From Alphaproteobacteria bacterium (GTDB lineage Bacteria; Pseudomonadota; Alphaproteobacteria; Geminicoccales; Geminicoccaceae), in the NCBI GenBank assembly GCA_030431615.1, contig JAUIID010000004.1, positions 1-63,414 of the forward strand: a stretch of 63,414 nt of DNA, given 5' to 3'. The translations under genes were made by a program, and so were the position numbers. Under the pieces are notes generated by a model, which was given only the letters and a program-made list of their open reading frames with translations, did not search any database and had not been told where the DNA came from. Below, in pieces: positions 1 to 63,414 of this stretch. Each line of letters starts with the position of its first letter. Position 1 is the first letter of the stretch.

Positions 1-756
1 ATGGACCGGATGATGCTCTACGACGAGGCGAGCGGCGAGCAGCTGCACGCCTTGCTCAACCCGGAGACGCTGACCCTGCGGCGGAGCGCCGGGCTGCGCG
101 ACCGGCGCCTTGACGAGCTTGCCGTCACCGCGCCCGAGAGCCCGGACGATCCCCTGATCTTCACGGGCGGCGGCGAGACGGAGATCGAGCTCGAGCTCCT
201 CTTCGACACGCGCCTCGACCGCCAGGGCGACGCACTCGAGGCGAGCGAGCCCGGAGCCGACGTGCGGACGACCACCGGCCGCATCTGGCGGCTGGCGGAA
301 AGCCGCCCGCCCAGCCATCGGGGCGACTGGCCGCCGCCGCTCAGGCTGATCTGGGGTGACTGGAGCGTGCCGGTCGCGGTGGTCGCCGTGGCCGAGCGGT
401 TCGAGGAATTCACCTCCCAGGGCGCCCCGCAGCGCTCCTGGCTGAGCCTGCGGCTGCGCCGCGTGGCGGCGTTCGGCCAGCCTCCGAGCGACCCGGAGCG
501 CCGGCCGATCCAGGGCGAGGCCATCGAGAGCTATCTCGAGCGGCTCCGCCAGGACGATCTCGTGGTGCAGCGGGCCGGCGCCGGGGCGTCCGGCAGCGAC
601 GGGGTGCTGCGCCTCGACCTTTTGGCCCAGGAGGCGTTCGGCGATCCCCGGGACTGGCGCATCATCGCCGAGCTCAGCGGCCTCGCGGACCCGCTCATGG
701 CCCCGGCCGACGGCCTCATCCTGACGGTGGCCGGCGACCGCGCGGAGACGCGTTGA
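1..756 (+). CDS. Contractile injection system tube/LysM adaptor (Afp7-like)
   Basis: The 251-residue protein fits the family that caps the inner tube and joins it to the spike in extracellular contractile injection systems (Afp7/PVC7; CIS tube protein plus LysM). Residues 1-165 resemble the tube-like fold: an early 'NPETLTL' strand, then acidic and Trp-rich strands. About residues 200-247 form a LysM-like module with 'LLAQEAFGDPRDWRIIAE' followed by 'ADGLILTV'. It is translationally coupled to the spike gene, whose ATG overlaps the stop. The ORF begins exactly at the window edge with ATG, so a longer N-terminus cannot be excluded. Family assignment rests on the motif and on the gene order with its neighbours. 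Confidence 0.75.
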   Translation: MDRMMLYDEASGEQLHALLNPETLTLRRSAGLRDRRLDELAVTAPESPDDPLIFTGGGETEIELELLFDTRLDRQGDALEASEPGADVRTTTGRIWRLAESRPPSHRGDWPPPLRLIWGDWSVPVAVVAVAERFEEFTSQGAPQRSWLSLRLRRVAAFGQPPSDPERRPIQGEAIESYLERLRQDDLVVQRAGAGASGSDGVLRLDLLAQEAFGDPRDWRIIAELSGLADPLMAPADGLILTVAGDRAETR

Positions 757-2270
757 TGGCCCATGGGATGGCATCGGCGCGGAGCGGCGCGGAGACCGGG
801 CTGGCACCGCCGCCGCTGCGCATCACGCTGGGCGGCAAGGTCCTGGACGACGACGCGCTTGGCCGAGTCACGAGCATCCGGGTGCTGCGCCGGCTCTCGA
901 CCGCGGCCATGGCGGAGCTTCGCCTCGACGACCTGCCGGACATGCTGCTGCCGGCGCTCGGCGCACCTCTCACGATCGTCCGGACCGATCGGGCCCTGCC
1001 CCTGTTCGAGGGCGAGGTCAGCGCCGTTCGCCGCTCGCGCCGGGGCGGCCGTCCGGCCGGGCTCGCCATTCGCGCCTTCGACCCCCTGCAGCGCCTGCAC
1101 CGCACGAGTGCTGCGGAGACGCTGCTCGAGACCACGCCCGCCGCCATCGCCAGGCGCTTCGCTGATGTGCTGGGGCTCGATTGCGTCGCCGCCCAGAGCG
1201 GGCCGCGCCTGCCGGTGCTGGTGCGCCGCGAGCGCAGCGATTTCGAGTTCCTCGTCAACGAGACCCGGCGTTTCGGGCTCTGGCTGCATGTCAGGGAGGG
1301 GGCGCTCAGGCTGCACGGGCTCGACGGCAGCGGCCCGGTGCAGCGCTTCGCCATCGACGAGGATGCGCTGGAAGCCCAGCTCGAAGCAAATCTCGAGGAG
1401 GCCCTGGGCTCGATCGCCTATACAGCTTGGTCGCCGGCGACGCTGGAGGAGCAGCCCGGCATGGCGATGGGGCTGCACGAGGCCGATCCGACCGCCGGCG
1501 AGGCGACGCTGCTCGACCTCGCGGCGGCGGATGGCGACGAGGCGCTCGACATGGCGAGTGCCGAGATGGCGCGCCGCGACGCGTCGCGGCAGGTGCTCCG
1601 GGCGCTGGTCGACGGCAGCCGGTCGATCGGCCTCGGCGACCGGCTCGAGATCGTCGATGGCGACAGGCTCCTGCCAGGGCTCGGCGGCCCCCTCGCCGTG
1701 ACGCGGCTCGAGGAGCGCATCGACGCGGCCGCCGGGCACGTGATCGAGTTCTCGACCGAGCCGCCGCCGGCCCCGCCCGTGGATGTCGCCGCCCGCGCCT
1801 GCTGGGGCCGGGTGGTCGACAATGACGACCCGGAGGGCTGCGGCCGGGCGCGCTTCGCCTTGCCGGCCTTCGGCGGGGTCGAGACCGGCTGGCTGCAGGT
1901 GCTGCGGCCGATGACCGGCCAGGGCCGCGGCTTCGCCTTCGCGCCCGGGATCGGCGACGACTGGCTCATCGTCGCCCCGGGTGGCCGGCCGGAGCATGGC
2001 TTCGCCGTCGGTGCGCTGAATGGCAGGCGGGCCGCAGCACTCGCCGAGGGAGCCGGCGACGCGGTCCGCTTCGGCTTCGTCACCGCTGCCGGACACCGGC
2101 TGGTCTTCGACGACGATGCCGGCACGGTCGGCCTCGAGGCGGCCGGCGGCTCGCGCTGGACGCTCGGGCCGGACGGGGTGAGCCTCAGGGCGGCCGGCGA
2201 CCTCACGCTCGAGGCACCCGGCCACAACGTCGTCATCCGCGGCGCGCGCATCGACCTGAGCAAGGGCTAG
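756..2270 (+). CDS. VgrG-like spike / baseplate hub protein (Afp8-like)
   Basis: This protein (504 aa from ATG 756; a TTG at 753 is in frame) resembles the trimeric spike of contractile tails, a fusion of gp27-like hub and gp5-like OB-fold needle domains. Residues about 20-330 look like the phage late-control gpD/hub part, with 'RSDFEFLVNETRRFGLWLHV' typical of VgrG hubs. Residues about 345-425 are an OB fold, with 'ARACWGRVVDN', 'GWLQVLRP' and 'GDDWLIVAP'. The C-terminal part has repeated beta strands. The ATG overlaps the upstream stop. No extra effector domain is fused at the C-terminus. It should sit at the centre of the baseplate under the PAAR-like tip encoded next. Confidence 0.88.
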   Translation: MAHGMASARSGAETGLAPPPLRITLGGKVLDDDALGRVTSIRVLRRLSTAAMAELRLDDLPDMLLPALGAPLTIVRTDRALPLFEGEVSAVRRSRRGGRPAGLAIRAFDPLQRLHRTSAAETLLETTPAAIARRFADVLGLDCVAAQSGPRLPVLVRRERSDFEFLVNETRRFGLWLHVREGALRLHGLDGSGPVQRFAIDEDALEAQLEANLEEALGSIAYTAWSPATLEEQPGMAMGLHEADPTAGEATLLDLAAADGDEALDMASAEMARRDASRQVLRALVDGSRSIGLGDRLEIVDGDRLLPGLGGPLAVTRLEERIDAAAGHVIEFSTEPPPAPPVDVAARACWGRVVDNDDPEGCGRARFALPAFGGVETGWLQVLRPMTGQGRGFAFAPGIGDDWLIVAPGGRPEHGFAVGALNGRRAAALAEGAGDAVRFGFVTAAGHRLVFDDDAGTVGLEAAGGSRWTLGPDGVSLRAAGDLTLEAPGHNVVIRGARIDLSKG

Positions 2271-2282
2271 GAGGCTTCCTCG

Positions 2283-2618
2283 ATGCTGCTCCTGAACGCC
2301 GCCGCCGCCGTCTTCTGCGCCCACGGGCCGGGCCGCGTCGCCGCCCTGCCGCGCCAGACCTTCGCCCGGATCGAAGGCCTGCCGATCCTGACCAGGGGCG
2401 ACACGCTCGGCCGCCCGGTCGCCGGCTGCCCGCCGACACCGCCGCTCAAGCCCTGCCTCGTCACCATCGCCGAGACCGAGGGCCATTCCGAGCTCGTCCG
2501 GATCGACGGCGAGCCGGCCCTGCTCGACACGCTGAGCGGCATCACCAGCGGCGATCCGCCGGGGGCGGTCGACTACACCGCCCGCAGCCCCGGCCAGCAC
2601 CTGGTGCAGGAGACATGA
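2283..2618 (+). CDS. PAAR-like spike tip protein
   Basis: A 111-residue protein between the spike and gp25 genes. It contains 'RVAALPRQTFARIEGLPIL' and 'GRPVAGCPPTPPLKPCLVTI', followed by a second 'RIDGEPALLDTLSG' strand. The pattern of short strands, Gly/Pro turns and paired Cys resembles PAAR-like proteins that sharpen the VgrG spike. The AGGAGG ribosome binding site ends 8 bases before the ATG, and the stop overlaps the ATG of the next gene. In Afp-type operons the tip gene lies close to the gp25 gene, which supports the call. The classical PAAR motif is not obvious by eye, so the exact family remains uncertain. Confidence 0.6.
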   Translation: MLLLNAAAAVFCAHGPGRVAALPRQTFARIEGLPILTRGDTLGRPVAGCPPTPPLKPCLVTIAETEGHSELVRIDGEPALLDTLSGITSGDPPGAVDYTARSPGQHLVQET

Positions 2619-3067
2619 GCCCCGAGGGCCGGAGCCGGCGACGCCTGCAGCGCGGGCTCCGCTTCTTCCCGCTGGACGCGGGCGACGCCCGGCCGCCCGG
2701 CCTCGCCATCGACAGCCATGGCGGCATGCGCATGGTCGAGGGCGCCGACACGGTGCGGCAGTCGCTGATGACCCTGCTCTCGACCCGGCCGGGCGAGCGG
2801 GTCATGCGGCCGGACTATGGCTGCGACCTCGACGCCCTGGCCTTCGCCCCCTTCGGGGCGACCACCAACACGCTCGCGAAGCTCCTGGTCCGCCGGGCGG
2901 TCGAGTGGTTCGAGCCGCGGGCGGAGATCAGGCGCCTCGAGGTCACGACGGCGGCACGCAGTGCGGCGGAGCTGGTCATCACCCTCGACTACGCGGTGCG
3001 CGGCGAGCCGGGCCAAGACCGGCTGGCCTTCACCGTGCCCACCCGGCCCGACGAGCCAGCGCCATGA
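2615..3067 (+). CDS. GPW/gp25-family baseplate wedge protein (Afp9-like)
   Basis: The 150-residue protein carries the gp25 signature: 'SLMTLLSTRPGERVMRPDYG' at about residues 50-68, then 'LAKLLVRRAVEWFEPRAEI'. In T4 phage, type VI secretion (TssE) and eCIS, gp25 proteins nucleate the sheath at the baseplate through an EPR-type core; here the Glu-Pro-Arg is visible in 'WFEPRAEI'. The start overlaps the stop of the tip gene and the stop overlaps the start of the gp47-like gene (ATGA), so stoichiometric translation is likely. Residues 1-40 form an Arg-rich N-terminal extension. Confidence 0.92.
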   Translation: MSPEGRSRRRLQRGLRFFPLDAGDARPPGLAIDSHGGMRMVEGADTVRQSLMTLLSTRPGERVMRPDYGCDLDALAFAPFGATTNTLAKLLVRRAVEWFEPRAEIRRLEVTTAARSAAELVITLDYAVRGEPGQDRLAFTVPTRPDEPAP

Positions 3068-5688
3068 CCCTGAAGCCGCCCAATCTCGACGATCGCACCT
3101 TCGACGACCTGGTCCAGGCGGCGGCCGAGCGGATCGAGGCCTCCTGCCCCGAATGGACCGACTTCTCCGCCGGCGATCCCGGCAGGACGCTGGTCGAGGT
3201 CTTCGCCTATCTGACCGAGACGCTGATCTGGCGGGTCAACCGCCTGCCGGAGCGCGCCTATCACGAGTTCCTGGGGCTCATGGGCATCGGGGTGCGCCCG
3301 CCGGCAGCGGCGTCGGCGCTGCTCACCATCAGCCGCGCCGACCCGGCGGAACCGGCGAGCCTGCCGCCCGGCACGCGGGTCCTGGCCGAGCGGCCGGGCG
3401 GCGGCGGCGATCCCGTCACCTTCGTGACGCTCGCCGGCGTGCAGTTCGAGGCGGGGGCCGCGGCGGCAACCGTGCGGGCCGCCCATGTCGAGGCGGTCGA
3501 GGGCGAGCTGGTCGGCGAGGGCGACGGCCGGCCGGGGCAGAGCTTCCGCGTCGCCCGGGCGCCGATCCTGGCCCCGCTCGGCGATGCGGGCGACCTCGCC
3601 GTCGGCGTCGAGCTCGGTGCTGCCGAGGAGCCGCCGGCCGGCGAGACGGTGCGGCGCTTCGGCGAGACCCGCTTCGCCGTCTGGCGCGAGGTCCTGGACT
3701 TCAGCGCCTGCCGCGCCGGCGACCGCGTCTACGTGGCGGATCGGGCCACCGGCCTCATCCTCTTCGCCCCGGCGGTGCGCCTCGCCACGCCCGGCGAGGC
3801 CGATGTCGGCCCGCCGCCCCTCGGCCGCCGCCCCGAGGCGCTGGCTGCCGCCCCCGGCAAGGGCCGGCGGGTGCGTGTCTGGTATCGCGTCGGCGGCGGC
3901 GAGGTCGGCAATGTCGTGGCCGGCGCGCTCACACGGCTCGAGCCACCCCGGGCCGGGATCGCGGTGACCAACCCCGCGGCCGCGACCGGCGGGCGCGACG
4001 GCGAGACGGTCGCCAATGCCGTCGCCCGCGGGGCGCGCGACCTCGCCGCGCGCGGCCGGGCGGTCACCGCCAGCGACTACGAGGCGCTGGCCGAGAGCCA
4101 GGGGCACGTCACCCGGGCCCGGGCCTACCCCCTGGCCGAGATCTGGCGCCACGCGGCACCCGGCTCGGTCGAGGTGGTGCTGACCCCGTTCCTCGCGGCG
4201 GACCCGGAGAGGGGGCCGCTGACCCGCCCCATCCTCGAGGCGGCCTGCACCGAGGACGGGCTCGAGCGCACCCGCCGGCTGCTGGCGGAGCGCCGTCCGC
4301 TCGGCGCCCGCTCGGAGGCGCGCTGGGCCGCCTTCAAGCCGATCCGCATCCGCGTGCGGGCGTCGCTCCGGGCGCATGTCGACCAGGAGGCGATCGCCGG
4401 CCGCCTCCAGCGCGCCCTGGACGCGCTGATCTCGCCCTTGCCCGATCCCGCCACCGGTGCCGCCGGCTGGCCGTTCGGCCAGCCCTTGCGCAGCTGGCAC
4501 ATCAACGACCTGGTGCGCCGCGAGCCTGGCATCGACTATCTCGAGGACCCGGTCATCGAGACCGACGAGACGCCGCACGGGGTCACGCGCACGCTCGCCG
4601 CCGATCGCTTCCAGCAGGGCTTCTGGTATGCCGGTTCCGGCGACGCGCTCTATCGCTCGGTCAATGACGGCGACGGCTGGGAGCTCGCCCGGCGTTTCGC
4701 GGACGAGACCGTCGAGCTGGTGGCGACGCCGGCCGCCTGGCACCGGGCGCCGGAGATGGTCGGCCTCGTCGCCATCGTCACCCGCTCCGGCACCGGCGGC
4801 GCCTTCTACCTCTCGCGCGACTGCGGCGACAGCTTCGCCCTGCAGCTCCGCTTCGAGGAGGACGCGATGGTTCGCGACCTCGACTTCGTCATGCGCGACG
4901 CCGGGCCGGCCCTGCTGTTCGCCGCCCAGGACGGGCTACGCGAGTTCGTCATCGACCGCGACCGGCTGTGGCGCCAGATCGTCGTCGACCCGGCCCAGCC
5001 CGACCTCTCGCTGCAGGCGCTCGCCGTCGCCCGCAACCCGGTGGCCGGCACCAGCGTCTTCGTCTCGGTGATCGGCCGCGGCCTCTACTGCTCGTCGCGC
5101 GACGGCATTGCCGGCAGCTTCCGCGGAATCGGCCCGGCCGGCTTCCAGCATGCCCTCTTCGGCGTGCTCGAGGCGCACGAGTTCGGCGGCCGGAGCCGGG
5201 TCTGGGCGGGTGTGCGCGCACCCTCCGACGCCGAGGGCGAGGGCTGCTTCGAGTTCAGCGTGACCGGCACGGAGGACCAGCCGCCGGTGCGCCGCCTGCT
5301 CGAAGGGTGGGGCGGCGAGAGCTGCCGCGGGCTCGCCTTCCAGGACGACCTCGTGCTTTCGGGCACGCACCGGGGCGGCGTGCAGACCCTCTCGCTCACC
5401 GACGCGGAGCCGCGCTGGCGGCCCTCCGACGTCACCTGCGGCCTGCCGCTCAGGCGGCGCGACGCGCTGCAGCCGGTCCTGGTCATCGCGGCGGCCAACG
5501 GTGTCGTGATGGCCGGGCCGGACCGGCGCGACGATGGCGAGGGTGGCGGCGTCTATCGCAGCACCGACGGGCGGAGCTTCCGCCTGTGCAGCCCGCGCCA
5601 GCATCGCGGCATGGTCACCCTGCCGCCCAACTGGCTCTTCTGCGCCGCCGACCACCACGTCATCGAGCCGCCCGAAGATGAACGCTGA
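3064..5688 (+). CDS. Baseplate J/gp47-family protein fused to Asp-box beta-propeller (Afp11-like)
   Basis: The 874-residue protein begins with the usual baseplate wedge N-terminus, 'FDDLVQAAAERIEASCPEWT' then 'DPGRTLVEVFAYLTETL', as in Afp11/gpJ proteins that build the baseplate wedge. A gp47-like core follows to about residue 510, with 'NDLVRREPGIDYLED' near its end. Residues about 515-870 do not belong to the normal family. They hold four Asp-box-like repeats (SVNDGDGW, SRDCGDSF, SSRDGIAGSF, STDGRSF) at fairly regular spacing, typical of sialidase/VPS10-type beta-propellers. The start ATG overlaps the gp25 stop; an in-frame upstream start at 2905 would run through gp25 and is unlikely. The propeller may be a carbohydrate- or protein-binding surface on the baseplate rim (inference). 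Confidence 0.85.
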   Translation: MTLKPPNLDDRTFDDLVQAAAERIEASCPEWTDFSAGDPGRTLVEVFAYLTETLIWRVNRLPERAYHEFLGLMGIGVRPPAAASALLTISRADPAEPASLPPGTRVLAERPGGGGDPVTFVTLAGVQFEAGAAAATVRAAHVEAVEGELVGEGDGRPGQSFRVARAPILAPLGDAGDLAVGVELGAAEEPPAGETVRRFGETRFAVWREVLDFSACRAGDRVYVADRATGLILFAPAVRLATPGEADVGPPPLGRRPEALAAAPGKGRRVRVWYRVGGGEVGNVVAGALTRLEPPRAGIAVTNPAAATGGRDGETVANAVARGARDLAARGRAVTASDYEALAESQGHVTRARAYPLAEIWRHAAPGSVEVVLTPFLAADPERGPLTRPILEAACTEDGLERTRRLLAERRPLGARSEARWAAFKPIRIRVRASLRAHVDQEAIAGRLQRALDALISPLPDPATGAAGWPFGQPLRSWHINDLVRREPGIDYLEDPVIETDETPHGVTRTLAADRFQQGFWYAGSGDALYRSVNDGDGWELARRFADETVELVATPAAWHRAPEMVGLVAIVTRSGTGGAFYLSRDCGDSFALQLRFEEDAMVRDLDFVMRDAGPALLFAAQDGLREFVIDRDRLWRQIVVDPAQPDLSLQALAVARNPVAGTSVFVSVIGRGLYCSSRDGIAGSFRGIGPAGFQHALFGVLEAHEFGGRSRVWAGVRAPSDAEGEGCFEFSVTGTEDQPPVRRLLEGWGGESCRGLAFQDDLVLSGTHRGGVQTLSLTDAEPRWRPSDVTCGLPLRRRDALQPVLVIAAANGVVMAGPDRRDDGEGGGVYRSTDGRSFRLCSPRQHRGMVTLPPNWLFCAADHHVIEPPEDER

Positions 5689-6220
5689 GCGCATCCTGGC
5701 CCTGCTGCCGGGCTTCTGGCGTGGCGCCCGCCTGCCCGGCAGCCCGCTCGACGCGACGCTCGAGGCCATGGCGGAGATGCTGGCGCCGGTGGCGGAGCGC
5801 CTCGACACCATCGACGAGATCCTCGACCCGCGCCGCTGCCCGGACCGCATGCTGCCCTGGCTCGCCACCATGGTCGGCATGGCGCCGCTGCTGCCGCTGC
5901 ACCGGGGGGGCCAGGGCGTGCTCGACGACGCAGCGCTCAGGGCACTGATCATGGCGGCGCCGCGGCTCACCGCCGACCGCGGCACGAGGGCCGCGCTGGA
6001 GCACGCCCTCGAGGTCGCCCTCGGCGAGGGTCTCGTGATCGACGAGGGCGGCGACGGGCGGGCCTTCCACTTCACCCTCGAGGCGCCGGGCGAGCTGCGC
6101 CCGCGGGCCGAGCTGATCGAGGCGCTGGTCTGGCTGCTCAAGCCGGCCCACGTCACCCACGCGATCCGCTGGCGCGAGCCCGGCGAGGGCGCGGTGGAGG
6201 CGAGCGGCCAAGCCGTGTAG
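5678..6220 (+). CDS. Phage tail protein I-like baseplate protein (Afp12-like)
   Basis: A 180-residue protein starting at an ATG inside the end of the gp47-like gene. It shows the tail protein I pattern: 'ILALLPGFWRGA', 'LDTIDEILDPRRCPDRMLPW' and 'LAPVAERL', then 'AALEHALEVALGEG' and 'LLKPAHVTHAIRWRE'. In P2 and eCIS this protein joins gpJ at the outer wedge and carries fibres. No tail fibre gene follows; the next genes encode membrane PASTA proteins, which is unusual. The annotated start gives the family-typical N-terminus; longer in-frame extensions overlap the propeller coding region. Confidence 0.8.
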   Translation: MNAERILALLPGFWRGARLPGSPLDATLEAMAEMLAPVAERLDTIDEILDPRRCPDRMLPWLATMVGMAPLLPLHRGGQGVLDDAALRALIMAAPRLTADRGTRAALEHALEVALGEGLVIDEGGDGRAFHFTLEAPGELRPRAELIEALVWLLKPAHVTHAIRWREPGEGAVEASGQAV

Positions 6221-6263
6221 GCTGGCTGAATCAAGGCAGGCATCGGCTCGGGGAGCGAGAGAG

Positions 6264-7424
6264 ATGGCAGCGATCGTCAATATCGACCAGCCGGTGACCG
6301 GGCTCGTGCTCGATGCCGGGCAGAAGGAGACGCTCAGCCTCGACGTGGTCAACGTGGCCGGCCGGCCCCTGCAGGTGGCCGTCGCCACCGTGCCCGAGGC
6401 CAATGCGGGCGGCACGGTGCCCGGCTGGATCACCATCGAGGGCGAGACGACGCTGAAGCTCGCGCCGAGCGAGACGCGCAAAATCACCATAGGCCTGGCG
6501 CCGCCCGCGGGTGCGGCCGGCGGGGCCGCCTTTCGCCTCAAGGTCTACGAGGTCTCGCTGCCCGAGGAGAACAACAGCTTCAGCGAGGTCGTGCAGGTCA
6601 CGGTCAACGCGGCGGCCGCACCGGTCGTCGAAAAGAAGCGGCCCTGGGCGCGCATGGGCGCCATCGCCGCCGTCCTCGCCCTGCTCCTCGCCGGCGGTGG
6701 CTGGCTCGCCTATGACCGGCTCAGTCCCGGGGCCCTGCCCAATGTCGAGGGCCGGCCGCTCGCCGAGGCCATCGCCGCCCTCGGGGAGGCCGGTGTCGCC
6801 CGCTCGGCGATCGAGGAGGAGCGGCCGATCGAGCGCGACGCCGACGGCACGGTGACCCGGCAAACGCCCGCCGCCGGCACGACCATCGAGGAGGGGCTCG
6901 TGGTGACGCTGACCGCCCCGCGCCCGCCCGAGACCGTCACCCTGCCGCGCCTGCCGGACGATGCCACGGGTGCGGTGGCGCAGGAGACCTATGGCGCTCT
7001 CGGCCTCACGGTCGAGCTGGTCGAGGATGCAGCTGCACCGGGCCAGGAGCCCGGCCTTGTCGTCGACGTCACGCCGGCCCCGGGTTCGACGGTCGCCGAG
7101 GACGAGACGGTGCGGGTGACTGTGCTCTCGGCCCGGGCCACGGTGCCCGATGTCAAGGACGGCGTGCTCACCCCGGCCATGCGCAACGAGATGAAAATGA
7201 GTTTCGAGCTGGTCGAGGACCGGGTCGAAGACGCGAACCACGATGCCGGCTTCGTCCTGGCACAGAGCCCGGTCGGCGAGCAGCCGCGCGGCAGCCAGGT
7301 CCTGCTGGTGACGACCCGCAAGCCGCGCTCGGGCGGCGGCCGGTTCAACAGGGATCTCAGGATACACGAGCTCTTCCAGGGCAACGCGGACATCCAGACG
7401 CAGATGATGAGTCGCCCCCAATAG
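6264..7424 (+). CDS. Single-pass membrane protein with N-terminal Ig-like domain and three PASTA-like repeats
   Basis: The 386-residue protein has no signal peptide. Residues 1-115 form a beta-rich Ig-like domain ending in 'LKVYEVSLPEENNSFSE'. A basic patch (EKKRPWAR, 123-130) precedes a transmembrane helix at 131-150. The C-terminal part has three PASTA-like repeats starting near 158 (LPNVEGRPLAEA), 233 (LPRLPDD) and 303 (VPDVKDG), each about 70 residues with 'TPAAGT' or 'TPAPGS' turns. Positive-inside logic puts the Ig-like domain in the cytoplasm and the PASTA tail in the periplasm. PASTA domains in known proteins often bind peptidoglycan. It lies 43 bases after the last baseplate gene and has a longer paralogue next door, so a role with the injection system is likely but unproven. 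Confidence 0.75.
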   Translation: MAAIVNIDQPVTGLVLDAGQKETLSLDVVNVAGRPLQVAVATVPEANAGGTVPGWITIEGETTLKLAPSETRKITIGLAPPAGAAGGAAFRLKVYEVSLPEENNSFSEVVQVTVNAAAAPVVEKKRPWARMGAIAAVLALLLAGGGWLAYDRLSPGALPNVEGRPLAEAIAALGEAGVARSAIEEERPIERDADGTVTRQTPAAGTTIEEGLVVTLTAPRPPETVTLPRLPDDATGAVAQETYGALGLTVELVEDAAAPGQEPGLVVDVTPAPGSTVAEDETVRVTVLSARATVPDVKDGVLTPAMRNEMKMSFELVEDRVEDANHDAGFVLAQSPVGEQPRGSQVLLVTTRKPRSGGGRFNRDLRIHELFQGNADIQTQMMSRPQ

Positions 7425-7521
7425 GCTCACCCGCCCGTCCACCGGCCTTGAGGCCGGCGCCGCCGTCGGGCAGGTTCGGGGCAAGTGCAACGACCGACCA
7501 TTTCGAGGAAGAGCACCGCCC

Positions 7522-9216
7522 ATGGCCGCCATCGTGCAGATCGACCAGCCCGTCACTGCGGTGGCTGTCCAGGCAGGGGAGCAGCAGTCGCTCGGCTTCG
7601 ACATCGTCAATGTCGCCGGCCGTACCCTGAACATCGTTGCCACCACCGTCCCCGCGAGCGGCGGTCGGACGCCTGCCTGGCTCACCGTGGACGGCGAGCG
7701 GACGCTGCGCCTCCAGCCGAACGAGACCCGCAAGGTGACGCTCCGCCTCGCCCCGCCCGCCACTGCGCCGGCCGGCGAGCTGGCGATCCGCCTGAAGGTC
7801 TACGAGGTCTCGCTGCCCGAGGAGAACAACGGCTTCAGCGAGGCCGTTGCGGTCACCGTGACGCCGGCACCACCGGTGGCGCCGAAGCGGCCCTGGAAGC
7901 TGATTGCCGCCATTGCGGCAGTGCTGGCGCTCGTGGTCGCCGGGGGTGGCTGGCTGGCCTTTGAGCATTTCACGCGCGCGGTCATGCCGAACGTCGAGGG
8001 CAAGAGTGTCGCCGACGCGGAAGCGGCGCTCCAGCAGGCGGGCATCGCTGCGGACGCCATCACCATCACGAACACCATCGACCGCAACGCCGACGGCACG
8101 GTGACAAGCCAGTCGCCGGCCGCCGACACGCCGCTCGACGACGAGGCCAGCGTCACCCTGACCGTGCCACGCCTGCCCGTGATGCCCGATCTCGCGGGCA
8201 TGACGCTGGACGAGGCGAACAAGGCGTTGGTCGACGCCGGCATCGATCCGACCAGGGTCACGCTCGGCCGGGCGCCGGGGCGCCAGAGCGGGCGCATGGT
8301 GGCACAGGAGCCCGAGCCGGGCACCGAGCTGGCACCGGGCACGGAGGTGTCCCTGAAGCTCTCGGCGCTCATCATGCAGCTGGTCGAAGGCGCCACGCTC
8401 GAGGGCGCGCGCGCCCACCTCGAGGAGGCCGGCTTCTCCTGGTCGGTCGTGACGGTCGAGCGCCCCATCAGCCTCGACGCCGGCGGCCAGGTGACCAGCC
8501 AGACGCCCGGCCCGGGCACGGTGATGGACCAGGCCTCGCCGGTCACGCTGGTCGTGCCGCGTCTGCCCGAGATGCCCGACGTGAACGGAAGACTCCTGGC
8601 GCAGGCGTTGACCGCGCTGGAGCAGGCCGGCATCCCGCCCGCCCGCGTGGCCGTCGAGCAGCCGCTCGCCAGCCAGGACATCGACCGGGTGACCGCGCAG
8701 GCGCCCGACCCGAAAATCGCGGTCTCGGCCGACACCCAGGTCACCCTGACCGTGCCCCGGCGGCCGGGCAACGTGGCGGTGCCCCCCCTTCCCGACGCCG
8801 CCACGCGTGCAGACGCGGAGCGCATCCTTGCCGAGCACGGCCTGAACGTCCTGATTGTCGAGGAGCGGGAAACACCGGGCCTCATCCCCGGCCTCGTGCT
8901 GAAGACCATTCCGCCGGTGGGGTCCCTCATCGCCGAGGACGGGACGGTTCGCGTGCATGTGCTCTCGACCATGGTCGACGTCCCCCGACTGCGAGGTCAG
9001 ATCCTCAACGATCGCCTGCACCAGCAGCTCCGGGAGCTCGAAAGCTACCTCCGCGTGGTTATCCAGGAGCGGGTGGATTTCAAGCCGTCCGGCTGCGTCT
9101 TCGACCAGTCGCGCTTCGACGAGGCGCAGCGTGGCGGCCGAGTGATCTATCACGTCGTCGGCCGATCGCTGTCGCGCGGTCGGGTCGACGTCGATATCCC
9201 CTGCGACTCGTCTTGA
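7522..9216 (+). CDS. Single-pass membrane protein with N-terminal Ig-like domain and six PASTA-like repeats (paralogue)
   Basis: A 564-residue paralogue of the preceding protein. Residues 1-110 match its N-terminal domain closely (both have 'LKVYEVSLPEENN'), a KRPWK patch at 122-126 precedes a membrane helix at 127-147, and six PASTA-like repeats follow. The repeats begin with MPNVEG, MPDLAG, MQLVEG, MPDVNG, VPPLPD and VPRLRG. The first and the last two repeats correspond to the three of the shorter paralogue, so the middle three look like internal expansion. A 97-base gap separates the two genes. The C-terminal 40 residues after the last repeat contain two Cys (CVF and IPCDSS) that could form a periplasmic disulfide. 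No kinase domain is attached, unlike Gram-positive PASTA kinases. Confidence 0.75.
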   Translation: MAAIVQIDQPVTAVAVQAGEQQSLGFDIVNVAGRTLNIVATTVPASGGRTPAWLTVDGERTLRLQPNETRKVTLRLAPPATAPAGELAIRLKVYEVSLPEENNGFSEAVAVTVTPAPPVAPKRPWKLIAAIAAVLALVVAGGGWLAFEHFTRAVMPNVEGKSVADAEAALQQAGIAADAITITNTIDRNADGTVTSQSPAADTPLDDEASVTLTVPRLPVMPDLAGMTLDEANKALVDAGIDPTRVTLGRAPGRQSGRMVAQEPEPGTELAPGTEVSLKLSALIMQLVEGATLEGARAHLEEAGFSWSVVTVERPISLDAGGQVTSQTPGPGTVMDQASPVTLVVPRLPEMPDVNGRLLAQALTALEQAGIPPARVAVEQPLASQDIDRVTAQAPDPKIAVSADTQVTLTVPRRPGNVAVPPLPDAATRADAERILAEHGLNVLIVEERETPGLIPGLVLKTIPPVGSLIAEDGTVRVHVLSTMVDVPRLRGQILNDRLHQQLRELESYLRVVIQERVDFKPSGCVFDQSRFDEAQRGGRVIYHVVGRSLSRGRVDVDIPCDSS

Positions 9217-9247
9217 ACGGCAGGGTCCACAGGCCGAGCTACGCGCC

Positions 9248-9730
9248 GTGAAGAAGGCGGTGGCCCTCCTCGGCCTCGTCGTCGTCCTCAGCTGGCTCGC
9301 CTTCACCGCCGGTGCCTTGCGGAGCGACGGGACCGGCGGTGGCGATCCGATCGAGGCGGCGCGCGGCGTGATCGCCAGCCTGCTGGAAACGCCGCTGGCC
9401 TCGGGCGATCTCGCAGCACCGGCCACGGCAGGCTGCCGACAGGAGGGGATCGAGCTCTCCGTCGCCACCGGCCAGACCTGCACCTTCACCGTCGCCCCTG
9501 GCGGCAGCCGGGTGCGACGGGGGCTGATCCGGATGCGGCAGGGCATGGGTGAGGCGGTCTTCAGCCCGGCGCCGAGCGCGGCCACACGGCCCGGCCCCAC
9601 CGCCCGCAAGCTCGGCGGCGACCGCACGCTCGACCTCTTCGCCTATGAGGAGGGCGGCGAGCTCGAGCTTTCCTGCACGGATGCCGGCGGCGGGGCCGCC
9701 TGCCGCTTCCGCCTCGAGCGGCCGGCCTGA
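9248..9730 (+). CDS. Exported hypothetical protein
   Basis: A 160-residue protein starting at GTG. An N-terminal signal or anchor helix (KKAVALLGLVVVLSWLAFTA) has no lipobox Cys. The mature part has four Cys in two pairs (GCRQEG/QTCTF and SCTDAG/ACRF), suggesting disulfides in the periplasm, and mostly beta-type sequence. No family was recognised. It lies 31 bases behind the PASTA protein and 4 bases before a membrane protein gene, so it is likely cotranscribed with the injection-system block. Confidence 0.55.
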   Translation: MKKAVALLGLVVVLSWLAFTAGALRSDGTGGGDPIEAARGVIASLLETPLASGDLAAPATAGCRQEGIELSVATGQTCTFTVAPGGSRVRRGLIRMRQGMGEAVFSPAPSAATRPGPTARKLGGDRTLDLFAYEEGGELELSCTDAGGGAACRFRLERPA

Positions 9731-9734
9731 GAGG

Positions 9735-10493
9735 ATGCGCACCTGGCCCGTCCACCTCGCCCTCGTCGCCATCCTCGTGGCGCTCGGGCTCGAGATCGGC
9801 GCCCGCTTCCTGCCGGTGCCGGTCATGCCGCCCGACGAGGCCATGTTCCAGGCGATGGACGAGGAGGATCGGGACGCGGCGCGCGCCCAGTTCGCCGAGC
9901 AGAGCGAGGGCGCCGAGCGGCCGCCCGGCCTCGCCCTGCCGGCGCTGGCCACGGTCGACGGCCTGCTCGCCTGGACGGGGCTCCTCTTTGCCACGGCGAC
10001 GGTGATGGCGCAGGGCTGGCACAGCCGGATCCGCACCGTGGCGACCATCCTCGTCTGCCTCTCGGTCATGGGCACGGCGGGGCTGATGCTCATGGCGGCC
10101 ATCGCCAAGCTGACGCTGATGCTCTCGCTGCTGCTGGCGGTTCCGTTCGGCACCATCGCCTATCTCGCCGTCTACGGCAGCTTCTCCAGCGGCCCGGTCC
10201 TCGCCATGCTGGCCGGGGCCACGCTCTGCCGCGGGATCTTCATCGGCCTCCTGCTCTTCGCGAGCTGGCGCTATGTCGAGAACAAGGTGCTGATGTTCCT
10301 GACCGCCACGGGCTTTCTCGGCGGCTTCGTGATCGGCCTCCTCTTCTCCTTCCTGCCCGGCATCCTGCACAGTATCGGCGATGCGGTGGGCGCCATCGTG
10401 CTGGCGATTTTTGGCCTCATCTGGGCGATCGTGCTGTTGCTGATGTCACTGCCCGGCCTGATCAAGCTCCTGCGCGTCGACCGCCTGGTGTGA
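9735..10493 (+). CDS. Polytopic membrane protein of unknown function
   Basis: A 252-residue protein with about six predicted membrane helices. One lies at residues 7-25, followed by a charged acidic segment (PPDEAMFQAMDEEDRDAA), then a run of helices from about residue 68 to 245. Late segments are Gly-rich (GFLGGFVIGLLFSFLPG, AIVLAIFGLIWAIVLLLMS), of the kind found in small pores or assembly proteins. No known family was recognised. The ATG at 9735 is chosen because it gives an N-terminal helix and lies 4 bases after the previous stop; the longer frame from 9549 only overlaps the upstream gene. Confidence 0.6.
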   Translation: MRTWPVHLALVAILVALGLEIGARFLPVPVMPPDEAMFQAMDEEDRDAARAQFAEQSEGAERPPGLALPALATVDGLLAWTGLLFATATVMAQGWHSRIRTVATILVCLSVMGTAGLMLMAAIAKLTLMLSLLLAVPFGTIAYLAVYGSFSSGPVLAMLAGATLCRGIFIGLLLFASWRYVENKVLMFLTATGFLGGFVIGLLFSFLPGILHSIGDAVGAIVLAIFGLIWAIVLLLMSLPGLIKLLRVDRLV

Positions 10494-10595
10494 GTGGGGT
10501 CCGACCGCCTGTTACATCTTGATACAAATCGCGTGACCACCGACAAACTCTGCCAACGCCCGCCCTTCACATTGCCGATGCGATACCCGGCGCCG

Positions 10596-10613
10596 AATTG
10601 CCTTTCGGCAATT
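10596..10613. repeat. Short inverted repeat upstream of the hydrolase gene
   Basis: The arms AATTGCC and GGCAATT flank a TTTC loop inside the 246-base gap between 10493 and 10740. ATTGCCGA also occurs as a direct copy at 10571 and 10611. This could be an operator or a weak hairpin. Nothing else recognisable is seen in the gap. Confidence 0.35.
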
Positions 10614-10739
10614 GCCGACAACGGCCTCTAACCTAGTTTGGTCCTGGCATGTCCATCGCCAGGGACGCCTGCCGATCTCGCCCGATGGTCGCAGCACAGG
10701 AAAACGCACGAAGGCAATCGTGAACAGCTGGAGGACAGA

Positions 10740-11636
10740 ATGGCCACATCGTTGAGGAAGACCGCCCGGGATTTCGACCAGCGCCTTCTCGAAATCTATG
10801 ACGGCTATGTGCACGGCAAGATGTCGAAGCGCGAATTCATCTCGCAGGCCGGCAAGTACACCGCCGTTGGCGTGACCGGCGCCATGGTCCTGGAGCAGCT
10901 GCAGCCGAATTATGCGCTGGCCCAGCAGGTCGCACCCGACGATCCGGCCATCGTGACGGAAAGGGTCGAGTACGAGAGCCCGGAAGGGCACGGCACCATG
11001 GTCGGGCTGATGGCCCGCCCGGCGGACGCCTCGGGGCCCCTGCCCGCGGTCCTGGTCATCCACGAGAATCGCGGCCTCAACCCCTATATCGAGGATGTCG
11101 CCCGCCGCCTCGCCAAGGAGGGCTATCTCGCCTTCGCACCGGACGGCCTCACGCCGCTCGGCGGCTATCCCGGCAATGACGAAGAGGGCCGTGAGATGCA
11201 GCGGCAGCTCGACGGGGCCAAGCTGATGGCGGACTTCTTCGCCGCCTTCGAGTTCCTCCGGGACCACGACGCGTCGACCGGCAAGGTCGGTGCGGTCGGC
11301 TTCTGCTATGGCGGCGGCGTCTGCAACGCTCTTGCGGTCGCCTATCCGGACCTCGCCGCCTCGGTGCCGTTCTATGGCCGGCAGGCCGCGGTCGAGGACG
11401 TGCCCGCGATCGAGGCGCCGCTGATGCTGCAATATGCCGGGATTGATGAGAACATCAACGCGGGCTGGGAAGCCTACGGCGCCGCCCTCGAAGAGAACGG
11501 CAAGGAGTTTTCGGTTCACTTCTATCCCGGCGTGAACCACGGCTTCCACAACGACACCACGCCGCGCTACGACGAGGCCGCCGCGACCCTCGCCTGGCAG
11601 CGGACGCTGGCCTTCTTCAAGACCCACCTGAGCTGA
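10740..11636 (+). CDS. Dienelactone hydrolase family protein (YghX-like)
   Basis: A 298-residue alpha/beta hydrolase. The start at 10740 follows GGAGGAC; the longer frame from 10638 lacks a better site. An N-terminal segment '[19 protein letters not shown]' resembles a Tat-type signal but has KR rather than RR, so export is uncertain. The hydrolase part has the nucleophile elbow 'GFCYGGG' (Cys nucleophile), an acid in 'YAGIDENIN' and the His in 'GVNHGFHND', the Cys-Asp-His triad of dienelactone hydrolases. Such enzymes open lactones or act as broad esterases. It stands alone between an unrelated membrane gene and the convergent uxuB. Confidence 0.85.
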
Positions 11637-11657
11637 GCGGATGCGGGGCGGCCGGGG

Positions 11658-13139
11658 TCAGGCGGTGCGGGCCGCCTCCTCGGCCAGCGCCGCAGCGACT
11701 CCCCGCTCGAGCATGCCCGCCAGGATCGCCGTGACGGCGTCCGTCCAGGCGGGATCGGCGACGAGCTCGGGCGGGAACAGGCCAACGAGCCCGTGCAGGG
11801 CGCGGGCGATGCCGGCGGGCGTGCCGCTGCTCGCCACGGCGGCACGGATCGCGTCCGCGCGCGGATCGCTGAGATCGTAGACCTCGCCGGCATCGGTTCG
11901 GCCGATGGCGAAGCGCATCCAGACGGCAACGGCAAAGGCGAAGGGGCGGAGATCGCCACCCCGCCGCGCAACCTCAAGTGCCGGCGCCATGACGCGCTGC
12001 GGCAGCTTCTCCGTGCCGTCCCTGGCGATCTGCCGGGTCTCGTGGGCGATCGCCGGGTTGGCGAAGCGCTGGCAGAGGGCCGCGGCATAGGCGCCCTGAT
12101 CGATGCCGACGAGCGGCGGCAGGGTCCGGGCCGCGGCGGCGAGCTGGCGCCTGACGAGCCGGGCCAGCACGGGGTCGCCCATGACGTCGCGCACGTAGCG
12201 GTGGCCGGCGAGGAAGCCGGCATAGGCGAGCATCGAATGCGTGCCGTTCAGCATCCGGAGCTTCATCCGCTCATAGGCCGCGACATCGTCGACGAAGATC
12301 GCCCCGCCCGCCTCCCAGGCCGGCCGACCCGCCGGGAAGCGGTCCTCGATGACCCACTGGCTGAAGGGCTCGGTCTCAATGGCGGCCCGGTCCTCGCAAC
12401 CGGTGAGCCGGGCGGCGTCGGCGAGCGTGGCCGGGGTCGCGGCCGGCGTGATCCGGTCCACCATGGTCGAGGGGAAGGCCGCGCCCGCCTCGATCCACAG
12501 CACCAGCGCCGGATCGATCCGCCCGGCGAAGTCGAGCACGCCCGCCCGCAGGAGCGCGCCGTTCTCCGGCAGGTTGTCGCAGCAGAGCACGGTGAAGGGC
12601 TCGAGCCCCTCCTCCCGGCGCCGGCGGAACGCCTCGACCAGGAGCCCGATCGCGCCTTTCGGCTCGCGCGGCGCGCGCAGGTCGGGGGCGATGGCGGGAT
12701 GGCCCGGCTGAATGACACCGCCGGCGCGATCGAGGCCGTAGGCTTTCTCGGTCACCGTCAGGCTGACGATCCGCGTCGCCGGGTCGGCCATCGCCGCCAG
12801 CACCGCTCCCGGCTCGCGCGCTGCGGCGATGACCCGGGCGATGCTGCCGATCACCCGGGCCTCGGTGCCTTCAGGCCCCCGCACCAGCATCGTGTAGAGC
12901 CCGTCCTGCGGGTTCAGCGCGTCGGCGATGGCCGTGCTGCGCGGGCTGACGCCCAGGATCCGCCAGTCGCCACCGGCGGCGGCCAGGGCATCGTCGGTGC
13001 AGACAGCCTGGTGCGCCCGGTGGAAGGCGCCGACGCCGAGATGGACGATGCCGTGGCCCGCGGCGGCCGGGTCGAAGCCCGGCCGGCGGATGGTCGCCGG
13101 GAGGCTCGCCAGCGACGCGCGGCAGAGCCTGCCGGTCAG
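11658..13139 (-). CDS. uxuB: Fructuronate reductase / mannitol dehydrogenase family
   Basis: A 493-residue NAD-dependent reductase of the polyol (mannitol) dehydrogenase family, predicted to interconvert D-fructuronate and D-mannonate in hexuronate breakdown. Family marks are 'IVHLGVGAFHRAHQA' near residue 31, the Rossmann-like N-terminus, 'NGTHSMLAYAGFLAGH' and 'EPFSQWVIED'. It follows uxuA directly. No ATG, GTG or TTG lies where homologues start. The codon aligning with the usual MTxxL start is CTG at 13139, which overlaps the uxuA stop in a CTGA arrangement. An upstream in-frame start would need to run deep into uxuA. The length from CTG matches the family. The neighbouring uxuA supports function strongly. 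Confidence 0.85.
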   Translation of the reverse strand: MTGRLCRASLASLPATIRRPGFDPAAAGHGIVHLGVGAFHRAHQAVCTDDALAAAGGDWRILGVSPRSTAIADALNPQDGLYTMLVRGPEGTEARVIGSIARVIAAAREPGAVLAAMADPATRIVSLTVTEKAYGLDRAGGVIQPGHPAIAPDLRAPREPKGAIGLLVEAFRRRREEGLEPFTVLCCDNLPENGALLRAGVLDFAGRIDPALVLWIEAGAAFPSTMVDRITPAATPATLADAARLTGCEDRAAIETEPFSQWVIEDRFPAGRPAWEAGGAIFVDDVAAYERMKLRMLNGTHSMLAYAGFLAGHRYVRDVMGDPVLARLVRRQLAAAARTLPPLVGIDQGAYAAALCQRFANPAIAHETRQIARDGTEKLPQRVMAPALEVARRGGDLRPFAFAVAVWMRFAIGRTDAGEVYDLSDPRADAIRAAVASSGTPAGIARALHGLVGLFPPELVADPAWTDAVTAILAGMLERGVAAALAEEAARTA

Positions 13140-14353
13140 GACGCCATGCCCCAGCGCGGGTGGGTCAGCGCCGTCATGACGCCGCGCAGCTCGGCCAGCC
13201 CCTTGAGCCGGCCGATCGACGGGTAGCCCGGCTGGGCGCGGCGGCCGAGGTCGTCGAGAATGTCCTGGCCGTGGTCCGGGCGCATCGGGATCGTGTGGTC
13301 GGCGCGGCCGGCGGCCTTGCGGCGGCGTTCCTCGGCGATGACGGCGGCGAGCAGCGCCACCATGTCGGTGGCGCCGGCCAGGTGCTCGTCCTCGTAGAAC
13401 GAGCCCTGGACCTGGTCGCTCTCGCGGCGGACGTTGCGCAGGTGCAGGAAATGCACCCGGTCGCCGAGCCGCTCCATCATGCCGGGCAGGTCGTTGTCCG
13501 GCCGGGCGCCGAGCGAGCCCGAGCAGAGCGTGATGCCGTTGGCGGGACTGTCGACCGCCTGCATGATCGCCGCGTAGTCGGCTTCGGTCGACATGATCCG
13601 GGGCAGGCCGAGGAGCGGGAACGGCGGGTCGTCGGGGTGGCAGCAGAGCCGGATGCCGACCTCCTCGGCCACCGGCACGACCGCCTCGAGGAAGGCCGTG
13701 AAGTGCCCGCGCAGCGTCGCTACCGAGATGGTGCCGTACTCGTCCAGATGCCGATGCAGGTCGGCGAGCGTCATGGTCTCGGCGGCACCCGGCAGGCCGA
13801 AGGCGACATTGCCGGTGAGCTGCTCCTTCTGCGCATCGTCCATGCCGGCGAAGCGCTCCGCCGCGGCCTCGCGCACCGCCTCGGGGTAGTCCTCCTCCGC
13901 ATAGCGACGCTCGAGGATGAACATGTCGAAGGCGGCGAAGTCGACGAGGTCGAAGCGCATGCAGGTGCCGCCATGCCCGACCTTGTAGGTGAGGTCGGTG
14001 CGGGTCCAGTCGAGCACCGGCATGAAGTTGTAGCAGACCACCTCGATGCCGGCGGCGGCCAGATTTCTCAGGCTCTCGCGATAATTGGTGAAATGGGCGC
14101 GCCACTCGCCCTTCTGCTTCTTGATGTCCTCGGAAACCGGCAGGCTCTCGACCACCTCCCATGCCAGGCCCGAGGCCGTGCCGTCACGCCGGCGGCCGAT
14201 CTCCCCCTGCCGCTTGTCGATCTCGGCCGGGCTCCAGACGTCCCCGGTCGGGACGTGGTGCAGGGCCGAGACCACGCCCTCGACGCCCGCCTGCAGCATG
14301 TCGTCGATCGAGACCAGGTCCTTCGGGCCGAACCACCGCCATGTCTGTCGCAT
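13136..14353 (-). CDS. uxuA: Mannonate dehydratase
   Basis: A 405-residue UxuA-type TIM-barrel enzyme that dehydrates D-mannonate to 2-keto-3-deoxygluconate. The N-terminus 'MRQTWRWFGPKDLVSI' and the conserved 'GIEVVCYNFMPVLDWTRTDL' are diagnostic. 'CCHPDDPPFPLLGLPRI' and 'CSGSLGARPDND' supply metal-binding His, Cys and Asp. A strong GGGAGGAGG ribosome binding site precedes the ATG. It is the first gene of the uxuA-uxuB pair and is divergent from the idonate-type dehydrogenase, with 105 bases between them that carry a repeated motif. Confidence 0.95.
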   Translation of the reverse strand: MRQTWRWFGPKDLVSIDDMLQAGVEGVVSALHHVPTGDVWSPAEIDKRQGEIGRRRDGTASGLAWEVVESLPVSEDIKKQKGEWRAHFTNYRESLRNLAAAGIEVVCYNFMPVLDWTRTDLTYKVGHGGTCMRFDLVDFAAFDMFILERRYAEEDYPEAVREAAAERFAGMDDAQKEQLTGNVAFGLPGAAETMTLADLHRHLDEYGTISVATLRGHFTAFLEAVVPVAEEVGIRLCCHPDDPPFPLLGLPRIMSTEADYAAIMQAVDSPANGITLCSGSLGARPDNDLPGMMERLGDRVHFLHLRNVRRESDQVQGSFYEDEHLAGATDMVALLAAVIAEERRRKAAGRADHTIPMRPDHGQDILDDLGRRAQPGYPSIGRLKGLAELRGVMTALTHPRWGMAS

Positions 14354-14380
14354 TCGCTATCCTCCTCCCGCCAGCTTGAC

Positions 14381-14416
14381 CGGTTGCCTAACAGATTTGA
14401 ATTCGGTTGATTAGCA
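14381..14416. promoter_or_regulatory. Tandem direct repeat, candidate operator for uxuA and idnD
   Basis: CGGTTGCCTAACA (14381-14393) and CGGTTGATTAGCA (14404-14416) share CGGTTGnnTAnCA and start 23 bases apart, about two helical turns. They fill the middle of the divergent uxuA/idnD promoter region. No regulator gene lies beside it. The role is inferred from position and repetition only. Confidence 0.45.
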
Positions 14417-14458
14417 TGGAAAAGCGGCGGGTCGGCTCGCTGCAGGAAAGGCCAAGCC

Positions 14459-15499
14459 ATGCAATCCCGAGTCTGCCGCCTCCACGCCCAGGGCGACATC
14501 CGCATCGAGACCATCGACGTCGCGGCTCCCGGACCGGGCGAGGTGCGCCTGCAAATGGGTGCCGGCGGAATCTGCGGATCCGATCTGCACTACTACCAGC
14601 ATGGCGGGTTCGGCCCGATCCGGGTGAATGAGCCGATCATCCTCGGCCACGAGGCCGCCGGCACGGTCGAGGCGGTCGGCCCCGGCGTCGAGCTCGCCAT
14701 CGGCACGAAGGTGGCGGTCAACCCGAGCCGACCCTGCGGCCAGTGCAGCTACTGCGCGGCCCGGAACTTCCAGCATTGCCTCGAGATGCGCTTTCGGGGC
14801 TCGGCCATGCGCTTCCCGCACGAGCAGGGCCTGTTTCGCGAGCGGATCGTCGTCGAGGCCGCGCAATGCGTGCCGGTGAGTGCCGCCACGAGCCTCGCCA
14901 AGGCGGCCTGCGCCGAGCCACTGGCAGTCTGCCTGCATGCCCGAAGCCGGGCGGGCGACCTCGCGGGCCGGCGCGTACTGGTCACCGGGGCCGGCCCCAT
15001 CGGCAGCCTCTGCGTCGCTGCCGCAGCGGCGGCCGGGGCCAGTGAGATCGTCGTGACCGACCTGCACGATGCCACGCTCGCCGCCGCCACCGCCATGGGC
15101 GCCACGCGCGCCGTCAATCTCACGCGCGATGCCGGGGCGATGGACGCCTACAAGGCCGACAAGGGGTATTTCGACGCCGCCTTCGAGTGCTCGGCCGCGG
15201 CACCTGCCATCCGCACCGCGATCGAGACGACGCGGCCCATGGGCCGGATCGTCCAGGTGGGTGTCACGGGCGACGTAGCCGTGCCGCTCAACCTGATCGT
15301 CTCCAAGGAGATCGAGCTGGTCGGCACGCATCGCTTCCACCCCGAGTTCGCCGAAGCCGTCCGGCTGATCGACGAGGGCCGGATCGACCCGACGCCGATC
15401 CTGACCGGCGAATTCCCCATCGCGGACGCGGCCGAGGCGTTCGAGCTCGCCGGCGATCGCAGCAGGGCCGTGAAGGTTCAGCTCACCCTCGCGTCGTAG
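14459..15499 (+). CDS. L-idonate 5-dehydrogenase-like zinc alcohol dehydrogenase
   Basis: A 346-residue medium-chain dehydrogenase/reductase. Catalytic zinc ligands are visible in 'GGICGSDLHYY' (Cys, about 39) and 'GHEAAGTVEAVG' (His-Glu). The structural zinc lobe is 'PCGQCSYCAARNFQHC'. The NAD-binding motif is 'VTGAGPIGSLC'. The closest recognised pattern is IdnD, which oxidises L-idonate to 5-ketogluconate; sorbitol or threonine dehydrogenases are alternatives. Divergence from uxuA fits a sugar-acid catabolic locus. Confidence 0.8.
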   Translation: MQSRVCRLHAQGDIRIETIDVAAPGPGEVRLQMGAGGICGSDLHYYQHGGFGPIRVNEPIILGHEAAGTVEAVGPGVELAIGTKVAVNPSRPCGQCSYCAARNFQHCLEMRFRGSAMRFPHEQGLFRERIVVEAAQCVPVSAATSLAKAACAEPLAVCLHARSRAGDLAGRRVLVTGAGPIGSLCVAAAAAAGASEIVVTDLHDATLAAATAMGATRAVNLTRDAGAMDAYKADKGYFDAAFECSAAAPAIRTAIETTRPMGRIVQVGVTGDVAVPLNLIVSKEIELVGTHRFHPEFAEAVRLIDEGRIDPTPILTGEFPIADAAEAFELAGDRSRAVKVQLTLAS

Positions 15500-15701
15500 G
15501 TCCTTGCTGTCCGGCGATCGCCAAAACGATCGGGCTGCCCGTAATTGGCGGGAAATGCTGGATCCCGGCGAGACTTGCGAAGGTCAACAATTCACCGTGA
15601 TCCAACCTCGTGCTCGCGAAGCGGCTGGTATCTTCGTGGTCTCCGAACCATCGATCTGTTAGAATTCGCGGCTTCGGGTTCGATCACCGGCGAGGAATTG
15701 C
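15500..15701. other. Intergenic gap without a recognised element
   Basis: This 202-base gap contains a GGCGATCGCC palindrome shortly after idnD and CCCG/CGGG half-sites around 15538, but no clear terminator with a T tract, promoter or RNA. The cyclase gene must be transcribed from here. Confidence 0.4.
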
Positions 15702-18700
15702 GTGGACATCGGCACGTGGTTGCGGGCGTTGGACGTCGAGCGCTACGAGCAGGCGTTCCGCGACAACGACGTCGACGCTGCCGTGCTGCCAAATCTGACA
15801 GCGGACGATCTGATCGGGCTTGGGGTCGCCTCGATCGGGCACCGTCGCAAGATGCTCGCCGCCATCGCCTGCCTGCACGCAACCGAATCAACACCCACGC
15901 CACCGCCTGGCGAACGGCCTGATATTGCGGGGCCCGACCTGGCTCGGCGATCCGACGCCGAGCGGCGGCAGTTGACGGTCATGTTCTGCGATCTGGTCGG
16001 GTCGACCGCGCTGTCGGGCAAGCTCGACCCCGAGGACCTCGGTGGGTTGATCCGCGCCTATCAAGGGCAGTGTGCCAAAGTGGTCGAGCGTTGGGGCGGC
16101 CACCTGGCCAAGTATATGGGCGACGGGGTGCTCGCCTATTTTGGCTGGCCGACCGCCCATGAGGACGACCCCGAGCGCGCGGTCCGGGCGGGGCTGGAGC
16201 TGGTCGAGTCGGTTGCGGATCAGACGACACCGGACGGGAACGCCCTGGCGGTTCGGGTCGGGATCGCGACGGGCCTCGTCATGGTCGGCGACCTGATCGG
16301 CGCAGGGGCATCGCTGGAGCAGACCGTGGTCGGTGAGACGCCCAATCTGGCCGCGCGCCTCCAGGGCCTGGCCGAATCCGGCACGGTCGTCGTGGCCGAC
16401 GACACCCGGCGTCTGCTGCGCGGTGCATTTCAGTTAGACAATATTGGCGCGCACACGCTCAAGGGCTTCGATGCGCCCGTGACTGCCTGGCGGGTGTCGG
16501 GCGAGGCGGCAGCGGAAAGCCGCTTCGAGGCCCAGGTGCAAGAGCCCACGCTTCTGGTCGGACGCGACGACGAGGTCGAGATTCTAGATCGTCGTTGGCA
16601 GCGCGCGCGTGGCGGTGAGGGCCAGGTGGTGCTGATCGTCGGGGAGGCAGGGATCGGCAAGTCCCGGCTCGCGGCGACCCTGCGCGAGCATATGGCCGAT
16701 GCACGCCATGTCCGGCTGACCTATCAATGTTCGCCACACCATGCCGAAACCGCTTTCCACCCCGTCATCCGGCAACTCGAGCATGCGGCGAGCATACGAC
16801 CTGAACAGGACCGGGCAGAAAGGCTCGGTCGGCTGAAGGCGTTGTTGCGGTCGTCGGGCGACGCCGCGGAAGAACCGGTTCGGCTGCTGGCGTCGCTGCT
16901 GTCGATACCATTGGAGCCGGTGGCGAAGCTCGACGGTCACGAACTGAAGGAGAGGACACTCCGCACGCTGCTCATGCAGGTCGAGAGGCTCGCGTCGTCC
17001 GGCCCCGTGCTGATGCTGTTGGAAGATCTGCACTGGGCCGACCTGTCGACGCTCGAGCTCTTGGATCGGCTGGTCGAGCGGGTCGAGCCTCTGCCGGTTC
17101 TCGTTCTGCTCACGGCGCGGCCCGGATTCGTCGCACCCTGGACCGATCAGGCTCATGTCACGTTGTTGACCCTGAACCGGATCGGCAGGCGGGAAAGCCG
17201 CACCCTGTCGGAAGCGCTCGTTGGCGAGGGGTCGATATCCGACGACCTGATCGAGGAGATCACCATCCGGAGCGATGGTATCCCGTTGTTCATCGAGGAG
17301 TTGACGCGCACCGTGCTGGAGACCCGACGGGCTGATGGCCAGTTGGCGACCGGCTCGGGCCCGCCAGGAGTTCCGGCCTCGCTACAGGACTCCCTGATGG
17401 CGCGGTTGGATCGTCTGGGCACAGGCAAGCCTGTGGCGCAGGTCGCCGCTGCCATCGGCCGCGACTTCACTCCCGAGATGCTCGAGCCGATTTGCGGCCT
17501 GCCGCGCGGCGAGCTCGACCGGGCATTTGACGAGCTGGCCAGTGCCGGCGTGCTCATCCGACGCGGAACGTCGCACGCCTCCTACGTTTTCAAGCACGCG
17601 CTGGTCCAGGATGCCGCTTACAACAGTCTCCTGCTGGGGAGCCGGCGCCAGCTGCACCAGCGGATCGCAGAGGCGCTCGGCGAGCGCCTGGCTGAAGAAC
17701 CGGCGCTGCTCGCCCATCATTGGGAAGGCGCGCAGGATTTCAGCCAGGCCTTGAAGTATCGCCTGGTCGCGGGCGACCGCGCCCTGGCACGTTCCGCCAT
17801 GCAGGACGCGAACGCGCAGTACTGGCGTGCGGTGGAGCTGTTGCGAAAGCTGCCGGACTCCGAGGACACGCGGCGGCAACACCTCGCCACGATATTGGCG
17901 CTGGTCCGTTCAATCGGCGAATTCTGGCAAAATGATGCCGATCGGGCCCGAGCGCTTTCACATATCGACAGGGCTATCGAAATCGCGACCAACAGCAACG
18001 ATGCAGCCGCGCTCGCGCGGCTGAAAGCGTTCAAGGCCGAGAGATGGGGCTTTGAACCACTCTTCACCGAAGCCGTCCGCCACGCCATCGACGCCGGCGA
18101 CCAACGGGTCAGAGCCGACGTCGAGCGCTATGCCGGAGGCCTCTACGGCATGCTCGGCAGATTCGAGGAATCCATCGGTCATATCGAACGAACGATCGAG
18201 ATGTACGCTGAGCTCGGGGCCGAAATTGACCAGGGCCTCGCCATGGGCGGCGCCGGTCGGTGCTACTCGGCCCGTGCAGGGAGGCTCGAGCAATCGTTCC
18301 AATATGCCGAGCGCGCTCGCGCCATCGCGACTGCGACGGGCAACCTCAGGCTCAGATCGAGACTGGCGATGGAGGCCGAGCCCTGCCTCTACAAGGGGCT
18401 CTGGCAACGGGCGGTCGACGTCGTGGACCATGAGCTGCCTGTGGCCTGGGAGTTAGGCGATTGGCCCACTATCCTGTGGTGCTCCGGCTGGGCGGCCATA
18501 AGCGAGGTGAAGCTCGGTCGGAGCCGGTCTGCCCGCGCCCGGATCGATGCAGCCTTCAAGAAGGCCGGTCCGCGTTGTGCGAATCCATTCGTCAAGTCCT
18601 ACCCGCTGATCGCCCTCGGCCAGGTGCATTTGGCTGAGGGAGAGCTTCAGGCTGCCCTGGATGCAGGCCGCAAGGCTGCCGAGATGGGCGTCCGGGCGGA

Positions 18701-18983
18701 AGCCAGACTGGAGCAGGGGGCGGCCCACCGCCTGCTGGGGCAGATCCAGGAGGCAAGGGGCGATCGAGCTGCTGCTGAGGCCGATCATCGAGAGAGCCTC
18801 GAGATCCTCGGCGCCATCCAATCGCGACCAGAGCTGGCCCAGAGCCTGCTCGCCTACGGGTGCTTCAAGCGCCCGGACGATGCCGACGCAGCTTGCCGCC
18901 TGCTCGAGGATGCCCTCGCGATATTCGAGGACATCAACGCCACCGGTTGGATCCAGGAGACCCGGGTCGCGCTGAAGGCGTGA
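15702..18983 (+). CDS. SAM domain / class III adenylate cyclase / AAA ATPase / TPR protein
   Basis: A 1093-residue cytosolic signalling protein starting at GTG. Residues 1-65 form a SAM domain (WLRALDVERYEQAF to IGHRRKMLAAI). Residues about 86-260 are a class III nucleotide cyclase, with metal-binding Asp in 'MFCDLVGSTAL' and 'YMGDGVLAYFG'. An AAA/STAND-type ATPase follows: Walker A 'GEAGIGKS' at about 315 and Walker B-like 'LMLLEDLHWAD' near 440. The C-terminal ~450 residues contain TPR-like helical repeats. The family (cyclase plus AAA plus TPR) is common in rhizobia and relatives; it probably makes cAMP in response to an unknown protein ligand. No HTH was seen at the C-terminus. Confidence 0.88.
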   Translation: MDIGTWLRALDVERYEQAFRDNDVDAAVLPNLTADDLIGLGVASIGHRRKMLAAIACLHATESTPTPPPGERPDIAGPDLARRSDAERRQLTVMFCDLVGSTALSGKLDPEDLGGLIRAYQGQCAKVVERWGGHLAKYMGDGVLAYFGWPTAHEDDPERAVRAGLELVESVADQTTPDGNALAVRVGIATGLVMVGDLIGAGASLEQTVVGETPNLAARLQGLAESGTVVVADDTRRLLRGAFQLDNIGAHTLKGFDAPVTAWRVSGEAAAESRFEAQVQEPTLLVGRDDEVEILDRRWQRARGGEGQVVLIVGEAGIGKSRLAATLREHMADARHVRLTYQCSPHHAETAFHPVIRQLEHAASIRPEQDRAERLGRLKALLRSSGDAAEEPVRLLASLLSIPLEPVAKLDGHELKERTLRTLLMQVERLASSGPVLMLLEDLHWADLSTLELLDRLVERVEPLPVLVLLTARPGFVAPWTDQAHVTLLTLNRIGRRESRTLSEALVGEGSISDDLIEEITIRSDGIPLFIEELTRTVLETRRADGQLATGSGPPGVPASLQDSLMARLDRLGTGKPVAQVAAAIGRDFTPEMLEPICGLPRGELDRAFDELASAGVLIRRGTSHASYVFKHALVQDAAYNSLLLGSRRQLHQRIAEALGERLAEEPALLAHHWEGAQDFSQALKYRLVAGDRALARSAMQDANAQYWRAVELLRKLPDSEDTRRQHLATILALVRSIGEFWQNDADRARALSHIDRAIEIATNSNDAAALARLKAFKAERWGFEPLFTEAVRHAIDAGDQRVRADVERYAGGLYGMLGRFEESIGHIERTIEMYAELGAEIDQGLAMGGAGRCYSARAGRLEQSFQYAERARAIATATGNLRLRSRLAMEAEPCLYKGLWQRAVDVVDHELPVAWELGDWPTILWCSGWAAISEVKLGRSRSARARIDAAFKKAGPRCANPFVKSYPLIALGQVHLAEGELQAALDAGRKAAEMGVRAEARLEQGAAHRLLGQIQEARGDRAAAEADHRESLEILGAIQSRPELAQSLLAYGCFKRPDDADAACRLLEDALAIFEDINATGWIQETRVALKA

Positions 18984-19064
18984 CTTGCGCCGTCGTGGCG
19001 GTTTCTGGGGCTCATCGCACGATGACGCCTGCTACCTTGATTTCCCGTTGGCGGGAGTGAGGCG

Positions 19065-19628
19065 TTGGGCGACGAGGCACATGGCGACCGGGCCGGCGCG
19101 CCCGGCTGGCTCCAGGCGTGGCGGAGCCGGGCGATCGGGCCCGCCTTGGCGCTCGACCGTTTCGATGGCCTGCCGGGACTCGACCCCGAGGCCATGCTCG
19201 GCAGCTGGCGGGGCTGCAGCCTGCCGACCGGCCATCCGCTGGACGGCCTGCTCGAGGCGCTCGGCTGGCACGGCAAGGCGTTCGAGGATGTCGATCGCGT
19301 GCATCCGCTGCTCTTCCGGGATCCGTCGGGCACGCCCGTCGCCATCGAGCCGGCCCGGCTGCCGGTGGACATCGCCCTGCGCCTGCCAAGCTTCAGCCGG
19401 AGCGGCCCGGTAAGGGCGGCGTTCCGGGCGCTGCGCCCGCTGCTCCGCGCCAAGGGGCCGGCGGCGAAGCTCGAAAGGCGCCACTTTCGCGGCCGGGCGA
19501 GTGCGGCCATGGTCTATGACCGGCTGCCGATCACCGATCATTTCCGCCGGATCGACGAAGGCCGCGTGCTCGGGCTGATGGAGCTGCGGCAGTCTCCAAA
19601 GCCCTTCTTTTTCGTCCTCAGTCGCTAG
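19065..19628 (+). CDS. GXWXG / DUF4334 family protein
   Basis: A 187-residue protein with the GXWXG motif in 'LGSWRGCSLPTGHPLDGLLE' and a following 'LGWHGKAFEDVDRVHPLLF'. The C-terminal half fits DUF4334 (KLERRHFRGRASAAMVYDRL, ITDHFRRID). Function is unknown; such proteins are widespread in actinobacteria and proteobacteria. The start is probably TTG 19065 behind GGGAGTGAGG, since no ATG or GTG lies in the right place. It ends 4 bases before the convergent regulator gene. Confidence 0.75.
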   Translation: MGDEAHGDRAGAPGWLQAWRSRAIGPALALDRFDGLPGLDPEAMLGSWRGCSLPTGHPLDGLLEALGWHGKAFEDVDRVHPLLFRDPSGTPVAIEPARLPVDIALRLPSFSRSGPVRAAFRALRPLLRAKGPAAKLERRHFRGRASAAMVYDRLPITDHFRRIDEGRVLGLMELRQSPKPFFFVLSR

Positions 19629-19632
19629 CCAA

Positions 19633-20406
19633 TCAGCAGTGGCCCGGTCCGCCGGGCCGCATGCGCGGGGTGCCGTCGCCGGCGCAGAGCCGCTGCAGGG
19701 CACCGATATCGGCGATCTCGACATGGTTGCCGTGCGCCTGCACGCCGAGCGACTTGAGGCGCGAGAGACAGCGCGAGAAGGTCTCGGGCTGCATGCCGAG
19801 CGCGCCGGCGATGAGCTGCTTGTCGAGCGGCAGCTCGAACGCGGTGGCGGTCACCTCCTCCGGGCAGAGCTGCAGGAGGAAGCGCGCCAGGCGCTCGGTC
19901 GACGAGCTCGACGTGCGCTGCTCGATCTGCTCGACCAGCCGCCGCAGGTGGCGCGACATCGAGGCCAGGATATTCAGCGCCAGCGACGGGTCGGACATCA
20001 GCCGGCGGCGGAAGGACTGGGCGGTGACGACGAGCAGCCGGGCGTCGGCGATCACCGTCGCGGTGACCGGGAAGTCGGCGCAGTCGAACATCGCCGCCTC
20101 GGCGAAGGATTCGCCGCGATTGATCAGGCTGATGACGCTCTGGTGGCCGCTCGGGCTGACCCGGTGCAGCATCACGCAGCCGTCGAGCACGACATAGAAG
20201 CGTGTCGCGGGCTCGCCCTGGTAGAAGAGGACGGTGCGGCGCGAGACGGCGGCGACGCTCGCCTCCTCGAAGATATCGGCGCGTTTGGCCGGTGCCAGAT
20301 CGGCGAACATCGGCAGCCGGGCGAGCCGTGCGGCATCGGCTGCAGCCAGCCCGCGCAATGGCGGCGAGCCGCCCCGGTCCGAGGGTGGCCGACACGCCTG
20401 CACCAT
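19633..20406 (-). CDS. Crp/Fnr-family transcriptional regulator (Dnr/NnrR-like)
   Basis: A 257-residue regulator. Residues about 35-150 form a cyclic-nucleotide-type beta barrel ('LPMFADLAPAKRADIFEEAS', 'LFYQGEPATRFYVVLDG'). A dimer helix runs to about 175 and a winged helix HTH follows with 'DKQLIAGALGMQPETFSRCL' (recognition motif E..SR). There is no N-terminal Cys cluster as in FNR, so an oxygen-sensing Fe-S cluster is unlikely and NO/heme sensing of the Dnr/NnrR kind is more plausible. The ATG at 20406 is preferred over a 55-residue extension that would run through the Fnr-type box at 20477. Position beside the NO-reductase genes and several matching boxes make it the likely regulator of the island. 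Confidence 0.85.
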   Translation of the reverse strand: MVQACRPPSDRGGSPPLRGLAAADAARLARLPMFADLAPAKRADIFEEASVAAVSRRTVLFYQGEPATRFYVVLDGCVMLHRVSPSGHQSVISLINRGESFAEAAMFDCADFPVTATVIADARLLVVTAQSFRRRLMSDPSLALNILASMSRHLRRLVEQIEQRTSSSSTERLARFLLQLCPEEVTATAFELPLDKQLIAGALGMQPETFSRCLSRLKSLGVQAHGNHVEIADIGALQRLCAGDGTPRMRPGGPGHC

Positions 20407-20476
20407 GGTTTCCCCCCTGTGCGTCGACCCGCCCTGTCTCTCGGGGGACCGTCGAATGCCGAGAGTGCCCCGTTCC

Positions 20477-20490
20477 TTGATCGCGATCAA
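20477..20490. promoter_or_regulatory. Crp/Fnr-type box (TTGATCGCGATCAA)
   Basis: A perfect palindrome TTGAT-N4-ATCAA in the gap between the regulator and the 62-residue membrane protein. For the + gene the centre lies 62 bases before the ATG, leaving room for a class II promoter with TSS near 20525. It may also autoregulate the minus-strand regulator. Confidence 0.8.
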
Positions 20491-20545
20491 GGTGACGCGG
20501 CCGGTCCGGCCCCCAGATGGCCCCGCCGAGACAGGACAACCGGAG

Positions 20546-20734
20546 ATGCGCATGGAGATCGTTCTCTTCACCGTCGTGGCAGGGACGCTCTACCTCGCCG
20601 CGGACCGGCTCCTCGTCCTCGTCGAGCGGCGGCGCGGCGCCCCCCTGCCGGGGCGCTCCCTCGTCTTCTTTCTCATGCTTCTCGGGATGGCGCTGCCGGT
20701 CTTCGCCCTCATCCGCCACCTGCTCGGCGCTTGA
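20546..20734 (+). CDS. Small membrane protein, first gene after the Fnr-type box
   Basis: A 62-residue protein with two membrane helices (VLFTVVAGTLYLAADRLLVL and LVFFLMLLGMALPVFALIR) joined by a basic loop, ERRRGAPLPGRS. A second ATG at 20552 is in frame. No family was recognised. It lies directly under a perfect Fnr-type box, and its own stop TGA is part of the next box at 20731. Its placement suggests an accessory or small subunit for the NO reductase, but this is inference. Confidence 0.6.
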   Translation: MRMEIVLFTVVAGTLYLAADRLLVLVERRRGAPLPGRSLVFFLMLLGMALPVFALIRHLLGA

Positions 20735-20744
20735 CGACGGTCAA
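20731..20744. promoter_or_regulatory. Crp/Fnr-type box (TTGACGACGGTCAA) before the NO reductase operon
   Basis: TTGAC-N4-GTCAA overlaps the stop codon of the 62-residue gene. A -10-like TAGGCT lies at 20768-20773, with the TSS expected near 20779, 41.5 bases from the box centre, which is class II geometry. It should drive the 55-residue gene and norS-like/norY-like operon. Confidence 0.8.
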
Positions 20745-20844
20745 GGACAGGGCGGCGACCGGAGTCCTAGGCTCGACCATCAGTGCATTCACGCTTCGGC
20801 AGCCCAGCGACTGCCGGCGATCGTGACCGGAGGGGAGCTCGGGC

Positions 20845-21012
20845 ATGGCACGACAAGAAACGGACAAGGACGTCGGCGCACGGCCGCACGTCATGCAGCG
20901 ACTGCTCGACAACCCGTTCCTCCTGGTTTTCCTCGGCGTCACCATGCCGACGGTTCTCTACCTGATCTGGGGGATCATGGAGATCACCCAGATCCCGCTC
21001 GCCCCGTCCTGA
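20845..21012 (+). CDS. Small single-pass membrane protein (55 aa)
   Basis: A 55-residue protein with a charged N-terminus and one helix (PFLLVFLGVTMPTVLYLIWG). A strong ribosome binding site (GGAGGGGAG) precedes the ATG. It lies 17 bases before the CuA subunit gene and is likely cotranscribed with it. Small single-helix subunits often accompany heme-copper oxidases, so it may be a subunit of the NO reductase (inference). No family was recognised. Confidence 0.65.
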   Translation: MARQETDKDVGARPHVMQRLLDNPFLLVFLGVTMPTVLYLIWGIMEITQIPLAPS

Positions 21013-21029
21013 GCAGCTAGGAGGTCGCC

Positions 21030-21611
21030 ATGGCGCTCCTGCCACCGAAGAACCGCCTGTGGTGGAACGAGCCACTGCATCGCATGGAGATCGTCTGGAT
21101 CACCATCGCCTTCCTCTGGGGCATTGCGATGTTCTCCACCATGATCTGGTGGCACATCTACGGTGAGCAGAACCTCTCCAACGAGTCCTACCGGATCCTG
21201 CCCGACGTCTATGCCGAGCGGGTCGACGTCATGATCGACGCGTACCAGGTCGGCGAGGACGAGTTCGGCATGCCCATCGTCCGCCCGCCGGTCGGCTCCG
21301 ACATCTACCTGCAGGCACGGCTCTGGGACTGGTCGCCGATCCTCGAGCTGGTCGAGGGCGAGAGCTACCGGTTGCACCTATCCTCGATCGACTGGCAGCA
21401 CGGCTTCTCGCTGCAGCCGACCAACATCAACCTGCAGGTCCACCCCGGCTACGAGATGGTGGTGACCCTGACCCCCAACGCGGCGGGCGAGTTCGGCATC
21501 GTCTGCAACGAGTACTGCGGCATCGGCCATCACCTGATGACCGGCCGGATCAACGTGCTCGACCGGGAGGCGGCGCTGGCCGCCGGCATGCAACTGGCGG
21601 CGGGAGAGTAG
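21030..21611 (+). CDS. norS: CuA-binding subunit II of a heme-copper NO reductase (probable sNOR)
   Basis: A 193-residue membrane-anchored cupredoxin. One helix at residues about 20-41 anchors it; the periplasmic domain carries the binuclear CuA site: H124 (DWQHGF), C159, E161, C163, H167 and M170 (CNEYCGIGHHLM). It accepts electrons from a cytochrome c or cupredoxin and passes them to subunit I. AGGAGG precedes the ATG. The gene symbol follows the norSY-senC clusters of ammonia oxidisers; an ordinary oxidase subunit II is the alternative, but the catalytic subunit encoded next argues against it. It is the first large gene after the box at 20731. Confidence 0.8.
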   Translation: MALLPPKNRLWWNEPLHRMEIVWITIAFLWGIAMFSTMIWWHIYGEQNLSNESYRILPDVYAERVDVMIDAYQVGEDEFGMPIVRPPVGSDIYLQARLWDWSPILELVEGESYRLHLSSIDWQHGFSLQPTNINLQVHPGYEMVVTLTPNAAGEFGIVCNEYCGIGHHLMTGRINVLDREAALAAGMQLAAGE

Positions 21612-21613
21612 CC

Positions 21614-23332
21614 ATGGCGAGCATTGCGGTCCCCGGGCGCCAGGTTGCGGAAGAGCGTTTCCGCACCTGCCCCGACACCGGCCTCGAGGTGCACGCCAAG
21701 GCGGAGACGCTGATCCGCGTCAACGTGCTGACCGCGGTGGTCTTCCTCGCCGTCGGCGGGCTCTTCGGCCTGCTCATCGCCCTGACCCGCTGGCAGGCCA
21801 TCCATCTCCTGCCGGCCGAGTGGTTCTACCTCCTGCTGACCGCGCATGGTGCCGCGGTGCTCATCTTCTGGATCATGTTCTTCGAGGTGGCGCTCTTCTA
21901 CTTCACCTCGGCGGTGGTCCTGAACTCCAGGCTGGCGACACCGATGATCGCCTGGGTCGCCTATGTCATGATGCTGGTCGGGGCACTCGTCGCCACCGTG
22001 GCGGTGCTGCAGGGGAACTCGTCGGTGATGTTCACCTCCTACCCGCCCTTGCAGGCAGCACCGCATTTCTATCTCGGCCTGATCCTCTTCGCGGTCGGCA
22101 TGCTTTTGACCTGCTTTATCTTCCTCGGCACGCTGGTCGTCGCCAAGGACGAGGGCACCTACGAGGGCTCGATCCCGCTCGCCACCTTCGGCGGGCTAAC
22201 CGGTGCGATCATCATGATCTTCACCCTGGCCTCGGGTGCGATCATCCTGATCCCGACCTACCTCTGGTCGCTCGGCATCATCTCCACCATCGACCCCCTC
22301 ACCTACAAGCTCGTCTGGTGGGGCCTCGGCCATTCCTCGCAGCAGGTAAACGTCACCCTGCAGGTGGTCGTCTGGTACACCATCGCCGCCCTCGTGCTGG
22401 GTGCCCGGCCGCTCTCGGAGAAGGTCAGCCGGACCGCCTTCCTGCTCTACATCCTCTTCCTGCAGCTCGCCTCGGCGCATCACCTCCTGGTCGAGCCTGG
22501 CCTGAGCTCGGCCTGGAAGATCTTCAACACCAGCTACGCCATGTACCTCGCGGTGCTGGGCTCGATGATCCACGGCATGAGCGTGCCGGGGGCGGTCGAG
22601 GCGGCGCAGCGCCGGCTCGGGCACACGAAAGGCATCTTCGGCTGGCTGCGTGAGGCCCCCTGGGGCAACCCGGCCTTCGCCGGCATGTTCCTCTCGCTCG
22701 TCCTCTTCGGCTTCCTCGGCGGCATCAGCGGCGTCATTCTCGGCACCGAGCAGATCAACATCCTGATGCACAACACGCTCTACGTCCCGGGCCACTTCCA
22801 CGCCACGGTGGTCTGCGGCACGACGCTGGCCTTCATGGCCATGACCTATCTCCTGATCCCGATCTTCTTCCAGCGCGATCTCGCCTTCCCGAAGATGGCG
22901 AAATGGCAGCCTTACGTCTTCGGCGCCGGGGCCGCCGGGATCTCGCTCTTCATGATGGGTGCGGGCACGCTCGGCGTCGCGCGGCGCCACTGGGACATCA
23001 CATTCACGGACGCGCTGATCTCCTTCGACTATCCGGCCACGGCCTTCTTCATGCTCGGCCTGAACGGGCTTTCGGCGCTGGTCGCGGCGGCGGGTGGCGT
23101 GATGTACGTGGTCGTGGTCTTCGGCTCCGTCTTCGCCGGCAAGCGGCGGACCGCCGCCGAGGCGAAGTCCAACCCCATCGCCCCGGGTGCGGTGGCGCTG
23201 CGGACCTATGGCAGCGAGGGCACGCTGAAGCTGCCGGGCACCATCGTGCTGGTCTCGGTCTTCTTCATCGCCTTCGCCCTCTACTACTTCATCAACTGGC
23301 GCTTCCTCGCCGGCATCTGGACGATGAGCTGA
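21614..23332 (+). CDS. norY: Heme-copper catalytic subunit I lacking the active-site tyrosine (probable sNOR NO reductase)
   Basis: A 572-residue protein with about 13 membrane helices. Ligands are visible: low-spin heme H78 and H396, high-spin heme H394, CuB H240 and H289/H290 (ASAHHLL). In oxygen reductases the segment reads GHPEVY, with a His-Tyr crosslink four residues on. Here it is GHSSQQ (240-244), so the tyrosine is replaced by Gln. This loss is typical of NO-reducing members. The order subunit II, subunit I, then heme O synthase and SCO/SenC matches the norSY-senC clusters named sNOR. Predicted reaction: 2 NO + 2 e- + 2 H+ to N2O, in the cytoplasmic membrane. Assignment as NO reductase is inference from residues and context. 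Confidence 0.75.
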   Translation: MASIAVPGRQVAEERFRTCPDTGLEVHAKAETLIRVNVLTAVVFLAVGGLFGLLIALTRWQAIHLLPAEWFYLLLTAHGAAVLIFWIMFFEVALFYFTSAVVLNSRLATPMIAWVAYVMMLVGALVATVAVLQGNSSVMFTSYPPLQAAPHFYLGLILFAVGMLLTCFIFLGTLVVAKDEGTYEGSIPLATFGGLTGAIIMIFTLASGAIILIPTYLWSLGIISTIDPLTYKLVWWGLGHSSQQVNVTLQVVVWYTIAALVLGARPLSEKVSRTAFLLYILFLQLASAHHLLVEPGLSSAWKIFNTSYAMYLAVLGSMIHGMSVPGAVEAAQRRLGHTKGIFGWLREAPWGNPAFAGMFLSLVLFGFLGGISGVILGTEQINILMHNTLYVPGHFHATVVCGTTLAFMAMTYLLIPIFFQRDLAFPKMAKWQPYVFGAGAAGISLFMMGAGTLGVARRHWDITFTDALISFDYPATAFFMLGLNGLSALVAAAGGVMYVVVVFGSVFAGKRRTAAEAKSNPIAPGAVALRTYGSEGTLKLPGTIVLVSVFFIAFALYYFINWRFLAGIWTMS

Positions 23333-23338
23333 TCCGCC

Positions 23339-24214
23339 ATGCGGCCGACCCAGCCCCTCGTCCAGCACATCGTTTCGGTCTTCAAGCTGCGGATCGCCGT
23401 CGTCATCGCGCTCAGCGCTCTGGCCGGCGTGGCGGTCGCCCCGGGTGCGCCGCTCTCGCCGCTGCAGATCGCCGTGCTGACCCTGGCCGTGCTGCTCTCC
23501 TCGGGCGCGGCCGGGGCCTTCAACCAGCTCTTCGAGCGCGATCTCGACGCGCTGATGGTCCGCACGCGCAGGCGGCCCTTCGCCAGCGGCGAGTGGCAGG
23601 CCGGCCCCCTCTGGTGGGCGCTGATCATGGCGATCCTCGCCCTGGGCGTCGGGCTCGCGGCGCTGGTCCTCAACGTCACCAGCGCCGTCATGCTCTTCCT
23701 CGGCGCCTTCACCTATGGCGTCGTCTACACGGTCTGGCTGAAGCGCCGGACGGTCTGGAACATCGTCATCGGCGGGCTCGCCGGCAGCTTCGCGGTGCTC
23801 GCCGGCGCTGCCGCCGTCGATCCGAGCCCGAGTGCCGCCCCGCTCGTCCTCGCCGTCGTGCTCTTCCTCTGGACGCCGCCGCATTTCTGGTCGCTGGCGC
23901 TGATGGCAAAGGACGACTACGCGGCCAACGGCGTGCCGATGCTGCCGGCGGTCAAGGGCGACGCGTTCACCGCCTGGGCCATCCTCGTCCACGCCATCGC
24001 CCTCGCCGGGCTCGCCGTGGTGCCCTTCTTCCTCGGCATGGGCTGGCTCTACCTCGCTGCCGCCGTGGTGGGCGGCGGGTACTTCGTCAAGACCAGCATC
24101 GCGCTCGTCCGGCGACCGAGCAGGGCCACCGCCTTCGCCAATTTCAAGAGCTCGCTCCTGCAACTCTCGCTGCTCCTCATGGGCGCCATGGGCGATGCGG
24201 CGCTTTTCGGCTAG
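23339..24214 (+). CDS. ctaB: Protoheme IX farnesyltransferase (heme O synthase)
   Basis: A 291-residue polytopic UbiA-type prenyltransferase that converts heme b to heme O. Both signature motifs are present: 'NQLFERDLDALMVRTRRRPF' and 'WTPPHFWSLALMAKDDYAA'. It lies 6 bases behind the catalytic subunit and its end overlaps the SCO gene. A heme O synthase inside the operon suggests that the NO reductase uses an O- or A-type heme, although the enzyme could also serve other oxidases of the cell. Confidence 0.93.
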   Translation: MRPTQPLVQHIVSVFKLRIAVVIALSALAGVAVAPGAPLSPLQIAVLTLAVLLSSGAAGAFNQLFERDLDALMVRTRRRPFASGEWQAGPLWWALIMAILALGVGLAALVLNVTSAVMLFLGAFTYGVVYTVWLKRRTVWNIVIGGLAGSFAVLAGAAAVDPSPSAAPLVLAVVLFLWTPPHFWSLALMAKDDYAANGVPMLPAVKGDAFTAWAILVHAIALAGLAVVPFFLGMGWLYLAAAVVGGGYFVKTSIALVRRPSRATAFANFKSSLLQLSLLLMGAMGDAALFG

Positions 24215-25037
24215 GGGCCTGATCGGCGCCGTGCTGCTCTGCCTCGGCCTGCCGAACCCGGCGCCGGCCCAGGAAGCGCCCAATCCCTTCGACGAGCGGG
24301 CCGCCCTCACCTACAGCCAGGCCGCGATCGGCCGGAGCGTTGCGCCGCACGAATTCCTCGACGAGGCCGGCAAGGCGGTGAGCCTCGGCGAGTTCCGCGG
24401 CCGGCCGCTCGTTTTGAACCTCGTCTTCACCGCCTGCTCGACGACCTGCCCGGTCATCGTCCAGTCGCTGCACCGCAGCGTCCAGGTCGCCAACGGTGCC
24501 CTCGGACCCGACGCGTTCTCGGTCGTCACCATCGGCTTCGACACGGATCACGACACACCCGAGCAGATGCGCGCCTTTCGCGCCAGCCAGGGCGTGCGCA
24601 TGGCGAACTGGTCCTTCCTCAGCGCCGACAAGGCTACCATCGAGGCCCTGTCGGCCGAGGTCGGCTTCATCTACTTCCCCTCGCCGCGCGGCTTCGATCA
24701 CCTGACCACGACCACCATCCTCGATGAGGAGGGCAAGGTCTTCCGCCATGTCTATGGCGACGCCTTCGCGCCGCCGGCCGTGGTCGAGCCCCTGAAGGAT
24801 CTGGTCTGGGGCCGATTCAGCCCGGTCACCGACCTCGAGGGTGCGTGGAACCGGATCAGGCTGCTCTGCACCCTCTATGACCCGAAGAACGACCGCTACC
24901 GGTTCGACTACGGGATCTTCATCGGGCTGATCGCCGGCATCATCTGCCTCGGCGGCATCGCCCTGGTGCTGACGCGTGCCTGGCTCGCCACCCGCCGCCG
25001 GCGGGAGCCGGCGCCGGCTTTGCCGGCGAGGCGGTAG
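24195..25037 (+). CDS. SCO1/SenC copper chaperone with C-terminal membrane helix
   Basis: A 280-residue exported protein with an N-terminal signal (LIGAVLLCLGLPNPAPAQ). The thioredoxin-like SCO fold has the copper motif C81-x3-C85 (ACSTTCPV) and a conserved His in 'GFDHLTTTT'. A C-terminal helix (FIGLIAGIICLGGIALVLTR) anchors it, which is unusual because most SCO proteins are anchored at the N-terminus. It probably delivers copper to the CuA site. The start overlaps ctaB by 20 bases, so translation is coupled. Confidence 0.9.
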   Translation: MRRFSARGLIGAVLLCLGLPNPAPAQEAPNPFDERAALTYSQAAIGRSVAPHEFLDEAGKAVSLGEFRGRPLVLNLVFTACSTTCPVIVQSLHRSVQVANGALGPDAFSVVTIGFDTDHDTPEQMRAFRASQGVRMANWSFLSADKATIEALSAEVGFIYFPSPRGFDHLTTTTILDEEGKVFRHVYGDAFAPPAVVEPLKDLVWGRFSPVTDLEGAWNRIRLLCTLYDPKNDRYRFDYGIFIGLIAGIICLGGIALVLTRAWLATRRRREPAPALPARR

Positions 25038-25042
25038 CGGGC

Positions 25043-26620
25043 ATGGATCTGCTGCGTCGCACCTTGCGCACGGGCTTCGCCCAGGTCGAAGCGCTGCTGG
25101 ATCGCGTCTTCCCGCCGACCTGGCAGCCGCTCTACCACCTGGGTGCGCTCGCCTTCTTCTGCCTCTGGATCGTCTTCGTCAGCGGGCTCTACGTCTACGC
25201 CTTCTTCGACACCGGCACGGTCGACGCCTTCGAGTCCGTCCAGAACATGAGCACCAGCTACTGGTACCATGCCGGGGTGATGCGCAGCCTGCACCGCTAC
25301 GCCTCGGACGGCATGGTGCTCTTCATGGCAGCGCACCTGCTCCGCGAGTTCTCCCTCGACCGCTACCGCGGGGCGCGCTGGTTCACCTGGGTGACGGGCG
25401 TCGTCATCATCTGGCTCGTCTACGTCTCCGGCATCACCGGCTACTGGCTGGTCTGGGACGAGCTTGCCCAGTTCGTCGCGATCCGGACCTCCGAGCTGGT
25501 CGACGCCATCGGCATCTTCGGCGAGCCCATCGCCCGCAACTTCCTGACCCCCGGCAGCCTCGACGACCGCTTCTTCTCGCTGATGCTGTTTTTGCACATC
25601 GCCATCCCGCTGATCCTCCTGATGGTCATGTGGATCCATCTGCAGCGGCTGACCCGGCCCGAGATCAACCCGCCGCGCGGCCTCGCCATCGCCATGCTGG
25701 CCGCCTTCGTGGCCCTGGCGCTGGTCATGCCGGCGACCAGCCAGGCCCCGGCCGATCTCGGCCGCGTGCTCGGCCGGATCGGGCTCGACTGGTACTATCT
25801 CGGCACCTACCCGCTCGCCGACCTGATCGGCCCGCGCGGCCTCCTCGGCCTGCTCGGCGTGATTACCGTCATCCTTTTGGCCCTGCCGGTCATGCCGCCG
25901 ATGCGGCGGCCGCCGGCGGCCACGGTCAATCTCGAGTTCTGCAACGGCTGCGAGCGCTGCGTCCACGACTGCCCCTACGAGGCCGTCAAGCTCGTGCCGC
26001 GCACGGACGGCCTGCCCTTCGAGCACGAGGCCAGGGTCGATCCGGCACTCTGCGTGAGTTGCGGCATCTGCACCGGCGCCTGCCCGACCGCCACGCCCTT
26101 CCGCCAGCGCGGCCGGATGATCGCGGGCATCGAGCTGCCGCACCTGGCGCTGAAGGATCTGCGGGCCCTCACCGACAAGGCGGCAGAGGGCCTTGCCGGC
26201 GACCGGCGGATCATCGCCATCGGCTGCGATCACGGCGTCGGTCTCGAGGGGCTCGGCGACCAGGCTGTCGGTGTCGTCCGCCTGCCCTGCACCGGCATGC
26301 TGCCGCCCTCCTTCATCGACTACATCCTCAGCCGCGACCTCGCCGACGGGGTGGTGCTCACCGGTTGCGCGGAAGAGGCCTGCCAGAACCGCAACGGCAT
26401 CGCCTGGACCGAGGCCCGGATCGAGGGCGGGCGCGACCCGCATCTTCGCCAGCGCGTGCCGCGCGAACGCATCCTGCGCATCTGGCCGGGCAAGACGGGC
26501 GAGAAGGCCCTGGCCCGGGCGATCGAGGCCTTCCGCGCGGATCTGCCGGACCAGCCGAGTGCGAAGGCCGTCAAGCGCCCGGCGGCACAGCCCCGGCCGG
26601 TGGTGGCCGACCATGAATAA
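25043..26620 (+). CDS. Cytochrome b / 2x[4Fe-4S] ferredoxin / MvhD-like fusion protein
   Basis: A 525-residue three-part protein. Residues about 1-220 resemble the N-terminal half of cytochrome b, with heme His pairs in 'MRSLHRYASDGMVLFMAAHL' and 'MLFLHIAIPLILLMVMWIHL'. A further helix follows near 275. Two ferredoxin motifs CxxCxxCxxxCP lie at about 299-310 (CNGCERCVHDCP) and 337-348 (CVSCGICTGACP). The C-terminal ~130 residues (IIAIGCDHGVG, VRLPCTGMLPPSFI, TGCAEEACQ) resemble the MvhD/FlpD [2Fe-2S] electron-transfer domain of heterodisulfide reductase systems. It probably moves electrons between quinol and a soluble partner. It sits 5 bases after the SCO gene, inside the NO-reductase operon. 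Confidence 0.8.
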   Translation: MDLLRRTLRTGFAQVEALLDRVFPPTWQPLYHLGALAFFCLWIVFVSGLYVYAFFDTGTVDAFESVQNMSTSYWYHAGVMRSLHRYASDGMVLFMAAHLLREFSLDRYRGARWFTWVTGVVIIWLVYVSGITGYWLVWDELAQFVAIRTSELVDAIGIFGEPIARNFLTPGSLDDRFFSLMLFLHIAIPLILLMVMWIHLQRLTRPEINPPRGLAIAMLAAFVALALVMPATSQAPADLGRVLGRIGLDWYYLGTYPLADLIGPRGLLGLLGVITVILLALPVMPPMRRPPAATVNLEFCNGCERCVHDCPYEAVKLVPRTDGLPFEHEARVDPALCVSCGICTGACPTATPFRQRGRMIAGIELPHLALKDLRALTDKAAEGLAGDRRIIAIGCDHGVGLEGLGDQAVGVVRLPCTGMLPPSFIDYILSRDLADGVVLTGCAEEACQNRNGIAWTEARIEGGRDPHLRQRVPRERILRIWPGKTGEKALARAIEAFRADLPDQPSAKAVKRPAAQPRPVVADHE

Positions 26621-27113
26621 GCCTTTGAAATGGCTGGCCCAGGGCCTCGTCCTAGCGCTGATCATGGTGATGATCGGCTTCCTCGCAAACCGGCCGGCCT
26701 ACACCAATTTTCCCGAGGACCAGGCGATGATCCGCCTCAGCTTCAGCCATGGCGGCGGCCGGCCGGACTGCCACCGGCGCACGCCCGAGGAGCTGGCCGC
26801 CCTGCCGCCCAACATGCGCGCCCCCATGGACTGCCCGCGCGGCCGCCTGCCGGTGCTGGTCGAGCTCGATCTCGACGGCGGCCCGCTCTTCCACGCCCTC
26901 CTGCCGCCCGGCGGGCTGCATGGCGACGGGCCGTCCCGCGTGCACCAGGGCTTCGCCGTGCCGCCGGGCACCCACACCATCACGGCACGGCTGCGCGACA
27001 GCGGCCGGACCGACGGCTTCGACTACGAGCGCGAGGTCACGCTCGACGTGGCGCCCCGGCAGAACCTGGTCATCGACTTCAAGACCGATGCCGGCGGCTT
27101 CATCGTGCACTGA
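26613..27113 (+). CDS. Membrane-anchored periplasmic protein of unknown function
   Basis: A 166-residue protein with a single N-terminal helix (WLAQGLVLALIMVMIGFLA) and a periplasmic domain. The ATG overlaps the end of the cytochrome b fusion gene. The domain has two Cys (PDCHRRT and MDCPRG) and a beta-rich C-terminus with 'AVPPGTHTITARLRDSGR' and 'VTLDVAPRQNLVIDFK', as in Ig-like or copper-chaperone-type folds. The family was not recognised. Its place between a quinone-linked fusion and a second SCO suggests a part in assembly or electron delivery for the NO reductase. Confidence 0.6.
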   Translation: MNKPLKWLAQGLVLALIMVMIGFLANRPAYTNFPEDQAMIRLSFSHGGGRPDCHRRTPEELAALPPNMRAPMDCPRGRLPVLVELDLDGGPLFHALLPPGGLHGDGPSRVHQGFAVPPGTHTITARLRDSGRTDGFDYEREVTLDVAPRQNLVIDFKTDAGGFIVH

Positions 27114-27140
27114 GCCGCCAGCGAGAAGGGAGCGACGCGG

Positions 27141-27794
27141 ATGCGCCAGCATACCGGAACTCACGGCCACCTGACCGGCGCCGGACGCGGCCTGCTCCTG
27201 CCGCTGCTTGCCATCGCCTTCATGGGCGTGACCGGTTGGCTCGTTGCGTCGAACCTGCCCTGGCCCGCGATCATGGCCGAGGAGCCGGCCGTGCCGGTGA
27301 TCGAGAAGGAGAGCCTCCTCACCCTCGTCGACCACCGGGGCCGGAGCCTCGCCCCGGCAGCGCTCGAGAAGCCTGCCCTCGTCGTCTTCTTCGGCTACAC
27401 GCACTGCCCCGATGTCTGCCCGCTCGAGCTCGCCACCATGGCGGCCGCTCTCGACCGGCTCGGCCCGGCGGCAGACGAGGTCGCCGCCTTCTTCGTCAGC
27501 GTCGACCCGGAGCGCGACACGCTGGAGGCCCTCGCCGACTACGTGACGCTCTTCCATCCGGGGATCACCGGGCTCTCCGGCACGAGCGAGGACGTGGCCG
27601 CCGCCGCTGGCGCGTTTCACGCCTTCTATGCCAGGGTCGACGCGGCGGACGGTGCCTATACAATGGACCACTTCGCCCGCACGCTGGTCCTCGACCGGGA
27701 GGGGCATCTCCGGGCGGCCGTCCCCTTCGCCAGCCCGCCAGAGGCCCTGGAGAGCGCCATCCGGCCGCTGCTGGGCGCCGCACCGACGAGTTGA
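27141..27794 (+). CDS. SCO1/SenC family copper chaperone (second copy)
   Basis: A 217-residue protein anchored by an N-terminal helix (residues about 18-37). The copper motif C89-x3-C93 (HCPDVCPLE) and the His in 'YTMDHFARTL' are present, so it should bind copper. It is much closer to the classical SCO arrangement than the C-terminally anchored copy at 24195. Two SCO proteins in one operon may divide CuA and CuB loading, or copper binding and thiol reduction. An AAGGGAG ribosome binding site precedes the ATG. Confidence 0.9.
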   Translation: MRQHTGTHGHLTGAGRGLLLPLLAIAFMGVTGWLVASNLPWPAIMAEEPAVPVIEKESLLTLVDHRGRSLAPAALEKPALVVFFGYTHCPDVCPLELATMAAALDRLGPAADEVAAFFVSVDPERDTLEALADYVTLFHPGITGLSGTSEDVAAAAGAFHAFYARVDAADGAYTMDHFARTLVLDREGHLRAAVPFASPPEALESAIRPLLGAAPTS

Positions 27795-27811
27795 CGCGCA
27801 AGGAGACAGCC

Positions 27812-28255
27812 ATGCCACTCCTGCCCTGGTCCGAGAAATTCGAGCTCGGCATTCCCTCGGTCGACCACGAGCACAGGGAGCTGGTCGACCTGATCAACGA
27901 CCTCCACGACCGGCTCGGCCGCACGCCGGCGAAGGAGGAGGTCATGGGCTTCCTCGAGGAGATCAATGCCCGGATCCACGCGCATTTCGCGCTCGAGGAG
28001 AAGGTCATGCGCGGCATGCGCTACACCGAGCTCGATGCCCACAAGCACGACCACGAGGAACTCCTCGACGGCATCCACGACATCATGGATCGGACCGAAG
28101 CCGGCGACTTCGTCGACCTCGAGGCAGAGCTCGGCCCCCAGCTCAAGGCCTGGTTCGGCAATCATTTCGCCACCAAGGACGCCCGGCTGCATCATTTCAT
28201 GGAGGAGCAGGGCATCGACGAGGAAAGCTTTGTCCGCGAGCATCCGGACGCTTGA
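27812..28255 (+). CDS. Bacteriohemerythrin
   Basis: A 147-residue single-domain hemerythrin starting at ATG 27812. Di-iron ligands are all visible: His in 'SVDHEHREL', 'IHAHFALEE' (His and Glu), 'DAHKHDHEEL' (His), and 'FGNHFATKDARL' (His and Asp). It binds O2 or NO at a non-heme di-iron centre and is likely an NO/O2 buffer or sensor in the cytoplasm. It closes the NO-reductase operon, and the next Fnr-type box at 28252 overlaps its stop codon. Confidence 0.93.
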   Translation: MPLLPWSEKFELGIPSVDHEHRELVDLINDLHDRLGRTPAKEEVMGFLEEINARIHAHFALEEKVMRGMRYTELDAHKHDHEELLDGIHDIMDRTEAGDFVDLEAELGPQLKAWFGNHFATKDARLHHFMEEQGIDEESFVREHPDA

Positions 28256-28265
28256 TCTTGGTCAA
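28252..28265. promoter_or_regulatory. Crp/Fnr-type box (TTGATCTTGGTCAA)
   Basis: TTGAT-N4-GTCAA overlaps the hemerythrin stop and lies 66 bases before the TrpD2-like gene. This is the third box of the island. The -10 region near 28281-28293 is poor (CACAGT), so the promoter may depend on the regulator. Confidence 0.7.
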
Positions 28266-28331
28266 GGCCGAAAGGCGGCCCACAGTGGCAGGGTCAAGCG
28301 CGTGGCCAAGTAGATCAGGGAGCCCGCAATC

Positions 28332-29363
28332 ATGAACCAACCCATGAGCATACATGGGCCAGGCACGGCGCCGGCCACGACGGCCGAGCACCCCTTTGCC
28401 GCGGTCGTCCGCGCCGTCGCCAAGGGCGAGAAGCTGGGCCGCAGCCTGACCCTGGAGGAGGCCCAGGAGGCGATGCGCCTCGTCCTCGCGGGCGGGGTCG
28501 AGCCGGTGCAGCTCGGCGCCTTTCTCGCCGTGCTGCGCTATCGCAAGGAGACCGGGACGGAGCTCGCCGGTTTCGCGCTCGCCGCCCGCGACCGCCTGAC
28601 CTGCGGCCCCCTCCCGGCCACGGCCCTCGACTGGCCGTCCTATGCCGACCGGCATCGGCAGCTTCCCTACTTCGTGCTGGCGGCGCTGCTGGTCGCCGGG
28701 GCCGGGGTGCGCGTCCTGATGCATGGCGTCGCCGGCGAGGGACCGGCCGGCACGCGCACCGTGCTGGCTGCCCTGGGCGTACCGCTTGCCACGGATGCGA
28801 GCGCGGCCGAACGGCACATGGCGGAAAACGCCTTCGCCTATCTGCCGCTCGAAGCGATCTGCCCTGACCTCGAACGGCTCTTCGCCCTGCGCCCGCTCCT
28901 CGGCTTGCGCTCGCCGGCCAACACCTATGCGCGCGAGCTCAACCCGGCCGCGGCACCCTGCCAGATCCAGGGCGTCTTCCATCCCAACTACGCCGACCTG
29001 CACGCCCAGGCTGCGAGCCGCCTCGGCCAGCCGCGCGCCGCCATCTTCAAGGGCGGTGGCGGCGAGGGCCAGATCAACCCGCTGAAGCCCATCGCCCTCA
29101 CGCTTGTCGAGGACGGCCAGGTGCGCCGCGAGACCTGGCCCGCCCTCCTGGACGCGGACGATGCCGGCTGGCGCGACGAGCCGCTCGAGCCCGCCCGCGT
29201 CGTCGAGCTCTGGCGCGGGCAGCGCTTGGCCCCCGGCCCCGAGGCCGCCATCATCGGCACGGCCGCCCTCGCCCTGCAGCTCACCGGCAAGTCACCCAAC
29301 CCGGAGAGTGCCCTGGCGGCAGCCCGCGAGCTCTGGGCGAGCCGCGACCGCGCGCGCTACTGA
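28332..29363 (+). CDS. TrpD2/YbiB-like glycosyl (phosphoribosyl) transferase family protein
   Basis: A 343-residue protein of the anthranilate phosphoribosyltransferase-like fold but lacking the usual TrpD substrate motif. Recognisable parts are the N-terminal helical domain ('GRSLTLEEAQEAMRLVLAGG'), 'VLMHGVAGEGPAGTRT' and the Gly-rich 'FKGGGGEGQINP', as in YbiB/TrpD2 proteins that bind nucleic acids. It is under its own Fnr-type box. Its role in denitrification is not known. The 3' end overlaps the convergent CbiX gene by 7 bases. Confidence 0.75.
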   Translation: MNQPMSIHGPGTAPATTAEHPFAAVVRAVAKGEKLGRSLTLEEAQEAMRLVLAGGVEPVQLGAFLAVLRYRKETGTELAGFALAARDRLTCGPLPATALDWPSYADRHRQLPYFVLAALLVAGAGVRVLMHGVAGEGPAGTRTVLAALGVPLATDASAAERHMAENAFAYLPLEAICPDLERLFALRPLLGLRSPANTYARELNPAAAPCQIQGVFHPNYADLHAQAASRLGQPRAAIFKGGGGEGQINPLKPIALTLVEDGQVRRETWPALLDADDAGWRDEPLEPARVVELWRGQRLAPGPEAAIIGTAALALQLTGKSPNPESALAAARELWASRDRARY

Positions 29364-30097
29364 AGCCCGGCCGCCTCGATGATCAGCGGCAAGAGGGCCG
29401 GGTCGGGGCCGATCGGGCCGAAATAGACGCCGGCGCGGCCGGTTTCGACCATGAGCCGCGCCACGTCGCTCGCCCCGTGCTGGCCGGCATCGGTGAGGAA
29501 GCCGACCCCGGCGATGAAGGGCGCTCCGAACCGGGCCGCGGCCTCCGCCACGGCCGGCGCCTCGTCGAGAAAGGCCACGCCCACCTCGGCGAAGATCCCG
29601 CGCGCCGTGATCGCCGCCGCATGGCGCTTCGCCGTCAGGGCCGAATCCGGATGCCGCGTGGTGCCGTGCCCGACGAGCAGCAGCGCCGTCTCGCCCGGCT
29701 CCCGGCCGTGGGCGCGCAGGCCCTTGAGGGCGCGTGCCACGAGCAGATCGGCGATCCCCGCATGGGAACCCAGAGCCCGGGCCAGCCGGGCGTCGGGCCG
29801 GGCGGCCCGCAGCCGCTCCTCGAGCACCTGCAGCGTATGGCCTTCGGCCATCATGAAGGGCAGCACGGTCAAGGGCCCGGGGGCGATCCTTGCGAGCACG
29901 GTCTCCAGCTTCGGGACACCGAAGAGCGCGCAGGCCTCGACCGCGGCGAAGCGCCCCTGCCGCCGCAGCACACCCGCATGCCGGGCGGCGGCGCCGGCCA
30001 CGCCACGGGCACCATGCGCGCAGAGCAGCAGCACCGGTGCCCTGCCCGACGCGGGGGCCGGCTCAGTCGCCGGCAGCGGCGAGGCGATTGTGGACAT
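29357..30097 (-). CDS. CbiX/SirB-family chelatase-like protein
   Basis: A 246-residue protein with two related halves: 'VLLLCAHGAR' and 'ALLLVGHGTTRHPDSA', the His-Gly motifs of sirohydrochlorin chelatases. 'VLPFMMAEGHTLQVLEERL' supplies a second His. It may insert a metal into sirohydrochlorin, giving siroheme for the heme d1 pathway, or be a cobaltochelatase. It is the last gene of the minus-strand nir operon, overlapping nirN by 35 bases. A chelatase at this position is logical because heme d1 synthesis starts from siroheme. Confidence 0.8.
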   Translation of the reverse strand: MSTIASPLPATEPAPASGRAPVLLLCAHGARGVAGAAARHAGVLRRQGRFAAVEACALFGVPKLETVLARIAPGPLTVLPFMMAEGHTLQVLEERLRAARPDARLARALGSHAGIADLLVARALKGLRAHGREPGETALLLVGHGTTRHPDSALTAKRHAAAITARGIFAEVGVAFLDEAPAVAEAAARFGAPFIAGVGFLTDAGQHGASDVARLMVETGRAGVYFGPIGPDPALLPLIIEAAGLQ

Positions 30098-31610
30098 TGT
30101 ACTTGCCTACCGGTCGGCGCATCGGGATGCGTTTCACCTCCTCCAGGGTGTGCGCATCATAGACCACAAGTGCCCCCTCGTCGGCCCAGACGCTGACCAA
30201 AGCGTGGCTGCCGTCCTTCGTGAACTCGACATGCCCGGCCGTCGTGCCGGGGCTCGGGCGGATGGTCCTCACCAGCTCGAGCGTGCGGGTGTCGAGCACC
30301 TGCACGGCATCGGCGTCGAGCCCGAAGAAGACATCGACCCAGGCATAGGGGGTGGCGGGATGCGCCCTGAGGAAGAAGCCCGGGCCCAGCGTCTCGATCT
30401 CGTCCACCACCTCAAGGCGCTCGATGTCGATGACACTGAGCGCCGCGTCGCGCAGATGCGGCGTCGCCATGACCCGGCGCCCCTGCCATTCGAAGGCTGC
30501 CGCCGAGCCCAGATGCGGCATGCCCGGCAGCGGCAGCTCGGCGATTTCGCGGCCGACATCGAGCTGGATGGCGACCACGCGGTCGCCGCTGCGCGCCGAG
30601 CCGAGGAGCACGCGGTAGTCCGGGGTGAAGAAGAAGTCGTCGACCGGCTCGTCCAGCAGAATCCGGCGGATCGGGAACGGGTCGGAAGAATCGACGACCT
30701 CCTCCGCCCCGCTCTCGTTGCTGTGGGCGAGGCCGCTGACCTTGACGGCCCGGGGGCCGATCGGGATCTCCCAGATCTCGGCCACGTCCTTCAGCGCCAC
30801 GATGAAGCTCTGGCGCGGCGGGGCGGCGTAGACCGCACTCACCCTGGAGCCATTGCCCCGGATGTCGGCGACGGGGATGACTGCGAGCGGCCGGAGATCC
30901 TCGGCGTCGAGCACGGTGAGGCTGTTGGGCAGGTAGTTGCCGACGAGGACGAAGCGGCCGTCATGCGAGAGGGCGAGGTTGCGCGTGTTGATCCCGGCCC
31001 TGACCTTCGCCAGCTTTTCCAGCCCCCACATGTCCACCTTCTCGACCCAGCCGTCACGGGAGGCAAGGTAGACGAAGCGGCCATCGGGGCTGAACTTGGG
31101 GCCGCCATGCAACGCGAAGGCGGTGGGCAGGCGGCGAAGCGGCTCGAAGCTGTCGCCGTCGAGGATGGTGATATGGTGGTCGCCGGTCTCGACCACGACG
31201 AAGAGATTGAGCGGATCGGCGGCAAAGACCGGCGCCTCTGCCGGCACCGCATTGGTCGTCTCGTGCGACGCCTGGATCTCGGCCATGCCCCATTCCGGCA
31301 CGGATTCCGGCTGTGTGTAGACGAGGGCGACGAGCGCTTCGATCGCTGCCTCGTCCAGCACGCCTTCGAAGGCCGGCATCTGCGTCTGCGCCCGGCCGCT
31401 CCGGATGACGTCCGCCGCCTGGGCCGGCTTCAGCCGGCCGAGATTGTCCGGCAGCAGCGCGGGGCCGGTGCCGCCGAGCCGCGCCTCGCCATGGCAGACC
31501 GAGCAGTTCTCCGCATAAAGCGCGGCACCGTCCGGTGCGGCCGCGGCGATGCCCGTCCAGCCGAGGGCCAGGGCAAGGCCGGGAACGACGAGGGCCCTAT
31601 TCCGCGGCAT
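30063..31610 (-). CDS. nirN: Cytochrome c / heme d1 protein NirN
   Basis: A 515-residue periplasmic protein starting at ATG 31610, with a signal peptide (ALVVPGLALALGWTGIAAAA). A c-type heme site C36-x2-C39-H40 (CSVCHG) is followed by an eight-bladed d1-type propeller, clear from repeats such as 'LALSHDGRFVLVGNYL' and 'VEFTKDGSHALVSVW'. NirN oxidises dihydro-heme d1 in the last step of d1 maturation and resembles NirS. It is preferred over a second NirS because it sits at the end of the d1 cluster and NirS is already present upstream. It overlaps nirJ by 14 bases. Confidence 0.85.
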   Translation of the reverse strand: MPRNRALVVPGLALALGWTGIAAAAPDGAALYAENCSVCHGEARLGGTGPALLPDNLGRLKPAQAADVIRSGRAQTQMPAFEGVLDEAAIEALVALVYTQPESVPEWGMAEIQASHETTNAVPAEAPVFAADPLNLFVVVETGDHHITILDGDSFEPLRRLPTAFALHGGPKFSPDGRFVYLASRDGWVEKVDMWGLEKLAKVRAGINTRNLALSHDGRFVLVGNYLPNSLTVLDAEDLRPLAVIPVADIRGNGSRVSAVYAAPPRQSFIVALKDVAEIWEIPIGPRAVKVSGLAHSNESGAEEVVDSSDPFPIRRILLDEPVDDFFFTPDYRVLLGSARSGDRVVAIQLDVGREIAELPLPGMPHLGSAAAFEWQGRRVMATPHLRDAALSVIDIERLEVVDEIETLGPGFFLRAHPATPYAWVDVFFGLDADAVQVLDTRTLELVRTIRPSPGTTAGHVEFTKDGSHALVSVWADEGALVVYDAHTLEEVKRIPMRRPVGKYNVHNRLAAAGD

Positions 31611-32781
31611 GCACGGCCTCGCGCTCGACCGTCTTGCCCGCGAGCCCGATCTCGGCGTCGGTGAGGTAGCAGCCCGGATCGGCGGCCCAGGGATCGCCCG
31701 TGGTGCGGGCCGCCCGCACGCGCGTGTTGCCGTTGCAGATGGCGAGATGGCGGCAGGCGCCGCAGCGCCCGGTGACCGGCCGGGGGCGCTGCTTAAGCCC
31801 GGCGAAGACGGGGTCGGCAGAGGTGTCGGTCCAGATCTCGCTGAACGGGCGGTCCCGGACATTGCCGAGCTTGTGGTGCCACCAGTAGGTGTCCGGGTGG
31901 ACGAAGCCGCGATTGTCGATATTGGCGACGTTCACGCCCGACGCGTTGCCGCCCCAGCGCTCGAGCAGGGCCTGGATGTGGGCGGCCCGGGCGGGGAAGT
32001 TGCGGCGCACCCAGTGCAGCAGGAAGACGCCGTCGGCGTCGTTGTTGCCGGTGACGAACTCGGTGTTGCGGCCCTCGTTGATGTGCCTGAGGCAGGTCTC
32101 GAAGATCAGCTCGAGGGCATCCCTGGTCATCACGTCCTGCGCGTCCTCGCCCCTGACCTTGAAGCCCCGGCCGCCATAGTTGAGGTGCGAGAGGTAGAAC
32201 TTGTCGATGCCGCGCTGGTCGATGAGGTCGAGGATGGTGGAGAGCTCGGCCGCGTTGTCGCGGGTCAGCGTGAAGCGCAGCCCCACCTTGATGCCGATCG
32301 CCTGGCAGTGCTCGACGCCGCGCATGGCGGCAGCGAAGGCACCGGGCTCGCCTCTCAGATGGTCGTGGGTCGGCTCGGTGCCGTCCAGGCTGATGCCGAC
32401 ATAGTCGTAGTCCAGCTCGGCGATCCGCTCGATATTGGTCTCGTCGATCCGGGTGCCGTTGGTGGAAAGGGCGACGTAGAATCCCAGACGCTTGGCCTCC
32501 GCCGAGAGCTCGAAGATGTCCGGACGCAGCAGGGGCTCGCCGCCGGAGAGGATGAGCGCCGGCACGCGGAACGCGCGGAGATCCTGCATGACCCTCACGA
32601 CCTCGTCGGTCGAGAGCTCGTCGGCATAGGCGACATTGGCCGAGCCCGAATAGCAGAAGCGGCAGCGCAGGTTGCAGCGGCGCGTCAGGTTCCAGATGAC
32701 CACCGGTCCGGGCGGCTTGCGGGCCGGGCCGATGCGGCTGGGCCAGACGACCTCGCGCATGAAGTGGGTGATCCGGAACAT
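31597..32781 (-). CDS. nirJ: Radical SAM heme d1 synthesis protein NirJ
   Basis: A 394-residue radical SAM enzyme from ATG 32781. The [4Fe-4S] motif is C36-x3-C40-x2-C43 (CNLRCRFC) and the glycine motif is 'ILSGGEPLLRPD'. A C-terminal Cys-rich tail (CGACRHLAIC) carries a further cluster as in SPASM proteins. NirJ replaces two propionate side chains on didecarboxysiroheme by oxo groups. It lies between nirH (26-base gap) and nirN. Confidence 0.93.
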   Translation of the reverse strand: MFRITHFMREVVWPSRIGPARKPPGPVVIWNLTRRCNLRCRFCYSGSANVAYADELSTDEVVRVMQDLRAFRVPALILSGGEPLLRPDIFELSAEAKRLGFYVALSTNGTRIDETNIERIAELDYDYVGISLDGTEPTHDHLRGEPGAFAAAMRGVEHCQAIGIKVGLRFTLTRDNAAELSTILDLIDQRGIDKFYLSHLNYGGRGFKVRGEDAQDVMTRDALELIFETCLRHINEGRNTEFVTGNNDADGVFLLHWVRRNFPARAAHIQALLERWGGNASGVNVANIDNRGFVHPDTYWWHHKLGNVRDRPFSEIWTDTSADPVFAGLKQRPRPVTGRCGACRHLAICNGNTRVRAARTTGDPWAADPGCYLTDAEIGLAGKTVEREAVHAAE

Positions 32782-32807
32782 GGACGTCTCCCGTTGCTTC
32801 CCGGCGG

Positions 32808-33305
32808 CTACCGGGCGAGCCGAAGCCCGGTCTTCTTGAGGATGCGGCGGCTGTAGAGGATCGTGTCGCCGCGGCATGCGGATCCGAGCCGGCTCCTGAT
32901 CTGCCGGACCTTCGTCTCGACGGCAGGCCGCGTTCTGGCGTGGACCATGGCGAAGAGGTTGTAGGGCCAGAACGGCGGATTGCGGGGCCGGCGGTAGCAG
33001 TGGCTGACGAAGTCGAAGGCGCCGATCACGGGCCCGAGCTCGGCCACCGCGTCGTCGTCGACGTCGAAGACCGCCATGCCATTGGCCTGATAACCCAGCG
33101 CATAGTGGTTCGGCACGGCGCCGATGCGCCGGATGGCGCCGCGGGCGAGCATGGCCTCGAGCGTGGCGATGACTGTCGCCTCGTCGGTGTCGAGTGCCGC
33201 CGCGACCTCGGCATAGGGTTCGGGGACGAGCGGCAGGCCGGTGCCGATCGCCTTGACCAGGCGGCGCTCCAGCGAAGTCGCCTTGGATCGCTCGCCGGTC
33301 TTCAT
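32808..33305 (-). CDS. nirH: Siroheme decarboxylase subunit NirH (Lrp/AsnC-like)
   Basis: A 165-residue protein with an Lrp/AsnC-type winged helix at the N-terminus and a ligand-binding half, but it is an enzyme subunit of the AhbA/AhbB type rather than a DNA-binding regulator. The segment 'FVSHCYRRPRNPPFWPYNLF' marks the NirL/NirH group. The ATG overlaps the stop of nirG (ATGA). Together with NirD, NirG and NirL it removes acetate carboxyls from siroheme to give 12,18-didecarboxysiroheme. Confidence 0.88.
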   Translation of the reverse strand: MKTGERSKATSLERRLVKAIGTGLPLVPEPYAEVAAALDTDEATVIATLEAMLARGAIRRIGAVPNHYALGYQANGMAVFDVDDDAVAELGPVIGAFDFVSHCYRRPRNPPFWPYNLFAMVHARTRPAVETKVRQIRSRLGSACRGDTILYSRRILKKTGLRLAR

Positions 33306-33745
33306 GGCTGCAGCCTCAGGCCGACGAAGTATTCCTCGAGCTTCGGCATGGACAGCACCTCGATGCCGGTCTCCGCCGCGATCTCGGCGAGCACGGCCTC
33401 CGCCCGCTCGGGCGTCTCGGCCGCCACCACGAACCACATGTTGAGGAGATGCTCGCGCTCGTAGTTGTGGGCGACCTCGACATGGGCATTGACCAGCTCG
33501 GTCACCCGGTCGAACGCATCCTCGGGCACCGCCATGGCCGCCAGGATGTAGGTGCCGCCCATGGCCTCGACATTGAAGAGCGGGCCGAAGCGGCTGAGCA
33601 CGCCGGTCTCGACCAGGCGCGCGAGGCGACGGATCAGCTCGTCCTCGTCAAGCCCGAGTGCCCGGGCCGCTTCCGCATAGGGGCGCGGGCACAGGGGGAA
33701 GCCCCCCTGCAGCCCCGCCACGATGCGGCGATCGGTGGCGTCCAT
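33302..33745 (-). CDS. nirG: Siroheme decarboxylase subunit NirG (Lrp/AsnC-like)
   Basis: A 147-residue paralogue with the Lrp-type fold. 'VEVAHNYEREHLLNMWFVVA' places it in the NirD/NirG group. It is coupled at both ends by overlapping start and stop codons. It is predicted to pair with NirH as a decarboxylase heterodimer. Position two places after nirD agrees with the Pseudomonas order DLGH. Confidence 0.85.
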   Translation of the reverse strand: MDATDRRIVAGLQGGFPLCPRPYAEAARALGLDEDELIRRLARLVETGVLSRFGPLFNVEAMGGTYILAAMAVPEDAFDRVTELVNAHVEVAHNYEREHLLNMWFVVAAETPERAEAVLAEIAAETGIEVLSMPKLEEYFVGLRLQP

Positions 33746-34233
33746 CAGGCGGCCTCCGCCCGGTAGCGCGCACCGCGCTGCTTGAAGCGGCGCGTGCTGA
33801 AGAGCACGGCATGCGGCAGGTCGGCGAGCCCGTGCTCCGCCAGCAGCTCGTCGATGCGGGCGAGCACGGCCTCGCGCTCGCGGCCATGCACCATGGCGAA
33901 GAGGTTGTAGGGCCAGTCCGGCAGGCGGCGCGGCCGGCGATAGCAGAGCGTCACGTCGGCGGCCCTGGTCAGGCGCTCGCCGACCGCGTCGACCTGGTCG
34001 TCCGGCACGTCCATGACGGTCATCGCATTGGCCCGGTAGCCGATCTCGTGATGCCGGACGACGAGGCCGAGCCGTTTCACTACCCCGGCCGCCTGAAGGG
34101 CCGCGAGCCGCCGGGTCACCTCCGCTTCGTCGAGACCCGCGCGTTCGCCCAGCACCGCATAGGGGCGGGAAACGAGCGGCAGCCCGCCCTCGAGGGCGTC
34201 GAGCAGGCGGCGATCGGCCGGGGTCAGCTCCAT
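33745..34233 (-). CDS. nirL: Siroheme decarboxylase subunit NirL (Lrp/AsnC-like)
   Basis: A 162-residue protein of the NirL/NirH type with 'VTLCYRRPRRLPDWPYNLF'. Its start overlaps the end of nirD by 10 bases and its stop shares a base with nirG. It probably partners NirD. The paralogue pairs in this locus (D/G and L/H) are separate genes, whereas some bacteria encode fused NirDL. Confidence 0.86.
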   Translation of the reverse strand: MELTPADRRLLDALEGGLPLVSRPYAVLGERAGLDEAEVTRRLAALQAAGVVKRLGLVVRHHEIGYRANAMTVMDVPDDQVDAVGERLTRAADVTLCYRRPRRLPDWPYNLFAMVHGREREAVLARIDELLAEHGLADLPHAVLFSTRRFKQRGARYRAEAA

Positions 34234-34703
34234 GACGGCTTGAACCCCAGATCGATGCCGTAGGCGCGCTCCAGCGGCAGATCGAGCACTCCGATTCCGC
34301 TCCGTTCGGCGATGTCGGCGAGCACGTCCGCGACCGCCTCGCGGCTGGCCGCGGTCACGACGAACCAGAGATTGAGCCGGTGCTCGCGGGCATAGTTGTG
34401 GTTGACCTCCGGGCAGGCATTCACCAGCGTCGCCACCGCGTCGAGCCGTTCTTCCGGCACCGCCATGGCGGCGAGCGTGCTCCAGCCGGCGCGATGCGGC
34501 GCGATCACGGCGCCGACCCGGCTCAGCACGCCGCGCTCCTGGAGGTGGTGAAGACGGTCGAGCACCACCGCCTCGCTCACCCCGAGCGCCTCGCCCATGG
34601 CCGCGTAGGGCTCGGGGCAGAGCGGCAGGTCGCGCTGGTAGGCCTCGATCAGCCGGCGATCGATGGCGTCGAGCGGCACCTCATGGATATCGGCGATCGT
34701 CAT
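34224..34703 (-). CDS. nirD: Siroheme decarboxylase subunit NirD (Lrp/AsnC-like)
   Basis: A 159-residue protein from ATG 34703, which overlaps the nirF stop as ATGA. 'PEVNHNYAREHRLNLWFVVT' marks the NirD/NirG group; the N-terminus is a winged-helix (LIEAYQRDLPLCPEPYAAMG). The longer frame from 34967 runs into nirF and is rejected. Part of the NirDLGH siroheme decarboxylase. Confidence 0.86.
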   Translation of the reverse strand: MTIADIHEVPLDAIDRRLIEAYQRDLPLCPEPYAAMGEALGVSEAVVLDRLHHLQERGVLSRVGAVIAPHRAGWSTLAAMAVPEERLDAVATLVNACPEVNHNYAREHRLNLWFVVTAASREAVADVLADIAERSGIGVLDLPLERAYGIDLGFKPSWS

Positions 34704-35887
34704 CAGTAACCCAGTCGATTGGCGCGGGCGGTAAAGAAGATGCCGCTCGGCGCCTCGGCCTCGATCGACCCCACCGTCTCGAAGGTATCCGTGTCGACGA
34801 TATCGATGCGGTTGGCGTCGCGAACGGAGATCCAGACCGCCTCGCCCTTGGGCGTGAACTCCATGTGCAGGACGCCGGGGCCGGGCCTCAGATCCTTGAC
34901 GATCTCGCCCGAGGGCACGTCGATCACCTGGATCACGTCGTTGTCGGGGTGGGCGAAATTGACCCATACCTGCCGGACGTCCGGCCGGGCGATGGCGAAG
35001 ACCGGCTGGCTGTGAACCGGAATGCGGTCGACCTCGGCGAAGGTCGCCCGGTCGACGACCAGGAGCTCGTGCCGGCCGATGGCGGGCAGATAGAGCCGGT
35101 CGCCGGCGACGCTCCAGCCCTCGAGATGCGGCATCTTGTAGACCGGCAGGGGCTCCTCGCCCTTGCCGTAGCCATCGAGGATGCGCCGGGGTGCCGCGTT
35201 CGCGTCCCAGAGGTCGAGCACGACCAGGCCGTCCTCGCCGAAGAGCCCGGCGATATAATAATGGCCGTCCGGGGTGAGCAGCGCGTCGTAGGGCAGCTTG
35301 CCGACCCCGGCGAAGCGCTTCACCGCGGGATCGGCGCCATCCTCGAGCCCGACCGTCCAGATGGCATCGGCATCGTAGAGGGCGAAGACGAAGCGGTTGT
35401 CGGCGATCTCCTCGATCCCGACTACCTTCGAGCGGGCGCCGTCGGCGCCGTAGGTCGAGGGCACCTCGGCGATGGGCGAGAGGTCGTCGCTCCTGAAGAA
35501 GCGCACGCCACCCGGCTCGTAATTGGCGACGGCGACGATCCGGCCGTCCTGCGAGATGGCGCCGCCGATGCTGTTGCCGGCCTGGACGATCCGACCCGCG
35601 ATCCCGCCGGTCAGGAGATCGACCTTGCTGAGCCCGCCATCGCGGCCGAAGACGAAGGCGTAGCGGCCGTCGCGCGAGAACACGACGGACGCATGGCTCA
35701 GATCGCCGAGGCCCTCGACCCGGCCGATGGCCCGGTTTTCGGTCGTGTCGACGATCAGGATGGAGCCCTCGGCCCGCTCCACGACGACGCCAAGATCGCC
35801 GGTGCCGCGCAAAGGCGGGCTGGTGGTGCAGGCAACAAGGCCGAGCGTCACGGCCAGGAGCGCAGCGGTGCGTCGTTCAGCGCGCAT
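34703..35887 (-). CDS. nirF: Heme d1 biosynthesis protein NirF, predicted lipoprotein
   Basis: A 394-residue protein. It starts with a lipoprotein signal (LLAVTLGLVACTTS, lipobox LVAC), so it is likely tethered in the periplasm. The rest is an eight-bladed propeller similar to NirS/NirN but without a CxxCH heme c site; conserved 'YDALLTPDGHYYIAGLFGED' and 'MPHLEGWS' are visible. NirF is needed for a late step of d1 assembly in the periplasm. The start at 35887 overlaps the end of the cytochrome gene by 11 bases. Confidence 0.9.
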   Translation of the reverse strand: MRAERRTAALLAVTLGLVACTTSPPLRGTGDLGVVVERAEGSILIVDTTENRAIGRVEGLGDLSHASVVFSRDGRYAFVFGRDGGLSKVDLLTGGIAGRIVQAGNSIGGAISQDGRIVAVANYEPGGVRFFRSDDLSPIAEVPSTYGADGARSKVVGIEEIADNRFVFALYDADAIWTVGLEDGADPAVKRFAGVGKLPYDALLTPDGHYYIAGLFGEDGLVVLDLWDANAAPRRILDGYGKGEEPLPVYKMPHLEGWSVAGDRLYLPAIGRHELLVVDRATFAEVDRIPVHSQPVFAIARPDVRQVWVNFAHPDNDVIQVIDVPSGEIVKDLRPGPGVLHMEFTPKGEAVWISVRDANRIDIVDTDTFETVGSIEAEAPSGIFFTARANRLGY

Positions 35888-36218
35888 CGCCGATCCCCTC
35901 CTGCAGGCGGCCGACCAGCCAGACCACCTCGTCCTCGACCAGGAGCCCCCGCCAGGGCGGCATGGGCCTGCCGGGCACGCCGTCGAGGATGATGGCGACC
36001 AGGCTCTCGGCCGGCTGGTCACCGAGTGCGTCGGGCAGGAGCGACGGCCCGAGCCCGCCCTTCAGGGTGAGGCCATGGCAGGAGCCGCAATCGTGACGCA
36101 GGAGATGGATCAGCTCGTCCTGGCGCTCGGCCGACGGCTCGGCGGCCGCAGCGGAGCCGGCGAGGCTCCAAATCGCGAGGCCAAGCGCCACCCGGTCAAC
36201 CCAGCTGGCGGCAGGCAT
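35877..36218 (-). CDS. nirC: Small periplasmic cytochrome c (NirC-like)
   Basis: A 113-residue protein with a signal peptide (VALGLAIWSLAGSAAAA) and one heme c site, C44-x2-C47-H48 (CGSCHG). A Met ligand is in 'PGRPMPPWRG'. ATG 36218 has a strong GGGAGGAGG site, so an upstream frame to 36269 is unlikely. NirC is an electron donor to NirS and/or NirN. It overlaps the cobA gene end by 23 bases and nirF by 11. Confidence 0.85.
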   Translation of the reverse strand: MPAASWVDRVALGLAIWSLAGSAAAAEPSAERQDELIHLLRHDCGSCHGLTLKGGLGPSLLPDALGDQPAESLVAIILDGVPGRPMPPWRGLLVEDEVVWLVGRLQEGIGDAR

Positions 36219-36981
36219 CCGCCTCCTCCCGAAGGGCATTCCCGGCGGCCAGGATGTCGCCGAGGGCAACGACCGGGCCGACCGCCAGCAGCACCGGTGC
36301 GGTGAGCCCGGCCGCCTCGACCGCCGCCGGCAGCTCCGCCAGCGTCGCTCGGCAGATCTGCTCGCCCGGCTGGGTCCCGGACGCGATGGCGACGGCGGGT
36401 GTCGAGGGTGCCAGGCCGGCGCCGAGCAGCCCGTCCCGGAACCGGGCGAGGCTCGCGAGCGCCATGTAGACGACGAGCGTGGTGGCGGGATCGGCGAGCA
36501 TGCGCCAGTCGATGTCGGGATCGTCCGATTCGCAACTATGGCCGGTGATCAGCCGCACGCCGGTCGCCATGCCCCGATGGGTGAGTGGAATGCCGGCGGC
36601 GGCGAGCACGCCCGAGGCTGCGGTGATGCCAGGCACCACCTCGAAGGGGACGCCGTGCGCCACGAGATGCAGGGCCTCCTCGCCGCCCCGGCCGAAGATG
36701 TAAGGGTCGCCGCCCTTGAGCCGGACGACGCGGCGGCCGGCGCGGGCCAGACGGACGAGGAGCGCGTTGATCGCGTCCTGGGCCAGGAGATGCTCGCCCG
36801 GCGCCTTGCCGGCGCAGATCCGCTGCACGCCCGACGGGATCAGCGCCAGGATGGCGGCCGAGACGAGCCGGTCGTAGACAACGACGTCCGCCGTCTGCAG
36901 GTGGCGGAGCGCCTTGAGGGTCAGGAGCTCCGGATCACCCGGTCCGGCGCCGACCAGTGCGACTGAGGCTTTCTCGGGCAT
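36196..36981 (-). CDS. cobA: Uroporphyrinogen-III C-methyltransferase (NirE/CobA)
   Basis: A 261-residue SAM-dependent methyltransferase converting uroporphyrinogen III to precorrin-2, the first committed step to siroheme and heme d1. Family motifs are 'VALVGAGPGDPELLTLKAL', 'VVRLKGGDPYIFGRGGEE' and 'VVPGITAASGVLAAAGIPLT'. ATG 36981 with GGAG upstream is preferred over a TTG at 37005. It is a single-domain form without the CysG dehydrogenase/ferrochelatase part, which could be supplied by the CbiX-like protein of the same operon. It lies after nirS, behind a strong hairpin. Confidence 0.94.
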   Translation of the reverse strand: MPEKASVALVGAGPGDPELLTLKALRHLQTADVVVYDRLVSAAILALIPSGVQRICAGKAPGEHLLAQDAINALLVRLARAGRRVVRLKGGDPYIFGRGGEEALHLVAHGVPFEVVPGITAASGVLAAAGIPLTHRGMATGVRLITGHSCESDDPDIDWRMLADPATTLVVYMALASLARFRDGLLGAGLAPSTPAVAIASGTQPGEQICRATLAELPAAVEAAGLTAPVLLAVGPVVALGDILAAGNALREEADACRQLG

Positions 36982-37009
36982 GCCTGTAGCTCCGCCGGAC
37001 AACAAGGCC

Positions 37010-37044
37010 CGGCCGGGGCAGTGCTGGGCGCACTGCCCCGGCCG
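37010..37044 (-). terminator. Strong hairpin between nirS and cobA
   Basis: A 15-bp stem (one arm GCCGGGGCAGTGC-like, 37010-37024; other arm 37030-37044) with a 5-base loop TGGGC lies 4 bases after the nirS stop. There is only a weak T stretch after the stem, so it may act as a partial terminator or protect the nirS mRNA 3' end while letting some transcription reach the nir biogenesis genes. Confidence 0.7.
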
Positions 37045-37048
37045 TCGC

Positions 37049-38815
<1,767 letters not shown>

Positions 38816-38886
38816 TTAGCCTCTCCCTTATCGCCTGCATCAGGGCACCTTGCCGCAAACGCTAGCCGTCGCAGAACCGGCGGTCC

Positions 38887-38900
38887 TTGACCGGCGTCAA
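38887..38900. promoter_or_regulatory. Shared Crp/Fnr-type box (TTGACCGGCGTCAA) between nirS and nirI
   Basis: TTGAC-N4-GTCAA with centre at 38893.5. In both directions a TAGCGT -10 element lies at the class II distance: 38923-38928 for nirI and 38859-38864 for nirS, with TSS near 38935 and 38852. The symmetry makes it one operator for two divergent promoters. Confidence 0.85.
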
Positions 38901-38956
38901 GGAGCCCGGCGCCAAAGCCACCTAGCGTCGGGCCCATGCACGGAGGACGAGGCCCG

Positions 38957-41128
38957 GTGACTGATCGGCGGGGCGTTGCGGGAGTGCCGGGACCCGGCCT
39001 CATGGTCCTGGCCCTGCTCCTCTGGTGCGCCACGCTCCTCGCGATACCGGCCACGAGCCGCGCCCAGGATGCGCCGTCCCTGACGCTGGCGCGGGAGGTC
39101 TTTCAGGGGGCCGAGGGGGTCGGCGCCTTCACCGGCGAACCGCCGGCGGCCGATGTCATGATCGGCGGCCGGCTCGCCGGCCATCTCCTTTCCACCCGCG
39201 CCGTCCTCGGCTCGGTCGGCTATAGCGGCCGGCCGTTCGACGCCGTGGTCGGGCTCGACCTCGAGGGGCGCATTACCGGCGCCAGGCTGGTCTCCCACAA
39301 CGAGCCCGTGCTCGTCGTCGGGGTCGAGCCGGCAGAGCTCGACGCCTTCATCGCCCAGTTCCGGGGCCGGGCCGTCGATGCGACCGGCGACAGTGGCGGC
39401 GAATCCGGCGTCGACGCGATCAGCCGGGCCACCGTCTCCTCCGTCCTCTTCGCCGACGCCATCCTGCGCGCTGCCCGGGAAGTGGCGCTCAGCCGCGGCA
39501 TCATCGAGCCGGCAGCGGCAACGGCCGGCCTGGACCTCGATCGCTTCGAGGCGCTGGACTGGCCGGCGCTGGAGAACGAGGGCCTGACGAGCCGTCTCCT
39601 CCTGACCAATGGCGACATCGCGAGAGCACTCCTCGAGCGCGGCCGGTCGCCGCCGACCGGGCCGGGCTTCGACGACCCGGCGGCCACCTTCGTCGATCTT
39701 CGCGTGGCGCTCGCCACGCCGGCCTTGACCGGCCGGAACCTGCTCGGCGAGGCGCGCCATCTGGCCCTGGCCCACGCGCTCCAGCCGGGGGACCAGGCCA
39801 TCATCGTCCTCGCCAGCGGCCGCTACTCCGTCAAGGGCACGGGCTTCGTCAGAAGCGGCGTCTTCGACCGCCTGCAGGTGCTGCAGGGCGAGAAGGTCAT
39901 CCGGCTGGAAGCCGAGGGCCACACCCGCATCGACGCGCTCGCGATCGAGGGCACTCCCGAATTTCGCGAGATGGGCTGGTTCGTGCTGCCGGCGGCGAGC
40001 GGCTTCGATCCGCTGCAACCCTGGAGCCTCAGGCTGATCGTGGCCCAGCCGACCGAAGCGGGCGAGGTGCTGCTCGATTTCGTCCTGCCGGTGACGGCAC
40101 CGGCGGCCCTCGTCGCCCGGCCGGTCGAGGAGGTGCCGCAGGGCTGGCTCGCCAGCCTCCTGCAGGCCGCCACGGAGCCCGACGGCTCGCTCGTCGTCAG
40201 CCCCGGCCTCTGGCTCGAGATCTGGGCCGCCCGCTCGCTCGAGATCGCGCTCCTGGTCCTGCTGCTCGTGGTCCTGTCGGTGGCGCTGGTCTTCCAGGAC
40301 GCACTGGTGCGCCGCAGGACGTTCTATCGCCGCTTCCGCCTGGGCTTCCTCGCCGTCACCCTCGTCTGGCTCGGCTTCGTCGCGGGCGCCCAGCTTTCGG
40401 TCGTCAACATCCTGACCTTCTTCAACAGCCTGCTCACCGGCTTCAGCTGGCAGGTCTTCCTGATGGAGCCCTTGATCTTCATCCTCTGGTGCTACGTGGC
40501 GCTGGGCCTGCTCTTCCTCGGCCGCGGCGTCTTCTGCGGCTGGCTCTGCCCGTTCGGCGCCCTGCAGGAGCTGACCAACAAGTTCGCCCGCCGGCTTCGC
40601 GTGCCGCAGCTCGAGCTGCCCTTCGGGCTGCACGAGAAGCTCTGGCCGACCAAGTACATCATCTTCCTCGGCCTGCTCGCCCTCTCGCTCCATGCGATGA
40701 GTGCGGCCACCCTCGCCGCCGAGGTGGAGCCCTTCAAGACGGCGATCATCCTGCGCTTCGTGCGCGACTGGCCGTTCGTCGTTTTCGCGCTGCTGCTGCT
40801 CGGCGCCGGGCTCTTCATCGAGCGCTTCTACTGTCGCTATGTCTGCCCGCTCGGTGCCGCCCTCGCCGTCCCGGCCCGGCTCGCCACCTTCCGCTGGCTG
40901 AAGCGGCGGCCGCAATGCGGCCGGGAATGCCGAATTTGCGCGGTCAGCTGCCCGGTCCAGGCGATCCACCCCTCGGGCGAGATCGTGCCGAACGAGTGCA
41001 TCTACTGCCTCGACTGCCAGGAGCACTACCACGACGCCCATACCTGCCCGCCCTTGATCAAGGGGCGAAAGCGGCGCGAGGCGGCAGCGGCCCTGCACGC
41101 GCCGGCAGACGGAGGGAGCCCGACATGA
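38957..41128 (+). CDS. nirI: NosR/NirI family membrane flavoprotein-ferredoxin
   Basis: A 723-residue polytopic protein (from GTG 38957; ATG 38936 is also possible but would coincide with the expected TSS and lacks a site, while GGAGGACGAGG precedes the GTG). An N-terminal helix leads to a periplasmic FMN-binding domain (39100-39900) with a DAISRATVSS motif at the flavin attachment position. About six membrane helices follow, with cytoplasmic 'CGWLCPFGALQE' and 'CRYVCPLGA' Cys motifs and a ferredoxin tail (CGRECRICAVSC, CIYCLDCQEHYHDAHTC). NirI is required for nirS expression in Paracoccus; its paralogue NosR serves N2O reductase. Its position beside nirS and nirX, without nosZ, favours NirI. 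Confidence 0.88.
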   Translation: MTDRRGVAGVPGPGLMVLALLLWCATLLAIPATSRAQDAPSLTLAREVFQGAEGVGAFTGEPPAADVMIGGRLAGHLLSTRAVLGSVGYSGRPFDAVVGLDLEGRITGARLVSHNEPVLVVGVEPAELDAFIAQFRGRAVDATGDSGGESGVDAISRATVSSVLFADAILRAAREVALSRGIIEPAAATAGLDLDRFEALDWPALENEGLTSRLLLTNGDIARALLERGRSPPTGPGFDDPAATFVDLRVALATPALTGRNLLGEARHLALAHALQPGDQAIIVLASGRYSVKGTGFVRSGVFDRLQVLQGEKVIRLEAEGHTRIDALAIEGTPEFREMGWFVLPAASGFDPLQPWSLRLIVAQPTEAGEVLLDFVLPVTAPAALVARPVEEVPQGWLASLLQAATEPDGSLVVSPGLWLEIWAARSLEIALLVLLLVVLSVALVFQDALVRRRTFYRRFRLGFLAVTLVWLGFVAGAQLSVVNILTFFNSLLTGFSWQVFLMEPLIFILWCYVALGLLFLGRGVFCGWLCPFGALQELTNKFARRLRVPQLELPFGLHEKLWPTKYIIFLGLLALSLHAMSAATLAAEVEPFKTAIILRFVRDWPFVVFALLLLGAGLFIERFYCRYVCPLGAALAVPARLATFRWLKRRPQCGRECRICAVSCPVQAIHPSGEIVPNECIYCLDCQEHYHDAHTCPPLIKGRKRREAAAALHAPADGGSPT

Positions 41129-41523
41129 ACACCGGCAGCCGCCTCTTGCAGACCCTCGCCGTGATCGCCGTCGTCTTCGGCATCGCCACCGTGCTCTCCG
41201 GCGGCCGGGCACTCTTCGGCGGGCCCGAGGCCCGGGCCGCGGTCGGCGATGCTGTGCCCTTCGTCCTCTGGTTCAACACGTTCGCCGGCTTCGCCTATAT
41301 CGCGGCCGGTGTCGGCCTCTGGCGCGCCCGTCCCTGGGCACCCCGCCTCGCCTGGCTCATCGCCGTCGCCACGCTCATTGTCTTCGCGGCCTTCGCCGTC
41401 CACGTCGCCACCGGCGGCGCCTTCGAGATGCGCACCGTGGGCGCCATGACGCTGCGCAGCCTCGTCTGGCTCGCCATCGCCTGGTTCGGCTGGCACCACC
41501 TGGCCGGGGCACGGGCGGCATGA
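41125..41523 (+). CDS. Small tetraspan membrane protein between nirI and nirX
   Basis: A 132-residue protein with four helices (LLQTLAVIAVVFGIATVLSG, VLWFNTFAGFAYIAAGVGLW, LAWLIAVATLIVFAAFAVHV, LRSLVWLAIAWFGWH). Starts and stops overlap those of nirI and nirX, so the three are translated together. Paracoccus nirI-nirX have no such gene between them as far as I know. It could help membrane assembly of NirI. No family was recognised. Confidence 0.7.
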   Translation: MNTGSRLLQTLAVIAVVFGIATVLSGGRALFGGPEARAAVGDAVPFVLWFNTFAGFAYIAAGVGLWRARPWAPRLAWLIAVATLIVFAAFAVHVATGGAFEMRTVGAMTLRSLVWLAIAWFGWHHLAGARAA

Positions 41524-42452
41524 GGCAGCTCGACCGGCGCCGCTGCCTGACCGTGCTCGCGGCCAGCGCCGCCGGCCTGGCGCTGCCCGCCGGCGCCGGC
41601 GGCGCCGCGCCTGCGCAGCGCTGGTCGGGCATCGCCCTGGGTGCGCCGGCGGAACTGATCATCCGCCATGACGATGCGATCAGGGCCCAGGGCCTGATCG
41701 CCGCCGCCGTCGCCGAGATCCGCCGGCTCGAGCGCATCTTCGGCCTCTTCGACCCGGCGAGCGCCCTCGCCCGGCTGAACCGCACCGGCCGGCTCGACGC
41801 CCCGCCCTTCGAGCTGGTCGATCTCCTGGACCAGGCGCGTGCCGTCCACCTTGCCACCGGCGGCGCCTTCGAACCGACCGTCCAGCCGCTCTGGCGGCTC
41901 CATGCCGACGCTGCCATGGCCGGCAGGCCGCCGGAGGCAGAGGCCCTGCGCGCGGCCCGGGCGGTCGTCGGGATGGAGGCCGTCGCTGTCCACACCCGTC
42001 GGATCGCCTTCGGTCGGCCGGGCATGGCGCTGACCCTGAACGGCATCGCCCAGGGCTACGTCACCGACCGCATCGCCGACCTGCTGCGCGCCGGCGGGCT
42101 CGCCCATGTGCTGGTGGATCTGGGCGAAATCCGGGCCGCGGGCGAGCGCAGCCCCGGCGAGGCCTGGCGCATCGGCCTCGGCACCGATGACGAGGTCGTC
42201 AGCCTGACGGACGGCGCTGTCGCCACCTCGGCACCCTTCGGCACGGTCATGGATGCTGCCGGCAGCATCGGCCACATCATCGACCCGCGCCTCGGCCGGC
42301 CAACCACCGGCAAATGGCGCCGGGTCTCCGTCCTGCACCCGCGCGCCACGATCGCGGACGGCCTCTCGACCGGCTTCGTTCTCCTCGACCGGACTGCGAT
42401 CGGCCAGGCGCTCGCCGCCTTCCCGCCAGCCCGGGTCAGCCTCACCGCCTGA
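41520..42452 (+). CDS. nirX: ApbE-family FAD:protein FMN transferase NirX
   Basis: A 310-residue protein with a Tat-type signal (RRRCLTVLAASAAGLALPAG), so it is exported folded. ApbE motifs are visible: 'FDPASALARLNRTG', 'LTLNGIAQGYVTDRIADLL' and 'VLVDLGEIRAAG'. It probably attaches FMN covalently to the periplasmic domain of NirI. NirX/NosX proteins occur next to nirI or nosR in alphaproteobacteria. It closes the denitrification island. Confidence 0.9.
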   Translation: MRQLDRRRCLTVLAASAAGLALPAGAGGAAPAQRWSGIALGAPAELIIRHDDAIRAQGLIAAAVAEIRRLERIFGLFDPASALARLNRTGRLDAPPFELVDLLDQARAVHLATGGAFEPTVQPLWRLHADAAMAGRPPEAEALRAARAVVGMEAVAVHTRRIAFGRPGMALTLNGIAQGYVTDRIADLLRAGGLAHVLVDLGEIRAAGERSPGEAWRIGLGTDDEVVSLTDGAVATSAPFGTVMDAAGSIGHIIDPRLGRPTTGKWRRVSVLHPRATIADGLSTGFVLLDRTAIGQALAAFPPARVSLTA

Positions 42453-42496
42453 GCAATTTCCTGCCAATTGACAAGGTGTCCTGCCGCACCTAGCGT

Positions 42497-42514
42497 ACTA
42501 ACCAATTGGTTAGT
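42497..42514. promoter_or_regulatory. Perfect 18-bp palindrome before hyuA (candidate TetR operator)
   Basis: ACTAACCAATTGGTTAGT is an exact palindrome ending 14 bases before the hyuA start. Its length and symmetry resemble TetR-family operators, and a TetR-type regulator is encoded at the end of the same block (50704-51372). No second copy was seen upstream of the regulator gene. Confidence 0.65.
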
Positions 42515-42528
42515 TAGGGACGGAACGC

Positions 42529-44634
42529 ATGGGCTTGGCGGAACCGGGCGAGCGGACGGTCAGGATCGCCGCGGATATCGGCGGCACCTTCACCGACCTC
42601 GTGCTGATCAAGGGGGCCGGCGAGGTGCTGACCGCCAAGGTTTCCTCGACCGGTTCAGCGCCAGAGGCCGCGGTTCTCGACGGCATCCGCGGGATCATGG
42701 CCGAGGCCGGCGTCGACGGCAGCCAAGTGGTCGAGGTGCTGCACGGCACGACCATCGGCTCGAACACGCTGCTCGAGCGCACCGGAGCGCCGACCGGGCT
42801 GATCACGACCCGGGGCTTTCGCGACATCCTCGAGATCGGCCGCGTGCGCACGCCCGAGATGTTCGACCTCGCCTGGACCAAGCCCGAGCCGCTGGTGCCG
42901 CGGCGCGCCCGGCTCGAGGTGACCGAGCGGATCGCCGCCGACGGTGCCGTGCTGACGCCTCTGGCCGAAGCGGAGGTGCTGGAGGCCGGCCGGCGGCTGC
43001 AGCAGCAGGGCATCACCTCGGTCGCCGTCTGCTTCATCAACAGCTACCGCAACGCCGCCCACGAGCGCCGCGTCGGCGAGCTTTTGGCCGAGCACTTCCC
43101 GGCCTTCGAGGTGACCCTCTCGGCGGCACTGCAGCCCGAGGCCAAGGAATACGAGCGGACCAGCACGGCCGTGGTCAACGCCTATGTCCTGCCGGTCATG
43201 CGGGGCTATCTGGCGCGGCTCGCCGCCGGGCTCGCGGGGCTCGGCATCACGGCACCGCTGCTCGTCGTCAGCTCCAGCGGCGGGCTCGTCCGCTCCGCCG
43301 TGGCACAGGAGCAGCCCGTGCTCTTCATCTCCTCGGGCCCGGCCGCCGGGGTCACCGGTGCGGCTCGGCTCGGCACGGCCGGGCGGATCGACGACCTCAT
43401 CGTCTTCGACATGGGCGGCACCACGGCGAAGGCGGCGCTCATCGAGGGCGGGCGCATCTCGCGCACCAACGAGTACGAGTTCCGCGCCGGGATCTCGACG
43501 CCGAGCCGCTTCATCAAGGCCGGCGGCTTCCTCATGCGCGCGCCCACCATCGACATCGCCGAGGTCGGCGCCGGGGCCGGCTCGATCGCCCGGGTCGATG
43601 CGGGCGGGCTTATCCATGTGGGCCCCCGCTCGGCCGGTGCGGAGCCCGGGCCGGCCTGCTACGGCAAGGGCGGCGACAGCGCCACGGTCACCGACGCCAA
43701 TGTGGTGCTCGGCTATCTCAATCCGAAGGAGCTGGCCGGCGGCACGCTCGCCATCGACGCCGGCCTCTCGGAGCAGGCGGTCACCAGCCATGTCGCCACC
43801 CCGCTCGGCGTCAGCGCCGCCGAGGCGGCGCTTGGTGTGCGCGAGATCGCCAATCTCAACATGGCCCGCGCTATCCGGGCGGTGACGGTCGAGCGCGGCG
43901 TCGACCCGAGGGACTTCACGCTTGTCGCCTTCGGCGGCAGCGGCCCGGTCCATGCCTGCGACCTCGCCGCCATGCTCGGCATCCGCCATGTCCTGCTGCC
44001 CAACCTCGCCGGCGTCTTCACCGCCGCCGGCATGCTGGCGGGCGACATCGAGCGCCAGCTCGTCGAGCCTTTGCCCGCCCCGCTCGACGAGGCGCTGGGG
44101 CCGCGGCTGCAGGCAGCGCTCGACCGACTCGCGGCCGAGGCCCGGGCGGCGCTCGCCGAGGAGGGCTTCTCCGCCGACCAGATGGCGATCGAGCGGCAGG
44201 TCGATCTCCGCTTCGAGAATCAGGACACCGAGCTCGGCATCGTCGTCGAGGACGCCATCGAGGCAGGCTTCGCCGCCCCCTTGCGCGAGCGATTTCTCGA
44301 GGCCTACGAGCGGGTCTACGAGTACCGTGCGCGGGACCGGGTCGAGGTCGTGGCGGTGCGCGTCGTCGGCCGCGGCCACCGGGCCGGCAAGCTCGACTTC
44401 ACCAGCTACCGCACGGCCGCCACCGGTGGCACGAACGTTGCTTCGGAGCGTCAGGTGATGTTCGCGCGCGAATCCGGTTACGTTTCGACCCCCGTCTTCG
44501 ACCGCTCGGCTTTGCCGGAAGTGGCGACGGGGCCGCTGATTGTCGAGAGCCTGGACACCACCGCCGTCATCCCGCCGGGCGCCGTGGTGCGGGCGGACGA
44601 GGCGGGCAATCTGCGCATCGAGCTGGAGGGCTGA
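42529..44634 (+). CDS. hyuA: Hydantoinase/oxoprolinase A subunit
   Basis: A 701-residue ATP-binding subunit of an N-methylhydantoinase/5-oxoprolinase-type amidase. The ATPase fold shows 'ADIGGTFTDLVLI' near residue 15 and 'IVFDMGGTTAKAALIEGG' near 290, and 'HGTTIGSNTLLERTGAPTGL' is typical of the family. The complex opens a cyclic amide ring with ATP. A 5-base gap separates it from hyuB. The operator-like palindrome lies directly upstream. The true substrate (hydantoin, oxoproline or a related ring) cannot be read from the sequence. Confidence 0.92.
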   Translation: MGLAEPGERTVRIAADIGGTFTDLVLIKGAGEVLTAKVSSTGSAPEAAVLDGIRGIMAEAGVDGSQVVEVLHGTTIGSNTLLERTGAPTGLITTRGFRDILEIGRVRTPEMFDLAWTKPEPLVPRRARLEVTERIAADGAVLTPLAEAEVLEAGRRLQQQGITSVAVCFINSYRNAAHERRVGELLAEHFPAFEVTLSAALQPEAKEYERTSTAVVNAYVLPVMRGYLARLAAGLAGLGITAPLLVVSSSGGLVRSAVAQEQPVLFISSGPAAGVTGAARLGTAGRIDDLIVFDMGGTTAKAALIEGGRISRTNEYEFRAGISTPSRFIKAGGFLMRAPTIDIAEVGAGAGSIARVDAGGLIHVGPRSAGAEPGPACYGKGGDSATVTDANVVLGYLNPKELAGGTLAIDAGLSEQAVTSHVATPLGVSAAEAALGVREIANLNMARAIRAVTVERGVDPRDFTLVAFGGSGPVHACDLAAMLGIRHVLLPNLAGVFTAAGMLAGDIERQLVEPLPAPLDEALGPRLQAALDRLAAEARAALAEEGFSADQMAIERQVDLRFENQDTELGIVVEDAIEAGFAAPLRERFLEAYERVYEYRARDRVEVVAVRVVGRGHRAGKLDFTSYRTAATGGTNVASERQVMFARESGYVSTPVFDRSALPEVATGPLIVESLDTTAVIPPGAVVRADEAGNLRIELEG

Positions 44635-44639
44635 AGGTC

Positions 44640-46388
44640 ATGACCAAAAGCGACGCCTCGCCCTTTGCCGACCCGATCACCTTTGCGGTCATCAAGAACG
44701 CCTTCGACACCATCGTCGACGAGATGGCCTACAACGTGATGCGCACGGCCCGCTCGCACATCGTCCGGGAAGTGCTCGACTACTCGACCACGCTCTGCGA
44801 CCGGCATGGCCGCATCGTCGCCCAGGCGAAGACCGTGGCTCTCCATCTGGGGGCGGTGCCCGACGCCATCGAGGCGGTGCAGGCCGCGTTCGGCGACGAC
44901 TTCGCGCCGGGCGACGTCGTGATCATGAACGACCCCTACGAGGGCGGCATGCATCTCCCGGACATCTTCATGTTCAAGCCGGTCTTCTTCGCGGACCGGC
45001 TGCAGGGATTCACCGTCGTCGTTGCCCATCATTGCGACATGGGCGGGCGCGTGCCGGGCTCGAACGCCTCGGATTCCACCGAGATCTTCCAGGAGGGCTT
45101 TCGCGTTCCGCCGCTCAAGCTCTACGAGCGGGGCGAGCCCAACAAGACGCTCTTTCGCCTGTTCGAGAAGAACGTCCGCGTGCCCGACCTCGTGATCGGC
45201 GACCTGCTCTCGCAATACGCCACCTGCCGGATGGGCGAGCGGCAGTATCTCAGGCTCTTCGAACGCTACGGCGCCGCCACGGTCGAGAGCTATATCGAGG
45301 GCCTGCTCGACTACGCCGAGACCATGACCCGCCGCGAGATCGAGGCCTGGCCGGACGGCACCTACAGCTTCACCGACCACATCGACGGCGACGGCTTCAG
45401 CGACAAGCCGATCCCGATCAAGGCGACCATCACCGTCAAGGGCGGCCATCTCGAGGTCGACTTCGAGGGCAGTGCGCCGCAGGTGAAGGGGGCCATCAAT
45501 TCCACCCTCTCCTTCGTCAAGTCGGCGAGCTATCTGAGCGTGCGCTGCGTGATGGACTCGGATGCACCCAACAATGCCGGCGTCTTTCGCTGCATCGACG
45601 TCAAGGCGCCCTTGGGCTCCATGCTGAACCCGCGTTTGCCCGCGGCGGTCGCTGCGCGGGCGCTTACCGGCTATCGCATCGTCGACACCATGCTGGGGGC
45701 CCTAGCCCAGATCGTGCCAACCAAGGTCATGGCGGCCGGCGAGGGCGGCAACACGGTCGTCTGCCTCGGCGGCTACGACAAGGCTACCGGCGAGCCCTTC
45801 ATCCTCGTCGACATGATCAACGGCGCCTGGGGCGGGCGCGTCGACCAGGACGGCATCGAGGGTGTGACCAACCCGGCGCAGAACATGTCGAACCTGCCGG
45901 TCGAGACGCTGGAAGCGCGTTATCCCGTGCGCATCGAGGAATTCGGCTACCGGCAGGACTCCTGCGGCGCCGGCAAGTGGCGGGGCGGGCTCGGCCTCAC
46001 GCGCACCTACCGCCTCCTGGCGCCCGAAGCGATGCTGCAGCTTCGCTCCGACCGCACGGCGCATGCGCCCTACGGCCTCTTCGGAGGCGAGCCGGGTGCC
46101 CTCACCCGGAACATCCTGAACCCGGACCGGAACGCCGAGGCGGTGCCCGGCAAGCTGACGCGGAACATCGAGGCCGGCGACAGCCTCTGCCACCACCAGG
46201 CTGGCGGCGGCGGCTATGGCGACCCGCTCGAGCGCGACCCGGCGCTGGTCGCCACGGACGCGCTCGACGAGAAGATCAGCCGGGACTTCGCCCGCGACCG
46301 GCATGGCGTGGTCCTGTCCGACACCTGCATGCCGGACGCGGCCGCGACGGCGGCACTCCGTGCCGATTTGCGCGCGCAGAGAACGTAG
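44640..46388 (+). CDS. hyuB: Hydantoinase/oxoprolinase B subunit
   Basis: A 582-residue partner of HyuA. Conserved family segments are 'DPITFAVIKNAFDTIVDEM', 'GDVVIMNDPYEGGMHLPDI', 'VVVAHHCDMGGRVPGSNAS' and the C-terminal 'HHQAGGGGYGDPLERDP'. The ATG at 44640 is chosen because it gives the family start; the same frame stays open upstream to 42468, which is a shadow of hyuA. Together with HyuA it forms the amidohydrolase complex in the cytoplasm. Confidence 0.92.
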   Translation: MTKSDASPFADPITFAVIKNAFDTIVDEMAYNVMRTARSHIVREVLDYSTTLCDRHGRIVAQAKTVALHLGAVPDAIEAVQAAFGDDFAPGDVVIMNDPYEGGMHLPDIFMFKPVFFADRLQGFTVVVAHHCDMGGRVPGSNASDSTEIFQEGFRVPPLKLYERGEPNKTLFRLFEKNVRVPDLVIGDLLSQYATCRMGERQYLRLFERYGAATVESYIEGLLDYAETMTRREIEAWPDGTYSFTDHIDGDGFSDKPIPIKATITVKGGHLEVDFEGSAPQVKGAINSTLSFVKSASYLSVRCVMDSDAPNNAGVFRCIDVKAPLGSMLNPRLPAAVAARALTGYRIVDTMLGALAQIVPTKVMAAGEGGNTVVCLGGYDKATGEPFILVDMINGAWGGRVDQDGIEGVTNPAQNMSNLPVETLEARYPVRIEEFGYRQDSCGAGKWRGGLGLTRTYRLLAPEAMLQLRSDRTAHAPYGLFGGEPGALTRNILNPDRNAEAVPGKLTRNIEAGDSLCHHQAGGGGYGDPLERDPALVATDALDEKISRDFARDRHGVVLSDTCMPDAAATAALRADLRAQRT

Positions 46389-46410
46389 TCTTCACAAAGG
46401 AGAGACGACG

Positions 46411-47394
46411 ATGGCAGCCCGACGGACGATCCTTGCAAGCACGCTCGCTACAGTTCTGATGGCCACCACGGCCGGCCTTGCCGCGGCCCAGGAGCCCCTG
46501 ACGGTCCGGCTCGATTTCTCGCCCTGGGGCGTGCATGCCGGCATGCACTACGCCATGAACGAGGGCTGGTTTGAGGAGGCGGGGCTCGCCGTCGATCTCC
46601 AGGACGGCCGCGGCTCGGGCAACACGCTGCAGCTCGTCAATGCCGGCCAGGTCGATGTCGGCCAGATCCAGCTCGGCCTGCTCGGCGCCTCGCGCGAGCA
46701 GGGGGCCGAGATTAAGTCCTTCGCCGGCTTCCAGCGCAAGACCGACCTCTGCATCCTCGTCGATCGCGACTCGCCGATCGAGGAGATCGCCGATCTCGAG
46801 GGCACGACGCTGGTCGTCTTCGCTGCCAGTCCCTGGGCCGCCTACATCAACGACTACCTGGCCGCCGGCGGGCTCGACGACACCAAGGTGGAGGTGCTGT
46901 TCGTCGACCCGGCAGCGCTCTGGGGCACCTATACCGCCGGGCGGGCGGACGGGCTCATGTCGACCATCGGCTCGGCCATCCCGGTGGCCGAGGCGAGCCG
47001 GCCCTCCAAGTGCATGATGCTGGACGAGGCCGGCCTCACCTTCCCGAGCTACGGCCTGATCGCCACCGAGGAAACCATCGCCGAGCGGGGCGAGGAGCTG
47101 GCGAAGGTGGTCGAGGTGCAGCAGCGCGCCTGGGCGGCGATCCGCGAGGACCTCGATCTCGGGGTCGAGGCGATCATCGCCCAGCGGCCGGACGCCAACC
47201 TGAACCCGGATGTCCTGCGCGAGCAGATCCGTATCACCCTCGAATACTTCGATACGCCGGCGACCGAGGGCCAGCCGATCGGCTGGCAGGCGCGCGAGGA
47301 CTGGGAGGAGGCGCTCCAGGGGATGGAGAAGACCGGCCTGATCAGCCCGGGCTGGAACGCGGACGACTACTTCACCAACGACCTCTTGCAGTAG
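46411..47394 (+). CDS. NMT1/TauA-type ABC transporter substrate-binding protein
   Basis: A 327-residue periplasmic protein with a signal peptide (ILASTLATVLMATTAGLAAA). The 'VRLDFSPWGVHAGMHYAMNE' and 'VNAGQVDVGQIQLG' segments are typical of NMT1/ThiY/SsuA/TauA binding proteins for small aromatic or amino-sulfonate-like ligands. It is followed within 6 bases by its ATPase and permease, so it should feed the hydantoinase encoded upstream, perhaps a hydantoin or pyrimidine-like ligand (inference). Confidence 0.88.
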   Translation: MAARRTILASTLATVLMATTAGLAAAQEPLTVRLDFSPWGVHAGMHYAMNEGWFEEAGLAVDLQDGRGSGNTLQLVNAGQVDVGQIQLGLLGASREQGAEIKSFAGFQRKTDLCILVDRDSPIEEIADLEGTTLVVFAASPWAAYINDYLAAGGLDDTKVEVLFVDPAALWGTYTAGRADGLMSTIGSAIPVAEASRPSKCMMLDEAGLTFPSYGLIATEETIAERGEELAKVVEVQQRAWAAIREDLDLGVEAIIAQRPDANLNPDVLREQIRITLEYFDTPATEGQPIGWQAREDWEEALQGMEKTGLISPGWNADDYFTNDLLQ

Positions 47395-47400
47395 GCCCGG

Positions 47401-48186
47401 GTGAGCCAGGGCACCCAGCCCTATGTGGCGCTCGACCGCGTGGCGAAGGTCTATCCCTCGCCACGCGGCGACGTCGAGGCGCTGAGCGACATTGATCTCG
47501 AGATGGCGCCCGGCGCCTTCGTCAGCGTGGTCGGCCCGAGCGGCTGCGGCAAGAGTACCTTGATGAAGTGCCTTGCCGGGCTGGTGCCGATCACCAGCGG
47601 CAAGATCGACATCAATGGCCACAAGCTCGACGGCCCGCCCGACGCCATGGGCATCGTCTTCCAGCGCGACGTGCTGCTCGACTGGCGGACCATTCTCGAC
47701 AACGTGCTGCTGCAGGCCGAGCTTCTGCGCCTGCCGCGCGCCGACTACCGCGAGCGGGCCATGCAGCTCCTCGCCCGCTTCGGCCTCGAAGGGTTCGAGG
47801 ACCGCCATCCCTGGGAGCTCTCCGGCGGCATGCGCCAGCGCGCCGCCATCTGCCGGGCGCTGCTCTGCGATCCCGAGCTCCTGCTCATGGACGAGCCGTT
47901 CGGGGCGCTCGATGCCATGACCCGCGACGACCTCAATGTCGAGCTGACGCGGATCTGGCAGGGCAGCAACAAGACCGTGCTCTTCATCACTCATTCAATC
48001 GTCGAGTCGGTCTACCTCTCCGACCGGGTGGTGATGATGTCGCGCGGCCCCGGGCGCATCGTCGAGGTGATCGACATCGACCTGCCCCGCCCGCGCCCGC
48101 TCGCCATCCGCGAGACGCCGGCCTTCGGCGCCTATGTGCACCAGATCCGCCACCACTTCGCAGAGCTCGGGATCCTCAAGGAATGA
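47401..48186 (+). CDS. ABC transporter ATPase (TauB/SsuB-type)
   Basis: A 261-residue ATPase starting at GTG. Walker A 'GPSGCGKSTLMKCLAGLV', the Q-loop 'VFQRDVLLDW', signature 'LSGGMRQRAAICRALLCDPE' and Walker B 'LLMDEPFGALDAMTRDDL' are all complete. It powers import with the adjacent permease. The stop overlaps the permease start. Confidence 0.95.
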   Translation: MSQGTQPYVALDRVAKVYPSPRGDVEALSDIDLEMAPGAFVSVVGPSGCGKSTLMKCLAGLVPITSGKIDINGHKLDGPPDAMGIVFQRDVLLDWRTILDNVLLQAELLRLPRADYRERAMQLLARFGLEGFEDRHPWELSGGMRQRAAICRALLCDPELLLMDEPFGALDAMTRDDLNVELTRIWQGSNKTVLFITHSIVESVYLSDRVVMMSRGPGRIVEVIDIDLPRPRPLAIRETPAFGAYVHQIRHHFAELGILKE

Positions 48187-48986
48187 GCTTCTGGCGCAAG
48201 CATCTCATGGGCGAAAGCCGCACCCGCGACGTGCTCCTCGTGCTGGCGGCACTCGTCGCCATCTGGGAGCTCGGCGTCTGGTACTACGAGCCGCCGAAGA
48301 TCTTCCTGCCGCCGCCGAGTGCCATCCTCGCCGAGTTCCTGACGACGCCCGGGCTCTTCATCCGGCACATGGGCTATACGCTCTGGACGACGCTGCTCGC
48401 CTTCGCGGTCTCGGTGGCGCTCGGCATCGCTCTGGCGGTCGCCATCGTCTATTCGCGCCTCCTGGAGCGGACGATCTATACCCTCCTGGTAGCGCTCAAC
48501 AGCGTGCCCAAGGTGGCGCTCGCCCCCCTCTTCGTCATCTGGCTCGGCACCGGGATGGAGCCCAAGATCGCGGTCGCCGTGATGCTCGCCCTCTTTCCCA
48601 TCGTCATCGACACTGTCCTCGGGCTGCGGTCGGTCGATCCCGACATGGTCAACCTGGCGCGGGCGGCACGTGCGTCGCAGCTGCAGATCCTGGCCAAGAT
48701 CCGCTTCCCCAACGCGCTGCCCAGCCTTTTCGCGGGCATGAAGGTGGCGATCTCCTTCGCGCTTGTGGGTGCGATCGTCGGCGAGTTCGTCGCCGGCGGC
48801 AATGGGCTCGGCTTTCTCGTCCTCGTGGCGCAGGGCCAGTTCGACACCACCCGCGTCTTCGTCTCGCTGGTGCTGCTCGGCCTCATGGGGACCGCACTCT
48901 TCTACGCCATCGACTTCGCCGAGCGGCTGATGCTGCCCTGGCACGTCTCGCAGCGCGGCGAGGGCGGCAGCCAGCATGGCGGCTGA
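48183..48986 (+). CDS. ABC transporter permease (TauC/SsuC-type)
   Basis: A 267-residue permease with six helices. The cytoplasmic EAA-like loop is 'ARASQLQILAKIRFPNALPS', the coupling helix for the ATPase. The start overlaps the ATPase stop as ATGA. It completes the NMT1-type importer between hyuB and the GST gene. Confidence 0.93.
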   Translation: MSFWRKHLMGESRTRDVLLVLAALVAIWELGVWYYEPPKIFLPPPSAILAEFLTTPGLFIRHMGYTLWTTLLAFAVSVALGIALAVAIVYSRLLERTIYTLLVALNSVPKVALAPLFVIWLGTGMEPKIAVAVMLALFPIVIDTVLGLRSVDPDMVNLARAARASQLQILAKIRFPNALPSLFAGMKVAISFALVGAIVGEFVAGGNGLGFLVLVAQGQFDTTRVFVSLVLLGLMGTALFYAIDFAERLMLPWHVSQRGEGGSQHGG

Positions 48987-49797
48987 ACGGGACGACCGCA
49001 TGAGCACACCTGTCCTGCTCTACCACTACCCACTCTCGCCCTGCTGCGACAAGGTCCGCCTGGCCCTGGCGGAGAAGGGCATCGCCTGGCAGGAGACCAT
49101 GGTCGACCTCGCCAGCAAGGCGAACCTTGCGCCCGACTACCTTGCCCTCAACCCGAAGGGCTACGTGCCGACGCTGCGCTGGGGCGAGGAACTGCTGGTC
49201 GAATCGACCGCCATCCTCGACTACATCCAGGCGGCCTGCCCGCTTCCTTCCCTCGTGCCCGAGGCGCCGCGCGAGGTCGCCGCCATGCGGCTCTGGCTCA
49301 AGCATGTCGACGAAGTTCTGCATCCGGCCTGGCCCGGGCTCGCCTGGCCGATCGCCGTCCGGCCGCGCTGGCTGGACAGGAGCCCGGACGAGATCGAGGC
49401 GATGCTCGCGGCCCTGCTCGACCCGGCCCGCCGCGACCGCCAGCGCCGGCTCCTGAAGGAAGGCTTCGGCTCGCCCGACACACAGACCTCGTTCCGGGTG
49501 CTCGCCGCCACGCTCGACCAGCTCGAGAAGGCGCTCGAGCGCAGGGCCTGGCTTGCCGGCGACAGCTTCTCGCTCGCCGACATTGCCCTCCTCCCCTACG
49601 TCCAGATCGCCAGCTTCTACGGGATCGAGGCCTGGATGCTGGAGGGCCGGCCGCGGGTCGGCGACTGGTTCGCCCGCTGCCGTGCCCGGCCGAGCTGGCA
49701 GAAGGGGACGGAGATTCACCTGCCACCCGAGCGGCTCGAAGGCATCCACCGCGCCAGCGCGGAGCTGCAGCAGTTCCTCGCCGCCAGCGCAACTTGA
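48976..49797 (+). CDS. Glutathione S-transferase family protein
   Basis: A 273-residue GST. The N-terminal thioredoxin-like half has the 'HYPLSPCCDKVRLALAEKG' G-site helix and 'ESTAILDYI' (Glu-Ser for glutathione). The C-terminal helical half shows 'WLAGDSFSLADIALLPYVQI'. ATG 48976 or the internal ATG of 'MSTPVLL' (49000) could start it. It overlaps the permease by 11 bases, so it is cotranscribed with the importer and may act on the imported compound or a reactive product. Confidence 0.88.
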   Translation: MAAERDDRMSTPVLLYHYPLSPCCDKVRLALAEKGIAWQETMVDLASKANLAPDYLALNPKGYVPTLRWGEELLVESTAILDYIQAACPLPSLVPEAPREVAAMRLWLKHVDEVLHPAWPGLAWPIAVRPRWLDRSPDEIEAMLAALLDPARRDRQRRLLKEGFGSPDTQTSFRVLAATLDQLEKALERRAWLAGDSFSLADIALLPYVQIASFYGIEAWMLEGRPRVGDWFARCRARPSWQKGTEIHLPPERLEGIHRASAELQQFLAASAT

Positions 49798-50741
49798 CGC
49801 CGCCCGCCGCCCCCCTGCCCGGCGGTGCCCTGCTGGGCGGGCTGGCGCTGCTCGCCACGGCCACGCTCTGGGGCAGCAACCACGTCGTCGCCCGGGGCTC
49901 GACCGAGATCGTGCCGCTCGCCGCCTTCGTCTTCTGGCGCTGGGCGGCCGCTTTGCCGATCCTGATCGCCGTCGCCTGGCCGGGGCTCTGTCGCGACTGG
50001 CCGGTGCTGCGCGAGCGCTGGCGGGATCTCCTCCTGCTCGGCACGGTCGGCGTCGGGCTCTTCTCGGTCCTGCTGATCGCCGGCGCCTATTACAGCCTCG
50101 CCATCGAGGTCGGCATCATCAGCTCGACCACGCCGGCCTGGGTGGCGCTGATCGTCTGGCTTCGGGGCCGGGAGCGCATCGCCGGGGCGACGCTCGCCGG
50201 GCTCGCCATCGCCTTCGCCGGAGCACTCCTCGTCGTCACGCGCGGCGATCCGGCCGCGATCCTCGCCCTCGGCGCCGGCATCGGCAATCTCTACGTGCTC
50301 GGCTCCGCCATCCTATTCGCCTGGTTCACCACCCGCCTGCGGCCCTATCGGGACCGGATCGCCAGCCTCTCGCTCACTGCCGCGACGGCGACGGCCGGCA
50401 CGCTCACCGTGCTGCTGCCGGCCTATGTGATCTGGCTCGCCGCCGGCGGCGAGGCTTATGCGACCCAGGGCGCCGAGCCGGCCACCGCCCTCCTGATCCT
50501 AGCTTATGCCGCCATCGCCCCGACGCTGCTGGCCAACGCCTTCTACATCTTCGGCGTGTCGCGGCTCGGTCCGCAACGCGCCGCGGCCTTCCTCTACCTC
50601 ACGCCGATCGCCTCGGCGGCGATGGCCGTGGCCTTCCTCGGCGAGGCCCTCGCCTGGTATCACGCGCTGGGCTTCGTCCTCGTCATGGCAGGGCTCCTGC
50701 TGGTCAGCCGGGCACCGCCGCGTGCGCCGGAACCCGGCTGA
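49794..50741 (+). CDS. EamA/DMT-type exporter
   Basis: A 315-residue ten-helix transporter of the drug/metabolite family with two EamA halves. 'LLATATLWGSNHVVARG' and 'RLGPQRAAAFLYLTPIASAA' are typical. The start is TTG 49794 overlapping the GST stop (TTGA); no ATG or GTG lies nearby. It overlaps the convergent TetR gene by 38 bases. It could export a product or toxic by-product of the pathway. Confidence 0.85.
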   Translation: MTPPAAPLPGGALLGGLALLATATLWGSNHVVARGSTEIVPLAAFVFWRWAAALPILIAVAWPGLCRDWPVLRERWRDLLLLGTVGVGLFSVLLIAGAYYSLAIEVGIISSTTPAWVALIVWLRGRERIAGATLAGLAIAFAGALLVVTRGDPAAILALGAGIGNLYVLGSAILFAWFTTRLRPYRDRIASLSLTAATATAGTLTVLLPAYVIWLAAGGEAYATQGAEPATALLILAYAAIAPTLLANAFYIFGVSRLGPQRAAAFLYLTPIASAAMAVAFLGEALAWYHALGFVLVMAGLLLVSRAPPRAPEPG

Positions 50742-51372
50742 CCGCTTCCTCCGCCCTGCCCGCCTCGAGATAGCCCAGCACCACCTCGACGATGTGCTGC
50801 TCGCGCCGCGCCAGCCGCGCCTCGGCGAGCAGGTCCTCGTTGAAGATGAAGGTCAGGGTGTGGGCATTGGAGATGTAGAAGTAGGAGAGCCCGCTGATCG
50901 TGATGTAGAGGTCGACCGGGTCGACCCCGCGGCGGAAGACGCCGGCGGCGGAGCCGCGGTCGAGGATGTCGATCAGTGCTTCGAGCAGCGGGTTGTAGAG
51001 CGTCTTGATCGTGCCCGACTTCGCGATGTGCGCGGCCTTGTGCAGGTTCTCGCTGTTGAGCAGCGTGATGATCTCGGGCCGCTCGACGAAGAGCCGGTGC
51101 ACCGAACGGATCAGCCGCTCGATCGCCGCCCTGGGCTCGAGCTGCTTGAGGAGATCGTCCTGGTGGTGGGTGCGCATCAGCACGTAGACCCGCTCCATCA
51201 CCGCGATGAAGAGCGCCTCCTTGCCGGCGAAATAGTGGTAGACGAGGTTCTTCGAGACCTCCGCCCGGGCGACGATGGCGTCGACCCTGGCCCCGTCATA
51301 GCCACGCAGCGCGAACTCCTCGGTCGCCGCCTCGACGAGGCGTGCCCGACTGATCTCCGCGTTGCGCCGCAT
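50704..51372 (-). CDS. TetR-family transcriptional regulator
   Basis: A 222-residue regulator. The HTH lies at the N-terminus ('AATEEFALRGYDGARVDAIV', 'AEVSKNLVYHYFAGKEALF'). The C-terminal half resembles the TetR_C HapR-like ligand domain. ATG 51372 is chosen; the TTG further upstream at 51390 is not needed. It is convergent to the DMT gene and may repress the hyu promoter by binding the palindrome at 42497; it is also near the Dpp-type operon downstream. Confidence 0.9.
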   Translation of the reverse strand: MRRNAEISRARLVEAATEEFALRGYDGARVDAIVARAEVSKNLVYHYFAGKEALFIAVMERVYVLMRTHHQDDLLKQLEPRAAIERLIRSVHRLFVERPEIITLLNSENLHKAAHIAKSGTIKTLYNPLLEALIDILDRGSAAGVFRRGVDPVDLYITISGLSYFYISNAHTLTFIFNEDLLAEARLARREQHIVEVVLGYLEAGRAEEAVSRVPAHAAVPG

Positions 51373-51462
51373 GGTCGGTCGCCTGGCCAAACCCTGTCCC
51401 CGTCGATTGCCCGAATTCTGGCCGTCCGGCGCGCAAAAGCCAAGCGCACCCGCTCCGGGGCC

Positions 51463-52392
51463 TCAGGCACTGCGCGGGTCCAGCATGTCGCGGAGCGCGT
51501 CGCCGAAGAGGTTGAAGGCGAGGCTGATCACGGCGATGGCGATGCCGGGGGCCGCCACCACCCAGGGGCTGTCGAACATGAACTGCCGGCCGACGGCGAC
51601 CATGGCTCCCCATTCGGGCCAGGGCGGCTGGGCGCCGAGGCCGAGAAAGCCGAGGCCCGCGGCCGTCAGGATGACGCCCGCCATGTTGAGCGTGACGCGG
51701 ACGACCACGGACGGCAGGCACATCGGCACGACGTGGCGGGCGATGAGCCGCGTGCGCGAGGCGCCCTGGAGGCGGACGGCGGCGATGTAGTCGCTGCTGC
51801 GGATGGTCAGCGCCTCGGCGCGGGCGAGCCGGGCGATCGGCGGCCAGGCGGTGAGGGCGATGGCGATGATGGCGTTGTTGATGCCGGGGCCGAGGGCGGC
51901 GGCGAAGCCGAGCGCCAGGATCAGGCCCGGAAAGGCGAGGAAGATGTCGGTGACCCGCATCAGCACCTCGTCGGCGATGCCGCCGAGATAGCCGGCGGTG
52001 GCGCCGATCGCGAGGCCGATGGGGGCGACGATCACGGCCACCAGCACGGCAATCCGCAGCGTCGTTCGCGCCCCCCAGACGATCCTCGAGTAGATGTCGC
52101 GCCCGAGATGGTCGGTGCCGAGCCAGTGTGCGGCCGAGGGCGGCTGCAGCCGCTCGTCCATGACCTGGATGAGCGGATCGTAGGTGGCGAGCCAGGGGGC
52201 GAAGAGGGCGACCAGCACGAGCCCCACGACGAGCACGAGCCCGACCACGCCGAGGCGGTGGCCGAGGAAGGCCTGCCAGCCGCGCCAGGCCCGCTGTGCC
52301 CGCGCCTGGCGCAGGCTCGTGGGCTCCTCGGCATCGAGCCAGGCCCTGAGCCCCTGGGGCCGCTCGAGGGAATCGCTGCCGGGCCCGGCCAT
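51463..52392 (-). CDS. DppC/OppC-type ABC permease
   Basis: A 309-residue permease with five to six helices and the family loop 'VRLQGASRTRLIARHVVPMC'. 'HWLGTDHLGRDIYSRIVWGA' is the typical DppC segment. ATG 52392 is preferred within a longer open frame. It lies behind the DppB-type permease gene (7-base overlap) in the minus-strand operon. No ATPase follows it. Confidence 0.92.
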   Translation of the reverse strand: MAGPGSDSLERPQGLRAWLDAEEPTSLRQARAQRAWRGWQAFLGHRLGVVGLVLVVGLVLVALFAPWLATYDPLIQVMDERLQPPSAAHWLGTDHLGRDIYSRIVWGARTTLRIAVLVAVIVAPIGLAIGATAGYLGGIADEVLMRVTDIFLAFPGLILALGFAAALGPGINNAIIAIALTAWPPIARLARAEALTIRSSDYIAAVRLQGASRTRLIARHVVPMCLPSVVVRVTLNMAGVILTAAGLGFLGLGAQPPWPEWGAMVAVGRQFMFDSPWVVAAPGIAIAVISLAFNLFGDALRDMLDPRSA

Positions 52393-52397
52393 GCCGC

Positions 52398-53462
52398 TCA
52401 CCGCGTCCTCGGGTCGAGCCGGCGGTAGAGCCAGTCCGAGAGCGTGTTCATGGCGAGGAAGAGGAGGCCGATCACCAGCACCGTTCCCATTACCACGTTC
52501 ATGTCGTTGTATTGCAGGCCGCGAGTCAGGTACTGGCCGACGCCCGGCCAGCCGAAGACCGTCTCGACCAGCACCGTGCCGTCGAGCAGGCCGGCGAAGA
52601 CGAGGGCCACCACCGTCAGGAGCTGGACGCGGATGTTCTTGAAGGCATGCCGCCAGACGACCGCGTTTCGTGGCAGGCCCTTGGCGCGGGCGGCGACGAT
52701 GTATTCCTGGCCGAGCTGCTCGAGCATGAAGCTGCGGGCCATGCGGCTGATATAGGCGGTCGAGTAGTAGCCGAGGATCGAGGCCGGCAGGATCAGATGC
52801 GCGAAGGCGCTTCGGAACACCGCCCAGTCGCCGGCGATGGCGGAATCGACCAGGAGGAGCCCGGTGCGGGACGGCACCAGCCCCTCGTAGAAGACGTCGA
52901 CGCGGCCCGAGGCGCCCACCCAGCGGAGCTTGGCGTAGAACACGAGGAGCGCCATCAGCCCCATCCAGAAGATCGGGATGGAGTAGCCGGCGAGGCCGAT
53001 GATCCGGGCGATATGGTCGATCATCCGGTCGCGGTTGACCGCCGCCACGATGCCGAGCGGGATGCCGAGCAGCGAGCCGACGATGGCCGCCGTCAGGGCG
53101 AGCTCGAAGGTCGCCGGGAAGACCCGCAGCAGATCGACCGCGACGGGCTGGCCCGTCGTGGTCGAGCGCCCGAGGTCGCCCTGGAAGATGCCGCCCACAT
53201 AGGAGAGGAACTGCTCCCAGACCGGCCGGTCGAGGCCGAGCTCGAGATAGACGCGCTGATAGGTGGCGCGGTCGACTTCGAACCCGGTCACGGCCAGCAC
53301 CGGGTCGGCCGGCAGCAGGCGCCCCATCAGGAAGGTGAGCGCCATCAGGCCGAGCAAGGTCAGCGCCAGGGACACCGTCCGGCCGACTAGGCGGCCGAGC
53401 CGCGCCCGGCGTGCCCGGGCCGCCGGCGGTCCGGGCACGGTCCTGGCGCTGGAGACGCTCAC
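52398..53462 (-). CDS. DppB/OppB-type ABC permease
   Basis: A 354-residue permease starting at GTG 53462, with six helices and the loop 'AARAKGLPRNAVVWRHAFKN'. The C-terminal 'VFGWPGVGQYLTRGLQYNDM' is a DppB hallmark. It lies between the binding protein and DppC genes. Together they make the membrane channel of a peptide/opine-type importer. Confidence 0.93.
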   Translation of the reverse strand: MSVSSARTVPGPPAARARRARLGRLVGRTVSLALTLLGLMALTFLMGRLLPADPVLAVTGFEVDRATYQRVYLELGLDRPVWEQFLSYVGGIFQGDLGRSTTTGQPVAVDLLRVFPATFELALTAAIVGSLLGIPLGIVAAVNRDRMIDHIARIIGLAGYSIPIFWMGLMALLVFYAKLRWVGASGRVDVFYEGLVPSRTGLLLVDSAIAGDWAVFRSAFAHLILPASILGYYSTAYISRMARSFMLEQLGQEYIVAARAKGLPRNAVVWRHAFKNIRVQLLTVVALVFAGLLDGTVLVETVFGWPGVGQYLTRGLQYNDMNVVMGTVLVIGLLFLAMNTLSDWLYRRLDPRTR

Positions 53463-53477
53463 GTCCTCCGACGGCCC

Positions 53478-55067
53478 CTAGTTCTTGGTCACGTCGGCCC
53501 AGCGGGTCGACCAGGTCGGGTGGCCGACATAGCCCTCGACCTCGCCCCGGACGACATAGGGATCGACGCGCTGGAAGAACACGATCAGCGACGGATCGAG
53601 CTCCTGGTACATCTCGTCCATCTCGCGGAAGATCTGGGCGCGCTTCTCCGGGTCGGACTCGCGCTTCGATTCGTTGGTGAGCTCGGTCAGCTCCGGCACG
53701 TCCCAGGCCGTCCGCCACATGTAGTAGCCGCTGAGCTGCGCCTCGTCGCTGTTGTCAGGGTTGAAGGCGTAGTGGGTGGCCGTGGCGAAGGGGTCCGGCA
53801 GGCGGCCGCCCGAATTGCCGGTGTAGACCTCGAAGTCGCGGGCCCGGAACTCCGGCACGTGGTTGCCCGGGACCAGCTCCAGCTCGATGCCGGCGAGGCG
53901 TGCCGTGGCCTGCAGCGATTCGGCGTTCAGCAGATGGCCGTCGCTGGCCGGATAGAGCTTCTTCTTGAGGCCGTCCGGATAGCCCGCCTCGGCCAGCAGT
54001 TCCTTCGCCCGCTCCGGATCGTAATTGAACTTCTCCACGAACTCTTCGGGTGCGCCGGCCATGCCTTGCGGGATGATCGACTGCCAGGGAAAGCCGTTGA
54101 AGCGCATCGACGACTGGCTCAAGGCCTCCCAGTCGAGCACGTGCTGGAAGGCCTCGCGCACCTTGGGCTTGGAGAGGTCCGGGTCCTTCTGGTTGAGCGC
54201 GATGTAGTAGAAGCCGAAGCCCGGCGTGTGCTGGATCTCCATGTCCTCGTTCTCGGCCAGGGCGTCGAGGTCGCCGGAGCCGACATACTGGCCGATATCG
54301 ACGTCGCCGGCCTCGAGCTGCAGGCGGAGATTTCCCGATTCCGGCACGTGGCGCATGATCACCCGGCGCATCGCCGGCGTGCCGCCCCAGTAGTCCTCGC
54401 GCCGCTCGGTGACGACGATGTCGTCCGGGCGCCATTCGACGAGGGTGAAGGGGCCGCTGCCGGCGGCATTGGCGCGCAGCCAGTCGCGGCCGAGATCGCC
54501 ATCGGCCTCGTGCTCGAGGGCGGCCTGCCGGTCGATGATGCCGAGCGACGAGCCGGCGAGCGAATAGAGCACGAGGTCCGTGCTGACCTGCTCGGGCAGC
54601 TCGATCACCAGGGTCTGGTCGTCCTCGGCGCGGACGAGTTGGTCGACATTGTCGGCGGTGAAGCCCCACTGGGCGAGGTCGGTGGCACCCACCTGGCCGA
54701 GCTTGATCACCCGCTGGATGGTCCAGGCGGCGTCCTCGGCGGTGACCGGGTTGCCGCTCGAGAAGGTCGCGTCGTCGCGCAGCTTGAGCGTGATGCTGGC
54801 GTTGTCCGGCGCCACTTCCCAGCTCTCGGCGAGCATCGGCTGGACGGACTGCAGGTTGTCGGGGTCGAGCTTCAGGAGGTTGTCGTAGAGGTTGGAGACC
54901 AGCTCCGAGACGGTCCGGGCGTTGAGCGCCGCCGGATCGAGCGTTGGAATGGCGCCGACATCGGTGCCGATCACCAGCATGTCGGGCGGCGTGGCGGCGA
55001 GCGCCGCAGCGCTGACGAGCGCCAGTGCCGTGGAGCCGACAATCGTGTTGCGGATGTGCCTGAGCAT
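53478..55067 (-). CDS. Dpp/Opp-type extracellular substrate-binding protein
   Basis: A 529-residue SBP_bac_5 family protein. ATG 55067 follows GGGAGAA. Signal peptide (NTIVGSTALALVSAAALA) then 'LVIGTDVGAIPTLDPAALNA' and 'GSGPFTLVEWRPDDIVVTER'. 'PKVREAFQHVLDWEAL' is the family core. It binds peptides or other amino-containing solutes in the periplasm. It is divergent from the aminotransferase gene with 158 bases between them; no operator was recognised in that gap. Confidence 0.92.
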   Translation of the reverse strand: MLRHIRNTIVGSTALALVSAAALAATPPDMLVIGTDVGAIPTLDPAALNARTVSELVSNLYDNLLKLDPDNLQSVQPMLAESWEVAPDNASITLKLRDDATFSSGNPVTAEDAAWTIQRVIKLGQVGATDLAQWGFTADNVDQLVRAEDDQTLVIELPEQVSTDLVLYSLAGSSLGIIDRQAALEHEADGDLGRDWLRANAAGSGPFTLVEWRPDDIVVTERREDYWGGTPAMRRVIMRHVPESGNLRLQLEAGDVDIGQYVGSGDLDALAENEDMEIQHTPGFGFYYIALNQKDPDLSKPKVREAFQHVLDWEALSQSSMRFNGFPWQSIIPQGMAGAPEEFVEKFNYDPERAKELLAEAGYPDGLKKKLYPASDGHLLNAESLQATARLAGIELELVPGNHVPEFRARDFEVYTGNSGGRLPDPFATATHYAFNPDNSDEAQLSGYYMWRTAWDVPELTELTNESKRESDPEKRAQIFREMDEMYQELDPSLIVFFQRVDPYVVRGEVEGYVGHPTWSTRWADVTKN

Positions 55068-55225
55068 CGACCGTTCTCCCTGACCAGAAGTTTGTAGTTG
55101 CTGGTTCGATAACGGCATCCGGCCCCGGGTGCCACCGGAAATCGGCCCCGGTTGCCTTCACCCCGGCCCCGACGCAAACTGCCGGCGTCTCTTCCGTGGC
55201 CCGGCGGCGAGGAAAGCTTCCACCC

Positions 55226-56554
55226 ATGCCGACCGATCCCGACATCCTCTCGCTCAACGCCTTCGATCCGGCGAGCGGTGCCGCTGCCGATCCGGCAACG
55301 GCCGCCCTGCTCGCCCGGCGGCAGGCGAATCTGGGCCCGGTCTCGGTGCTCTTCTACGAGGAGCCCCTGCACGTCGTCCGCGCCACGGACGTCTGGCTCG
55401 AGACACAGGACGGGCGGCGCTATCTCGACGTCTACAACAACGTGGCCTCGGTCGGGCACTGCCATCCCCGGGTGGTGGCGGCAATCGCCGAACAGGCGGC
55501 AACGCTCAACGTCCACACCCGCTACCTGAACGAGCCGACGGAAGCCTATGCCGAGCGCCTGAAGGCGACCCTGCCGGCAGCACTCTCGACCCTGGCGCTG
55601 ACCTGCAGCGGCAGCGAGGCGAACGACCTGGCCCTGCGGCTCGCCCGGACGGCCACCGGGCGGCAGGGCATCGTCGTCACGGCGGCGGCCTATCACGGCA
55701 ACACCGCGGCCGTGAGCGAGATCTCGCCCTCCGCCTTCAAGTGGGGGCGGCCGCCCGCCCATGTCCGCATGGTGCCGGCACCGGGTGCGGGGCACTACGG
55801 CGCCGACATTGCGGCCGGGTTCGCCGCAAGCGTCGAGCGGGCGATCGGCGAGCTGGACGAGGCGGGCTTCGGCTGTGCCGCCTTCATCGCCGATTCGATC
55901 TTCTCCAGCGACGGCGTGCACGCCGACCCACGGGGCTTCCTCAAGGCCGCAGCGACGGTCGTCCGCGGCGCCGGCGCCCTCTACATCGCCGACGAGGTAC
56001 AACCCGGCTTCGCCCGCACCGGCGACGCCTTCTGGGGCTTTGAGCGGCACGGCATCACCCCCGACATCGTCACCATGGGCAAGCCCATGGGCAACGGCTT
56101 CCCCGTGGCCGGCCTCGCAGCCCGGCCGGAGGTGATGGCCCCCTATTTTGCCGAGTTCGGCTACTTCAACACCTTCGGCGGCAATCCCGTGGCGGCGGCC
56201 GCGGGGCTCGCCGTGCTCGACGTCATCGAGGACCAGGCGCTGCAACGGAACGCGGCCGACACGGGCCGCTATCTCCGCCGGAAGCTCGCGGGGCTGCAGG
56301 CAGGCCACCCGTCGATCGGGGCCGTCCGCGGGGCGGGGCTCTTCACGGGCGTCGACCTCTGCCGCGACGGCGACCCCGATGCACCCGATCCTCAGGCTGC
56401 CCGGCGGGCGATCAACGGGCTGCGGCAGCGGGGCGTGCTGATCGGCGCCTGCGGGCGGCATGGCGAAACGCTGAAGATCCGCCCGCCCCTCACCTTCACG
56501 CCCGACCACGCCGACCAGCTGGTCAGAGCGCTGGAGGAGGCGCTGACGGGCTAG
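55226..56554 (+). CDS. Class III aminotransferase (omega-amino acid type)
   Basis: A 442-residue PLP-dependent enzyme. '[19 protein letters not shown]', '[14 protein letters not shown]', '[11 protein letters not shown]' and the PLP lysine in '[11 protein letters not shown]' are clear. The C-terminus ends with the usual '[16 protein letters not shown]'. ATG 55226 gives a normal length; the frame from 55196 is less likely. Its neighbours (two peptide/opine-type importers, a GMC oxidoreductase) suggest it removes an amino group from an imported compound. The 3' end overlaps the DeoR gene by 4 bases. Confidence 0.9.
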
Positions 56555-57321
56555 CCGCCGCGCAGCCGGTGGCGGACCTCCACCCCGGCGCGCTCGAAGA
56601 CCTCGGCGAAGGGTGCGGCGACCGGCCGGTTGGTGGCCACGGTGAGCGGCGTGGTGAGGTCGAAGGTGCGGATCGAGGCATGGCGGCCGAACTTGCTGTC
56701 GTCGACCAGGAGCACGGCGCGCCTGGTCTGCTCGATCACCGTCCGGCGCAGCTCCGACTCCTCGTCGGCATAGTCCATCCAGCCATATTGCGCGTCGCAG
56801 GCGGCGATGCCCATGAAGGCGATGTCGAAGACGAAGCGGCGCACGAACGCCACGGTGTCGCCGCCGACGAGGGCGTAGTCGTTGGGCCTGACCCAACCCG
56901 GCGTGATCTTGACCCGCACACCGGGCGCGGCGGCGAGCAGGTGGGCGATGTCGAGGGAGTTGGTGACGAGGGCGAGATCGCGCGCATCGGCGAGCGCGCG
57001 GGCGAAGGCGAGCGGCGTCGAACCCGTGTCGACGAAGATCGACATGCCGTCCCGGACGAGGCCGCGGGCGACCGCCGCCACCTGCGCCTTCTCGCGCGGT
57101 CGGATGCGCGAGCGGACCATGAGCGGCTGCTCCTCGTCGGGGCGGAACTCGACAGCACCGCCATGCACCCGACGGAGCCGCCCGGTGGCGTCGAGGGCGA
57201 CGAGGTCGCGGCGGACGGTCTCGGCACTGACGCCGAGCGCATCCGCCAGGGCCGCGACCCCTACCCGGCCCTCGCGCCCGAGCGCCGCCAGGATGGCAGC
57301 GTGGCGCGCGCGCTCGGACAT
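56551..57321 (-). CDS. DeoR-family transcriptional repressor
   Basis: A 256-residue regulator. The N-terminal HTH is 'VAALADALGVSAETVRRDLV' followed by 'LRRVHGGAV', the DeoR hallmark; the C-terminal sugar-phosphate-sensing domain shows 'IFVDTGSTPLAFARAL' and 'LLVDDSKFGRHA'. It is the last gene of the minus-strand Dpp/GMC operon and probably controls it, responding to a phosphorylated intermediate. Confidence 0.93.
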   Translation of the reverse strand: MSERARHAAILAALGREGRVGVAALADALGVSAETVRRDLVALDATGRLRRVHGGAVEFRPDEEQPLMVRSRIRPREKAQVAAVARGLVRDGMSIFVDTGSTPLAFARALADARDLALVTNSLDIAHLLAAAPGVRVKITPGWVRPNDYALVGGDTVAFVRRFVFDIAFMGIAACDAQYGWMDYADEESELRRTVIEQTRRAVLLVDDSKFGRHASIRTFDLTTPLTVATNRPVAAPFAEVFERAGVEVRHRLRGG

Positions 57322-57328
57322 CGGCCGG

Positions 57329-58948
57329 TCAGCCGGGACCGGCTCGGCGACGCCGCAACCGCTCGGCCATCTGCTCGCCGATCATCATGGTGGTGAAGGC
57401 CGTGTTCGCCTTGCAGTCGGCCGGCATGATCGAGGCATCGATCACCCTAAGGGCCTCGATGCCGCGCACCCGGCAGTGCGGATCGAGCACCGAGCGGCCG
57501 TCCTCGTAGTCGAAGGGGCCCATCCGGCAGCTCCCGGCACCGTGCTGCGCGTCCGAGCAGTCGGTGAGGATCCACTCGTCGACGGCCTCGTCAGGCGCCG
57601 TCGCCAGCTCGGCTATGGCCCTGCCGGTATTGCCGAGGCTGACCTCGCGGCACTTCCCGACGACCGCCGCGTGGCTGCCGATCGCCATCAGCCGCCGCGC
57701 CCCGTCGCGCAGGCGCACGAGGTCGCGCTCGTCGTCCAGCATGTTCAGGTCGACAACGGGCTGGGTGCGCGGATCGGCCGAGGCGAGCCTCACCGACCCC
57801 TTGGAATGCGCCTCGAAGAGCGCGCAGTGGATGCCGGCCTCGCCGAACTGCGCCATGTCCTGGGCGACCCCGACGCCGCCATGGTTCATGGCGAAGAAGA
57901 TCATGTCGGCGAGCGAGCCGCCCGGCAGGTTGGAGCTGTACTTGACGCAGCAATTGGTGTGGCGGGCATCCACGCTGGTCGGCTTCAGCTCGTCCTTCAG
58001 CTTGAGCTCGAGCCGGACGAAGGGATGGTCGAAGAGCCCGTCGCCGACCGGCAGGTCGCGGATCACCTCGATGCCGTGCTCGGCGAGGTGGGCGGCCGGG
58101 CCGATGCCGGAGCGCATGAGGATGGGCGGGCTGTGGATGGCGCCGGCCGCGAGCAGCACCTCGCCGCCGGGGGCGAGGTCGAAGCTCTGAGGGCCTTCCG
58201 GCCCGATGGCGGCGATGCCGGTGGCCCGCCGGCCGTCCATGAGCACCCGGTCGGCGAGCATGCCGCCTTTGATCTCGAGATTGGGCCGGCCGCGCGCCGG
58301 CTCGAGATAGCCGTCATTGGTCGAGACCCGGCGGCCTCCCCGGCTGTTGATGGCGTAGGTTGTGACACCTTCCGCAGTCGGCGCGTTGAGGTCCGCCGTC
58401 CAGGGATAGCCCAGGTCCAGCGCCGCATCGCGCAGCGCCTGGTCGACCGGGCCCCAGTCATCCGTTGGCGTGCGATGGACGGGGATCGGCCCGCTGCCGC
58501 CATGATAGGCTTCGCCCGCGAAATCCTCGTCGCTCTCGAGCCGGTTGAAGCCGGGCAGCACGTCGGCCGCCGACCAGCCCTCGCAGCCGTGCTCGGCCCA
58601 GTGGTCGAAAGCATCGAGCACGCCCCGGATGGCGATCTGGCCGTTGATGGCGGTGCTGCCGCCGACGCCGCGGCCGCGCCAGTAGAGGCGATGCGCCTGG
58701 CGTTTCGTCCGCTTCGCCAGCAGTTCCGGCCACATATAGGTCGCCTGGAAGGCTTCGGGCAGGATGATGTTGAAGGGGTTGGGGCTCGCCATCTCCCGCG
58801 GCTGGTCGGCCGCGCGGTAGTCGGGGCCGGCCTCGAGCAGCAGCACCCGAATGGCCGGGTCCTCGCTCAGCCGGGCGGCCAGCACGGCACCGGCACCACC
58901 GGCGCCGACAATGATGAAATCCCACATTCCCGTATCTTCGCTGGCCAT
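57329..58948 (-). CDS. GMC-family FAD oxidoreductase (choline dehydrogenase-like)
   Basis: A 539-residue flavoenzyme. The FAD-binding motif is 'IIVGAGGAGAVLAARLSEDP', and 'GRGVGGSTAINGQIAIRG' and 'AGSCRMGP' with 'LRVIDASIMP' are GMC signatures. The catalytic His is in 'SDAQHGAGSC'. Such enzymes oxidise alcohols, choline or sugars. The ATG 58948 may be the start, although an internal Met (MWDFIIVGAG) is possible. It lies 12 bases after the ATPase gene stop, so it is in the same operon as the importer. Confidence 0.9.
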   Translation of the reverse strand: MASEDTGMWDFIIVGAGGAGAVLAARLSEDPAIRVLLLEAGPDYRAADQPREMASPNPFNIILPEAFQATYMWPELLAKRTKRQAHRLYWRGRGVGGSTAINGQIAIRGVLDAFDHWAEHGCEGWSAADVLPGFNRLESDEDFAGEAYHGGSGPIPVHRTPTDDWGPVDQALRDAALDLGYPWTADLNAPTAEGVTTYAINSRGGRRVSTNDGYLEPARGRPNLEIKGGMLADRVLMDGRRATGIAAIGPEGPQSFDLAPGGEVLLAAGAIHSPPILMRSGIGPAAHLAEHGIEVIRDLPVGDGLFDHPFVRLELKLKDELKPTSVDARHTNCCVKYSSNLPGGSLADMIFFAMNHGGVGVAQDMAQFGEAGIHCALFEAHSKGSVRLASADPRTQPVVDLNMLDDERDLVRLRDGARRLMAIGSHAAVVGKCREVSLGNTGRAIAELATAPDEAVDEWILTDCSDAQHGAGSCRMGPFDYEDGRSVLDPHCRVRGIEALRVIDASIMPADCKANTAFTTMMIGEQMAERLRRRRAGPG

Positions 58949-58960
58949 GAACGCTTTCCT

Positions 58961-60778
58961 TCAGGCCGCCCGGCTGACCTCTGGCTCGTTCAGCCAGCAG
59001 GCCGAGAAACGGCCGCCGCCCAGCTCGACGAGCGGCGGCTCCTCGGCGCGGCAGCGGGGCATCGCATGCGGGCAGCGGGCGGCGAAGCTGCACCCTTGCG
59101 GCAGGTCGATGGGGCTCGGCGGCTCGCCCTCGAGCAGGCAGTCCGCCGCCTTGAACGGCTTTTCCTCGAGCGTCGGCACGGCCGACAGGAGGGCGCGCGT
59201 GTAGGGATGCGTGGGCTCGAAGAAGACGCTGCGCGTGTCGGCGAGCTCGACCACCTTGCCCAGATACATGACGGCGATCCGGGTGCAGACCCGGCGCACC
59301 ATGGCGAGATCGTGGCTGATGAAGAGGTAGGTGAAGCCGTGCCGCGCCTGCAGCCGCTCGAAGAGGTCGAGGAGCCGCGCCTGCTCCATGGGATCGAGGG
59401 CGGAGAGCGTCTCGTCGAGGATCAGGAGCTCGGGCTCGAGGATGAGGGCGCGGGCGATGTTCACCCGCTGCCGCTGGCCGGCGCTCATGCCGATGGGCAG
59501 CCGCTCGCGGTCCGCATCCTTGAGCCCGACCTCGGCCATCACCGCCCGCACCTGCTCGGCGATCGCCTTCCTGCCGAGCCCGCCATGGATCTGCAGCGAC
59601 ATGCCGATCGAGCGGCCGATCGGCAGGTTCGGCGGCAGGCAGTTGAACGGGTCCTGAAGCAGGAGCTGGAAGCCCTTGCGCATGGCGAGGAGCTGTGGCG
59701 CCGACATGCCGGCGATGTCCTGCCCCTTGAAGCGGATGCGCCCCTCGTCCGGCTGCTCGACCCAGCTCAGGAGGCGGGAAAGCGTGGACTTGCCGCAGCC
59801 CGATTCGCCGACGAGGCCGAGATTCTCCCCGCCATGCACGGCGAAGCTGACGCCGCGCACCGCCTTGACCGCCTGGGTCCCAAAGAACCGCGTGCGGTCG
59901 GGCACCACGTAGGTCTTGGTGACGTCCTCGACCTCGAGGATGGCCCGGGGCGCCGCCTCCAATTCGACGGGCTCGGGCGGCGTCCCCCAGATGACGGGAT
60001 TCCGAGCGATCAGGTCACGGCTGTAGGGATGCTCCGGCGCTGCCAGGAGTCGTTCGGGCGTGCTCCGCTCGACGATCTCGCCGCGGCTCAGCACGACCAG
60101 CTCGTCGGCGATGTCGCAGACCACCGGCAGCGAGGTCGAGATGAAGACGATGCCGGCATCGAGGTCGGAGCGGAGATCGTGCAGGAGCCGCATGATCTGC
60201 GCCGCCACCGTCACGTCGAGCGGCTGGGTGATGTTGTCACAGACGAGGAAGGCCGGATCGGAGGCCAGCGCGTCGACGATCATCGCCCGCTGCAGCATGC
60301 CGCCCGAGTACTGGTGCGGGAACTCGTCGAAGCGCCGGGCCGCCGAGGGGATGTGCACCCGGTCGAGCAGGTCGAGCACACGCTTTTTCGCCGCCGTGGC
60401 GTCGATGTCGGCGCGCACCGCCCGCACCTTCTCGACGATCTGCCGGCCGACCGGCAGGGTCGGGTCGAAGCTGCTGCCGGGATCGGCGCCGATATAGCCG
60501 ACGGCACTGCCGCGCAGGACCCGCCGCGCGTCGGGCGGCATGGCGAGCAGGTCCTGGCCGCGGAAGCGGACGCTTCCCCGGCTCGCCACCAGCGGCTCGG
60601 CGACCCAGCCGACCAGCGCCTTGGCCAGCACGGTCTTGCCGGAGCCGCTCTCGCCGACGATGCCGAGCACCTGCCGCTCCTCCAGCGCCAGCGACACGTC
60701 GCGCAGCACCGGCACCCGGCCGCCGTCGCGCAGGAGGTCGACAGTGAGGCCCTCGACGGTGAGCAGGCGTTCGGTCAT
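58961..60778 (-). CDS. Fused double ABC ATPase (DppD-DppF type)
   Basis: A 605-residue protein with two complete ATPase domains: Walker A 'GESGSGKTVLAKALVGWV' near 40 and 'GESGCGKSTLSRLLSWVE' near 330, each with a signature motif (YSGGMLQRAMI and MSAGQRQRVNIARAL). It is the fused equivalent of DppD and DppF. The C-terminal 'LLEGEPPSPIDLPQGCSFAA' belongs to the oligopeptide ATPase extension with Cys ligands (CPHAMPRC). It lies 3 bases after the permease gene. It could serve both importers here because the other lacks an ATPase gene. Confidence 0.94.
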   Translation of the reverse strand: MTERLLTVEGLTVDLLRDGGRVPVLRDVSLALEERQVLGIVGESGSGKTVLAKALVGWVAEPLVASRGSVRFRGQDLLAMPPDARRVLRGSAVGYIGADPGSSFDPTLPVGRQIVEKVRAVRADIDATAAKKRVLDLLDRVHIPSAARRFDEFPHQYSGGMLQRAMIVDALASDPAFLVCDNITQPLDVTVAAQIMRLLHDLRSDLDAGIVFISTSLPVVCDIADELVVLSRGEIVERSTPERLLAAPEHPYSRDLIARNPVIWGTPPEPVELEAAPRAILEVEDVTKTYVVPDRTRFFGTQAVKAVRGVSFAVHGGENLGLVGESGCGKSTLSRLLSWVEQPDEGRIRFKGQDIAGMSAPQLLAMRKGFQLLLQDPFNCLPPNLPIGRSIGMSLQIHGGLGRKAIAEQVRAVMAEVGLKDADRERLPIGMSAGQRQRVNIARALILEPELLILDETLSALDPMEQARLLDLFERLQARHGFTYLFISHDLAMVRRVCTRIAVMYLGKVVELADTRSVFFEPTHPYTRALLSAVPTLEEKPFKAADCLLEGEPPSPIDLPQGCSFAARCPHAMPRCRAEEPPLVELGGGRFSACWLNEPEVSRAA

Positions 60779-60781
60779 GGC

Positions 60782-61696
60782 TCAGATGGTCCCGCGCAGG
60801 AGACGGTTGCGCGCGCGCTCGAGGGCGGCACCCATGAGGTTGACGCTGAGCAGCGTGAGGAAGAGGAAGCCGCCGGGCATGGTGGCGATCCACCAGGCAT
60901 TGATCAGGTACTTGCGGCCGTCGGCGATGATCGTGCCGAAGGTCGGGGTCGGCGGCTGGATGCCGATGCCGATGAAGCCGAGGATCGCCTCGAAGATCAT
61001 CATCCGCGCGATGTCGAGCACGGCGACGAAGGCGATGGGCGGCAGGATGTTGGGGGCGATCAGCCGCCACATGATCCGGCGGTCGGAGGCGCCGAGGATC
61101 GTGGCCCCCCTCACATATTCGCGCCGCCGCTCGGCCAGGGTCACGCTGCGCGTCACCCGGGCGTAGACCGGCCAGCCCGCCAGGGCGAGCACCAGGATGA
61201 CCGAGAGCGGCGTCGGCCGCGACACGGTCAGGATGATGATGGCGAGGATGATGAGCGGGATGGAGAGCTGCGCGTCCGTCAGCCGCATGAGGATCGTGTC
61301 GATCCAGCCGCCGCGATAGCCGGCGACGAGGCCGACGGTCGCCCCGAAGGCGAACATGAGGACGACGACGGCGACGCTGATCATCAGCGCGTTCTGCAGG
61401 CCGACTAGCGAGCGGACGAAGAGGTCGCGGCCGAGCTGGTCGGTGCCGAGCGGGTGCGCCCAGGTGCCGCCCTCGAGGAAGACCGGCGGCAGGAATCGTT
61501 CGCGGACCGAGAGCTTGGTGGGGTCGATGTCCGTGAGCAGCGGGTAGATGAAGGCGGTGCCGACCAGGAGCAGGAAGAGCACGAGGCCGATCTTGAACTC
61601 GGTCTGCGACCAGGTGGCGAGCCACATCCGCCGGCCGGGGCTCGCCGCCGCGACGGTGGCGGCGACCGCCGCGGGCTCCTCGATGGACGTCGCCAT
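60782..61696 (-). CDS. DppC-type ABC permease
   Basis: A 304-residue permease with the 'AHPLGTDQLGRDLFVRSLVG' segment and the EAA-like loop 'VRGATILGASDRRIMWRLIA'. Its start overlaps the DppB-type stop. Part of a second peptide/opine-type importer in the same minus-strand operon as the fused ATPase. Confidence 0.93.
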   Translation of the reverse strand: MATSIEEPAAVAATVAAASPGRRMWLATWSQTEFKIGLVLFLLLVGTAFIYPLLTDIDPTKLSVRERFLPPVFLEGGTWAHPLGTDQLGRDLFVRSLVGLQNALMISVAVVVLMFAFGATVGLVAGYRGGWIDTILMRLTDAQLSIPLIILAIIILTVSRPTPLSVILVLALAGWPVYARVTRSVTLAERRREYVRGATILGASDRRIMWRLIAPNILPPIAFVAVLDIARMMIFEAILGFIGIGIQPPTPTFGTIIADGRKYLINAWWIATMPGGFLFLTLLSVNLMGAALERARNRLLRGTI

Positions 61697-62673
61697 CAGT
61701 ACTCGATCCGAGGATCGATCTGCGCCGAGACGAAGTCGACGAGGATGTTGATGACGACGAAGATCGAGGTCGAGATGATGGCGATCCCCTGGATCACCGG
61801 GAAGTCGCGCTGCAGCACGGCCTGGACCGTGAGCAGGCCGAAGCCCGGGTAGTCGAAGATGTATTCGACGATCAGCACCCCGCCGAGCAGGGCGCCGATC
61901 TGCACGCCGAAGAGGTTGAGCACCGGCACGGCAGCGTTGCGCAGCACGTGGTGGCTGAAGATGCGGCCGGGCGACAGGCCGCGCACCTGGGCCAGCTCGA
62001 CGAAGGGATGCCGCATGGTGTCGGCGATCGAGACCGAGAGCGAGCGGATGAAGAGCGGCGACATCTCGATGGCGATGACGAAGGCCGGCAGGATGGCGTA
62101 GGCGATGTTCTGGTAGCCGATCGAGGGGATCCAGCCGAGCTTCGCCGTCACCACCAGCGCCAGCACGATGGCGAGCCAGAAGTTCGGCAGGGAGACGAAG
62201 ATTGACGAAGCATAGAGGGCGAGCTTGTCCGGCCAGCGTCCCGCCATGAGCCCGCCGGCGATGCCGAGCGGCAGCGCGATGAGCGCCGTGAAGACCAGCG
62301 CGAGGCCGGCGAGCTGCAGCGTCAGCGGCAGGGTCTCGGCCACGAGGTCGAGCACCCGGGCCCGCTCGCCCCGGGCCTCGTCGCGACCGCCGCCCATCGA
62401 CCCGCCGCCTCGCGCCTTGATGAAGGAGGTGCCGAAGTCGCCCTGCGCCACCTGCCCCAGATAGCGCATGTACTGGAGCGGGATCGGGTCGCGCAGGCCC
62501 ATGTCGCGGGCGGTCTGCTCGACCACCTCGTCGGTCGCCATGGGCCCGAGGATGATCCGCGCGGGATCGCCCGGCACGACACGCAGGAGGGCGAAGATCG
62601 TGAACGACACGAGCAGCACGATCAGCACACCCTGCGCGAGGCGCCGGGCGAAGAAGGTCAGCGCAAAGCCCAC
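61696..62673 (-). CDS. DppB-type ABC permease
   Basis: A 325-residue permease from GTG 62673. The N-terminal 'LLVSFTIFALLRVVPGDPAR' and the C-terminal 'VEYIFDYPGFGLLTVQAVLQ' are DppB hallmarks. The loop between helices 1 and 2 carries a Gly-rich insert (GGGSMGGGRDEARGERAR) not typical for the family. It follows the binding protein gene by 18 bases. Confidence 0.92.
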   Translation of the reverse strand: MGFALTFFARRLAQGVLIVLLVSFTIFALLRVVPGDPARIILGPMATDEVVEQTARDMGLRDPIPLQYMRYLGQVAQGDFGTSFIKARGGGSMGGGRDEARGERARVLDLVAETLPLTLQLAGLALVFTALIALPLGIAGGLMAGRWPDKLALYASSIFVSLPNFWLAIVLALVVTAKLGWIPSIGYQNIAYAILPAFVIAIEMSPLFIRSLSVSIADTMRHPFVELAQVRGLSPGRIFSHHVLRNAAVPVLNLFGVQIGALLGGVLIVEYIFDYPGFGLLTVQAVLQRDFPVIQGIAIISTSIFVVINILVDFVSAQIDPRIEY

Positions 62674-62691
62674 GCTCTGGCTATCCCGGGA

Positions 62692-63414
62692 TCAGGCCTT
62701 GTACTCGGCCTTGGACGCGTCGATCGGGCCGTTGGGATAGAAGTGCAGCCCCTCGAGACCGGCCCGCCGGCCGTGCAGCAGGACGGAGGTGAAGAGCGAG
62801 AGGCTCGGCACCAGCTCGGCGATCTTCGGCGTCGCCACGGTCTGGATCAGCTCGCCACGTTTGGCGGGATCGGTCTCCGCCTGCTGCTGGTCGAGCACGG
62901 CGTCGATCTCCGGATCGGCAATGCCGTTGATCAGCCCGCCACGCGGGCCGGCGCCCGAATGGAACATCGGCCTGAGCACCAGGTCGGGCTCCGGCGAGCC
63001 GGTCGACCAGCCGACATCGACAAGGTGGCCGTAGGGCTCCTGCCCCTCGCGCTGGTAGATGCGCTCGAGCCAGGCCGCGGTCTCCATGACCGTCAGCTCG
63101 ACCGGGAAGCCCTGCTCCTGCAGCAGCGCCGTGATTACCTCGCCATATTCCTTGGTCTTCGGATAGAAGCCCTCGCTGACCAGGTATTCGAGCGTCGGCA
63201 GGCCCTGGCCGCCCGGATAGCCGGCCTCGGTCAGCAGCTCCTGGCAGCGCGCCGGGTCGTAGGCGGGATAGTTCGGCAGGTCGGCATAGCCGAACTTCAC
63301 CGGCGAGATGTAGTTCGAGGACGCATGGCCGGCGACGCCCAGGATCTCGGTGACGAGCTCGCGGTCGATGGCGTGGCAGGCGGCCATGCGCATGCGCGGG
63401 TCGTCGAAGGGCGC
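62692..63414 (-). CDS. Dpp/Opp-type substrate-binding protein, C-terminal part (runs off the window)
   Basis: About 240 residues of the C-terminal lobe of an SBP_bac_5 protein. Near the right edge 'APFDDPRMRMAACHAIDREL' is the family core; 'PAYDPARCQELLTEAGYPGG' and 'KRGELIQTVATPKIAELVPS' follow. The start lies outside the window, so a ribosome binding site or signal peptide cannot be judged. It is the first visible gene of the operon with permeases, fused ATPase and GMC oxidoreductase. Confidence 0.9.
   Translation of the reverse strand, partial: APFDDPRMRMAACHAIDRELVTEILGVAGHASSNYISPVKFGYADLPNYPAYDPARCQELLTEAGYPGGQGLPTLEYLVSEGFYPKTKEYGEVITALLQEQGFPVELTVMETAAWLERIYQREGQEPYGHLVDVGWSTGSPEPDLVLRPMFHSGAGPRGGLINGIADPEIDAVLDQQQAETDPAKRGELIQTVATPKIAELVPSLSLFTSVLLHGRRAGLEGLHFYPNGPIDASKAEYKA

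Follow-up and report, generated by a model that had tools for sequence, protein, structure and literature searches.

Results

A baseplate J gene with an in-frame extension

The window, by which we mean the whole 63,414-nucleotide stretch analysed here (contig C180 of its assembly, positions 1–63414), begins with genes of a contractile injection system (CIS). Its first base is the start codon of a gpU-like gene, and the upstream half of the operon consequently lies outside the window. This gene, encoding the protein in the gpU/LysM position (Pfam CIS_tube; 1–756; PF19266, E=4.9e-9), is followed, on the plus strand like the window features described below as far as position 10493, by a gene for a fused gpD–gpV (VgrG-like) spike protein (753–2270; PF04717, E=4.3e-14; VgrG-related NF033848), a candidate PAAR-like spike tip of ~110 AA (2283–2618) and a gp25 baseplate wedge gene (2615–3067; PF04965, E=1.5e-21). 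The spike-tip candidate was recognized by alignment and is conserved in all members of the lineage; its counterpart in Paracoccus has a weak PAAR_motif match (E=0.007).

The next gene, at 3064–5688, is a single intact frame of 874 codons with no internal stops, and encodes a baseplate J (Afp11/Cis11) core of ~510 residues followed by a C-terminal domain of 362 residues. As had been proposed from the letters alone, the core (3064–4599) is of the J/Afp11 type: it matches TIGR02243 (E=7.3e-62; 209.8 bits against a curated cut-off of 155.8), which like Pfam Baseplate_J spans the first ~500 residues, and its best solved match is Cis11 of Streptomyces coelicolor (PDB 9gtp; E=8.4e-91 in a profile search). 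The extension (4600–5688) is in frame with the core and conserved over its full length in the relatives described below; it had no family match in Pfam or NCBIfam and no PDB chain match by single-sequence search. A short Tail_P2_I (Cis12-like) wedge gene (5678–6220, start inferred from the ORF; PF09684, E=6.6e-12) overlaps the J stop; its product is similar to chain E of PDB 9gtp (190 AA; E=5.2e-6) and to its counterparts in Deinococcus, Rhodovulum and Paracoccus.

Asp-box motifs and propeller similarity of the extension

The sequence-only reading of this DNA had described four Asp-box-like repeats in the extension. All four strings are present; the first two, SVNDGDGW (4657–4680) and SRDCGDSF (4813–4836), are canonical and each kept in 5/6 members of the lineage (the first reads SLDDAQAW in Paracoccus), whereas SSRDGIAGSF (5092–5121) and STDGRSF (5560–5580) are degenerate by one-residue indels and are not conserved as boxes. 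Two canonical boxes in 362 AA compare with 0.07 expected from shuffled sequences (P=0.002), and of four relatives put to this test, three showed similar enrichment (P 0.001–0.0035), Paracoccus giving P=0.055. A profile built from five relatives matched PDB 3b7f, a BNR-repeat glycosyl hydrolase (E=1.5e-6), and the whole-protein profile linked the start of the extension to PDB 6p2k, whose annotation is that of a protein with a fibronectin type III domain and which we take to be a GH74 enzyme. HMM–HMM comparison with three Asp-box proteins from other genomes gave 93.7% and E=1.9e-7 (hhalign), one and the same region of the extension aligning in several consecutive blade registers along the target, while neither a column-shuffled extension nor the J core matched these proteins. 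Motifs beyond chance and profile similarity together identify an Asp-box β-propeller-type domain fused to J in a CIS, as had been claimed.

This identification applies to the first part of the domain, since the profile and HMM–HMM signal is significant only for residues ~1–170 of the extension, and the C-terminal half scores scarcely above shuffles against Asp-box proteins. That half is conserved between phyla, with weaker conservation beyond the first blades. AlphaFold runs with one and with two sequences yielded pLDDT values of 32.8 and 32.3, and both models are too low for use. Asp-box propellers are irregular and boxes are often absent from several of their blades (PMC2716378), so that the low box count is no objection to a propeller, and the length of the extension and the spacing of ~50 residues from box 1 to box 2 make six or seven blades likely. 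The motifs had also been read as the mark of sialidase or VPS10-type propellers. Membership of either family can be dismissed, as the window extension has no such Pfam match, nor a match to any other glycosidase family; weak BNR and Sortilin-Vps10 matches occur in the extensions of some relatives (best E 0.05 and 0.08). Compared with 3b7f and VPS10/sortilin, the extension thus shares Asp-box motifs and blade-register profile similarity, but differs in the absence of an enzyme or VPS10 family match, in its few boxes and in its phage-tail-like context.

Recurrence and ancestry of the fusion

A tblastn search of 72,556 plasmid records with the whole J protein returned five full-length carriers, namely Deinococcus sp. 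AJ005 (38%), Rhodovulum sulfidophilum (two records), Rhodovulum sp. MB263 and Paracoccus sp. MC1862, which represent four distinct proteins. The extension alone retrieved the same five records and no others, and so, exactly, did the gpU-type protein. Viral contig searches added one member, on a truncated metagenomic contig (L076), and otherwise none; no further carriers were found in 385 genomes of the same class, in 398 of the same phylum or in phages. The fusion is therefore present in six distinct J proteins (window, Deinococcus, two Rhodovulum, one Paracoccus plasmid and L076), and the recurrence in related loci that the sequence-only reading had looked to for support extends to four other full-length proteins and the truncated metagenomic one. 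The J-propeller type is rare in the sampled genomes. About 28 other J proteins, some of them truncated, have no Asp-box extension, and two of these contain single chance motifs. A C-terminal match in one genome (G037) was spurious, lying antisense to a miaB-like gene, and several other weak genome matches to the extension proved to be non-propeller proteins.

In a tree of 23 J proteins from which the extension had been cut off, the six distinct carrier cores formed one clade with 100/100 support, spanning Alphaproteobacteria and Deinococcota. Since these cores group in this way even without their extensions, the fusion is no assembly artefact; a frameshift or assembly join as its source is also ruled out by the presence of the same fusion in complete plasmids and in the metagenomic contig. 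The tree favours a single old fusion that would subsequently have spread across phyla.

Gene content of the lineage

The carriers are a compact CIS lineage. In Deinococcus, Rhodovulum and Paracoccus alike, the loci comprise genes for sheath and tube, for a proline-rich and a gpU-like protein, and for gpD–gpV, the PAAR-like protein of ~110 AA, gp25, J-propeller, a short Tail_P2_I and a PASTA protein; their CIS gene set is complete, that of the window covering gpU onward only. Pfam and record annotation revealed no tail fibre and no AAA ATPase in the sequenced loci, nor any obvious tape measure, in agreement with the earlier observation that no fibre gene follows J, and the loci accordingly do not show the combination of these three components seen in classical eCIS of the Afp/PVC type. 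One candidate for a divergent tape measure is the proline-rich protein.

The same genome carries further CIS genes. On contig C150 (L075:1-4742, minus strand), a sheath–tube–proline-rich–gpU–gpD segment belonging to this CIS type is cut by the end of the contig. Where it overlaps the start of the window, identity is 88.5% across 1,309 aligned bases, for which reason we regard it as a second copy or strain variant and not simply as the missing upstream half. Additional sheath-like matches lie at C195:5684-25353 and C271:25523-26212, and C195 also has a J protein, whose open frame of 987 AA contains no Asp-boxes. At least one more contractile system seems to be encoded in this genome.

Membrane proteins in the fibre position

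In every locus that extends past J, a gene for a transmembrane (TM) PASTA protein follows Tail_P2_I, either directly or, in Deinococcus, after one additional membrane-protein gene. The window has two such genes. The first (6264–7424; PF03793, E=4e-21) encodes a bitopic protein in which a single TM segment (residues 131–149) separates an N-terminal Ig-like region from C-terminal PASTA domains, an organization found in each of the PASTA proteins, and the second (7522–9216; PF03793, E=2.6e-50) encodes a copy with five PASTA stretches and a TM segment at residues 127–145; the two are 52% identical over 282 AA. Homology among the N-terminal domains was found for the window, Deinococcus and Rhodovulum (hhalign 85.6–93.9%), while pairwise comparison detected no homology between these and the Ig-like region of the Paracoccus protein. 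The N-terminal flank of the TM segment is positively charged in 4/5 PASTA proteins, which suggests that the N-terminal domain is cytoplasmic (N-in).

Two more genes come next in the window. A small protein with an N-terminal signal or anchor segment (9248–9730; TM residues 4–22) has weak similarity to its counterparts; small proteins of this kind lie near the cluster end in Deinococcus, Rhodovulum and Paracoccus, their equivalence resting mainly on position and topology. The adjacent gene (9735–10493, start codon inferred from the ORF) encodes a polytopic membrane protein, whose homologue in Paracoccus is found immediately upstream of the cluster (36% identity over 191 AA, E=2.7e-19). Among other proteins in these regions, the polytopic protein between Tail_P2_I and PASTA in Deinococcus (L018:23046-23963) contains an HExxH-type string, HEFVH, and has no Pfam match, and the product of a large downstream ORF of the window (15702–18983) resembles by eye a regulator of the SAM-domain, class III cyclase, AAA and TPR type.

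Discussion

The closest parallel to the lineage described here is the CIS of S. coelicolor (lineage IId), which lacks a fibre and in which the gene for the bitopic protein CisA comes immediately after the baseplate genes (PMC12237407). Likeness is seen in the best match of the J core, in the short Tail_P2_I/Cis12, in the lack of a fibre gene and in the bitopic membrane protein just after the baseplate genes, a position analogous to that of CisA being occupied by the TM-PASTA protein. Contraction in situ depends on CisA, which in-silico screening predicts to bind Cis11 (PMC12237407). The layout of the lineage is that of Streptomyces with the PASTA protein in the place of CisA and a propeller on Cis11. 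However, the two systems are distinct: S. coelicolor Cis11 (652 AA) ends without a propeller, the carrier J proteins form a clade separate from the Streptomyces ones, and CisA differs in its cytoplasmic region and in its periplasmic domain, which is not PASTA. A Streptomyces plasmid cluster has the order gp25, J, Tail_P2_I, TM protein. A Streptomyces protein encoded after J and Tail_P2_I (L080:10524-11633) has a TM segment, two motifs like zinc ribbons and a C-terminal domain that by eye is reminiscent of a discoidin-type fold; it is possibly related to CisA.

Additional domains on Cis11 are known from tCIS and AlgoCIS, as a cage or as a C-terminal extension to Cis13 (PMC8894136; PMC12237407). 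The thylakoid-anchored tCIS of Anabaena resembles the present lineage in that extensions of the baseplate anchor the particle and in that Cis11 has a C-terminal extension, which contacts Cis13 and for which no propeller is mentioned (PMC8894136). The sequence-only reading had named no standard Afp, PVC or MAC baseplate protein with such an extension; a C-terminal extension of Cis11 as such does have this precedent. The Anabaena system differs in that its extension reaches a fibre-like Cis13 and anchoring is by Cis12/Cis13, and the similarity of its core to the window J is weak (7b5h, E=2.7e-8). In the eBAP3 eCIS, a propeller domain is likewise placed on a CIS baseplate, but on a separate fibre protein via the eBAP domain, whereas the propeller of the window is part of the J wedge protein itself. 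In a literature search of mainly open-access papers, we found no report of a J-propeller fusion or of PASTA proteins in contractile systems.

We propose that the J-propeller serves as a docking module of the baseplate for the producer's own envelope, acting via a membrane protein encoded in the cluster, and we assign this reading a probability of about 0.4. According to this model, the ancestor of this compact CIS lineage would have acquired, in a single event, an Asp-box propeller-type domain on its Cis11/J wedge protein. PDB 9gtp contains 12 J chains and 6 Cis12 chains, and by analogy with this S. coelicolor structure an assembled particle could display up to twelve propellers round its baseplate. 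Particles would assemble in the cytoplasm, where the propellers may bind the Ig-like domain of the TM-PASTA protein, or another membrane protein of the cluster, while the PASTA domains would reach the cell wall. Contact between propeller and membrane protein could then position or trigger the machine, as has been proposed for CisA in Streptomyces. In favour of the model are the identical sets of five plasmid records retrieved with propeller and gpU, the single clade of carrier cores, the TM-PASTA gene that follows Tail_P2_I in the loci reaching past J, the positive flank of its TM segment, the lack of a recognized fibre gene and the match of the J core to S. coelicolor Cis11. Against docking count the small number of loci, the low pLDDT of both AlphaFold runs, the Paracoccus Ig-like region with its undetected pairwise homology, and the chance that the PASTA protein acts separately from the propeller. 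A more specific version, in which the lineage is a distinct intracellular CIS whose ring of J-propellers docks to the PASTA protein, and the state of the cell wall sensed by PASTA licenses or triggers firing from inside the producer, is in our estimate improbable, with roughly one chance in four.

That the propeller instead binds a receptor or glycan on behalf of a released particle, standing in for the missing tail fibre, we consider less likely than docking, but a serious alternative. The absence of a recognized fibre gene from the loci would suit this role, as would the β-propeller lectins borne by several eCIS fibres (PMC12923769), the many Asp-box propellers that are glycosidases or receptors (PMC2716378) and the lower conservation of the extension beyond the first blades, which fits a receptor-binding role and is to be counted against docking. 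However, the Asp-box is mainly a fold-stabilizing motif (PMC2716378), the window extension matches no sialidase or other glycosidase family, and, because the bitopic PASTA protein and other membrane proteins occupy the fibre position, docking to the producer's own envelope is favoured by context over binding outside the cell. The sequence-only reading had allowed for both kinds of contact, and its overall interpretation is partly supported.

Of the same probability is a reading in which the propeller is a structural part of the wedge, supports adjoining J subunits, Tail_P2_I or the spike region in the manner of the additional Cis11 domains of tCIS and AlgoCIS, and has no role outside the baseplate. 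Its retention in 6/6 members would be expected of such a part, and known Cis11 extensions do touch other baseplate or fibre components (PMC8894136), but a domain of 360 AA is large for a brace, the related Cis11 of S. coelicolor does without it, and the constant membrane-protein neighbours would be left unexplained. A different kind of alternative concerns the fold and is compatible with docking, receptor binding or bracing alike: the last 360 residues may not form a closed propeller, with only three or four Asp-box blades giving way to a different fold. The confinement of HMM–HMM similarity to the first ~170 residues and the low pLDDT values point in this direction; against it stand the irregularity of Asp-box propellers, many blades of which have no box (PMC2716378), a length and box spacing that suit six or seven blades, and the conservation of the C-terminal half between phyla. 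We rate an open fold as the least probable of these alternatives.

Work on Streptomyces has raised the question of how intracellular machines that have neither fibres nor a T6SS membrane complex find the membrane and fire at it. The lineage described here suggests a discrete and testable answer, namely a docking domain within the baseplate wedge together with a membrane partner encoded in the same operon. The fusion is present in the sequenced isolates Rhodovulum sulfidophilum DSM 1374, Paracoccus sp. MC1862 and Deinococcus sp. AJ005, which makes this idea accessible to experiment.
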